Shown here: one piece after another, positions 1 through 40,507 of the stretch
How the letters are laid out: each line of letters opens with the position of its first letter
How positions within the stretch are numbered: the stretch's first letter is position 1
DNA from: Verrucomicrobiota bacterium
GTDB lineage: Bacteria; Verrucomicrobiota; Verrucomicrobiia; Limisphaerales; BJHT01
Length of the DNA stretch: 40,507 nucleotides
Reading direction: 5' to 3'
Assembly (NCBI GenBank): GCA_014193395.1
Contig: BJHT01000024.1
Coordinates: forward strand, 1 to 40,507
Notes under the pieces: generated by a model
Database searches by the model: none
Told to the model about the DNA's origin: nothing
The model's input: the letters and a program-made list of their open reading frames with translations, nothing else
Made by a program: the position numbers and the translations under genes

Positions 1-1009
1 CGACACCGCCGTCGTCGATCATGAAGAGGAGGTCGTTGTGGAGCACGAGGGAGGGTTTGTTGGGGACGCCGCGGTTGAGACGCCAGGCGACGTGGGTGTC
101 GGTTACTACACCGCTGCCGCCGGCGCGGACGGCGAGGAGCTGACCTTTGGAAAAGCCGGTTGGGAGATAGAACATGCCGTTGCCAAACACGGGGCGGGTG
201 CTGGCGGAGTGCTGGCCGCGTTCTTCGACGCGCCAGAGTTCCTTGCCGGTGCGCGGGTCGTAGGCGTAGTGGGCCTTGGCACCCTGGCTGATCATGATCG
301 GCTTACCGTCGATAAGCTGGATGTCCGGGGTGGCGAAGGCTTTGCGCATGTCGCCGTCCGCTTGGACTTTGCCGTTGGGGAGGAGGTCCTTGTGGTCGAT
401 GGAGCGGTTGGTTTTCCAGACGGTCTTGCCGGTTTCTTTGTCGAGGGCGACGACGTATTGAAGGTCGCTGCCGTCGAAGTGCATGAGGAGGAGGTTTTCA
501 AAAATCACCGGTGAGGAGCCGGCGCCGCGGAAGTGATTGCACTCGAGGTCGCGGCGTTCCCACAGGGTTTTGCCGGTCTTGGTGTCGAGGCAGGCGGTGC
601 CGGGCGAGCCGAAGGTGACGTAGATGCGACCGGCCTCGATGGCGGGGGTGGGAGAGGCGTAGGAGTTGAATTTGTGACAGAACTGTGGGTTCGCGACGGT
701 GAAGAGTTTGAGGTCATGAATGACTTTGCCGTCGGCCTTGCTCACGCAGATGGCCGAGAGTTGCTGACCGTCCGGGGTGGCGGTGGTGACCCAGACCTGG
801 TCGTCCCAGATGACGGGGGAGGACCAAGCTTTGCCGGCAATGGGTACGGACCATTTCACGTTTTCGGTGGCGCTCCATTTGAGCGGGAGGCCGGTGGCGG
901 TGGCGTGGCCGTCACCGGTGGGGCCGCGGAATTGCGGCCACTGGTCTTGGGCGGGCGCGGGGTGGAGGGAGAGCAAAACGGTCGCGAGGAGGAGTGTCAG
1001 ATTTTTCAT
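1..1009 (-). CDS. PQQ-like beta-propeller repeat protein (BamB-like), 3' end beyond window
   Basis: An open frame of 336 codons runs leftward from an ATG at 1007-1009 to the window edge without a stop, so the C-terminus is missing. The N-terminus (MKNLTLLLATVLLSLHPAPA) is a clear signal peptide, followed by WPQFRGPTGDG, the usual opening of secreted PQQ-like/BamB-type propellers in Planctomycetota and Verrucomicrobiota. Blade motifs recur, such as ALDKETGKTVWK, DTKTGKTLWE and DPRTGKELW. The protein is expected in the periplasm or at the outer membrane. Function is unknown: such proteins may be scaffolds or PQQ-independent despite the name. A paralogue with the same opening (WPAWRGPDGTG) lies at 27571-28854. 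No operon partner is visible to its right, where the next gene is divergent. Confidence 0.9.
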   Translation of the reverse strand, partial: MKNLTLLLATVLLSLHPAPAQDQWPQFRGPTGDGHATATGLPLKWSATENVKWSVPIAGKAWSSPVIWDDQVWVTTATPDGQQLSAICVSKADGKVIHDLKLFTVANPQFCHKFNSYASPTPAIEAGRIYVTFGSPGTACLDTKTGKTLWERRDLECNHFRGAGSSPVIFENLLLMHFDGSDLQYVVALDKETGKTVWKTNRSIDHKDLLPNGKVQADGDMRKAFATPDIQLIDGKPIMISQGAKAHYAYDPRTGKELWRVEERGQHSASTRPVFGNGMFYLPTGFSKGQLLAVRAGGSGVVTDTHVAWRLNRGVPNKPSLVLHNDLLFMIDDGGV

Positions 1010-1064
1010 TTCGGTGCGAAAACGTAGCGGAGTCGTGCGGGGGGTGGAAACAACTTTGTGCGGA

Positions 1065-1099
1065 TGACGCGTGATGCGTGACGCGTGATGCGTGACGCG
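1065..1099. repeat. 14-nt direct repeat TGACGCGTGATGCG, about 2.5 copies
   Basis: Two full copies (1065-1078, 1079-1092) and a partial third lie in the divergent space between the PQQ-like gene and the transglutaminase-fold gene. A related 7-nt-period motif on the other strand (CACGCATCACGCATCACGC) is at 34758-34777, so this is a dispersed family and not a private operator. A regulatory role cannot be excluded. Confidence 0.7.
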
Positions 1100-1162
1100 G
1101 GTTGGGGAGGCGTGGATCGTTTTGGTTTTTTTTGGGTTGGCGGTTGAAAAGGGGAGGCAACG

Positions 1163-2071
1163 GTGGCAAGGTTCCGCCGCTTCATGAGCGCACTAATTAC
1201 AGAGCGGCGCGTTTCCGCGCCCCTTACCGACAGCACCAAGGCGGCGCTGCTGACCCTGCTCAAAGACGAGGATCCGGAGGTTTACCGGCTGATCCGCAGC
1301 ACCATTCTCGCGCACGGCCCGGCTGTCGTGGACTGGCTGCGGCCGCACGAGATCAGTCCCGACCCGCTGCTGCGCCGGCGTGCGCATGAGATCGTCACGC
1401 ACTTCGCGCGACAGAATACGGACAATTGCTTCATCGGGTTTTGTGTCAGTCACGGCGAGGATTTCGATCTGGAGACCGGCGTGTGGCTGCTGGCGCGGAC
1501 GTGTTATCCCGATCTGAACCGCGCAGCGTACGAGGCGATGTTGGACAGTTTCGCCGCGGATTTGCGCGAGCGGCTCGATCTCCGCGGTGACATCGTCACC
1601 ATTTTGGGCACGATCAATCGTTACCTGTTTGAGAATCCGGCGGAGAAGCTTTCGTTCGTGGGCGACACCAAGACTTACTACCATCCGGACAACAGCTATC
1701 TCAACCGGGTCATCGACCGGCGGCTGGGGAATCCCATCAGTCTGTGCGTGCTCTACATGCTGATCGCCAAACGGCTGCGGCTGCCGATCACAGGGGTCGG
1801 GATGCCGGGGCATTTCATCTGCCGGCATCAGTCAGCCGTGGGGGAGCATTACATCGATGTGTTCAACAAGGGGCGGCTCTTGTCGCGCAATGACTGTGTG
1901 AAATTTCTGGTCAGCACCGGGCATCAGTCGTTTGAGTTGTTTCTCACACCGATGTCGCCGCGGCGCATTCTGCTGCGGATGTGTTCTAATCTGCACCAGA
2001 TATATACAAACCTCGGGCGGGCGCCGGAGTGTGAGCGGTTTCAGAGATATATCGTGGCGCTGTCGAAGTGA
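1163..2071 (+). CDS. Transglutaminase-fold protein, SirB1-like
   Basis: The product is 302 aa. The N-terminal ~100 residues are helical and HEAT-like. The following part resembles the SirB1/transglutaminase-like core: LGNPISLCVLYMLIAKRL, then GVGMPGHFICRH with the typical Cys/His region, then YIDVFNKGRLLS. Family members are cytosolic and of unsettled biochemical role, and are often annotated transglutaminase-like or tetratricopeptide protein; here the C-terminus (CSNLHQIYTNLGRAPECERF) has one TPR-like helix pair. The GTG start at 1163 is preferred because GGGGAGG lies 5 nt upstream. An ATG at 1184 (MSALITERR) has no ribosome binding site. It is divergent from the PQQ-like gene. Confidence 0.82.
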   Translation: MARFRRFMSALITERRVSAPLTDSTKAALLTLLKDEDPEVYRLIRSTILAHGPAVVDWLRPHEISPDPLLRRRAHEIVTHFARQNTDNCFIGFCVSHGEDFDLETGVWLLARTCYPDLNRAAYEAMLDSFAADLRERLDLRGDIVTILGTINRYLFENPAEKLSFVGDTKTYYHPDNSYLNRVIDRRLGNPISLCVLYMLIAKRLRLPITGVGMPGHFICRHQSAVGEHYIDVFNKGRLLSRNDCVKFLVSTGHQSFELFLTPMSPRRILLRMCSNLHQIYTNLGRAPECERFQRYIVALSK

Positions 2072-2200
2072 CGGGCGGAGAGACCGGGGAGGGCGGAAAA
2101 ATAGAGGGCAGAAAAATGGGGAGGGATGGGGGCGGGATTAGTTAGGAAGGAGAGGGTTTGACGTGGAAGAGAAGGGCGATTTCCGCTGAGGCTGGCTAGC

Positions 2201-2550
2201 CGTAACTACTCGGTCACGCCGATTCGCTTGGACCACAGAGATACGATGGCCGCTGGGCAAAGGGGCCGTAAGCCATGCGGAGCGCGTGGGGCGGCAAGAA
2301 AAACTTTGACAGTCTCCGTAGTGAGTAAGCAGGTGCACGCTTCCGCCCTTTCCCTCTCTGCGTTCCTTCCGATCTCTGCGGTGTTCCACTCCGCGTCACC
2401 ACGTTCAGAGCGGTTCCTGAAAACACCGCAGAGATCGGAAGGAACGCAGAGAGGGAAGGAGCAGCTGTTCGGTATTCGTCCCCTGATTGGTGACTTCCTT
2501 AAGCCGGCCCGTTCCCCGGCTTTCTCTGTGTACATCGTTTCTCTGTGGTC
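2201..2550. repeat. Nested inverted-repeat element (family A, complete copy)
   Basis: An inner perfect 36-bp inverted repeat occupies 2350-2385 and 2422-2457, with a 36-nt loop. An outer pair, GACCACAGAGATACGAT (2231-2247) and its complement at 2534-2550, matches 16 of 17. The left end (CGTAACTACTCGGTCACGCC, 2201-2220) recurs at 23389-23408 with few changes, followed in both places by a GGACCACAGAGATACGATGG-like block. The whole space 2072-2676 has no convincing gene. The element could fold as a long hairpin in RNA or a cruciform in DNA. No transposase is present. Confidence 0.85.
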
Positions 2551-2676
2551 TAATTCCCCATTTTAACAGAATAGACGCGGCTTAGTCACTTGATCCAATT
2601 ACTCACTGATCGAGACTACTGCTCTGAATCGCCCGCAATTCACCGATAATGCCTGTGGTGGTACCACGATGTTCCG

Positions 2677-3648
2677 CTATTGGATGGCTGTGGCTGTTGA
2701 GACTTTTGTCCCCACCGGCAAGGGGTGCCCGGCGAGATAGTCTGCGGTAGCGAGGCGGCGGCCGCCTTCGCGCTGGAGTTCGAGGACGCGCAAGCTGCCG
2801 GTGCCGCAGGCGATGAGAAGGCCGGTTTTGTCGGCCTGGAGGATTTCGCCGGGCGGGCCGGAGCGGGCGGGTTCGATTTCGGCGCGCCAGATTTTCAGCA
2901 ACTGCGGCGTCGGCGTGGCGGGAAGGTGGGTGAAGGTGCCGGGCCACGGGGTGAAGGCCCGGAGGCGGTTCCATAGGGTACGGGCGGGCTGGGACCAGTC
3001 GAGCGCGCCGTCCTGCTTGGTGATTTTGCGCGCGTAGGAGGATCCTTCGGCGGGCTGGGGGCGGGGGAGGATTTCGCCGCGGACGTAGCCGGGGATGGTT
3101 TCGAGGAGCAGGCGCGCGCCGAGGGTGGCGAGACGGTCGTGGAGCGTTTGAGCGTTGTCCTCGGGAAGGATCGGCGTGGTGACGACCCTCACGATGGCTC
3201 CAGTGTCGAGGCCGGCATCCATTTTCATGATCGTGACGCCGGTCTCGGGCTGGTCGTCGAGAATGGCCCATTGGATCGGAGCCGCGCCGCGATATTTGGG
3301 CAGGAGAGAGGTGTGGACGTTCAGGCAGCCGTGGCGCGGCAGATCGAGAATGGCTTGGGGAAGAATCTGGCCGTACGCCGCGACGACGAGCAGGTCGGGA
3401 GCGAGCGCGCGGAGCTGGGCGATGAAGTCTTCGTGGCGGGCGCGCTCGGGTTGGAGCACGGGAATCTGACGGGCGAGGGCGAGGGTTTTTACGGCGGAGG
3501 GCTGGAGCTTGAGGTCGCGGCCTCTGGCACGATCGGGTTGGGTGACGACGGCGACCACGGCGGCGACCGGCCAGCTTGCGAGGGCGGCGAGACTCGGGCA
3601 GGCCAATTCGGCGGTGCCCATGAAGACGATGCGGAGCGGGGCGGACAC
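2677..3648 (-). CDS. fmt: Methionyl-tRNA formyltransferase
   Basis: It transfers a formyl group from 10-formyl-THF to Met-tRNA(fMet) for translation initiation. The product is 323 aa with the GTG start at 3646-3648 (VSAPLRIVFMGTAELACPSL), the usual family length. The N-terminal formyltransferase fold carries CLNVHTSLLPKYRGAAP with Asn110 and His112, and Asp148 in DAGLDTG, matching the catalytic Asn/His/Asp of the family. The C-terminal OB-like domain contains LRAFTPWPGTF. A TTG at 3729 would add 27 residues with no family counterpart and overlap the upstream gene, so it was not chosen. It is last in the minus-strand run after nnr, the membrane protein and the NMP kinase. No def gene is adjacent. 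Confidence 0.95.
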   Translation of the reverse strand: MSAPLRIVFMGTAELACPSLAALASWPVAAVVAVVTQPDRARGRDLKLQPSAVKTLALARQIPVLQPERARHEDFIAQLRALAPDLLVVAAYGQILPQAILDLPRHGCLNVHTSLLPKYRGAAPIQWAILDDQPETGVTIMKMDAGLDTGAIVRVVTTPILPEDNAQTLHDRLATLGARLLLETIPGYVRGEILPRPQPAEGSSYARKITKQDGALDWSQPARTLWNRLRAFTPWPGTFTHLPATPTPQLLKIWRAEIEPARSGPPGEILQADKTGLLIACGTGSLRVLELQREGGRRLATADYLAGHPLPVGTKVSTATAIQ

Positions 3649-3712
3649 GGGGAGGGAACGGAATCCGAATGGCAGTGGCTGCGGGCACGCTGGCCGACAG
3701 CCTTGGTCAGGC

Positions 3713-4297
3713 TCAGAGGCGCTGAACAATGATGTTGAGGATGTCGGTCAGGACGCGCAGGGGATCCTTGGTCGAATCGATCGCATGGACAATTTCCGGC
3801 CCGTAAAAATCAAGCACCGGCCGGGTTTCGAGTTCGTAGGTCTGGAGGCGCTGGCGGATGACTTCGATGTTGGCGTCGTCTAGGCGGTTGTCGCGGAGGG
3901 CGCGGCGCTGGAGGCGTTCGGTGAGCTTGTTGACGTCGGCGCAGGTGAGGCTGAAGAGGGCGCGCACATCAAGGGTGTCGCGCAGAATGTGGGCCTGGGG
4001 CGCGTTGCGAGGGATGCCGTCGAGCACCAGCGTGTCGCGGTCGGGATGAAAACGGCCGAGCTGGGTCTGGGCATTGATGTGCTGCTGCCACAGTTCGATG
4101 GTCGGCTCGTCGGGCACGAGCTGGCCCTTGCTGGAGTAGTCGATGAAGACGCGGCCGAGCGGGCTGTCGATGCGGAGGTTGCGGAAGAGATCGCCGCAGG
4201 CCAGATGGTAGAAGCCGGGGATGGTGCCGAGGATTTTGCCCTGGGTGCCCTTGCCGGAACCGGGCGCGCCGAACAGCAGGATGGTGCGGAATTTCAT
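3713..4297 (-). CDS. adk: Adenylate kinase-like nucleoside monophosphate kinase (short LID)
   Basis: The product is 194 aa. The P-loop is GAPGSGKGTQ at residues 10-19. The NMP-binding part contains YHLACGDLFRN and the segment LVLDGIPRNAPQ corresponds to the LDGFPR motif. The LID is short (RRALRDNRLDDAN), as in eukaryotic AK1 and UMP-CMP kinases, and lacks the 30-residue zinc-type LID of many bacterial Adk proteins. It therefore transfers phosphate from ATP to a nucleoside monophosphate, most likely AMP, but UMP/CMP cannot be excluded from sequence. It starts 4 nt after the stop of the upstream membrane protein gene, so the two are likely cotranscribed; fmt follows after 64 nt. Confidence 0.88.
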   Translation of the reverse strand: MKFRTILLFGAPGSGKGTQGKILGTIPGFYHLACGDLFRNLRIDSPLGRVFIDYSSKGQLVPDEPTIELWQQHINAQTQLGRFHPDRDTLVLDGIPRNAPQAHILRDTLDVRALFSLTCADVNKLTERLQRRALRDNRLDDANIEVIRQRLQTYELETRPVLDFYGPEIVHAIDSTKDPLRVLTDILNIIVQRL

Positions 4298-4301
4298 GAG
4301 T

Positions 4302-5378
4302 TCAGGCGTCCTTGTGGCGGATTTCGATTTCGAGGATGTCGTTGTAAGTGATGAGCTGGTCGTAGTAGGCGTTTTCGTCGCCGATGGCCAGGGTGATGTC
4401 GGCGGGGGTAATCTTGGTGATGCGGCGGCCTATGAACTCGCCGCGCGCGGTTTTCATCACGCAGACCAGGCCTTTCTCCGCCTCGCTGGGGACGACTTTG
4501 AGGAAGGAGGAGAGCTTGGTCTCGACGAAGCGGCGGTTGATGGTGAATTCGCCGCGCTTGTAGGTGGGCAGCTTTACGGCGGGTGCCGCCGGCGGGGGCG
4601 GCGGGGCTTCGGCCTCGGGGGCGGCCTCGCCTTCGGGGGCGGCTTCCGCTTCTGCTGCGTGGGCAGCGGGTGCAGCGGGTGCAGCGGCCGCTGATCGGAG
4701 GCTCAGCCCTCCTTTCTTGGGCGCGCCGTGCGCCTTGGGTTCCGGGGCGGCTGGGGCGGCTGGCTCGGCTTCGACTTTCATCTGGTTGATCGGCGCTTCA
4801 GGAATGGTCGGCAGGCAGAGAAACAACAGCGGCCCGACCACGGGCACCCCGGCGGCAACTCCGCACACCAGCGCCTTGGGGCGGCGGCGGAAAATCGCGA
4901 TCTCGTGCCCGGCGTAGATATTGGCCCCGTAAAGGACGAGCAACATGACGACGCCGATGCCGGTGCTGAAACCGGACATGAAACCAAACAGCGGCGCGTT
5001 GCGGTCGGGCTTGGGATAATCGCGCGCGACGGGAATGACCTTCTTGGGCTTGTCGGGGACGACGACATTGTCCTCCTTGTCACCTTCGCCGCCAGACGGG
5101 CTGTCCAGCAGGTTCTCGATGACTTTGGCCACACGCGGATTTTTCGCGAACTCCTTGAGCGCCTCCTGCGTGAACCTGTTCCAGTCAATGCGCGTGCCGA
5201 GCGTGCCGTTTTCCGCCTTGATGATGACGCCCTTGTCGTTAGGCGCGACCGGTTCGCCCTTGACGACCGTGCCGTCTTTCAAGGTGAACTCCGCCCCGCG
5301 AAGGGTGCCGCCGCCAGTGGCGAAGAGAGCCAGTGCAATTCCGAAAATTAACAGCCTGATCATGGAAAAATTAAACAC
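4302..5378 (-). CDS. Membrane protein of unknown function with Pro/Ala-rich linker
   Basis: The product is 358 aa, not recognised as a named family. An N-terminal signal sequence (MIRLLIFGIALALFA) is followed by a small SH3-like segment with FTLKDGTVVKGEPV that resembles domains frequent in secreted Verrucomicrobiota proteins. Two hydrophobic segments follow (about residues 133-155 and 170-192). Then comes a long Ala/Pro/Glu-rich linker (about 200-275) and a C-terminal globular part with FTINRRFVETKLSSFLKVV and GRRITKITPADITL. A second possible start is the Met six codons in (MIRLL). It lies 44 nt after nnr and 4 nt before the NMP kinase gene, which suggests one operon. No function is proposed. 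Confidence 0.8.
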   Translation of the reverse strand: MFNFSMIRLLIFGIALALFATGGGTLRGAEFTLKDGTVVKGEPVAPNDKGVIIKAENGTLGTRIDWNRFTQEALKEFAKNPRVAKVIENLLDSPSGGEGDKEDNVVVPDKPKKVIPVARDYPKPDRNAPLFGFMSGFSTGIGVVMLLVLYGANIYAGHEIAIFRRRPKALVCGVAAGVPVVGPLLFLCLPTIPEAPINQMKVEAEPAAPAAPEPKAHGAPKKGGLSLRSAAAAPAAPAAHAAEAEAAPEGEAAPEAEAPPPPPAAPAVKLPTYKRGEFTINRRFVETKLSSFLKVVPSEAEKGLVCVMKTARGEFIGRRITKITPADITLAIGDENAYYDQLITYNDILEIEIRHKDA

Positions 5379-5422
5379 CAGCGGGCTTGGGCGGGTAAAT
5401 CAAATTCGCCGCAACAAGCGTG

Positions 5423-6841
5423 TTACGCGGCACTGCCCAGCGCCACGAGCAGTTCCTCGAGCGTCCAGCAGTGCGCGCGCGCGGACAAGTGATCGGCCGT
5501 CGCACCGTGCTGCCAGACGGCGTAGCGCATGGCCCGGAACGCCGCAGGCGGCGGCTGGAACTGCGGCTGCGCCAGCAACCCGCCGAGATAGCCCGCGAGC
5601 ACGTCGCCGCTCCCGCCCTGCGCGAGGTGGGGATTGCCAGAACTGTTGATGAAAAGCTCGCCGGTGCTGCGGCCGACGACCGTGTGGCTGCCCTTGAGCG
5701 CGACGTGACAGTTGCCGAAACGCGCCGACAAACTGCGGACGCTTGCCGGCCGGTCCGCCTGCACCGCGCTGGTCGGCACCTGCAACAAACGCGCGGCCTC
5801 GCCGGGATGCGGCGTGATGGCTCGAAACGTTTCCGTCATCGTCGGCCCCGCCGGCAGCCAGTCCAGCGCGCTGGCGTCCGCGATGACCGGCCGGTCGAGC
5901 TGCCGCCACACTTCCGCAGTCAGCTCCTTCAAATCCGCCGACAGCTTTTCATCCGCCAATCCGGGGCCGATCACGACCGCGCTGAAATCATGCAGATCGG
6001 CAAACGTCGGGCGGCCCGGCCGGACCATTACGTTGTGCAACTGCGCGGCCACCGGCGCGTACACATTCTCGGCGGTGAACAGCGTGATCAACCCCGGCAT
6101 CGCGCGCGACGCCCCGCGCGCCGCGAGCACCGCCGCGCCATGAAACCCCAGACTCCCCGCGAGAATCGCGAGATGGCCGAACGTCCCCTTGTGCCCGCCC
6201 ACCGGCCGTCGCGGCGGAAAGCCCGCAAAATCCTCCGCCTGCGTCCACTGCATTTCGCTGCGGATCGGACACGGAATGAGGCCGAGGTCCGTGACGACTT
6301 CGAGCCGGCCGACAAACGGCGCAGCGCTGGTTTTCAACAAGCCCGCCTTGGGCGCACCGAGCGTCACCGTCAGTTCCGCCTGCACGGCCGCGCCCTGCGG
6401 CTGCCCGGTGTCGGCGTTCAAGCCGGACGGGACATCAATTGCAAGGACGGGAATGCCCGACTCATTGATGCGCGCAATGAGTTCGATCCAGTCCGCTGCG
6501 AGCGGGCGGTTGAGGCCGATGCCGAACAAACCGTCCATGATCAGCGCGGGTTTTCGCGCGGCCTGCTGTGAAAAAATCGCGAGCGCTGCCACGGGGTCCG
6601 TCACCGTGACCACCTCGGCTTTGCGGCCCGTGAGATCGGCCACGGCGGCGCGGGCGTCGTCGCCGTTATGACCTTTGCCGGCGAGAATGAGAATGCGATC
6701 GAGCGGACGCGTGCGTTGCAACGCCGCGCGGGCGATGGCGTGCCCGGCTTCAGCAATGACGGAGGCGGAGGAAATGCCCACGGCCCAGGTGGCCTGCTCC
6801 CATTCCCGCATCTGCGCGACCGTGATGATGGGAAGCGGCAT
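5423..6841 (-). CDS. nnr: Bifunctional NAD(P)H-hydrate epimerase / ADP- or ATP-dependent dehydratase
   Basis: It repairs damaged NAD(P)H: the N-terminal domain epimerises R- and S-NAD(P)HX and the C-terminal domain dehydrates S-NAD(P)HX. The product is 472 aa. The N-domain (1-215) shows GKGHNGDDA at 55-63 (usual form GxGNNGGDG), DGLFGIGLNRP at 103-113 and IDVPSGLNADTG. The C-domain (about 215-472) shows GGHKGTFGHLAILAGS, ITPHPGEAARLL and GNPHLAQGGSGDVLAG, with the catalytic Asp413. The ATG at 6839-6841 is the only sensible start (MPLPIITVAQM). It lies 47 nt after msrP and 44 nt before the membrane protein gene, all in one direction. Confidence 0.95.
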   Translation of the reverse strand: MPLPIITVAQMREWEQATWAVGISSASVIAEAGHAIARAALQRTRPLDRILILAGKGHNGDDARAAVADLTGRKAEVVTVTDPVAALAIFSQQAARKPALIMDGLFGIGLNRPLAADWIELIARINESGIPVLAIDVPSGLNADTGQPQGAAVQAELTVTLGAPKAGLLKTSAAPFVGRLEVVTDLGLIPCPIRSEMQWTQAEDFAGFPPRRPVGGHKGTFGHLAILAGSLGFHGAAVLAARGASRAMPGLITLFTAENVYAPVAAQLHNVMVRPGRPTFADLHDFSAVVIGPGLADEKLSADLKELTAEVWRQLDRPVIADASALDWLPAGPTMTETFRAITPHPGEAARLLQVPTSAVQADRPASVRSLSARFGNCHVALKGSHTVVGRSTGELFINSSGNPHLAQGGSGDVLAGYLGGLLAQPQFQPPPAAFRAMRYAVWQHGATADHLSARAHCWTLEELLVALGSAA

Positions 6842-6888
6842 GGGCGCGCGTGGGAGGGGGGTGGGACAGAGAGTGACCCAGCCCCCGG

Positions 6889-7848
6889 TCAGGCCTTGTA
6901 GAGACCGGCGACCTGCTTGGCGTAGCCGTTGAACGGCAGCGTGCGAACGCGGTCGCCGGTGTCGATCAGGCGCTCGCTGGCCTGCGACCAGCGCGGGTGG
7001 GGCACGGCGGGATTCACGTTGGACTCGAAGGGATATTCCTCCGGCGACAGCGTTTCCCACAACGTGGCGGGTTGGGTCGCGGTCAGCTCGATCTTCACGA
7101 TCGACTTGATGCTCTTGTAGCCATACTTCCACGGCACCACGATGCGCAGCGGCGCGCCGTGCTGCTTGGGCAGCGGTTTGCCGTAGATGCCCGAAGCCAC
7201 CAGCGTGAGCGGATTCATCGCTTCATCCAGCCGCACGCCCTCGGTGTAGGGCCACGGGTAGCCGCGCAAACGCTGGATGCCCGGCATCTGCTCGGGACGA
7301 TTGGCGGTGACAAACTTCACGAACTTCGCCTCGGCCTTGGGCACCACTTTCTCGAGCAGCTTGCTGAGTTGAAAACCCGTCCACGGCACGATCATCGCCC
7401 ACGCCTCGACACAGCGGAAGCGATACACGCGCTCCTCGACGCCCATCATTTCGAGCAACTCGCGCGCGTCGAGCTTGAGCGGTTTCTCGACCAATCCGCC
7501 GATCTCGATGGCCCACGGATCAATCTCAAACTTCGTGGTCAACTGATGCACGCGATCCTTCTGCGTCGTGAACTCGTAGAAATTGTTGTACGTCGCGGCG
7601 GTCTTCTCGTCCGTCAGCGTCCAGCCGGGGTCGTAGGAAAGATTGCGCGTCGGCGGGTAGAGTTTGCTGGCGGCCTTGGGCGCGTTGGCGGCGGCATCGG
7701 CGACGTTGCCGCAGCCCTGCGTCGCGAGCAGGCCGGTGCCGGCGAACCCAAGCTGCAGGAGAAAATGGCGGCGGTTGAAAAACGCGGTCTCAGACGTGAC
7801 CTGACGTTCCGGCAAATGCCAGTCGGGGCGAAGAATCAAATTGGACAT
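6889..7848 (-). CDS. msrP: Periplasmic protein-methionine-sulfoxide reductase, catalytic subunit
   Basis: This is the molybdopterin enzyme MsrP (YedY), which reduces oxidised methionine in envelope proteins. The product is 319 aa. A Tat signal (FNRRHFLLQLGFAGTG, Arg26-Arg27) precedes the mature part. The molybdenum-ligand Cys is Cys146 in YRFRCVEAWAMIVPWTGF. Later motifs include RGYPWPYTEGVRLDEAMNPL and HGAPLRIVVPWKYGYK, all typical of YedY. The start MSNLILRPDW (7846-7848) matches family proteins; an in-frame TTG at 7869 is less likely. The usual membrane haem partner MsrQ (YedZ) is not adjacent, so electrons must come from an MsrQ elsewhere or another quinol donor. It is followed closely by nnr. 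Confidence 0.95.
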   Translation of the reverse strand: MSNLILRPDWHLPERQVTSETAFFNRRHFLLQLGFAGTGLLATQGCGNVADAAANAPKAASKLYPPTRNLSYDPGWTLTDEKTAATYNNFYEFTTQKDRVHQLTTKFEIDPWAIEIGGLVEKPLKLDARELLEMMGVEERVYRFRCVEAWAMIVPWTGFQLSKLLEKVVPKAEAKFVKFVTANRPEQMPGIQRLRGYPWPYTEGVRLDEAMNPLTLVASGIYGKPLPKQHGAPLRIVVPWKYGYKSIKSIVKIELTATQPATLWETLSPEEYPFESNVNPAVPHPRWSQASERLIDTGDRVRTLPFNGYAKQVAGLYKA

Positions 7849-8094
7849 GGCGGGGAAGATGCCCCACAACCCGACTGAAGCGACAAAAAAAAGTGGGAAC
7901 CGCAGGCAGGGTCCGATGCCGATTCAGACGCCGCGGGGAGGCAGGTTTGTTCCGGCCGTTTGGAATGCGCCTAAAAAGCAGCGTCCCCGGGTGCCGCGAG
8001 GTGGAGCGATGCCACCACCCACCCCGAAGTTGCTTCATCCCGGGTCGGACATTTCCTGACCCACCCCCCGCCAACGCCGCCATCGTCCGGGGGA
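7849..8094. other. Intergenic space between hybrid kinase gene and msrP
   Basis: This space of 246 nt has no gene I can support. It carries GC-rich low-complexity stretches such as CACCACCCACCCCG and a C-rich tract near 8055-8075. The msrP promoter would have to lie here if msrP is not read from the kinase gene. No clear -10/-35 or terminator was recognised. Confidence 0.4.
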
Positions 8095-10755
8095 TCAGGA
8101 ATCGGCGGAACCAACCACCGCGTCCAGACACTGCCGCACGGTCAAGGCCAGCAACGCGGGCGGGAAGGGCTTCTGCAGAAAGTTCAGGCCGTGGACCAGC
8201 GGGAAATCCCGTCCCAGCAGATCCGGACTGTAGCCGCTGGTGTAGAGCACCTTCAGCGCGGGCTTGTCCCGCTTCAGCTTCTCGGCCAGTTCGCGCCCCG
8301 TCATGCCCTCCGGCATGACCATGTCCGTCAGCAGCAGGTCGATGGTCCGGTGATGCTGCGCCCAGACCGGCAGGGCCGCGGGGCCGGATCCGGCCTCGTG
8401 TACCTGATAGCCATTCTTGCGCAACACCAGGCAGACCAAGGCCCGCAACGTCGGCTCGTCCTCGACCACGAGTACGGTCTCGTGACCGCCCCGCACTTCG
8501 CTCCGGGACGACTGCCCCAACATTGGTCGTGCGGTCTGGACCTGGGCGGAACTCAGCTCGGCGGGCAAGAATACCCGGAAGGTCGTCCCCCGCCCGACCA
8601 AGCTCTCCACTTCGATCCAGCCGTGGTGTTGATTGACGATGCCATAAACGGTGGCAAGCCCGAGGCCGGTCCCTTTGCCGACCTCCTTGGTCGTGAAAAA
8701 CGGCTCGAAAATATGCGGCAGATGTTCCGCCGCGATGCCCTCGCCAGTGTCGGAAATGGTCAGGCGCACAAAGCATCCGGGCCGCGCCTCGGGATGAAAG
8801 GCCCGCTGCACTTCCGTCGTGGTGATGATCTCGGTGGCGAGCGCCAGGGTGCCGCCGTGCGGCATTGCATCGCGGGCATTGATCGCGAAATTCATGAGCG
8901 CCTGCTCCATCATGCCCGCGTCCGCCTCCACCAGCGCCGGCAGCGGCGAATAGCTGAAGTGCAGATGAACATCCTCGCCGATCACCCGGCGCAGCAACGT
9001 GGCCACGCGACTGATGACTTCGTTAAAATCCAGACGCTGCAACTGGATCACCTGCTTGCGGCTGAAGGTCAGCAACTGGCGCGTCAGATTGGCCGCCCGG
9101 TCGGCGGCCGACAGCACCTGGAGCAGGCTCTCGTGCGCCTCGCCGTTCAGATCGCCGCGGTTCAGGAGCAGGCTGACGTGCCCCTGGACGATGGTGAGCA
9201 GGTTGTTGAAATCGTGCGCCACGCCGCCGGCGAGCTGGCCCACGGCCTCCATCTTCTGGGCCTGCCGCAGTTGTCCCTCCAGACTCAGCCGCTCGGTGAT
9301 GTCACGCGCGTAACAGTGCACGACCTGATGGGGCAGGATCGGAAAGAACGACCACGCAATAGTGCGCGCCCCGTGCGTCACCTCGGTCCGCGTGTGCGAC
9401 CGTTCGGTGGCCAGGCATTCCTGGACCAGCCGCGCTGTGTCGGCGGGGAGCATGTCCGCCGGATGCCGCTGCCCGAGCGTCAGCGCCATTTCCTGCGCGG
9501 CGGCATTGCAATAGGTGAGGCGACCCTCGACCGAGAACTCGAACACCGGGTTGGGGTTGTGGCGCGCGAAGGCCGCCAGCTTCTGCATCTCCACCTCGGT
9601 GCGCTTGCGGTCGGTGATGTCCATCACCACGCCGGAAACGCGCTCGACCGGGCCGCTGTCGCCCGCGGCCGAGTTGCCCTTGAGATACATCCAGCGGGTC
9701 TCCCCGTCCGGCCAGCGCACGCGGTGCTCCACTTCAAACGAACTCTCAACCGCCCGCGCCGCGTTGAGGTTTTGCTCGACCCAGTCGCGGTCGGACGGAT
9801 GCACGCAGCCCAGATAGGCCGCGATGGTCGGTTGAAAACTGCCCGGCGGAAAACCAAACAACGCCTCGATGCCCTCGGACCAGCTCACCTTGTCGCCCGG
9901 CAGATTCCAGCTCCAGGTGGCCAGCCGCGCGGCGTTGAGCGCGATGTGCAATTGCAGCTCGCTCTCGTGCCGCGCCTCGTCGGCGCGTTTGCGCTCGGTC
10001 ACGTCGCGGATGAACAATTGCATGGCCTCGCGTCCGTTGTGCAGCAGCGGCGCCGCGGTCAGCTCCGCGTCCACCATCGTGCCGTCCAGCCGCACCATGC
10101 GCTCCTCCAACACCGGCAGCGTGGCGTTCTCCGCCGCAACCCGGGTCATATCCCAGAGCAAATGCTGGCGGCAGGCCGGATGGATGAATTCCAGCACCGA
10201 GCGGCCCACGATCTCCGCCGGCGTGAAGGCGCGGAACAGCCGCAATGCCGCGCGATTGACCAGCACCACCTCCTCGCCGCACAGCACCAGCATGGCGTCC
10301 GGCGACAGCTCGACCAGCTCCCGGTGGCGCTGCTCACTCGCCTGGAGCGCCGCCTCGGCGGCGCGTTTTTCGTCGCGCAATTGCTTGGCCGCCAGCGCGT
10401 GTCTCACCGCCTCGCCCATTCGTCCAAGCCGGTCCTTGAAGAGATAATCCGCGGCCCCCAGGCGGAGCGTCGCAATGGCCTGCTCCTCGTTGATGCCGCC
10501 GGAAACCACGATCACCGGGATGTCCAGACCGCGTTCCTGCAACAGTTGCAACGCCGCGAGGCCGCTGAATCGCGGCAGAGAGTAGTCGCACAAAATGATT
10601 TCGGGCGCCGCGTCCAACTGCGCGCAAAAAGCCTCCTGCGTCTCCACCCGTTCCCCGACCGGCGCGAAGCCCGCCTTGCGCAATTCGTGGTCGATCAGCC
10701 GGGCGTCACCAAGCTGATCTTCGACCAACAACACACGAAGCGGGGTCATCGTCAT
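8095..10755 (-). CDS. Soluble hybrid histidine kinase (REC-PAS-PAS-PAS-HisKA-HATPase-REC)
   Basis: The product is 886 aa with no membrane segment. Domains in order are: receiver 1-125 with phospho-acceptor Asp57 (ILCDYSLP); PAS about 143-255; PAS about 265-385 with a PAC-type [16 protein letters not shown] about 392-490; HisKA with His514 in [11 protein letters not shown]; HATPase with N-box [12 protein letters not shown]1 DTGEGI (669-674) and G2 [14 protein letters not shown]; receiver about 757-880 with Asp811 (LLTDMVMP). The N-terminal receiver implies input from another kinase, and the C-terminal one is typical of kinases ending in their own receiver. From the HisKA onward it is closely similar to the kinase at 17268-19664. 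No output regulator lies next to it. The ATG at 10753-10755 has only a weak ribosome binding site. Confidence 0.93.
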
Positions 10756-10812
10756 GAGAAATGCGTGTTGGATTCAAGCTTGGCCCGCTCCGGTGGGCAA
10801 CACCCATTCTGC

Positions 10813-11010
10813 AAAGCTCAAAGCTCAAAGTTCAAAGCTCGAGGAAAGCTGCAATGGCCATGCACCCAACCACCAATTGGTCCGTGCTTCGTCGCCCCGC
10901 CTGCTCACGCGGTGGTGTGTGGAGAAACCACGCAGCGCCCGGTCTGATTGTCCCCCGCGGCGTTCGAATTGGACCTTTGACCCTGGTGCTTCCGTTGAGC
11001 TTTGAGCTTT
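10813..11010. repeat. Long inverted repeat, family B (CAAAGCTCAAAG type), copy 1
   Basis: Arms AAAGCTCAAAGCTCAA (10813-10828) and its perfect complement (10995-11010) enclose about 166 nt. The sequence lies between mlaD and the hybrid kinase gene, both minus strand. An AGCTGGGAGCT followed by eight T (near 11012-11029) is intrinsic-terminator-like on the plus strand, but no plus-strand gene ends here. Related copies lie at 12311-12476, 19772-19832 and 36605-36794. Confidence 0.8.
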
Positions 11011-11035
11011 AAGCTGGGAGCTTTTTTTTCGTCGT

Positions 11036-12268
11036 TCACTTCTTCGGTGGCGTCGCCGTCGCCGGGGCCTTGTTCGTCTTGAACGCCGAACGCAGCAGCC
11101 AGTGCCGTTTGAGACCCTGCATCAAGTCGTTTGCGCTCACGATGGCGTGGCCGATTTCGGCGACCAACTGCGGATTGCCCTGCACCTGCGCGTTCAGGTT
11201 GCTGGTCAGGTTGGCGAGGTTGGTGAGGGAACTCCCCACGTTATCCAGCAGCGCGGTCAGGTTGGTGTCGGTGTGGCCGACGAACTGGTTGGCCGTGAGG
11301 AGCGTGAGATTCACGTTCGTGAGCGTGGTGCTCAGATTGGTCATCGTCGCGCCGGCGGTGACCACCGTGGCCGAGAGATTGGTCAAGGTAGCGCTGGCGT
11401 TGGTGAGCGTGGTGCGGGTCGTTCCGAGGGTTTGTTCCAACTGGCTGTTGAGATTGGTCGGGATGAGCCACTCCCCCAGCGAGCCGCGCGGTTCCTTGAG
11501 GTTGCCGGTGATGACGTGGAGGTTGGTGACGATCGGCTGCGCGGCGGCGATGAGCCGGTTCGCATTCGAACTGAGCGTGTTCACGTTCGAGCTGATGCTC
11601 TGCGCGTTGGCCATCACGGCGGCGATCTGATTGGTCAGGTTCAGAATGGTTGGAATGGCGGCCTTCACCTGCTTCATCACGTCGTCCATCTGCGAGGACA
11701 GGTCCGGCGGCTCGTCCGCCTCGAGATGATACTTCGCGCCGGCCACAATGTTGGTGTACGCCTTCTGGGTGGGAATCAAGATTCCCGTGAGTTTGCTGCC
11801 CGCCTCCTGGTAGGTCGGAAAAAGTTTGTTGGTGCTGCCGGAAGTGCCGCCCTTGGTGACCTCGAGAAAGCGCGCGCCCAGCAGGCCGGCGGACCGAATC
11901 TTCACCACCGAATCATCCCACACGTAGCCGATGTAGGGGGCATGCACGTAGAACTCGATGTACACATCGACCATGCGGCCCTTTTCATCGTACTCGTAAG
12001 GTTTGGCAGCCGTGATCTTCGTGATTTCACCGGCATCAAAACCCAGGAGCCGCACGGTGTCGCCCACCTTGAAGCCCGCCCCGCTGTGGAGATACACGAA
12101 ATACGGCGCTTTGGTCAGGAACCAGCCTTTCTTTTGCGCCGTGTGATGGAGGTAGTAAGCGAACCCGGCCAACAGCAACAGCGTGGCCACGCTCACGAAC
12201 AGGCCGACGATTCGTTCGACGCGGCTCAGCCGGGTGCGCAACTGCGGGGTGAGGTCTTGCAAGGGCAT
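11036..12268 (-). CDS. mlaD: MCE/MlaD-family lipid-transport substrate-binding protein
   Basis: The product is 410 aa. One N-terminal membrane anchor (about residues 20-41, IVGLFVSVATLLLLAGFAYYL) is followed by one MCE domain (about 47-130: YLHSGAGFKVGDTVRLLGFDAG and KIRSAGLLGARFLEVTKGG). The C-terminal half (about 190-385) is a long region rich in Thr, Asn, Leu and Ser with repeated LTN motifs (TLTNASATLTNLSATV), probably a helical bundle or needle-like extension. MCE proteins carry phospholipids between the inner and outer membranes and work with an MlaE permease and MlaF ATPase, which are the next two genes upstream. A family B repeat separates it from mlaF, so it may be read by read-through or from its own promoter. 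Confidence 0.92.
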   Translation of the reverse strand: MPLQDLTPQLRTRLSRVERIVGLFVSVATLLLLAGFAYYLHHTAQKKGWFLTKAPYFVYLHSGAGFKVGDTVRLLGFDAGEITKITAAKPYEYDEKGRMVDVYIEFYVHAPYIGYVWDDSVVKIRSAGLLGARFLEVTKGGTSGSTNKLFPTYQEAGSKLTGILIPTQKAYTNIVAGAKYHLEADEPPDLSSQMDDVMKQVKAAIPTILNLTNQIAAVMANAQSISSNVNTLSSNANRLIAAAQPIVTNLHVITGNLKEPRGSLGEWLIPTNLNSQLEQTLGTTRTTLTNASATLTNLSATVVTAGATMTNLSTTLTNVNLTLLTANQFVGHTDTNLTALLDNVGSSLTNLANLTSNLNAQVQGNPQLVAEIGHAIVSANDLMQGLKRHWLLRSAFKTNKAPATATPPKK

Positions 12269-12310
12269 AAAATGATTCTCCGCTGGGTTGAATGAAATGG
12301 TTTTTCGCGG

Positions 12311-12476
12311 CGATGTGCGAAGCGCAGAGCGCGAAGCTCAACACCTGAAGTGCAAAGTGAATTCCAAACCCCACGCTCCACCGCGACCGGTTGCCAACCG
12401 AACCGTGGAGCGCCCCCCGACTGGCGGCTTGAGGCTGGGAACTTGCCTTGAGCTTTGAGCCTCCAGCTCGCTGCAT
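12311..12476. repeat. Degenerate family B repeat with inner hairpin, copy 2
   Basis: The space between mlaF and mlaD holds diverged arms (GCGAAGCTCAACACC near 12331; CCTTGAGCTTTGAGCC near 12446) and an inner hairpin CGCTCCAC...GTGGAGCG around CGGTTGCCAACCG (near 12374-12412). It breaks what is otherwise a compact mlaE-mlaF-mlaD operon. Confidence 0.6.
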
Positions 12477-12530
12477 TTTCTCACCCACCGTTTCGCCTGC
12501 CACCGGGAAGTCTCCATAGATTTGTTTCCT

Positions 12531-13340
12531 TCAAGCCAGCAGCAGGTCGCGCACGAACGGATCGTCGCTCGCGACCACCTGCTCGCGGTCGCCCAACCCC
12601 TGCCAGGCGCGCTGATTCAGACAGCCAAACTGCCGTCCAAGTTTCAACCACGGCCGCAGGTCTTCCGTCGTGACCACCAGCGTCACGCGCCGGCCGCCCA
12701 CGTCCGGGTGCCCGACGGCGAGCCGGCCGAGCATCTCGATCCACCAGCGGGTTTCACGCGGGTCCATGCCGTGCAGGGGATTGTCGAGCAGCAGGATTTC
12801 CGGCCGCAACACCAAGGCGCGGGCCAGTGCGGTGCGTTGCCGGGCCTGCCGGGAAACCCGCCCCGGCAACGAGTCCGCCGCCGCCGCCAGCCCGATCCAT
12901 TTGAGCATCGCCGTCACGGTCTCGGCGGCCTCCGCCTCGGCGCGGTTGTGATGATAGCACAGCGGCAGGCCGATGTTTTGCGCGAGCGTCAGCTGATTGA
13001 ACAGCCTGCCGCCATGCTCGAAGACCACGCCCACCTTCAAGCGGTGCGCGAGCAGGTCGCTTTCGCCGAGCTTCGCCGTCTCCTGACCAAACATCATCTG
13101 CCGGCCCCGCTCCGGCGGCTGCAGGCCCGCCGCCGTGGCCAGCAGGTCGCTCTTGCCCGAGCCATGCAGCCCCGCCACCACCCAGAAATCCTCCGCCCTG
13201 ATCCGCCAGTTGACCCCTTCGACCGTGACCAGGTTCGGCACGCCCACGGAAAACACCGCCGCATCGATCAACTCGATCAACGGCGCATCCGCAGGCGCAT
13301 TCGGCGGCGCTGTGGGCGGGGCGGTGGGCGTCGTTTCCAT
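12531..13340 (-). CDS. mlaF: MlaF-like ABC ATP-binding protein with altered catalytic motifs
   Basis: The product is 269 aa, with a Pro/Ala-rich N-terminus (1-20). Walker A is intact (GLHGSGKS, 57-64). The other motifs are unusual: at the Q-loop position the sequence is VFEHGGRLF (Glu108 in place of Gln); the signature LSGGxRQR reads VSRQARQR (162-169); Walker B is ILLLDNPLHGMDP, with Asn187 in place of the catalytic Glu; and the H-loop reads VVTTEDL with no His. I checked these codons on the DNA (GACAATCCC for DNP). It lies 6 nt downstream of mlaE, so by position it is the ATPase of the MCE transporter. From sequence it should bind ATP but hydrolyse it poorly, unless this subfamily uses other residues. 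Confidence 0.88.
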   Translation of the reverse strand: METTPTAPPTAPPNAPADAPLIELIDAAVFSVGVPNLVTVEGVNWRIRAEDFWVVAGLHGSGKSDLLATAAGLQPPERGRQMMFGQETAKLGESDLLAHRLKVGVVFEHGGRLFNQLTLAQNIGLPLCYHHNRAEAEAAETVTAMLKWIGLAAAADSLPGRVSRQARQRTALARALVLRPEILLLDNPLHGMDPRETRWWIEMLGRLAVGHPDVGGRRVTLVVTTEDLRPWLKLGRQFGCLNQRAWQGLGDREQVVASDDPFVRDLLLA

Positions 13341-13346
13341 GGCGGC

Positions 13347-14207
13347 CTACATGAGGATGTAAATCACGATGAACACCGCATCGAGCAGCACGCACACCAC
13401 CAGCGAATGCATCACCGCCCGGATCGTCGCCGCCGACACGTCCTCGATCCGCATCCGCTGCGCCAAGCCCTGATAACAGCACACCACCGCGATCGTGCTC
13501 CCAAAACACATCGTCTTGACCGCCAGCAGCGCGAAGTCCTGCCAGCGCAGCGCCTGCGCCAGTTGCGCGAAGTAATCCCCCGGCTTCAGCGGCACGTCCT
13601 GCACAAACGCGAACACATACCCGCTGACGATTGCCACGATGATCAGGTAAACCGTCAGCGCAAAACTAGCCACCGCCAGCCCGAACACCCGCGGCACCAC
13701 CAGATAGTGAATCGGATCAATCCCCAGCGCCTCCAGCGCCTCTACCTCGCCCTGCGCCCGCGCCGTCCCCAGTTCGATCACGATCGCCGTGCCCACCCGC
13801 GCCAGCACCAGCAACGCCGCCACCATCGGCCCCAGCTCCCGCACCACCACCGTCACCATCACCATCCCCGTGTAATTCTGCGCCCCCACGCTCGTCAGCA
13901 GCGACACCGTCTGCCCGATGATCACCAGGCCCAGCGCGGCCCCCATGAACCCGACCACCGGCACCAACCGCACCCCGGCACGAAAAATCTGCTCGCGAAT
14001 GATCGGCCGCATCAGCCGCGGTGCCACCTGTGAATGCGTGAACACCACCCCCAGCGTGATCAACGCAAACGCCCCCAACCCCTGCACCGTCTCGAGCAAC
14101 CGCAGCAACAACCGGCCGACGAAATTCAGGTAGGTCCGGGGTATCGGGGTCTCCAGAAACATCTCCAGCCCCCGCATAAAATTTCCGCTGGTCGAAGTTT
14201 TTTCCAC
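13347..14207 (-). CDS. mlaE: MlaE-family ABC transporter permease
   Basis: The product is 286 aa, with about five to six membrane segments in its second two thirds. Family motifs are GFMGAALGLVIIGQTV, VVRELGPMVAALLVLARVGTAIVIELGTARAQGE (family form: RELGPVLtaLlvaGRvGsaiaAElGtMrvtEqidAL) and EALEALGIDPIHYLVVPRV. It is the inner-membrane permease of an MCE lipid transporter, with MlaF 6 nt downstream and MlaD further on. The GTG at 14205-14207 is the outermost start; an ATG eleven codons in (MRGLEMFLETP) is an equal candidate and neither has a strong ribosome binding site. It is divergent from the TonB-dependent receptor gene. Confidence 0.93.
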   Translation of the reverse strand: MEKTSTSGNFMRGLEMFLETPIPRTYLNFVGRLLLRLLETVQGLGAFALITLGVVFTHSQVAPRLMRPIIREQIFRAGVRLVPVVGFMGAALGLVIIGQTVSLLTSVGAQNYTGMVMVTVVVRELGPMVAALLVLARVGTAIVIELGTARAQGEVEALEALGIDPIHYLVVPRVFGLAVASFALTVYLIIVAIVSGYVFAFVQDVPLKPGDYFAQLAQALRWQDFALLAVKTMCFGSTIAVVCCYQGLAQRMRIEDVSAATIRAVMHSLVVCVLLDAVFIVIYILM

Positions 14208-14444
14208 ATCCGCACGCTACGGTTTTCCCGCCGCGCGGGTCAAAGCCGATTTTGCCAATCACCGCCCCGCACCGCCGCCCCAGCCCTGCAATCTGCGGTC
14301 GCCCTGAATCGGCGGGATTTCCCCGCGCATCTCCGCCCCGCCCGTTGTCGTCGTCCGCCCCGATCTGCGGCCCCCATCCTTCCCCGCGACGCCTGCGTGC
14401 TTTACCAACGCCGCCGTGTGTCGATACTTCGCCACATACAAACT
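14208..14444. other. Divergent promoter space between mlaE and the TonB receptor gene
   Basis: These 237 nt must carry promoters for both directions, but no consensus boxes or operator repeats were recognised. The sequence is C/G-rich and low in complexity (repeated CCGCCCC-like runs at 14262-14290 and 14330-14390). The plus-strand frame of the receptor stays open through part of it, but without a plausible start. Confidence 0.35.
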
Positions 14445-16475
14445 ATGTCTTCGCGCCCCCTACCGTGCCCATTCGCAGGCCGCGTCGGCCGGTTGCTGTT
14501 CGGGTGCTTGTTCGCGCACCTCGGGAACGGCGACCTGCCCGCAGCCGATCCGAGCCCTGCGCGGCCCGCAGTGAACTTGATGGAAATGAGCCTCGACGAA
14601 TTGCTCACCGTCAAGGTCCAGACCGTCACCAGCGCCGCCAAATACCCGCAGCCCACTGCGCTGGCCCCGGCGTCGGTCACGATCGTCACGGACCGCGACA
14701 TCCAGCTCAACGGCTACCGCAACCTCGCCGAGGTGCTCGGCAGCGTGCGCGGCTTCTACACGACCTACGACCGCAACTACCACTACCTCGGCATCCGCGG
14801 CTTCAACCGGCCGGGCGACTACAACTCGCGCGTGCTGCTGTTGATCGACGGCCACCGCGTCAACGACGTGGTGTTCGACGGCGCGCCCATCGGCAACGAC
14901 GGCTATCTGGACGTGGACCTGATCGACCGCATCGAAGTGGTGCGCGGCCCCGGCTCGGCGATCTATGGCAGCAGCGCGCTCTTCGGGGTGGTGAACGTCA
15001 TCACGCGGCGCGGCCGGGACTTGAACGGCGCGGAGGCGGCCTTCACCGCCGGGGCTTTGGACACGTATCAGGGGCGCTTTTCCTTCGGCCGACAGTTGAC
15101 GAACGGTGTCGAGTTTCTCCTGTCCGGCACGGTGCGCGAGACCGACGGTCAGCCGCGGTTGAACTTCCCCGGCGCGGGCACGGCGGTCGGACTCGATGGC
15201 GAGTCGGGCCGCAGTTTGTTCGGCAAGCTCGGCTTCGCGGGCTTGGAACTCAGCGGCGGTTTTGAAACGCGCACCAAGCAAATTTCCACCGCGTCGTACG
15301 GCACGGATTTCAACACGCCCGGCACCGCAACCCGCGACGACCGCGGATTCGCCGATTTGAAATATGCGCGCCGCTGGGAGGAACCCGGCGTCGATCTGCT
15401 GGCGCGCGTTTATTACGACTACGACCGTTACCGCGGCACCTACATCTACAGCGGCGTGCGCAACGTGGACCCCGCCCAAGGCCAGCGCTGGGGCGCGGAA
15501 GTGCAGGTGAGCAAGGAACTGTGGGAGCGCCACAAATTTTCCGCGGGGCTGGATTTCCGGCGCAGTTTTGAAATCAAGCAGGAGAATTACACCGAGACGC
15601 CGTTCGCGTCCCACCTCTCCGACGAGCGCCAGACCACGGTCGTCAGCCCCTACCTCACGAGCGAATGGGCGCTTCGCACCAACCTCCATTTTCACGCCGG
15701 CGCGCGGCTGGATTATTACGATCAGAACACGCACTCGGCCAACCCGCGCCTCGGCCTGGTCTGGCAGCCGGTCTCCGCCACCGTGCTCAAGGCGCTCTAC
15801 GGAACAGCCTTCCGCGCACCCAACGCCTACGAGCTGTACTACACCGACGGCTACGTGACGCAGAAGCCCGCCGTCAATCTCCGGCCCGAGACCGTGGACA
15901 CTTACGAACTGGTCTGGGAACAGGCCCTCGGCCGCCGCTGGCAGTTCAGCGCGTCGGGCTACTTCTACCGCATCGACGACGCGATCCAGCAGGATCCTGA
16001 CCCGGCTGATGTCCGGGGCCTGCTGGTCTATCGCAACACCGGCCGCAACACTGGCCGTGGTCTCGAAACCGAGCTGGCTTACAAGGCGGACAATGGCTTC
16101 CGCAGCCGTCTGAGTTACGCCCTTCAGGACACGGAAGACCGCGCCACCGGCACGACGCTGAGCAACTCACCCCGCCACCTCGCCCGCTGGCACAACACGA
16201 TGCCGCTGTATCTCGACAAAGTCTTCCTGAGCACCGAAGTCGCTTTCACCAGCCATGTGCAGACCACGCCGGCGACTGCGTCCCGTGTCGGCGAATACTG
16301 GCTGCTCAACAGCACGCTCTACACCCGCGAACTGGCGCGCGGCTGGTCGGCCAGCGTGAGTGTGTACAACCTGCTCGACCGCCGCTACGGGCATCCCGTC
16401 GGCGACGAAATCCGCTGGGGACAAATCCAGCAGGACGGCCGGAGCTTTCAGTTCAAACTCAGTCTCCGCTTCTAG
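14445..16475 (+). CDS. TonB-dependent outer-membrane receptor
   Basis: The product is 676 aa from the ATG at 14445. A signal sequence (about 1-35) is followed by SLDELLTVKVQTVTSAAK, a linker typical of receptors of this class. The plug domain (about 45-165) contains YLGIRGFNRPGDYNSRVLLL, IDGHRVNDVVFDGAP and IEVVRGPGSAIYGSSALFGV. The rest is beta-barrel strands ending in SFQFKLSLRF with the terminal Phe used by the Bam machinery. The substrate is unknown: nothing specific to siderophores, cobalamin or glycans is visible. It is followed by a YfiR-family gene and a membrane hybrid kinase, so it may feed a signalling chain instead of, or as well as, nutrient uptake. Confidence 0.93.
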   Translation: MSSRPLPCPFAGRVGRLLFGCLFAHLGNGDLPAADPSPARPAVNLMEMSLDELLTVKVQTVTSAAKYPQPTALAPASVTIVTDRDIQLNGYRNLAEVLGSVRGFYTTYDRNYHYLGIRGFNRPGDYNSRVLLLIDGHRVNDVVFDGAPIGNDGYLDVDLIDRIEVVRGPGSAIYGSSALFGVVNVITRRGRDLNGAEAAFTAGALDTYQGRFSFGRQLTNGVEFLLSGTVRETDGQPRLNFPGAGTAVGLDGESGRSLFGKLGFAGLELSGGFETRTKQISTASYGTDFNTPGTATRDDRGFADLKYARRWEEPGVDLLARVYYDYDRYRGTYIYSGVRNVDPAQGQRWGAEVQVSKELWERHKFSAGLDFRRSFEIKQENYTETPFASHLSDERQTTVVSPYLTSEWALRTNLHFHAGARLDYYDQNTHSANPRLGLVWQPVSATVLKALYGTAFRAPNAYELYYTDGYVTQKPAVNLRPETVDTYELVWEQALGRRWQFSASGYFYRIDDAIQQDPDPADVRGLLVYRNTGRNTGRGLETELAYKADNGFRSRLSYALQDTEDRATGTTLSNSPRHLARWHNTMPLYLDKVFLSTEVAFTSHVQTTPATASRVGEYWLLNSTLYTRELARGWSASVSVYNLLDRRYGHPVGDEIRWGQIQQDGRSFQFKLSLRF

Positions 16476-16722
16476 GAACCCCATGGAAAACCGGTTCCCA
16501 ACCGCGGTCCCGCCGCCAGCCCGGAGCGCCAGCTTCGAATTGGGGTGGCGACGGCTCGTCGCCACTAGCGGGATGGCGACATGCTGTCACCACCCCGGAA
16601 ACAGGGCGAGTGAACCGACCCGGGCCGAGCGCAGCGCCGCACTGGGCTGGAATGGCAGCGCCCCGGTGGGGCTAAACCGAAGTCGGCTTCCAGTCGGCGC
16701 ACCGCGTCCGACCAACGGCAGT
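16476..16722. other. Intergenic space with hairpin and repeat fragments; frame stays open into the YfiR gene
   Basis: A hairpin GTGGCGAC-GGCTC-GTCGCCAC lies at 16545-16565, and a fragment CCGGAGCGCCAGCTTC (near 16521) resembles one arm of the repeat at 28960-29121. A similar GGTGGCG...CGCCACC hairpin is at 38084-38106. The reading frame of the downstream gene is open throughout this space, and an ATG at 16484 has AGGA six nt upstream. The translated segment looks like repeat sequence and would bury the signal peptide, so I treat it as non-coding. Confidence 0.55.
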
Positions 16723-17265
16723 GTGCGATTTTCTTGCAGCGCGCTTCTCGTCTGCCTCCTCCTCCTCGCCGCGCCCCCCGTCCGCGCGCAAACCACCGCG
16801 CCCGAAAATCAGCTCAAAGCCGCGTTCCTCGCCAAGTTCACCCAATACCTCGAATGGCCCGCGACGGCGTTCACCAACGCCGACCAACCCATCATCATCG
16901 GCATCCTCGGCACGGACCCGTTCGGCCCCGAGTTCGATGAGCGCCTGCGCACGTTCAAGACCGACGGGCGCCGCGTGGAGGCCCGGCGGCTGCGCCGGGT
17001 CGAAGAAGCCGCCGGCTGCCAGATCGTGTACTTCAGCGCGTCGGAAAACGAGAACTTGAAATTCCACCTCGCCGCGCTCAGCAAGCAGCCGATCTTCACC
17101 GCGGGCGACCACGAAGATTTCCTCAATTTCGGCGGCGTCCTGCGCTTCTGGCGCCACGGCGACCAGATCGCCTTTCACATCAAGTCCGAGGCCCTGCGTG
17201 CGGCGCAGATCAAGGCCAATGCGCGCTTGCTGCAACTGAGCCGCGATCCGTCGAAACCCCGCTGA
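16723..17265 (+). CDS. YfiR-family (DUF4154) periplasmic protein
   Basis: The product is about 180 aa from the GTG at 16723. The signal peptide is VRFSCSALLVCLLLLAAPPV followed by RAQ, then the family core: ENQLKAAFLAKFTQYLEWP, PIIIGILGTDPFG, CQIVYFSASENEN, and FTAGDHEDFLNFGGVLRFWR with HGDQIAFHIKSEALRAAQIK. YfiR proteins are periplasmic; in Pseudomonas YfiR restrains the membrane diguanylate cyclase YfiN. Here the gene ends 2 nt before a membrane hybrid kinase, which is the likely partner. The start is uncertain: an ATG at 16484 is in frame with a fair ribosome binding site, but would put about 80 residues of repeat-like sequence before the signal peptide. Confidence 0.85.
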   Translation: MRFSCSALLVCLLLLAAPPVRAQTTAPENQLKAAFLAKFTQYLEWPATAFTNADQPIIIGILGTDPFGPEFDERLRTFKTDGRRVEARRLRRVEEAAGCQIVYFSASENENLKFHLAALSKQPIFTAGDHEDFLNFGGVLRFWRHGDQIAFHIKSEALRAAQIKANARLLQLSRDPSKPR

Positions 17266-17267
17266 CC

Positions 17268-19664
17268 ATGCACCGGTTCCACCAACTTTCGATTCAGCAC
17301 AAGGTGACCGCGCTGGCCCTGTCCTCGAGCCTGCTCGTGCTTCTCGCCGCCAGTGTCATCTTCATCGTCCGCGAGAGCGGCTCCGCCCGCCACGAGGCCC
17401 GCGAGATCCTCAACACCCGCGCGGACATCATCGGCGAAGCCCTCGCCGTCGCTCTGGATTTCGACGATCCCCGGCCCGCGCAGGCGGCGCTGAGGCGGTT
17501 GGCGCGCGACCCGCAGATGATCGGCGCGGCGGCCTACACGAGCGCGGGCACGGTGCTCGCCAAATATCCGCCCACCTTTGCCCCGCCGGCGACCCCGCCC
17601 ACGGGCCGGCGCTTTGTGGGCTACCAACTCCACCTCACGACCCGGGTCGTGCACCAGGGCCGGGTCGTCGGCACGCTGTACTTGGTGCGCAACACCATCG
17701 AGCTGCGCGAGCAGTTCTCCCGCACGCTGGTCAATTTCGGCCTCGCGGCCCTGATCGCCGCCGGCCTGGGCTTCCTCGTTTCCTCCGCGCTGCAACGCAT
17801 TGTCTCCACGCCCATCCTCAGCCTCGCGCGCACCGCCCAGGCCGTCGGGGTGAGCCACGATTTCTCCGTGCGCGCCGTGAAAGCGCACGCCGACGAGATC
17901 GGCGAACTGGTGGATCGCTTCAACCAGATGCTCGCCGAACTGCAGTCCCGCGACCGCGCCCTCGCCGAAGCCCGCAGCCAGCTCGAGGCCCGCGTGGACG
18001 AACGCACCCGCCAGCTCACCCAGGCCCTCGAACAGCTCCGCACCGAAGCTCGTGATCGCGAGAACACCCAAAAGGCACTGCAACAAGCGGAGGGGAAGCT
18101 CCTCCTCCATGTGGCCCAGACCCCGATGGCGGTCATCGACTGGAACACCCAGTTCGAGGTCGTCACGTGGAACCCGGCCGCCGCGCGCATCTTCGGCTAC
18201 ACCGCGACCGAAGCCATTGGCCGGAGCGGCCCCGAGCTGGTCGTTCCGCCGGAAGCCCGTCCCCACGTGAATGAGATCTGGCAGGCCCTGCTGCAGCGCA
18301 CCGGCGGCACGCACTCGGTCAACAACAACATCACCAAAGACGGGAGCACGCTGACCTGCGAATGGTTCAACACGCCCTTGGTCGGCACCGACGGCCGCGT
18401 CATCGGTGTCTCCTCTTTTTGCGCCGACATCACCGCCCGCGTCAGCCTCGAACAGCAGGTGCTCCAGTCGCAGAAACTCCAGGCCGTGGGTCAGTTGGCC
18501 GCCGGCATCGCCCACGATTTCAACAACGAACTGACCGTGATCCTCGGCAACGCCTCGCTGCTGGACCTCAGCCCGCGGCTCACCAAGGAGGACCGCGTCC
18601 ACGTCGGCCAGGTGCAGGCGGCCAGCACGCGCTCGGCCACGCTCGTGCGCCAGTTGCTCGCCTTCAGCCGCAAGCAGGTCATTCAGCCCAAGCCGCTGGA
18701 TTTGAACGAACTCATCGCCAACGACACCAAGATGCTCAGCAGCGTGCTCGGCGAACACATCATCCTCCGCTGCACCTTTGCCCCCACGCCCGCCCGCGTC
18801 CATGCCGACCGCGGGATGTTGGACCAGATCCTCCTCAACCTCTGCGTCAACGCCCGCGACGCCATGCCCGGCGGCGGCCAGCTCCAGATCAGCGCGGTAA
18901 TTGTCACCGTGGACACCGCCCATCGCCATGCCAACGCCGAGGCCCGCCTGGGCCGCTTCTGCTGCCTCTCCGTCACCGACACCGGCTGCGGCATGGACGC
19001 CGCCACGCAGGCCCGCATCTTCGAACCCTTCTTCACCACCAAGGGCGTCGGCCAGGGCACCGGCCTCGGCCTGGCCACCGTCTATGGCATCGTCAAGCAG
19101 CACGACGGCTGGATCGAGTGCGTCAGCGCCCCCGGCCTCGGCGCCACCTTCAAGGTATTCCTGCCGTTTTATGCCGCCGCCCCCGCCGCCCCCGCCACCG
19201 CCCCGGGACCGGCTCCCGCGGTGGAAGCAGAACCGCGCGGCACCGAAACCGTCCTGCTCGTCGAGGACGAGGCCCCGGTGCGCGAACTCAGCCGCCGCGC
19301 GCTCACGCGCCTCGGCTACCAGGTTCTGCTCGCCGCCAGCGGCCCGGAAGCGCTCCAGGTCTGGCGCGAACACCACGCCACCATCGACCTCCTGCTCACC
19401 GACTTGGTGATGCCCGGCGGCCTCTCGGGCCTCGACCTCGCTGCGCGCCTGCGGCAAGAGCGGCCCAACCTGCTGGTCATCTATTGCAGCGGCTACAGCA
19501 CCGACCTGGTCGCCACCAAAATGGAAATCAAGGAGGGCCGGAACTTCCTCGCCAAACCCTACTCACTCACCGCCCTCAGCCGCATCGTCCGCGCCGCCCT
19601 CGACGATCGCGCGCCCGCCGGCCCCGCCACCGCCCCGCCGCCACCGCCCGCGCCCGCCGTTTGA
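17268..19664 (+). CDS. Membrane hybrid histidine kinase (sensor-HAMP-PAS-HisKA-HATPase-REC)
   Basis: The product is 798 aa. The first membrane helix (about 13-34) and second (about 155-177) bracket a periplasmic sensor of about 120 residues resembling CHASE8-type domains (ARHEAREILNTRADIIGEAL). A HAMP segment (about 178-232), coiled coil (about 225-275) and PAS (about 280-390) follow. HisKA has His416 in AAGIAHDFNNELTV; HATPase has CVNARDAMPGGG, DTGCGM and [14 protein letters not shown]; the C-terminal receiver has Asp712 in LLTDLVMPGG. CHASE8-HAMP is the same front end as YfiN, the partner of YfiR in Pseudomonas, and here it is joined to a kinase. The gene is 2 nt from the yfiR-like gene. 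The C-terminus ends in a Pro/Ala tail. Confidence 0.93.
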   Translation: MHRFHQLSIQHKVTALALSSSLLVLLAASVIFIVRESGSARHEAREILNTRADIIGEALAVALDFDDPRPAQAALRRLARDPQMIGAAAYTSAGTVLAKYPPTFAPPATPPTGRRFVGYQLHLTTRVVHQGRVVGTLYLVRNTIELREQFSRTLVNFGLAALIAAGLGFLVSSALQRIVSTPILSLARTAQAVGVSHDFSVRAVKAHADEIGELVDRFNQMLAELQSRDRALAEARSQLEARVDERTRQLTQALEQLRTEARDRENTQKALQQAEGKLLLHVAQTPMAVIDWNTQFEVVTWNPAAARIFGYTATEAIGRSGPELVVPPEARPHVNEIWQALLQRTGGTHSVNNNITKDGSTLTCEWFNTPLVGTDGRVIGVSSFCADITARVSLEQQVLQSQKLQAVGQLAAGIAHDFNNELTVILGNASLLDLSPRLTKEDRVHVGQVQAASTRSATLVRQLLAFSRKQVIQPKPLDLNELIANDTKMLSSVLGEHIILRCTFAPTPARVHADRGMLDQILLNLCVNARDAMPGGGQLQISAVIVTVDTAHRHANAEARLGRFCCLSVTDTGCGMDAATQARIFEPFFTTKGVGQGTGLGLATVYGIVKQHDGWIECVSAPGLGATFKVFLPFYAAAPAAPATAPGPAPAVEAEPRGTETVLLVEDEAPVRELSRRALTRLGYQVLLAASGPEALQVWREHHATIDLLLTDLVMPGGLSGLDLAARLRQERPNLLVIYCSGYSTDLVATKMEIKEGRNFLAKPYSLTALSRIVRAALDDRAPAGPATAPPPPPAPAV

Positions 19665-19689
19665 GTCTGCGCCGCGTCAATGTGAGTGG

Positions 19690-19735
19690 GGCAGGCATCC
19701 CTGCCTGCCGGTTCACGGGGCATCCCTGCCCCGTG
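19690..19735. terminator. Twin hairpins with identical TCCC loops
   Basis: Two perfect hairpins follow the kinase stop by 25 nt: GGCAGGCA-TCCC-TGCCTGCC (19690-19709) and CACGGGGCA-TCCC-TGCCCCGTG (19714-19735). Neither is followed by a T-run, so an intrinsic terminator is possible but not typical. The same loop in both suggests a repeat family. Confidence 0.6.
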
Positions 19736-19771
19736 TTCCCAACACGCCCGCCCTGCCCATGCGCTTCCCCA

Positions 19772-19832
19772 AACTTTGAACCTTGAACTTTGAACTCCCC
19801 TCAAGCTTCCAGCTTTAAGCTTTGAGCTTCCC
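19772..19832. repeat. Family B repeat fragment, copy 3
   Basis: Short CTTTGAACCTTGAACTTTGA and CTTTAAGCTTTGAGCTTCCC blocks are in the same orientation as the right arms of the copies at 10813-11010 and 36605-36794, with no clear left arm. It lies directly upstream of the BatA-like gene, so that gene's leader would include it. Confidence 0.65.
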
Positions 19833-19858
19833 CCGCCGCCCGCGCATATTCCGCCCGC

Positions 19859-22276
19859 ATGTTTCTGGCGTCGGTCCTCATCTCCGGACGGGAGTGGCTC
19901 TTGCCATCGGCCGTGCTGGCGCTGGTGGCGCTCGCCGTGCTCGCGTGGTCGTATCGCCGCGCGTCGGGACAGGGACCGCTCCGGACCGCGTGTTTCGCCC
20001 TCAAACTCCTCGGCTTCCTCGCGCTCGCCGCGTGTCTGCTCGAACCCCTCTGGACCACGCAACGCGCCCGGCCCGGCGCGAACCTCGTCGCCCTCGTCGC
20101 CGACAACAGCCATGGCCTGCAAATCCGCGACCCCGGCGAAACCCGCACGCGCGGCGAGCAATTGCGCGCGCTCCTCACCGACGCCACCGCGACGTGGCAG
20201 CCGGCGCTCGACGAAAATTTCCAAGTGCGCCGTTACGCCTTCGATGCCCGGCTCCAGTCCGTGCGTGATTTCGGCGAACTCGGTTTCGACGGCCGCTCGA
20301 CGGCCCTGCGCGCGGCGCTGCGCACGGTGAAGGAACGCTTCGCCAACCGTCCCCTCGCCGCCGTGGTGCTCTTCACCGACGGCAACGCCACCGATCTCGG
20401 CGACGACGCGCTCGACCTGTCCGGACTGCCGCCGATTTATCCCGTCGTCATCGGCCGCGAGGGCGCGATCCGCGACGTCTCGCTCCACAACGTGACGGTG
20501 ACGCAGACGGCTTTCGAGGACGCGCCCGTGACCGTGCAGGCGGACGTCGTGAGCCACGGCTACGCGGGCGCGCCGCTCGTCGCGCATCTGCTCGACGCGG
20601 CGGGCCGCACCGTGCAGGAGCAAACGCAACGCGCCGCAAAGGACGGCCAGCCCACGGTCTTCCGCTTCAACTTTCGTCCTGAGAAAGCGGGCATTTCGTT
20701 TCATCGCGTCACCGTATTTCCGAAAGACGCGCCCGCCGCCGGCGCGACCGTGAGCGCCACTGCGAACGCGGACGTCGAGGCCACACTCGCCAACAACCGC
20801 CGCGACATCGTCGTGGATCGCGGACGCGGGCCGTATCGCGTGCTCTACGTGGCGGGGCGGCCGAATTGGGAGTTCAAATTTCTCAATCGCGCCGTCGCCG
20901 AGGACGAACAGGTGCAGCTCGTCGCACTGCTGCGAATTGCGAAACGCGAGGCGAAGTTTGATTTCAAAGGGCGCAAGGGCGAGTCGAGCAATCCGCTGTT
21001 TCGCGGCTTTGGCAACCAGTCGAAGGAAGACGTCGAGCGCTACGATCAGCCCGTGTTTGTGCGGCTGAACACACGGGACGAACTCGAATTGAAAGGCGGT
21101 TTTCCCAAGGTGCCCGAGGATTTGTTCGGCTATCACGCGATCATCGTGGATGACCTCGAAGCGGAGTTTTTCGGACCGGACCAGATGGCGCTGATGCAGC
21201 GCTTTGTCTCCGAGCGCGGCGGCGGATTGCTCATGCTCGGCGGCGCGGAATCGTTTCAGGATGGCAAGTTCGCGCGCACGCCCATCGGCGACATGCTGCC
21301 GGTTTATCTCGACCGCGCGCCGGTCGCGGCGGGCGCGAGTCCGTCGCGCCTGGCGCTCACGCGCGAAGGCTGGTTGCAACCGTGGGTCCGCCTGCGCACG
21401 AACGAGGCCGAGGAAAAAACGCGGCTTCAGGCCATGCCCGGCTTTCAAGTGCTGAACCGCGTCCCCGAGGCCAAGCCCGGCGCGAGCGTGCTCGCGATGG
21501 TTGCCGACGCCGAGGGCAACCAACTGCCCGCGCTGCTCGCCCAACGCTTCGGCCACGGACGCACCGCTGCGCTGACCATCGGCGATTTCTGGCGCTGGGG
21601 TTTTCAAAATGAAAACGCCCACCGCGACATGGACAAGGCCTGGCGGCAATTGGTCCGCTGGCTCGTGAGCGACGTGCCCGCGCGCATCGACGTGCAGGTG
21701 GTGCGCAAAGCCGATGATCCCAGCGGCGCGGTGCATCTGCTCGTCCGCGCGCGCGACAAGAAATTTCAGCCGCTCGAAAGCGCCACGGTCGCCCTGCATG
21801 TCCGCGCCTTCACTCACGACGCTGGCGCGACCAACCAGACCGCCACCGGACTGCTCAACACCCGCACCAACCTCATCCGCCTCCAAGCCGAAGCCGCCGC
21901 GACCGAGCCGGGCGTCTTCGAGTCCGCCTTCGTCCCGCGCGAACCGGGTGCTTACCTCGCCGAAGCCATCGTGACCGATGCGCAAGGTGCCGAGGCCGGC
22001 CGCGCCGAGGTCGGCTGGACCACGGATTTCGCGGCCGAGGAATTTCGTTCGTTGCAACCAAACCGCGCACTGCTCGCCGAGATCGCGCGCAAAACCGGCG
22101 GCGAAATCATTCCCGCCGACAAACTCGCTGACTTCGCCCGCAGCCTGCCCAACCGCAAAGCGCCGATCACCGAAGCGATGACCCAGCCGCTGTGGAACCA
22201 ACCGCTGGTCTTCCTCCTCGCGCTGGCGTGCTTCATCGCCGAATGGGGCCTGCGCCGCTGGAAAGGAATGCCATGA
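19859..22276 (+). CDS. BatA/vWA-style membrane protein with glutamine-amidotransferase-like segment
   Basis: The product is 805 aa. Two N-terminal membrane helices (about 13-31 and 45-62) are followed by a degenerate vWA-like domain (about 75-190: NLVALVADNSHGLQI, AAVVLFTDGNATDLG). A middle part follows with RVLYVAGRPNWEFKFLNRAV and a class-I-amidotransferase-like fold (HAIIVDDLEAEFF, RGGGLLMLGGAESFQ). A beta-rich part and a C-terminal membrane helix (about 782-798) end it. Such proteins accompany MoxR ATPase and DUF58 genes in planctomycetes and verrucomicrobia; those partners are not in this window. The MIDAS motif DxSxS is changed to DNSHG, so metal binding is doubtful. It overlaps the next gene by 4 nt (ATGA). 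Confidence 0.82.
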   Translation: MFLASVLISGREWLLPSAVLALVALAVLAWSYRRASGQGPLRTACFALKLLGFLALAACLLEPLWTTQRARPGANLVALVADNSHGLQIRDPGETRTRGEQLRALLTDATATWQPALDENFQVRRYAFDARLQSVRDFGELGFDGRSTALRAALRTVKERFANRPLAAVVLFTDGNATDLGDDALDLSGLPPIYPVVIGREGAIRDVSLHNVTVTQTAFEDAPVTVQADVVSHGYAGAPLVAHLLDAAGRTVQEQTQRAAKDGQPTVFRFNFRPEKAGISFHRVTVFPKDAPAAGATVSATANADVEATLANNRRDIVVDRGRGPYRVLYVAGRPNWEFKFLNRAVAEDEQVQLVALLRIAKREAKFDFKGRKGESSNPLFRGFGNQSKEDVERYDQPVFVRLNTRDELELKGGFPKVPEDLFGYHAIIVDDLEAEFFGPDQMALMQRFVSERGGGLLMLGGAESFQDGKFARTPIGDMLPVYLDRAPVAAGASPSRLALTREGWLQPWVRLRTNEAEEKTRLQAMPGFQVLNRVPEAKPGASVLAMVADAEGNQLPALLAQRFGHGRTAALTIGDFWRWGFQNENAHRDMDKAWRQLVRWLVSDVPARIDVQVVRKADDPSGAVHLLVRARDKKFQPLESATVALHVRAFTHDAGATNQTATGLLNTRTNLIRLQAEAAATEPGVFESAFVPREPGAYLAEAIVTDAQGAEAGRAEVGWTTDFAAEEFRSLQPNRALLAEIARKTGGEIIPADKLADFARSLPNRKAPITEAMTQPLWNQPLVFLLALACFIAEWGLRRWKGMP

Positions 22277-23376
22277 GCATGCGCGAGGGAATGAAACGAG
22301 GTGCAGAGAACGAGCGTAGCCGCCGACGTGAGGAGGCGGATCGGGCGCCCAGCGAGCGCGTCCGCCTCCTTACGTCGGCGGCTACGACCATCGTTGGTCT
22401 CTGGCTCGCGTTGTCGGCGTTGCCGAATCCGACCACAGCCGCCGAACCTCCCCGCGCCCCCACCGCCCCGACCGTCATCATCGTCACCGGTGCCGCCGGC
22501 GAAGAAGAGTTCGGCAAACAATTCACCGCGTGGTCCGACGCGTGGCGCAAGGCCGGCAACCTCGGTGGCGCGCGCGTCGTGAGCATCGGCGCGACCAATG
22601 CCACCGGTGCCACGCCTGCCGCAGGCAGCCTCACTGACCTCGGCCGCCTCCAGCAAACCCTCGCCGCTGAAGCCAAACAATCCGACGGCGACCTCTGGCT
22701 CGTGCTGCTCGGACACGGGACGTTTGATGGCCGGGAAGCCAAGTTCAACCTCGTCGGCCCCGACCTCGCCGTCAGCGATCTCGCCGACTGGCTCAAGCCC
22801 ATGCGCCGACCGCTCGCCATCGTGGACACCTCCTCGGCGAGCGGCGCGTTCATCAAAAAACTCTCGGCCCCCGGACGCGTCATCGTCACCGCCACCCGCA
22901 GCGGCAGCGAAGAAAACTACGCCCGCTTCGGCGATTACCTCGCGGCGGCGATCATCGATCCCCTCGCGGACCTCGATCGCGACGGCCAGATCTCGCTCCT
23001 CGAAGCCTTCATCGCCGCATCCCACAAGGTCTCCGAGTTCTACCGCTCCGAAGGCCGTCTCGCTACCGAGCACGCGCTGCTCGACGACAATGGTGACGGC
23101 CTCGGCACTCCGCCCGACTGGTTCCGCGGCACCCGCGCCGTCAAACGCGCCACCGAAGGCGGCACCCCCGACGGCCTCCTCGCCGCACAGTTCTGCCTCG
23201 TCCCCAGCGACTTCGAGAAACGCCTCACCCCCGCCCAACGCCAGCGCCGCAGCGAACTCGAAACCACCCTCTCCCGCCTCCGCGATCTCAAACCCAAACT
23301 CACCGAAACCGAATACTATCAGCAGCTCGAACCCGTGCTGCTGGAACTGGCCCGGTTGTACCAGAGTGTGAAGTAG
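22273..23376 (+). CDS. Legumain/caspase-like protein with Ser at the Cys position and EF-hand-like loop
   Basis: The product is 367 aa from the ATG of an ATGA overlap with the preceding gene, so the two are translationally coupled. A charged N-terminal segment (residues 15-38) is encoded by a palindromic repeat; the signal helix follows (VGLWLALSAL, TTAAEPP). The core resembles C13/caspase-fold peptidases: WLVLLGHGTFDG (His148) and LAIVDTSSASGAF, where Ser188 stands at the nucleophile Cys of the CxSG motif, followed by VIVTATRSGSEEN. A canonical EF-hand-like loop DLDRDGQISLLE (233-244) and a second Asp-rich loop (DDNGDG, 271-276) follow. It is predicted secreted or periplasmic and probably not a cysteine protease. 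The C-terminus is helical. Confidence 0.8.
   Translation: MSMREGMKRGAENERSRRREEADRAPSERVRLLTSAATTIVGLWLALSALPNPTTAAEPPRAPTAPTVIIVTGAAGEEEFGKQFTAWSDAWRKAGNLGGARVVSIGATNATGATPAAGSLTDLGRLQQTLAAEAKQSDGDLWLVLLGHGTFDGREAKFNLVGPDLAVSDLADWLKPMRRPLAIVDTSSASGAFIKKLSAPGRVIVTATRSGSEENYARFGDYLAAAIIDPLADLDRDGQISLLEAFIAASHKVSEFYRSEGRLATEHALLDDNGDGLGTPPDWFRGTRAVKRATEGGTPDGLLAAQFCLVPSDFEKRLTPAQRQRRSELETTLSRLRDLKPKLTETEYYQQLEPVLLELARLYQSVK
22315..22386. repeat. 72-bp palindromic element inside a coding sequence
   Basis: Arms of 26 bp at 22315-22340 and 22361-22386 differ at one position; the loop is 20 nt. The element starts at the first base of codon 15 and ends at the last base of codon 38 of the caspase-like gene, so it adds exactly 24 codons in frame. 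Half of it, GTAGCCGCCGACGTG, occurs again in intergenic sequence near 34643-34657. Confidence 0.85.
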
Positions 23377-23388
23377 TGAGTGGCAAGT

Positions 23389-23437
23389 CGTAACTATTCG
23401 GTCGCACCGACATTCACGGACCACCGAGATAGGATGG
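23389..23437. repeat. Family A repeat, left part only (second copy)
   Basis: CGTAACTATTCGGTCGCACC followed by a GGACCACCGAGATAGGATGG block closely matches 2201-2250. The inner 36-bp hairpin of the first copy is absent. It begins 12 nt after the stop of the caspase-like gene and borders the TPR pseudogene. Confidence 0.75.
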
Positions 23438-24393
23438 ACATAGAGCGCTGGAGCCGCAGCAGCGCAGAAAACCGCAGGCACCCAACGCCCGGCGCAATAG
23501 CGGCTTCGCTCCCGTGAGATCGCCCTTGGCGTGCAGCATTTCCGCGAGACAGGTGAGGTCGCAAATGTGTCCGGGTGTTCCTCACCCACGGCGCGCTCGC
23601 AGCCTGTCAGTGCCCGGCGAAATGGCGGCTCAGCTTCGGTCAGTTCGCCCTTGTGGTGCAGCAGGCCGGCCAGATTGGCGATGCAGGCCAGCATGTCCGA
23701 GTGCTCGCCGCCGTGCAGGCGCTCGCGGACCTCGAGGACCCGCCGCAACTCGGGTTCGGCCCCGGCCAAGTCGCCCCTGGCCTTCAGCAACATGGCGAAA
23801 TTATTGAGACCCGTGAGCGTGTCCGTGTGCTCGATCCCGAGCACGCGCTCGGATGGCGGTCGTCTGCCGATACATCGCCTCAGCGGCCGCCAAATCGGCT
23901 TTGCTCCACAGCGAGTTGGCAAGGTCCATGGTGGTGGCCAGCGTGTCCGCATGGCCTCCGCCCAAGGTGCGCTCACGAACTGCCAGCACTCGTCGGTAGA
24001 AAGTTTGAGCCCCCGCGAAATCGCGCTTGGTCTGCAGGAAACTGGCCAGGTTACAGGCGCGTTTGAGGGTTTCCTCATGGTCGGGACCGAGCGCGCGTTC
24101 GCTGGCGACTAGCGCCTGTCGGAACAGCGGCTCGGCCCGGACGAAGTCGCCCGTGCTGACCAGCCAATGGGCAAGCGGGGCATCGCTGTCGTACGCTGCC
24201 TGTCTTCTATCTTCCTTGTTCCGGCTCGAACGATAGGAAGCTACCGACACAGAGCTACGATCAGCAGGCCTATGATCGCCGGCGGATTGCGGCGATATAG
24301 CCGCGCCAGCCAGTTGCCCTGGCGGTCTGGTTCAGCCACCGAATCGCCTGATTAGCGGGCATGAGGCTCAGTTGGTTGCGGCTCGTCGCTCAT
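23438..24393 (-). pseudogene. Decayed TPR (kinesin-light-chain-like) protein gene
   Basis: Read on the minus strand, TPR repeats of the kinesin-light-chain type are plain: AEPLFRQALVASERALGPDHEETL, then RVLGIEHTDTLTGLNNFAML, AEPELRRVLEVRERLHG, AEPPFRRALTGCERAVGEEHPDTF. They change frame near 23850 and again near 23550-23570, after which a further repeat (CLAEMLHAKGDLTGAKPLLR) continues in a third frame. Upstream, near 24340-24393, a possible start (ATG at 24391-24393, MSDEPQPTEPHA) is cut by a stop, and a segment PPAIIGLLIVALC looks like a membrane helix. Several frameshifts and stops make it non-functional. The 3' end runs into the family A repeat. The intact gene may have been a membrane-anchored TPR protein. 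Confidence 0.75.
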
Positions 24394-24897
24394 GGAGATC
24401 CACTGAATTTTCTGCGCCAGGGTTCCCGCGTCGTGTGTGGGCTGCGTGAGGATCATAAGGAATTTTGGGTGGTAAGAACGGCGGCAGTTAGCCAAGTCGT
24501 GGAGGCAGCGCAATGCGCTCCGGCCTGGCGATTCGTGTGGTCCCGATTCTTACTGCCAAATCCGCTGCTGGTGCGACAGCGGAGGAACACCAAAGGCATT
24601 CGCCCTTCCCGCGCATCGCGGCTGCGCAAATGGACAACCGCCGACCTCCGCACTGCCCATCGCTCGCCAAAAAATCGCCGCCGATGCCCGAGCCAAGTTC
24701 GTGTTGCAGATGCAACATTAACTTGGCCCGGCGGATTTGAGACCATGGCTCGAATTTCAATGCCGTGGAATTGGTTCCTGCGGCGCAGGGAGGAGCTTGC
24801 AGTGCGCACGGGGCGCGCTTCTCGTGGTGCGGACGGTTGGGGGAAAAAGTTAGGGACGCGCGCAACGCGTCCTTACCAGGATTGCCGACGATGCGGA
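24394..24897. other. About 500 nt without a recognisable gene
   Basis: No reading frame here has family features. A hairpin GGACGCG-CGCAA-CGCGTCC lies at 24854-24872, close to the 3' end of the SMP-30-like gene at 24898; it may serve as a weak terminator, with no T-run visible. Confidence 0.45.
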
Positions 24898-26790
24898 TCA
24901 GCGGGCGGTCGCGGAGATGACTTGGCCGCGGGTCCAGGCGGAGAGTTTTTTGGCGTCGGTGGGTTGCTTGAGACGGAGGGTGATTTCGGCGGAGCCGGAG
25001 CCGTAGGTGCCGAGGTTTTTGCGGGTGAGGAGTTCGGCTTCGAGGGCGTCGCCGGTTGGGGCGTAGCTGGGGGTGGTGGCGCGGAGGGCGAGGGTTTGGC
25101 CGGGTTTCCATTGGCCGGCTTGGAACCAGTAAGTGGAGTGGACGAGGAAGTGGACGGTGTCGCCGTTGACGGCCTCGACGAAGCCGGTGACGCCGTCGCG
25201 CGCGACACGCGTGCGCACACGCTCGGCCTCGGCATTTTTCACGAGGTCGAGGCTGGCGTCATCGGCGATGAGGCGCACGACGCGGCGGTCGGCATCGAGG
25301 GTCCAGGTGAAGTAGAGGCGGTCGCCGGTTTTCAAGGCGGCGTCGGTGGCGGGTTGGCCGGCGCGGAAGATGCGGGCGTCGGGGGCGAGCGTGAAGTCGC
25401 GGCTTTTTTCCTCGAAGACTTTGTCGCCCGCGAAAACTTGCGCCGTGAAGTCGCGGCCGCCGGGCTGCACGGCGCGGATGATCCACGCGTGGTTGTGGCC
25501 TTTCATCTGGCAGAGTTCGTCCTGGTAGTGGACGAGGTAGCCGCGGCGTTTGTCGCCGTCGGGATGGAAGAAGGCGTTGACGCGTTCGCCGGGGAGCAGT
25601 TCGTCGATGTGCGCGCCATAGACGAGGTGGCGGTAGGTGGTGGCCCACGGGAGGACCTTGGTGGTGAAAATTTCGCCGGAGGATTCGTTCTGCATTTCCG
25701 CGGTCCAGGTGGCGGGATCGAACTTGCGCCAGAGATACCAGCCACGCGCGACGCCGATGGAGCCGGACGCGCCGAAGCGCCGCGGATGAATCGCGTGCGC
25801 GCCTTCGTAGGGCTGCACGGGCAGCGTGCGGAGGGGCTTCAGCGCGACGCCGGGATGGCCGGGGAATCCCTTCACGCCGACCTTCGCGTGGAACACGCCG
25901 GGCGGGCCGCCGGTGGTGCAGAAGAGCTCGTCGTAGTTGGTGCCGCCGAACGCGAGGTTGCTCACGACCTGCGCGGGCACGTCGATTTGCCCGAGCACTT
26001 TGGCGGCGGGGCTGAGAACGGTGATGCGGCCCTGCTTCGTTTCGGGGCGATGAAAATCCGCGACCCAAAAATTTCCCTCGGCATCGAAAACACAGCCGTC
26101 GCCGCCGCTGCCGCCGAGGTCGTAGAAAAGTTCGGCGGGGCCGAGGGGCTGGTCATCGGCGGGGAGCGGGAAGCGGAGGATTTTTTTGGACTGCGATTCG
26201 ATGAGGTAGAGGAAGCGGCTGGCGGGGTCCACGTCGAGGCCGTTGGGAAAAGCGAAGCCGGTGCCGATGCGCGAGACGGTGCCGTCGGGACGAAGGCGGA
26301 AGATGTTCCCGACGGGCTTGGCGAGCGAGGAACCGCTGGGGTCGGTCCAGTAAATATTTCCGCGGGCATCGACGGTGAGGTCGTTGAGGCTGTTGAGGGG
26401 TTTGCCCTCGAAGGTGTCGGCGAGGACGCTGAGCGTGCCGTCGGGCGCGAGGGCAAGGAGGGCTTTGTGTTTGTTGTCGGCGATGAGCAGATGGCCGTCG
26501 CCGCGCAGCACGGTGCCGGCGGGATTGATGTCGAGCCAGAGGATGACCTTGCCGTTTTTGTCCACGCGGCGGAGGCCGTCGCTGCAAAAGAAGACGTCGC
26601 CGTTGAGCCAGGTGGGGCCTTCGGAATAGCCGGGGGCTTGGGCGTAGTGGGTGAACTTCGCGGTGGCAAGGGATTCGGCGACGGTGGCGGCGGGGGCCGG
26701 GGCGGGGATAGCCAATAGGCAATAGGCGATGGCCAAGAGGAGGGAGCGGCGGCAGCGGCGGGCGAGGGCAAGGGCGAGGGGTGATCTCAT
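24898..26790 (-). CDS. Secreted SMP-30/gluconolactonase-like beta-propeller protein with extra C-terminal domain
   Basis: The product is 630 aa from the ATG at 26788-26790 (an ATG at 26820 would add ten residues). Signal peptide: LLLAIAYCLLAIPAPAPA. Residues about 35-310 form an SMP-30/gluconolaconase/LRE-like propeller: GPTWLNGDVFFCSDGLRRVD, NSLNDLTVDARGNIYWTDP, FAFPNGLDVDPASRFLYLIES, and GNFWVADFHRP with SNLAFGGTNYDELF. The Glu, Asn and Asp residues expected to bind divalent metal are present (SEGP, SLNDL, PNGLD). The C-terminal half (about 330-630) is not recognised. It contains a segment about exchange of water or solvent-exposed beta strands (GDRLYFTWTLDADRRV). It could be a sugar lactonase or a propeller of other function. 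Confidence 0.83.
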   Translation of the reverse strand: MRSPLALALARRCRRSLLLAIAYCLLAIPAPAPAATVAESLATAKFTHYAQAPGYSEGPTWLNGDVFFCSDGLRRVDKNGKVILWLDINPAGTVLRGDGHLLIADNKHKALLALAPDGTLSVLADTFEGKPLNSLNDLTVDARGNIYWTDPSGSSLAKPVGNIFRLRPDGTVSRIGTGFAFPNGLDVDPASRFLYLIESQSKKILRFPLPADDQPLGPAELFYDLGGSGGDGCVFDAEGNFWVADFHRPETKQGRITVLSPAAKVLGQIDVPAQVVSNLAFGGTNYDELFCTTGGPPGVFHAKVGVKGFPGHPGVALKPLRTLPVQPYEGAHAIHPRRFGASGSIGVARGWYLWRKFDPATWTAEMQNESSGEIFTTKVLPWATTYRHLVYGAHIDELLPGERVNAFFHPDGDKRRGYLVHYQDELCQMKGHNHAWIIRAVQPGGRDFTAQVFAGDKVFEEKSRDFTLAPDARIFRAGQPATDAALKTGDRLYFTWTLDADRRVVRLIADDASLDLVKNAEAERVRTRVARDGVTGFVEAVNGDTVHFLVHSTYWFQAGQWKPGQTLALRATTPSYAPTGDALEAELLTRKNLGTYGSGSAEITLRLKQPTDAKKLSAWTRGQVISATAR

Positions 26791-26877
26791 AGGGTTTTTG
26801 CGAGTTAAACGGGGTGGCATTTTTCGGATAGAGGACTTGGTGGAACGTGCGGGCGCTTTGGTGTGCTCACCGAGGAT

Positions 26878-26987
26878 GGCAAAGGAATGGAGGCAAAGGA
26901 ATGGGGAAGGAGGAAGGGATGCTCAGGTTTTTGGAATGCCGAGTTTTCATTACCCTGCCCCCATTCCTTTGCCTCCATTCCTTTGCC
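26878..26987. repeat. Family C inverted repeat (GGCAAAGGAATGGA 14-mers), copy 1
   Basis: A perfect 29-bp inverted repeat: left arm 26878-26906 (two tandem 14-mers GGCAAAGGAATGGA plus GGG-type end), right arm 26959-26987, loop 52 nt. It lies upstream of the SMP-30-like gene, on its 5' side. Other copies are at 34508-34580, 38598-38727 and 40381-40497. Confidence 0.88.
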
Positions 26988-27027
26988 AGCAGTTCCGGCG
27001 TCGCACGGAACGACGCATCGGTTTGAG

Positions 27028-27567
27028 CGGCGAGACGCCGCCGCGACGGGGAGCGCACGCCGCTGGCGTGTGGTTTTCGGCGGCCCGCCGAAAACTTCGT
27101 TCGACTAACTTTTTCACGCGCCGGAAAAGGCAGACTGGGGAACGAGGGTTTGGGCGGGCCGCCCAAACCGGCACGCGGGCCGCGTGCGCTCCCCGTCGGG
27201 TGACGCGCGGCGAGACGCCGCCGCGACGGGGAGCGCACGCCGCTGGCGTGCCGTTTTCGGCGGCCCGCCGAAAACTTCGTTCCACTACCTTTTTCGCGCA
27301 CCGGAAAAGGCAGACTGGGGAACGGCAGTTTGGGCGGGCCGCCCAAACCGGCACGCGGGCCGCGTGCGCTCCCCGTCGGGTGACGCGCGGCGAGACGCCG
27401 CCGCGACGGGGAGCGCACGCCGCTGGCGTGTGGTTTTCGGCGGCCCGCCGAAAACTTCGTTCCACTAACTTTTTCGCGCACCGGAAAAGGCAGACTGGGG
27501 AACGGCGGTTTGGGCGGGCCGCCCAAACCGGCACGCGGGCCGCGTGCGCTCCCCGTCGGGTGACGCG
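27028..27567. repeat. Tandem repeat, three units of exactly 180 bp, each with nested hairpins
   Basis: Units start at 27028, 27208 and 27388 and differ at only a few positions. Within unit 1, GTTTTCGGCGG-C-CCGCCGAAAAC (27073-27095) and GGTTTGGGCGG-G-CCGCCCAAACC (27147-27169) are near-perfect hairpins, and CGACGGGGAGCGCACGC (27044-27060) pairs perfectly with 27182-27198. Because 180 is divisible by three, several frames stay open on both strands, but the translations (Arg/Pro/Ala/Gly-rich 60-residue repeats) look like by-products. The array ends 3 nt before the stop of the PQQ-like gene at 27571. Confidence 0.92.
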
Positions 27568-27570
27568 CTT

Positions 27571-28854
27571 TCACTTCTTCGGCGAGATGCACCAGAGGTG
27601 TTTGTAGGTGCGGAGGAAGAGTTCGCCGTCGGACGGGGCGACGGAGCTGTTCGAGGGTTCGCCGAGGGGGTTGAGGCTCACGAGTTCGAGCTTGGGACTG
27701 GCCTTGAAGACGGGGCAGTCGCCGGCTCGGTTTAGGGCGTAGAGGAGGCCGTCGGCGAGGACGAGGGAGGACCAGTTTTCGCCCGAGGAAGTGGAGCCTT
27801 TGATGCGTTCTTCCCACACGAGTTTGCCGGTTTTGAGTTCGAAACATTCGGCGACGCCGGGGTCGTTGAGGATGTAGATGTGGCCGTCGTGGATGACGCC
27901 GGAGCCGATGCGCTGCTTGGTGCGGGGGTGATGCCAGAGGCGGTGGGTCGCGGTGACATCGCCGGTGCCGCCGGGTTTCACGGCGACGCTCATGCCGCCG
28001 TAGCCGCCCATGCCGACGACGATGCCGTCGCTGAAAATGGGCGAGGTGTACACGAGGGGATTGAGGCCGGCGCAGGTCCAGAGTTCCTTGCCGGTGGCGG
28101 GGTCGAAGGCGAGGACGCGTTTGGGAAAAGTCATCAGGAGTTCATCGCGGTCGGCGGCGCGGATGGCGACGGGGGTGGACCAGGAGCCGTTCCAGACGGG
28201 CTTGGCGTCGCCTTTTTTCTCGCCGGATTCGCCGCCGGGTTCGTCGTGCTGCCAGATGGTTTTGCCGGTGAGCTTGTCCACGGCGATGAGGAAGGAACGT
28301 TCGCCGGGGCCGAAGTTCAGAATGCAAAGATTGCCGTGGAGCATGGGCGAGGCGGCGTTGCCCCAGATGTGGCGCTGTTTGCCGAGATCGCGGTGCCAGA
28401 TTTCTTTGCCGTCGAAATCGAAGCACCACAGGCCGCCGGTGGCGAAAGAGGCATAGACGCGTTCGCCGTCGGTGACGGGCGAGGCGGCGCAGTAAGGGTT
28501 GGTGCCGTGGGTCAGTTCCTTCTCCACATTCTTCGCGCCGGATTGCCAGAGCAGTTTGCCGGTGGCGCGGTCGAAGCAGAAGAGGAGGCGGTCATTGCCG
28601 ACGGACTGGGTGAGGAAAACGCGGTCGCGCCAGATGATGGGTGTGGAGTTGCCGCGCTCGGGGAGCGGGGTTTTCCAGCGGACGTTTTCGGTGGTGCTCC
28701 AGCGGGTAGGGAGACCTTTTTCGGAGCAGACGCCGGTGCCGTCGGGGCCGCGCCAGGCGGGCCAGTTCGCGGCGCCGGTGGTGAGGCCGGCGGTGACGAG
28801 AAGCGTGAAGATGAGGAGGCGCGCGACTTGCACGGCGAGGGCGGGTGAGTTCAT
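27571..28854 (-). CDS. PQQ-like beta-propeller repeat protein (BamB-like)
   Basis: The product is 427 aa. The signal segment (about 8-28, ARLLIFTLLVTAGLTTGAA) is followed by NWPAWRGPDGTGVCSEKGLP, the standard opening of this secreted family. Blade motifs include CFDRATGKLLWQSG, AVDKLTGKTIWQHD, AFDPATGKELWTC and CFELKTGKLVWEER, giving a seven- or eight-bladed propeller. It is predicted in the periplasm or outer envelope; enzymatic activity is not evident. It is a paralogue of the truncated gene at 1-1009. Its 3' end directly abuts the 180-bp tandem array. Conserved Trp docking motifs suggest a folded propeller and not a pseudogene. Confidence 0.92.
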   Translation of the reverse strand: MNSPALAVQVARLLIFTLLVTAGLTTGAANWPAWRGPDGTGVCSEKGLPTRWSTTENVRWKTPLPERGNSTPIIWRDRVFLTQSVGNDRLLFCFDRATGKLLWQSGAKNVEKELTHGTNPYCAASPVTDGERVYASFATGGLWCFDFDGKEIWHRDLGKQRHIWGNAASPMLHGNLCILNFGPGERSFLIAVDKLTGKTIWQHDEPGGESGEKKGDAKPVWNGSWSTPVAIRAADRDELLMTFPKRVLAFDPATGKELWTCAGLNPLVYTSPIFSDGIVVGMGGYGGMSVAVKPGGTGDVTATHRLWHHPRTKQRIGSGVIHDGHIYILNDPGVAECFELKTGKLVWEERIKGSTSSGENWSSLVLADGLLYALNRAGDCPVFKASPKLELVSLNPLGEPSNSSVAPSDGELFLRTYKHLWCISPKK

Positions 28855-28959
28855 GAGCGCCGTGTGTAGCAGCGGGAACGGGGCGGTTCAATAAGGGGAT
28901 GCAGGTCGATTCGTGCGGCGATGCGGGGCACGAAGGCGGAGCAGGCGTGACAAAGGGGG

Positions 28960-29121
28960 CCGGAGCGCCGGCTTCCAACCAGCTCAACGTACGACGAGTA
29001 CGAAGCGGCTGAGCGCGCTGGGGGGTATCAACTCACGGTTCAGCAATGCGCGGCGGCGGGTGACAAAGCTTGCCGTGCCGTTTTGCGGATGCGGCGAGCC
29101 GGCTGGAAGCCGGCGGTCCGG
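28960..29121. repeat. Imperfect inverted repeat (CCGGAGCGCCGGCTTCCA type)
   Basis: Arms of 26 bp at 28960-28985 and 29096-29121 match at about 22 positions; the enclosed stretch is about 110 nt. A half-copy lies near 16521. The space from 28855 to 29137 holds no gene I can support. Confidence 0.7.
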
Positions 29122-29137
29122 GGACGACGCCTGCGGC

Positions 29138-29320
29138 TCAGGCGTAGGTGTCGAGCCGCTGGGCGTGGTCGGACGGGGGCGGTTGGTCGATGGACTCGAT
29201 GAGCGCCGTGGCCTGCTGCTTCATCTGGTCCTGGGCTTTCTTGAGGACGGTGACGCCGATCTCGGTGCGAGGATCGACGTTCGACGAATAGCCGTTGACT
29301 CCGGTTGTGCTGACGCTCAT
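29138..29320 (-). CDS. Small YjfB-like putative motility protein
   Basis: The product is 60 aa from the ATG at 29318-29320; an in-frame GTG at 29359 would add 13 residues. The central part VLKKAQDQMKQQATALIESI followed by a Pro-rich tail resembles the YjfB family, small proteins of unproven role often annotated as putative motility proteins. The N-terminus (MSVSTTGVNGYSSN) is Ser/Thr/Asn-rich as in that family. No flagellar or pilus gene is near, so the link with motility is weak here. There is no strong ribosome binding site at either start, which lowers confidence. Confidence 0.6.
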   Translation of the reverse strand: MSVSTTGVNGYSSNVDPRTEIGVTVLKKAQDQMKQQATALIESIDQPPPSDHAQRLDTYA

Positions 29321-29411
29321 GCGCAGGACATCGGCGGGGAGACGGCGGCGCTTGAGCACTCAGTTCACTATTTTGGGGGCCATCGCTGCGTGGCCCGGGA
29401 TGGACCGGGTG

Positions 29412-29490
29412 GGTAGGGCGCACCAGTCCTCAACGCGCCGCCGGAGGTGCGGACACGCCACCGGCGCGCTGGGGACAGACGCACCCTACC
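29412..29490. repeat. Imperfect inverted repeat (GGTAGGGTGCG type)
   Basis: Arms of 29 bp at 29412-29440 and 29462-29490 match at 23 positions, with a 21-nt loop. It lies between the YjfB-like gene and the cytochrome gene. The stretch 29491-29660 holds nothing further I recognise. Confidence 0.72.
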
Positions 29491-29660
29491 ATTAACGGGT
29501 TTGACCATCCGCGATGAAGGCAGGGAAGTCTCCGCTGCCGGTCCTGCGCCCGGTCTGGCTGCCAAATCGGTTCCCGGCTTTCGGGCGGGCTGATGCGCCG
29601 GGCAAAATTATTTCCGCATTTCCACCTGTTCTCCGTCTGAAGCGCGAAACAAAATCCGCC

Positions 29661-31082
29661 ATGCGCCACTCGACATTTTCTTCGCCTCTGCTGTTCCTGC
29701 CTTTGTTGCTGTGTTTGCTCGCACCGGGCGGTACGGGTGCGGCGGCGGACAAGCCCGCGGCGGAAATCAGCTTTCGTCGCGACATCGCGCCGATCTTGAT
29801 CGCGCGGTGTCAAAGCTGTCATGACGCGAAGGTGGCGAAGGGCGGGTTCCGGCTGGACACATTCGAGTTGCTGATGCGCGCCGACGCGAAGAAGGGCGCG
29901 GCGGTTTCGCCCGGCAAACCGGAGGCGAGCAAGCTGCATCAGTTGCTCATCACCACGGACGCGGATGACCGGATGCCGCAGAAGGCGGACGCGTTGCCGG
30001 CGGCGGAGATCGCGCTGATCAAGGGCTGGATCGCGGCGGGCGCGAACTACGACGGCGGCGATCCGAAGCTGGCGCTGGTCGAGATTGTGCCGAGCCTGAC
30101 GCATCCGCCCGCGCCGGTCGCGTATCCGGCGGCGGTGCCGGTGACGGCGCTGGCATTCACTCCCGATGGCGCGGAGCTGGCGGTGTCGGGGTATCGCGAG
30201 ATCACGTTTTGGAATCCGATCACGGGGCAGCTCGTGCGGCGGGTGGGCGGGGTCGCGCCGCGCACGCAGGCGCTGGCGTTCAGTCCGGATGGCAAGACGC
30301 TCGCGGTGGCGGGCGGGCAGCCGGGGGAATTGGGCGAGCTGCGGTTGCTCGAAGCGGCGTCGGGCAAGCTGGTGAAGGTGGTTTTCTCGGCGGCCGATCT
30401 GGTGCTCGACGTGCAGTTCAGCGCGGATGGCAAGCTGCTGGCGGCGGCGTGCGCGGATGGTTCGATCCGCATTTTCAGTTTTCCTGCGGCGACGAAGAAG
30501 CTGCAGATCGACAATCACGCGGACTGGGTAAACGCGGTGGCGTTCAGTCCGGACGGCGGCTTGATCGCGAGTGCGAGCCGCGACAAGTCGGCGAAGGTGT
30601 TCGATGCGACGAGCGGCGAGATTTTGAGCACCTACAACGGGCACGGGGTGGGCGTGTTCGGCGTCGTGTTTTCGGCGGATGGCAAAACGGTGTTCACGGC
30701 GGGACAGGATCGAAAGATTCACGTCTGGCTGGCGCAGGACGCCGCGCAGTCGCGCAAGCAATCGGACGCGAAGAAACAGGCGGAGATCACCGGGTTCGGG
30801 AAGGAAGCGTATCGGCTGGCGCGTGGCGATGGCTCGCTGTTTTCGTGCTCGGCGGACGGGCTGATCCGCGAGCACGCGTTGAGTGATCGCAAGGAACTGC
30901 GCACCTACACGGGGCTGGGGGATTGGGCTTACGCGGTGGCGGCGCATCCGGGCACGAAGCGCGTGGCGGGCGGGGCGTTCAACGGGCGTGTGAACGTGTG
31001 GAGCACGGCGGATGGGAAGCCGGTGACGACGTTTGTGGCGTCGCCGGGTTTGGTGACCGCCGCTGGAAAGCTCAAAGAGTGA
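29661..31082 (+). CDS. Planctomycete-type cytochrome c (PSCyt1) fused to WD40 repeats
   Basis: The product is 473 aa. A signal peptide (SSPLLFLPLLLCLLAPGGTG) precedes a haem-binding CQSCH at residues 50-54, within ISFRRDIAPILIARCQSCHD, the hallmark of the planctomycete cytochrome C domain (to about residue 125; GGFRLDT, DDRMPQ, IKGWIAAGANYDG). The rest (about 150-470) is a WD40 propeller with repeats such as VTALAFTPDGAELAVSG, TQALAFSPDGKTLAVAGG, VNAVAFSPDGGLIASAS and VFGVVFSADGKTVFTAG. It should be in the periplasm and carry covalent haem c. Such fusions are common in Planctomycetota and Verrucomicrobiota; their redox role is unknown. The ATG at 29661 fits the signal peptide. Confidence 0.93.
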   Translation: MRHSTFSSPLLFLPLLLCLLAPGGTGAAADKPAAEISFRRDIAPILIARCQSCHDAKVAKGGFRLDTFELLMRADAKKGAAVSPGKPEASKLHQLLITTDADDRMPQKADALPAAEIALIKGWIAAGANYDGGDPKLALVEIVPSLTHPPAPVAYPAAVPVTALAFTPDGAELAVSGYREITFWNPITGQLVRRVGGVAPRTQALAFSPDGKTLAVAGGQPGELGELRLLEAASGKLVKVVFSAADLVLDVQFSADGKLLAAACADGSIRIFSFPAATKKLQIDNHADWVNAVAFSPDGGLIASASRDKSAKVFDATSGEILSTYNGHGVGVFGVVFSADGKTVFTAGQDRKIHVWLAQDAAQSRKQSDAKKQAEITGFGKEAYRLARGDGSLFSCSADGLIREHALSDRKELRTYTGLGDWAYAVAAHPGTKRVAGGAFNGRVNVWSTADGKPVTTFVASPGLVTAAGKLKE

Positions 31083-31377
31083 AGCGCAAAATCTCGCGGG
31101 AAGCGCAAGCACTGCGAACAGCTTCTCCCCAAGCTCGGTGCCGCGCTGGGGCATTTCAGAATTCCTGGCTTCGGAAAAACGGCCGATGCGCCGGCCAGTC
31201 CGGTCCACCCGGGTCAGTTCGCTCTCCCGGACCTATCGGGAAATATTGGCGCACCTCAGCGACCGCCGACAGGACCGCTCGGGAGATAGCTGGCCGCTAC
31301 TAACTAATCACCAGTTGCTTTCCCCAGTCCCGCATTGCATTCCCCCGTCCTTTCCCGCACAACCGCCCGACTTTCGC
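31083..31377. other. Intergenic space before the flippase-glycosyltransferase gene
   Basis: This stretch of 295 nt shows no gene, clear repeat or terminator. The frame of the downstream gene is open from 31138, but no family-like residues appear before the GTG at 31378. Confidence 0.35.
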
Positions 31378-33063
31378 GTGACCCCGTCATCGCTCAAATC
31401 CTCCTTCCCGTGGAAACGGCTCCTCGCCGTCGTCATCACTGTCGCCGCGCTGGGAATCATCTTCTGGAAAATCGACGTCGCCGAATTGGCGGCCGTTTTC
31501 CGTCGCATGGAGATAGGCTGGTTTCTCGCAGCGGAAGGCATCTTCGGCTTGATGCTGCTCGCGGGTTCGTGGCGCTGGCACTTGATGCTGCGGCTCACGA
31601 ATGCCGCCGTGCATCCCGGCGCCACCGCGCGCCTCTACGCCATCGGCCACGCGCTCAGTTTTTTCCTCCTCACGCCGGCCGTCGGAGACCTCGCCAAGGC
31701 CGGTCTCTACTCGCGCTGGTTTCGGCAGCCGCTGCCGAACGTCGTCGCCTCCGCGCCGCTCGCGCGCTTCCTCGGACTCGGCGGCATGTGCATTTTCATT
31801 CTCGTGGCGTTCGCCCTCGCTGCGGCCAAGGGCGCGCTCGGGACCGCCACCGCGTTCGGCGCGCGCCTGCCGCTGCCGCTGTTGCTCGTTGGCATCGCGG
31901 GCGGACTCATCGGCCTGGTGCTGATTTTTCGCTGGCGACCGCGCTCCGAACACATCCTCGCGCGCACCTTCAATTCCTTTGCCGTCGCCGCTCGGCAGCT
32001 CCTCCTCACGCCGCGCCTCGCCGCGTATGGCCTGTTGCTCGGCTTCGTCGTGCAGGCCATCTCCTGCACGCTGATGGCGCTGTGCCTGCGCGCCGTCGTC
32101 TCGGTCGATTGTCCGTGGTTCGAGCTGCTGTGGACCTTCCCGGTCATCGCGGCGATGGTCGCCGTGCCTTCGTTCGGCGGACTCGGCGTGCGCGAAGCTG
32201 CGGCGCTCGGTATCCTCGCGCTCTATCATATCCCCGCCGCGGACGCCGTTGCCGGCTCGCTCCTCACACTGGCCACCAATGTTACCTGGGTCGTCATCGG
32301 CGCGGCCCTCCTCGCGCGGGAAGAGCGGCTGTTCGACAAGGCCCGGGCGCAGGAAAAACTCTGGGCCTTGCCGAAAACCATCTCCGTCATCATCCCCGCG
32401 CTGAATGAGGAAGCCGAAATTCCCGCCACACTGCGCCACCTCCAGGCCATTCCCGAAATCGCGGAAATCATCATCGTCGATGCCGGCAGCACCGACCGTA
32501 CGCGCGACCTCGCCACCGCCGCCCGCTGCCGTGTCCTCACCACCGAACCCGGCCGCGGCCACCAGCTCCGCCACGGCGCAGCCCGCGCCACCGGCGACGT
32601 CGTTCTCATGGTCCACGCCGACACCTGGCTCGCGCCTGACGCGGGCCGCGCGATTCTGGCGTCGCTGCATGACGCCACTGTGGTCGGTGGCGGCTGCTGG
32701 AAAATATTTCGCGACCCGCCCCTGCTCGTGCGCGGCTCGCGCCTCAAATGCGCGCTGCGCCTCTACCTCGGCCACCGCGTCATGGCCGACCAGGCGATCT
32801 TCGTCCGGCGCACTGTGCTGACCGCGACCGGCGGCGTGCCCGACGTGCCGTTGATGGAAGAGTTCGAACTGTGCCGCCAGCTCCGCCCCGCCGGCCGCCT
32901 CGCCCTGGCTGACACCGTCGTCAGCACGTCCGCGCGACGTTTCACCCAACTCGGCGTCCTGCGCACTTACGCCCGCATGGCGCGCGTGACCCTTCTCTAT
33001 TATCTCGGTCGCTCCCCCGCCGATCTTCGCCGCCTCTACGAACGCCCGCCACGAACCCGTTAG
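31378..33063 (+). CDS. Fusion: LPG-synthase-like membrane domain + TIGR04283-type glycosyltransferase
   Basis: The product is 561 aa from the GTG at 31378 (VTPSSLKSSFPWKRLLAVVI). Residues 1-325 form a multi-helix UPF0104/lysylphosphatidylglycerol-synthase-type flippase domain: FFLLTPAVGDLAKAGLYSRW, FPVIAAMVAVPSFGGLGVREAA. From about residue 332 a GT-A glycosyltransferase follows: ISVIIPALNEEAEIPATLRH, IIIVDAGSTDRTRDLA, GRGHQLRHGAARATGDVVLM with HADTW as the DxD-like site, then ADQAIFVRRTVL and LMEEFELCRQLR, matching the transferase-2 family (TIGR04283). The pairing suggests a lipid-linked sugar made and flipped by one protein. It is convergent with the alcohol dehydrogenase gene. Confidence 0.88.
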   Translation: MTPSSLKSSFPWKRLLAVVITVAALGIIFWKIDVAELAAVFRRMEIGWFLAAEGIFGLMLLAGSWRWHLMLRLTNAAVHPGATARLYAIGHALSFFLLTPAVGDLAKAGLYSRWFRQPLPNVVASAPLARFLGLGGMCIFILVAFALAAAKGALGTATAFGARLPLPLLLVGIAGGLIGLVLIFRWRPRSEHILARTFNSFAVAARQLLLTPRLAAYGLLLGFVVQAISCTLMALCLRAVVSVDCPWFELLWTFPVIAAMVAVPSFGGLGVREAAALGILALYHIPAADAVAGSLLTLATNVTWVVIGAALLAREERLFDKARAQEKLWALPKTISVIIPALNEEAEIPATLRHLQAIPEIAEIIIVDAGSTDRTRDLATAARCRVLTTEPGRGHQLRHGAARATGDVVLMVHADTWLAPDAGRAILASLHDATVVGGGCWKIFRDPPLLVRGSRLKCALRLYLGHRVMADQAIFVRRTVLTATGGVPDVPLMEEFELCRQLRPAGRLALADTVVSTSARRFTQLGVLRTYARMARVTLLYYLGRSPADLRRLYERPPRTR

Positions 33064-33143
33064 CCTCATCTTGAACGCGCATTAGAATTAGTGCCGGTTC
33101 GTGGTTTCAAGCCATGTGTCTTGAGTGACAGCGGCAGCCAGGT

Positions 33144-34304
33144 TCAGCCGTTGATGGCGTGGGCGAGGATTTCTCCCAGTTCGGCGGGAGTGAGGGCGAT
33201 GGGGTTCGCTTTCATGCTGCTGGCTTGGGCGGCTTTTTCGACCACGGCGGGGATGTCGGTGGCGGTGAGGCCGTAGGCGTGGAGCGGGGGAATTTGGAGG
33301 TCGCGGCAGAGGGCCTGAATCCAAGGGATGCTGTCGGTGGCGGTGGCGGCGGGACTGTCGGTGAGGAGGCGCGCGATTTCGGTGAAGCGGTGGAGGGTTT
33401 CGGAGTTTGGGGAGCGCTGCTGGAGGGCGCGGAGGTTGACGGTCATGGCGTGCGGGAGAAGCGCGGCGCACACGGCACCGTGCGGCGCGGGGAACATGCC
33501 GCCAATGGGCGCGGCGAATCCGTGGACCGCGCCGAGGCCGGCGTTGGCGAGGGCGAGGCCGCCGCAGAGGCTCGCGAAGGCCATGTCGGTGCGGGCGGCG
33601 AGGTCGTCTCCGTGCGTGCAGGCGCGGCGCAGCGAGCGGGCGGCGCGGCGGAGGCCGGCGACGCAGAGGGCATCGACGAGCGGGTTGGCGCGAGCGCAGA
33701 GGAACGGCTCGATGAGCTGCGTAAGGGCGTCCATGCCGGTGCTGGCGGTGAGGGCGGGCGGGAGCGCGAGGGTGAGTTCGGGGTCCACGATGGCGACGCG
33801 CGGGAGCATCAGCGGGCTGCGGAGGCTGGCTTTGACGCGGTGTTCGGGCGAGGCGAGGACGGCGTTGCGTGTGACTTCGGCTCCGGTGCCGGCGGTGGTC
33901 GGGATGGCAACGATGGGCAGCGGGGGGTGGGTCAGAGGATGACCCAGCCCTATCACTTCGAGGTAATCGAGGAGATCGCCGGGGTTGGTGGCGAGGGCGG
34001 CGATGGCTTTGGCGGCGTCGATGGCGCTGCCGCCGCCGAGGGCGACGACGCAGTCGCATCCGGCGGCGCGGGCCTGGGCCGCGCCGGTGCGGACCTCGGT
34101 GGTGGTCGGCTCGCCGGCGATCGGGCAGAGGGTGAAACGAACGGCGGCGAGGTCGAGCTGACGGAGCAGCGGTTGCGCGCGGTGCAGCGAACTGCCGGTG
34201 ACGACGAGCGCGGAATGGCCGAGGGCGCTGATGATGCCGGGGGCCTCGCGTACGGTGCCGGGGCCGAAGACGATGCGGGTGGCGGTGGCAAATTCGAAGC
34301 GCAT
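33144..34304 (-). CDS. Iron-type (group III) alcohol dehydrogenase
   Basis: The product is 386 aa. The nucleotide-binding part carries GGGSAIDAAKAIA (90-102) and IPTTAGTGAEVTRNAVL. Metal-ligand positions are Asp192, Gln196 (TGMDALTQLIEPF), His261 (AVHGFAAPIGG) and His275 (APHGAVCAALLPH). The second ligand is His in FucO-type enzymes; Gln here marks a subfamily that I recall as frequent in bacteria, so activity is still likely. It would oxidise an alcohol or reduce an aldehyde with NAD(P); the substrate is unknown. The ATG at 34302-34304 begins MRFEFATATRIVFGPG, a normal start for the family. It stands alone between two convergent/divergent neighbours. Confidence 0.93.
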   Translation of the reverse strand: MRFEFATATRIVFGPGTVREAPGIISALGHSALVVTGSSLHRAQPLLRQLDLAAVRFTLCPIAGEPTTTEVRTGAAQARAAGCDCVVALGGGSAIDAAKAIAALATNPGDLLDYLEVIGLGHPLTHPPLPIVAIPTTAGTGAEVTRNAVLASPEHRVKASLRSPLMLPRVAIVDPELTLALPPALTASTGMDALTQLIEPFLCARANPLVDALCVAGLRRAARSLRRACTHGDDLAARTDMAFASLCGGLALANAGLGAVHGFAAPIGGMFPAPHGAVCAALLPHAMTVNLRALQQRSPNSETLHRFTEIARLLTDSPAATATDSIPWIQALCRDLQIPPLHAYGLTATDIPAVVEKAAQASSMKANPIALTPAELGEILAHAING

Positions 34305-34356
34305 GGGTGCGAGTGTTGGGTGCGCGGGGCGGGCAAGTCAAACGCCGGGGAGCGCT

Positions 34357-34757
34357 GGGGCGCGGCGTTTACGCCGCTTCAGCGTTCGAATGTCGCAGCG
34401 CGTGTGTACCTGCGCCGAGGCCCACCTCAAAGCGGCCTGAACAGATCGTATGAAAACTCCCATTGCCCGACATCCTTGAGCGCACGGGAATGGGGGCCCG
34501 ATTTGTGGGCAAAGGAATGGAGGCAAAGGAATGGGGACGGGAAATTTTTGTCTTCATTCCTTTGCCCCCATTCCGTTGCCAAGGCCGTTTCGGGGATTGG
34601 GGTTTGGATTCAGGTCGGCAAAGACGCGTTCGGCAGATTGGGGTAGCCGCCGACGTGGGGAAAATCCACTCGCCGAGAGATCGCTGCGTTCAAACGCCCC
34701 GCCGTCATCGCACCTGCGCCGACTTCCTACGTTGAAGCGGCGTGAACGTCGCGCCCC
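34357..34757. repeat. Composite repeat region bounded by a 29-bp inverted repeat
   Basis: Outer arms 34357-34385 and 34729-34757 (GGGGCGCGGCGTTTACGCCG type) match at 26 of 29 positions. Inside lie a family C hairpin (34508-34580) and a half-copy of the palindrome found in the caspase-like gene (GTAGCCGCCGACGTG near 34643-34657). The intergenic space 34305-34831 contains no gene I can support. Confidence 0.75.
34508..34580. repeat. Family C inverted repeat, copy 2
   Basis: Left arm 34508-34533 (GGCAAAGGAATGGA twice, less the last bases) and right arm 34555-34580 match at 24 of 26 positions with a 21-nt loop. Confidence 0.88.
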
Positions 34758-34777
34758 TCACGCATCACGCATCACGC
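34758..34777. repeat. Short direct repeat CACGCATCACGCATCACGC
   Basis: A 7-nt period repeat adjoining the outer arm of the composite region and about 55 nt upstream of eda. It is the complement of the motif at 1065-1099. Confidence 0.6.
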
Positions 34778-34831
34778 CCCCGCCACTATTGACAAACCCC
34801 CGCGCCTGTTGCGCCGTACCCGTACTGACAC

Positions 34832-35503
34832 ATGAGCCAATCTCTTTTCCCCGAACCTCTCTTCTCCCGTCTCCAGCGCACCGGCGTCGTGGCCGTGCTG
34901 GTCGTCGATGACCCCGCGCACGCCGCGCCGCTCGCGCGCGCGCTGCTGGCGGGGGGCGTCGATTGCATGGAACTCACCCTGCGCACGCCGGCCGCGATGG
35001 AAGCCTTGCGCCGCGTGCGCGCCGAGGTCCCCGAGATGCTCGCGGGCGTGGGCACGATCCTCACGCCGCAACAGGTAAACGACGTTGCGTCCGCTGGCGG
35101 TGCGTTCGGCGTCGCGCCTGGCACCAATCCCCGCGTGATCGCCGAAGCCGCGCGCCTCGGGCTGCCGTTCGCGCCCGGCGTCTGCACGCCGAGCGACATC
35201 GAACTTGCGCTCGAGGCCGGCTGTCGGCTGCTGAAATTTTTCCCCGCCGAACCCGCGGGCGGGCTGGCGTATCTGCGCAGCGCGGCCGCGCCGTATGCGC
35301 ATCTCGGCGTGCGTTTCGTGCCGCTGGGCGGCATCGATCTCAAGAATGCGGAGCGCTACCTCGCCGAACCCAGCGTCCACGCGCTCGGCGGCTCTTGGCT
35401 CGCGCCGCGCGAAGTGATCCAGCGCCAGGACTGGGCGACGATCACGGCGAACGCACGCCAGGCCGCCGATCTCGTGGCCCGCGTGCGGGGAGGCCGCGCG
35501 TGA
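34832..35503 (+). CDS. eda: 2-dehydro-3-deoxyphosphogluconate aldolase
   Basis: It splits KDPG into pyruvate and glyceraldehyde-3-phosphate, in the Entner-Doudoroff and uronate pathways. The product is 223 aa, a TIM barrel of normal length. Key residues: Glu47 (CMELTLRTP), the Schiff-base Lys135 (CRLLKFFPAE), the phosphate-binding GTNP and VPLGGIDLKN. The ATG at 34832 (MSQSLFPEPLF) has an upstream ACCCGTACTGACAC leader without a clear ribosome binding site. It overlaps the KDG kinase gene by 4 nt (GTGA), so the two enzymes act in series: kinase makes KDPG, the aldolase cleaves it. No edd gene is seen, which favours uronate or pectin/alginate-type KDG as the source. Confidence 0.95.
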   Translation: MSQSLFPEPLFSRLQRTGVVAVLVVDDPAHAAPLARALLAGGVDCMELTLRTPAAMEALRRVRAEVPEMLAGVGTILTPQQVNDVASAGGAFGVAPGTNPRVIAEAARLGLPFAPGVCTPSDIELALEAGCRLLKFFPAEPAGGLAYLRSAAAPYAHLGVRFVPLGGIDLKNAERYLAEPSVHALGGSWLAPREVIQRQDWATITANARQAADLVARVRGGRA

Positions 35504-36567
35504 GCCGCATCGTCACTTTCGGCGAAATCATGGGGCGGCTCGCCGCGCCCGGTTTCAAACGTTTTCAGCAAGCCATGCCGGGCACGCTCGACGTCACGTT
35601 CGCCGGGGCCGAGGCCTCGGTCGCCGCGTCGCTCGCGTATCTGGGCGCGGACGCGGCATTCGTCACCGCGCTGCCGACGCACGCCATCGCCGATGCGTGC
35701 GTGGCGAATCTCCGCTCCCTCGGCGTGGACACGCGCCACATCCTGCGCACGCCGCACGGCCGGCTCGGCCTCTACTTCCTCGAAACGGGGGCGAACCAGC
35801 GGCCGGGCAATGTCATCTACGACCGCGACGGCGCCGCCGTGGCGATCACGCCGCCCGAGGCGTACGACTGGTCGGCGATCTTCGCGGGCGCGTCGTGGTT
35901 TCTGATTTCCGGCATCACGCCGGCGCTCTCACGTAACGCGGCCGAGGTCACGCGCGTGGCGCTGCGCGAGGCCAACGCGCGCGGTGTGCGCATTGCGTGC
36001 GACCTGAATTTCCGGAGCAAACTCTGGAACTGGGAACCGGCGCTGGCGCCCCGCGAACTCGCCGCCCGCATTCTGCACGAACTGTTGCCGACCGTGTCCT
36101 TGTTCATCGGCGGCCGCGAAGATGCCGCGATGCTGGGCATTCACGCGCGGCCCGACAGCACCGAGCCGTGCCGCGACATCGCGCGGCAGCTCGTCGCGCA
36201 ATTTCCGAAACTGACGCACGTCGCGATGACCCTGCGCGAAGGCATTTCGGCCACGCACAACAACTGGGGCGGGATGTTTTACGAAGCCGCGACCGACGAG
36301 GCCTGCTACGCGCCGCTGAACGAAGGCCGCTACGAGCCGTATGCGATCACGGACATTGTGGACCGGCTCGGCGGCGGCGATGCCTTCACGGCGGGATTGC
36401 TCTTCGCGCTCACCACGCCCGAGCTGGCGGCACCGCAGCGCGCCGTGGCGTTCGCCGTGGCCGCGGGCTGCCTGGCGCATTCCATCGAGGGGGATTTCAA
36501 TTACAGCACGCGCGCGGAGATCGAGGCGCTGCTGGGCGGGGCCGTGTCGGGGCGCGTGAATCGATGA
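35500..36567 (+). CDS. kdgK: 2-keto-3-deoxygluconate kinase (PfkB family)
   Basis: It phosphorylates 2-keto-3-deoxygluconate with ATP to KDPG, the substrate of the neighbouring aldolase. The product is 355 aa, with a GTG start at 35500 in the overlap GTGA with eda; GGGGAGG lies 5 nt upstream of the overlap. Sugar-binding side: FGEIMGRLAAPGFKRFQQA and the AEASVAASLAYLG motif (family form GaeanvAvglarLG). The catalytic Asp294 lies in DRLGGGDAFTAGLLFAL. DLNFRSKLWNW (169-179) is typical of KDG kinases, which form DxNxRxxLW. The assignment to KDG kinase is supported by eda linkage. Confidence 0.94.
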   Translation: MSRIVTFGEIMGRLAAPGFKRFQQAMPGTLDVTFAGAEASVAASLAYLGADAAFVTALPTHAIADACVANLRSLGVDTRHILRTPHGRLGLYFLETGANQRPGNVIYDRDGAAVAITPPEAYDWSAIFAGASWFLISGITPALSRNAAEVTRVALREANARGVRIACDLNFRSKLWNWEPALAPRELAARILHELLPTVSLFIGGREDAAMLGIHARPDSTEPCRDIARQLVAQFPKLTHVAMTLREGISATHNNWGGMFYEAATDEACYAPLNEGRYEPYAITDIVDRLGGGDAFTAGLLFALTTPELAAPQRAVAFAVAAGCLAHSIEGDFNYSTRAEIEALLGGAVSGRVNR

Positions 36568-36604
36568 GCGCGAGTGGTGTTGGTGGAGGGCGGGGCAGGG
36601 GGCA

Positions 36605-36794
36605 AAGTTCCAAGTTCAAAGCTCAAAGCTCAAGGGAAGGAGCAAGAGTCCAAGCACCAAGCAGGGCTTTGCGAGGCTTGTGGTTGGATTGGCGGAAGGG
36701 CGGCGGTCGTGGCCGGGTTCGGCATTGTTGTGCGGACGTTTGGCCCTTGGTGCTTGGAGTTTCCCTTGAGCTTTGAGCTTTGAACTTGGAGCTT
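36605..36794. repeat. Long inverted repeat, family B, copy 4 (best preserved)
   Basis: Arms of 33 bp at 36605-36637 and 36762-36794 match at 32 positions. Inside, CCAAGCACCAAG (near 36650) pairs with CTTGGTGCTTGG (near 36746-36757), so the structure is nested. The element ends 29 nt before the nagA start codon and would form most of its leader. Confidence 0.9.
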
Positions 36795-36823
36795 CGCCTC
36801 CGTTTTTCATCCACCTGTTTCTC

Positions 36824-38023
36824 ATGAACTCACCGCTCACGGTCATTCGCAACGCAACCGTTATTTTACCGGACAGGCTGCTGCCGGCGGCGGGCCTGGT
36901 GATGCGTGACGGACGCATCCTCGAGATTGGCAAAGACCGCACGCGGGTGCCGCGCGGCGCAGTGGTCGTGGAGGCGCGGGGCGGGTATCTCGCGCCCGGA
37001 TTTGTTGATCTCCATGTGCATGGCGGCGGCGGCGCGGACTTCATGGATGGTACGGTCGGGGCCGTGCGCACGGCCTGCCGAGCGCACGCGCGTCACGGCA
37101 CGACCACGATTTTTCCGACCACCACCACCGGATCGCCGGCTGAGATTCACGCGATGATCGAGGCGTGTCGCACGGTGCGTGACGAGGCGGATCCCGCGAA
37201 TGGCGCGCGCATCGGCGGGGTGCATCTTTATGGGCCGTTCTTCGCCGCGGACAAGGTGGGCTGTCATGCGGTCGCCGGGCGGCGCGATCCGACGGCGGCG
37301 GAGTTTGGGAAATATTTTGCCACGGGCCTGGTGCGCATTGCGACATGCGCGGCCGAGCTGCCGGGCGCGGCGGCGTTTTATCGGGCGGCGCAGCGGCGCG
37401 GATGCTTCATCACCTGCGGGCATTCCAATGCGTCGTGGACCGAGATGGAGCGGGCGTTTCGCGCCGGGATGCGGCATGTGGATCATTTCTGGTGCGCGAT
37501 GAGCAGCGTGGCTTCGGTGCGCGCGCGGCTGGGGACGCCGATGCAGGGCAGCATGGAGCAGTTTGTCCTGGCGAATCGCGCAATGAGCACCGAGGTGATC
37601 GCCGACGGCGAGCACCTTGCGCCGGAGTTGCTGGAGTTTGCCTGGCGCATGATCGGTCCGGAGCGGCTGCTCTTGGTCACCGATTCGAGCCGTGCGCTCG
37701 ACCTCCCGCCGGGCCGGTACAAATTCGGGCATCACACGACGGGCACGGATTTCGAGCACGATGGCAAGGTCGGCCGCGTCCCTGGTGGCGCGCTCGCCAG
37801 TTCGGCGATGGGGCTGGATCACATGGTGCGGATGATGAAGTCGCGCACCAGCGCGCCTCTGTGCGAGGTCATCCGCATGGCCAGCCTCACGCCGGCCGAG
37901 CGCACTGGAATCGCGAAGGACGTGGGCAGCCTCGCGCCCGGCAAACGCGCGGATGTTTTGTTGCTCAGCTCCGCGCTGCGGGTGAAACAGGTGTGGCTGG
38001 ATGGCGTGGTGGTGCGTCCGTGA
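36824..38023 (+). CDS. nagA: N-acetylglucosamine-6-phosphate deacetylase-like protein with altered metal site
   Basis: The product is 399 aa. It belongs to the amidohydrolase family and resembles NagA, which deacetylates GlcNAc-6-P. HxH lies at His64/His66 (DLHVHGGGGADFMDG), His200 (CGHSNAS), His221 (RHVDHFWCAMS) and catalytic Asp287 (LLLVTDSSR). The usual metal-ligand Glu in GxHLEGPF is Tyr136 (GVHLYGPFFAADKVGCHAV); I checked the TAT codon. The position also has KVGCH, near the usual substrate-contact KGxH. The C-terminus has AKDVGSLAPGKRADVLLL, typical of NagA. It may use one metal or a different substrate. The ATG at 36824 begins MNSPLTVIRNATVILPD. Confidence 0.87.
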   Translation: MNSPLTVIRNATVILPDRLLPAAGLVMRDGRILEIGKDRTRVPRGAVVVEARGGYLAPGFVDLHVHGGGGADFMDGTVGAVRTACRAHARHGTTTIFPTTTTGSPAEIHAMIEACRTVRDEADPANGARIGGVHLYGPFFAADKVGCHAVAGRRDPTAAEFGKYFATGLVRIATCAAELPGAAAFYRAAQRRGCFITCGHSNASWTEMERAFRAGMRHVDHFWCAMSSVASVRARLGTPMQGSMEQFVLANRAMSTEVIADGEHLAPELLEFAWRMIGPERLLLVTDSSRALDLPPGRYKFGHHTTGTDFEHDGKVGRVPGGALASSAMGLDHMVRMMKSRTSAPLCEVIRMASLTPAERTGIAKDVGSLAPGKRADVLLLSSALRVKQVWLDGVVVRP

Positions 38024-38058
38024 ACGCGGCGATAGTGTCGGCGCGAGCCGTTTCGCGA

Positions 38059-38106
38059 GGGGACAATTTGTCCCCACCGAGTTGGTGGCGGCGGGCCGTC
38101 GCCACC
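38059..38106. terminator. Two hairpins downstream of nagA
   Basis: GGGGACAA-T-TTGTCCCC (38059-38075) and GGTGGCG...CGCCACC (38084-38106) lie 36-83 nt after the nagA stop. Neither is followed by a T-run. They may be repeats: the second resembles 16545-16565. The space 38024-38154 has no gene. Confidence 0.5.
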
Positions 38107-38154
38107 CGTAGCGGTGCTGGACGGGCCGCCCGTTGTCGATTAACAACTCGCACC

Positions 38155-38577
38155 ATGATCATCATCCGCTCGCTCCCCTGGGTTTTTCTCACGCTGGCCT
38201 TGCTCCTCCGCGGCACCGCAACATCGGCGTCGGCCGCGGACAAACCGGTCGCGGCCACCATCCAGCATGTGGATGCCGCGGGCGGTGAAAAGCTCCTCGG
38301 CGAGAAAAAGGACGTGGTGGTGCTCGACATCCGGACGGCCAAGGAATTTGCCGCCGGACATATCGCCGCCGCGCGAAACCTCGATTTCTACGCCGCTGAT
38401 TTTGAGAAGCGGCTCGGTGAACTGGACCGCACCAAAACGTATCTGGTGCATTGTGCATCGGGCGGGCGGAGCGGGCGGTCGCTGGAGGCGTTCAAGAAGC
38501 TCAGGTTCGAATCGGTGTATCACCTCGATGGCGGTTTCAATGCGTGGCAGCGCGCGGGCAAGCCGGTCCAGAAATGA
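38155..38577 (+). CDS. Secreted single-domain rhodanese
   Basis: The product is 140 aa with a signal peptide (IIIRSLPWVFLTLALLLRG, mature from about ADKP). The rhodanese domain shows VVVLDIRTAKEFAAGHI (55-70) and the active-site loop VHCASGGRSGRS with Cys100. It could transfer sulfane sulfur in the periplasm, from donors not visible in the sequence. The loop CASGGRS has the common length of thiosulfate/other sulfurtransferases. The ATG at 38155 fits the signal peptide. It stands alone between nagA and a repeat, so no pathway is suggested by context. Confidence 0.92.
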   Translation: MIIIRSLPWVFLTLALLLRGTATSASAADKPVAATIQHVDAAGGEKLLGEKKDVVVLDIRTAKEFAAGHIAAARNLDFYAADFEKRLGELDRTKTYLVHCASGGRSGRSLEAFKKLRFESVYHLDGGFNAWQRAGKPVQK

Positions 38578-38597
38578 GTGTTGGCGGGCGAAGCGGG

Positions 38598-38727
38598 GAC
38601 AGGGAAAATATTGGCAGCGGAATTTTGGGGCAGGGTGATGGGAAGCGGGGATTCGTTTTTCAGCGCCGACTGGTTTCCCTCCCCCTTTTCCTCGGCCCAA
38701 ATTCCCCTGCCAAAAATTTCCCTGCCC
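38598..38727. repeat. Family C variant inverted repeat (GGCAGGGGAATTT type), copy 3
   Basis: Left arm 38598-38629 and right arm 38696-38727 pair in an imperfect manner (for example GACAGGGAAAATATTGGCAG against CTGCCAAAAATTTCCCTGCC). Further half-units such as CTTCAAATTCCGCTGTCC (38755-38772) extend into the 3' end of the BrkB gene, whose last codons are read from them. Confidence 0.75.
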
Positions 38728-38742
38728 GACAGTCCTGCTGCC

Positions 38743-40209
38743 TCAAGTCCCCTGCTTCAAATTCCGCTGTCCGTCAGCGGCGCGGCGCACCAAGGCGTCG
38801 AGCGTGGTGGCGAGGGCCGCCTGTTTCTCCGCTAGTTGGATGCGCTCGAATTCTTCCGCGACCACCGCGCGCAGCGGGCCGTCGGCGGTGCCCGGGAGTT
38901 GGCTGCCGCCGGTGCGCAGGGCCTGGAGGATTTCGTGGCAGGTGATGGCCACGAGGGGCCGGGCCGGCACGTAGGCTTTTTCCACGCCCGCCACTTCGCA
39001 CAGCAACTGCCCCTGCATCAGGGCGCCGATGATCTTGCTCGTGAGCTGCGAGGGGACCGCGAGGGCCAGGGCAATCTCCGAACTGGTGGGCGCTTTTTGT
39101 CCCTGCTGGAACCGCAGCGCCACCATGACCATCAGGCGCAGCGCGATGAATTCGCGGCCCGTTTCGGTGACGTTGGCGACCTCGCGTTCCTGCAGATACG
39201 CGTGGCGGTTTTGGAACACATACGCCACCTGCGCGCCGAACAGCAGGATGATCCAGGAGAGATACAGCCCGACCATCACGACCGGCACCATGCCGAGGCT
39301 GCCGTAGATTTTCTCCTGCGTGACCACGCGCGATACGTAGAAGACGCTCAGGAGATTGTTGATCTGCCACAGCGTTCCACCCACAGCCCCGCCGACGAGC
39401 GCCGCCCGCCAGTCCACCCGCGTGTTGGGCATCAACTGATAGAACACCATGAACGCCGCGCCCATGATGAGAAACGGAAGGAACTTGAAGGCGAACATCA
39501 GCGCCCCGCCGGCACCCCACGGCAACTCGGCGATCGTTTCCTTGGTGGCCGTGAAAAACGGGCTGCTCGTCAAGGCCAGCGCGGCCATCAGCAACAGCGG
39601 CCCGAGCGTGAGTGCCGCCCAGTATTGCACCACGCGCGCAAACCAGCCCCGCCCGCGCGTCACGCCCCAGATGTCGTTAAACGTGTCCTCGATGCGCGCC
39701 AGCATGGTGATGGCCATGAACAGCAGCGCCACCATGCCCGTGGCGCCGAGCGCGCCGCTGCGCACCTTGGTCACATACTCGTTGATGCGCTCGACCACTT
39801 CGCGGCGCGTTGCGCGCGTCCGTTCTTCCTCGGCGGAGACGGGGGCCGTGGCGGGCTTGACGGGACCGACGGTGACGAACGATGTCTGCGCGGTGAGGCT
39901 GCTGACCAGCGTTTCGATCAGTTGTTTGCTGCGCTCCTCGCCCTCGTTTTTCAACAGGCTCACCGCCACGCTCGCGATCACCGCCAGCATCGGCACCAGC
40001 GCCAGCAGGCTCGCGTAGGCCAGCGCGGACGCGCGCACCGGACAGCGGTTGCGCGCGAAACCCACGCCGACGGTCACCCAGAAATGGAGAAACTTCTGGC
40101 CCTTCGTCAGCGGCGTGCCGCGATCCGCGAAGGCGAACAACTGGTCGGTGCGCGACACTGCCCCCTCGGGATCGGCCGGCGCGGCGTTGGGGATCGTCTC
40201 AGTGGGCAT
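38743..40209 (-). CDS. YihY/BrkB-family membrane protein
   Basis: The product is 488 aa with about six membrane segments between residues 55 and 340. Family motifs: ALAYASLLALVPMLAVIASV, FNDIWGVTRGRGWFARVVQYW, FYQLMPNTRVDWRAALVGGAVGGTLWQ, YGSLGMVPVVMVGLYLSWIILLFGAQVAY. The C-terminal ~150 residues form a winged-helix-like cytosolic domain (APTSSEIALALAVPSQLTSKIIGALMQ) frequent in the longer members. The old name ribonuclease BN is not supported by current knowledge; the function is unknown, possibly transport. The last ten residues (DGQRNLKQGT) are encoded by family C repeat sequence. The ATG at 40207-40209 begins MPTETIPNAAP. Confidence 0.92.
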   Translation of the reverse strand: MPTETIPNAAPADPEGAVSRTDQLFAFADRGTPLTKGQKFLHFWVTVGVGFARNRCPVRASALAYASLLALVPMLAVIASVAVSLLKNEGEERSKQLIETLVSSLTAQTSFVTVGPVKPATAPVSAEEERTRATRREVVERINEYVTKVRSGALGATGMVALLFMAITMLARIEDTFNDIWGVTRGRGWFARVVQYWAALTLGPLLLMAALALTSSPFFTATKETIAELPWGAGGALMFAFKFLPFLIMGAAFMVFYQLMPNTRVDWRAALVGGAVGGTLWQINNLLSVFYVSRVVTQEKIYGSLGMVPVVMVGLYLSWIILLFGAQVAYVFQNRHAYLQEREVANVTETGREFIALRLMVMVALRFQQGQKAPTSSEIALALAVPSQLTSKIIGALMQGQLLCEVAGVEKAYVPARPLVAITCHEILQALRTGGSQLPGTADGPLRAVVAEEFERIQLAEKQAALATTLDALVRRAADGQRNLKQGT

Positions 40210-40380
40210 AAGCGCGGGCGCAGGCTAAACAGAGCGCCCGCGAGCGTCAACGACGCGCCCCCGGAGCGCGGCTGTGTTCGCCGAGGACCAGCCGCAGCGG
40301 CCCGTCCAGCGGGGCGGGGGACGTTGGCAGCGAGCGACGCGCGGCGGATGGGTGCCCGGGTGTGTGGCAGCGGAATTTGG

Positions 40381-40497
40381 GGCAAAGGAATGAAAGCAAA
40401 GGAATGAAAGCAAAGGAATGGAGGCAAAGGAATGGAGGCAAAGGAATGGGGACGCGAAGGCTTTTTGTTTTCATTCCTTTGCCTCCATTCCCTTGCC
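40381..40497. repeat. Family C array: five 14-nt tandem units plus inverted right arm, copy 4
   Basis: Five units of RGCAAAGGAATGRA cover 40381-40450 in direct repeat; the right arm 40472-40497 (CATTCCTTTGCCTCCATTCC type) is the inverted complement of two units. The preceding GGCAGCGGAATTTGG (40367-40381) links it to the variant at 38598-38727. No gene was seen from 40210 to 40507. Confidence 0.88.
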
Positions 40498-40507
40498 AAA
40501 TCAGTTT

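Follow-up and report, generated by a model that had tools for sequence, protein, structure and literature searches.

In this study we describe an MCE lipid transporter whose ATPase subunit, a MlaF-type protein, has lost its hydrolysis motifs, and we show that this loss is order-wide, a fact that a sequence-only reading of the locus had not seen. The gene lies in a stretch of 40,507 nucleotides (the window; positions 1 to 40,507 of contig BJHT01000024.1) from a Verrucomicrobiota bacterium of the order Limisphaerales. On balance we favour the view that the protein, which we call family A MlaF, is a conserved pseudo-ATPase NBD of an MCE lipid transporter, that it probably binds nucleotide without hydrolysing it, and that the transporter acts as a passive lipid conduit.

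The window carries a mlaE-mlaF-mlaD operon (Table 1) in which both an MlaE-family permease and an MCE-domain protein are present, as in an MCE ABC transport system. The mlaF frame contains no stops and starts 6 bases past the end of mlaE, with mlaD downstream, and the Pfam matches lie above their cut-offs, so that the operon context and clean frame claimed by the sequence-only reading are borne out. The mlaD product has a hydrophobic N-terminal helix, a single MCE domain (residues 55-140) and a long C-terminal region rich in Thr and Asn. A second NBD was not found in the window operon or in the other loci that we inspected. Motif reading and alignment with canonical MlaF showed that the earlier description of an intact Walker A and four altered motifs was exact. 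The protein has an MlaF-related ABC NBD fold and retains Walker A (GxxxxGK(S/T)) and the Walker B residue Asp186, but none of the four catalytic hallmarks (Q-loop Gln, LSGG, Walker B Glu, H-loop His) is present, LSGG being replaced by V-S-R-Q at residues 162-165; it is thus not a canonical MlaF. Its AF2 model (pLDDT 94.7) has E. coli MlaF (6xbd) as best fold match, and the top PDB match by sequence is 8fed (MceG of the Mce1 system).

Table 1. Features of the transporter locus and of the related gene elsewhere in the genome (window positions unless a contig is named)
Feature	Position	Strand	Basis or remark
mlaE-mlaF-mlaD operon	11036-14207	-	three genes
mlaE-type permease (family A MlaE), 286 aa	13347..14207	-	Pfam PF02405, 192 bits (cut-off 22.5)
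mlaF-type pseudo-ATPase (family A), 269 aa	12531..13340	-	Pfam PF00005 ABC_tran, 71 bits (above cut-off)
mlaD-type MCE protein, 410 aa	11036..12268	-	Pfam PF02470 MlaD, 36.5 bits (cut-off 25.1)
Intergenic stretch mlaF/mlaD	12269..12530	-	mostly missing from genus-mate operon
Walker A GLHGSGKS, residues 57-64	13149..13172	-	intact; sequence
Q-loop position, Gln to Glu108	13017..13019	-	aligned to canonical MlaF
Signature region GRVSRQARQR (canonical xxLSGGxxxR)	12834..12863	-	aligned to canonical MlaF
Walker B/D-loop LLLDNPLHGMDP	12759..12794	-	Asp186 kept, LLLDNP
Catalytic Glu to Asn187	12780-12782	-	aligned to canonical MlaF
H-loop His to Glu226	12663..12665	-	aligned to canonical MlaF
CAAAG(C/T)TCAAAG repeat sites	10812-10837, 10993-11011, 12446-12457, 19774-19824, 36603-36635, 36764-36789		
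Family B pseudo-MlaF, 231 aa	contig C55:220-912, contig edge, same genome		aligns to MlaF, Walker A absent

Several other features of the window were noted. About 250 bases of the stretch between mlaF and mlaD are absent in a genus-mate (genome G001), where the gap between the two genes is 13 bases. One copy of the repeat CAAAG(C/T)TCAAAG sits within this stretch; the repeat has a 7-base period, and the window contains 17 sites when up to one mismatch is allowed, where 0.27 would be expected. Most of the sites are clustered, and some face each other as inverted pairs with a spacing of about 150 bases. At 14034-19664 a TonB-dependent receptor, a YfiR/HmsC-like protein (DUF4154) and a CHASE8-HAMP-PAS hybrid histidine kinase follow one another, a row that is likely a sensory cluster, and one gene at 29514-31082 fuses PSCyt1, a planctomycete-type cytochrome domain, to WD40 repeats, a combination that fits a member of the PVC group. 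Two long open reading frames, 24361-26718 (785 aa) and 31387-33069 (560 aa), had no Pfam match at 1e-5; the latter has a further long frame opposite to it and is possibly not a gene.

Scanning the contigs of this genome with the single protein returned ordinary ABC ATPases only, the patterns derived from it being too narrow, and the distribution was therefore taken from genome searches. Across the order 222 of 293 genomes matched at E <= 1e-27; some of the weak matches that were checked are canonical MlaF, and discounting the weak ones leaves family A MlaF in about 200 of the 293. The operon recurs in the genus-mate, where the NBD is 71% identical and carries equivalent motif changes, and mlaE and mlaD stand beside the family A gene in nearly all flanked loci inspected. 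We aligned 81 members (61 clusters at 60% identity; median pairwise identity 41%) and compared them with 61 canonical MlaF proteins, some from within the order and some from elsewhere in the phylum. While every canonical protein has all four hallmarks (61/61), 68 of the 81 family A members have none, 13 have one and none has more. Taken singly, the Q-loop Gln is found in 5/81 (canonical 61/61), the signature SGG in 0/81 (61/61) and the H-loop His in 5/81 (61/61), and the catalytic position of Walker B is most commonly Asn (60/81) and rarely Glu (3/81). The Walker B Asp is present in 81/81, GK(S/T) together with this Asp is retained in 78/81, and the D-loop Asp is kept in 64/81, the window protein included. 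New residues that are rare or absent in canonical MlaF are nearly fixed: W45 (79/81), W53 (81/81), Y129 (81/81), W199 (80/81), W200 (75/81) and W231 (74/81). The family A sequences form a single clade in the tree. When a profile was run against 288 genomes from the phylum beyond the order, the best matches among the 29 loci inspected were canonical MlaF, and we therefore rejected the idea that family A occurs in other classes. In G107 (C99), G289 (C371), G099 (C227) and G181 (C36) the family A mlaF is divided between two frames or interrupted by a stretch of N; these are either assembly errors or real breaks.

Co-inheritance and substitution rates point to a gene that is held in place by selection. 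Comparing this genome with its genus-mate (NG86 for all four genes), dN/dS is 0.34 for family A MlaF, 0.18 for its MlaE, 0.15 for its MlaD and 0.13 for canonical MlaF; hence the ratio for family A MlaF is about double that of its partners but still indicates purifying selection. Family A MlaE is found in 112 of 146 genomes of the order, all of which (112/112) also have family A MlaF; in one reverse exception, G092, the MlaF was found but the family A MlaE was not. The coupling helix of MlaE (about residues 146-163) also differs between the two types: Met149, present in 65/65 canonical proteins, is mostly Ala or Ser in family A, and the canonical Glu/Gln153 is Gly in 49 of 50.

The genome also contains a second, more extreme variant, which is new here and absent from the earlier reading. 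This family B gene lies at a contig edge and the MlaE beside it appears split over contigs C420 and C55; its orthologue in the genus-mate (C30:58945-59637) stands within a full mlaE-mlaF-mlaD operon. Within the order, 10 of 146 genomes carry family B; in the rest of the phylum 36 of 288 do, all of them from other classes, so the idea that it is confined to the order was rejected; in 14 of 14 out-of-order loci drawn in by an MlaE profile it adjoins mlaE. Each of the P-loop, LSGG, the Walker B DE pair and the H-loop His is absent in all 39 members, and the Walker B Asp is absent in all but two. The AF2 model is nonetheless a confident ABC NBD (pLDDT 94.0) with PDB matches to YbbA, FtsE, LolD and MlaF. 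Its conserved part is the segment GWISNLDVDENITLAQRHHT, which corresponds in the alignment to the region of canonical MlaF past the Q-loop and may form the face that docks onto MlaE. Since family B lacks Walker A and has mlaE-mlaF-mlaD operons of its own, such operons can exist without a P-loop. In the MlaE tree (midpoint root, quick method) the permeases of A and B group against all sampled canonical MlaE with an SH-aLRT of 99, and from this grouping a single origin of the two pseudo-ATPases is plausible but not proven; the MlaF tree has long branches and is unreliable for A versus B. Somewhat more tentatively, at a little under an even chance, we propose that the phylum has two related MCE transporters without ATP-driven transport, A with a nucleotide-binding, non-hydrolysing NBD as the gate of a passive lipid conduit and B with a scaffold that lacks a nucleotide site. 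On this view an ABC transporter would have turned into a permanent lipid channel of the envelope, and the same cell would keep a canonical MCE pump driven by ATP beside it.

How might a transporter of the family A type work? By analogy the complex would be MlaE2-MlaF2-MlaD6. With its ABC fold, P-loop and Mg2+-binding Walker B Asp preserved, family A MlaF probably still binds nucleotide, which might serve as a structural cofactor or as a gate; as the Q-loop Gln, LSGG, the catalytic Glu and the switch His are lost, the usual ATP sandwich and a useful rate of hydrolysis would not be expected. Family A MlaF would dock onto its cognate MlaE at the remodelled coupling helix, keeping the permease assembled and the MlaE cavity open toward the MCE channel. 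It has been reported that MlaE without ATP is open to the MlaD channel (PMC10212509) and that ATP hydrolysis prevents spontaneous transfer from MlaD to MlaC (PMC11131202, PMC10212509). An NBD that is unable to form the ATP sandwich should leave the transporter open, letting lipid pass down its gradient. We infer that lipid flow is passive, through the MCE conduit, with both its direction and the identity of the lipid likewise conjectural; the long MlaD may bridge the periplasm. The transporter is thus probably not a pump but a conduit, either passive or ATP-sensed. This was one of two options in the sequence-only reading, transport without normal hydrolysis or pairing with another ATPase, and it is the one favoured by a conserved, selected MlaF without hydrolysis motifs in a complete operon. 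However, hydrolysis residues matter in the MCE systems studied so far, which counts against a non-hydrolysing protein: E. coli MlaF K47R has undetectable ATPase activity and fails to complement (PMC5016091), E170Q loses about 80% of the ATPase activity and causes a growth defect (PMC7784689), and the D188N and E189Q variants of M. tuberculosis MceG do not stabilise the transporters (PMC9947336).

The main rival is that hydrolysis has been rewired, a carboxylate at position 108 (Q-loop) or 226 (H-loop) replacing the lost Walker B Glu. We consider it unlikely, although it has more in its favour than the other alternatives. An acid is present at 108 in 58 of 81 members and at 226 in 57, the window protein having both, and the four members with neither carry one at 187. 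Hence no member lacks an acid at all three positions, where column shuffling expects 6.2 (4.9 among 61 thinned rows, p 0.0013, post hoc), and it is this constant presence, next to an almost fixed P-loop and Asp186, that keeps relocated catalysis alive. The triple was, however, a post hoc choice, and about two independent lineages account for the compensating cases. Moreover, the signature is lost in 81/81, so that the usual composite active site cannot form, and family B occupies the same operon type without a P-loop.

Somewhat less probable still is a pure scaffold, in which nucleotide binding is irrelevant, MlaF does nothing but stabilise MlaE and the retained P-loop is structural. The state of family B, without P-loop and nearly always without the Walker B Asp, would fit such a role, as would the faster evolution of family A MlaF relative to its partners (dN/dS 0.34). 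But the retention of GK(S/T) and Asp in nearly all members, at so low a median identity, is hard to explain without contact to nucleotide.

The pairing option of the earlier reading, in its present form a mixed dimer of pseudo-MlaF and a canonical MlaF in an asymmetric transporter, gained a candidate partner. The search for a second, canonical mlaF, which that reading had suggested, was successful: another contig of the genome, C59, encodes a canonical MlaE-MlaF pair, and 135 of 146 genomes from the order have a canonical MlaF of this type. Degenerate sites are also common in asymmetric ABC transporters (PMC7756269). In those, though, the deviations are spread over both NBDs and one composite site is degenerate (PMC7756269), whereas here a single chain lacks both the signature and the catalytic Glu; a composite dimer with any partner would therefore have no whole site but two half-broken ones. 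Together with the lack of a second NBD in the operon, this does not match a heterodimer with one degenerate site. The coupling helix and MlaF have, in addition, changed together, and family A MlaE is never found without family A MlaF. Pairing is accordingly the less supported of the two options, and we regard it as improbable. Decay, a pseudogene in progress, might be suggested by the motif loss, the evolution faster than that of the neighbours and the frame changes or assembly gaps that break up a few members, but we dismiss it as very improbable, in agreement with the initial view that the gene is not obviously a pseudogene: it is retained order-wide with nearly all frames intact, dN/dS is well below 1, new residues are fixed, co-inheritance with MlaE is strict, and normal motifs in orthologues, which the earlier reading had named as a refutation, occur in none of the 81.

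Both the route of phospholipids to the outer membrane and the question of export versus import by MCE systems are debated, and in Mla the hydrolysis of ATP reportedly holds back spontaneous export. A natural MCE transporter that lacks hydrolysis motifs throughout an order, with a normal one in the same genome, provides a ready test of passive MCE flow. If our preferred reading of a non-hydrolysing conduit is true, conserved pseudo-ATPases would make up both NBDs of this ABC transporter. We found no report of a degenerate MlaF, or of an ABC transporter with conserved pseudo-ATPases as both NBDs, in the open-access literature searched.

One of the closest known systems is MlaFEDB with its MlaF, a type VIII ABC MCE transporter known from E. 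coli, P. aeruginosa and A. baumannii. It shares the NBD fold, the operon of mlaE and an MCE-type mlaD, the P-loop and the Walker B Asp. The window MlaF differs from it by the lack of the Q-loop Gln, LSGG, the catalytic Glu and the H-loop His and by its new fixed Trp and Tyr residues, and the operon by a 410-aa MlaD with a long C-terminal region and a remodelled coupling helix in MlaE. Mycobacterial Mce1 with MceG is likewise an MCE transporter with an MlaF-like NBD, MceG being needed for the stability of the complex (PMC9947336); unlike the window protein, MceG has a functional Walker B that is required for transport, and one MceG is shared between systems. The transenvelope MlaEFD system of Veillonella has a similarly minimal mlaEFD operon and a long MlaD (419 aa; PMC10665443), but its MlaF resembles the canonical one and its type of MlaD has a beta-barrel, reported to be absent from MlaD of the PVC group. 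Finally, altered catalytic Glu, signature and H-loop are also known from TAP, TM287/288, ABCG5/G8 and CFTR, whose degenerate site has little or no turnover. These transporters keep one consensus site, with the changes spread over both NBDs, whereas in family A all changes lie in one chain from a single mlaF, so that both sites of a homodimer would be degenerate.
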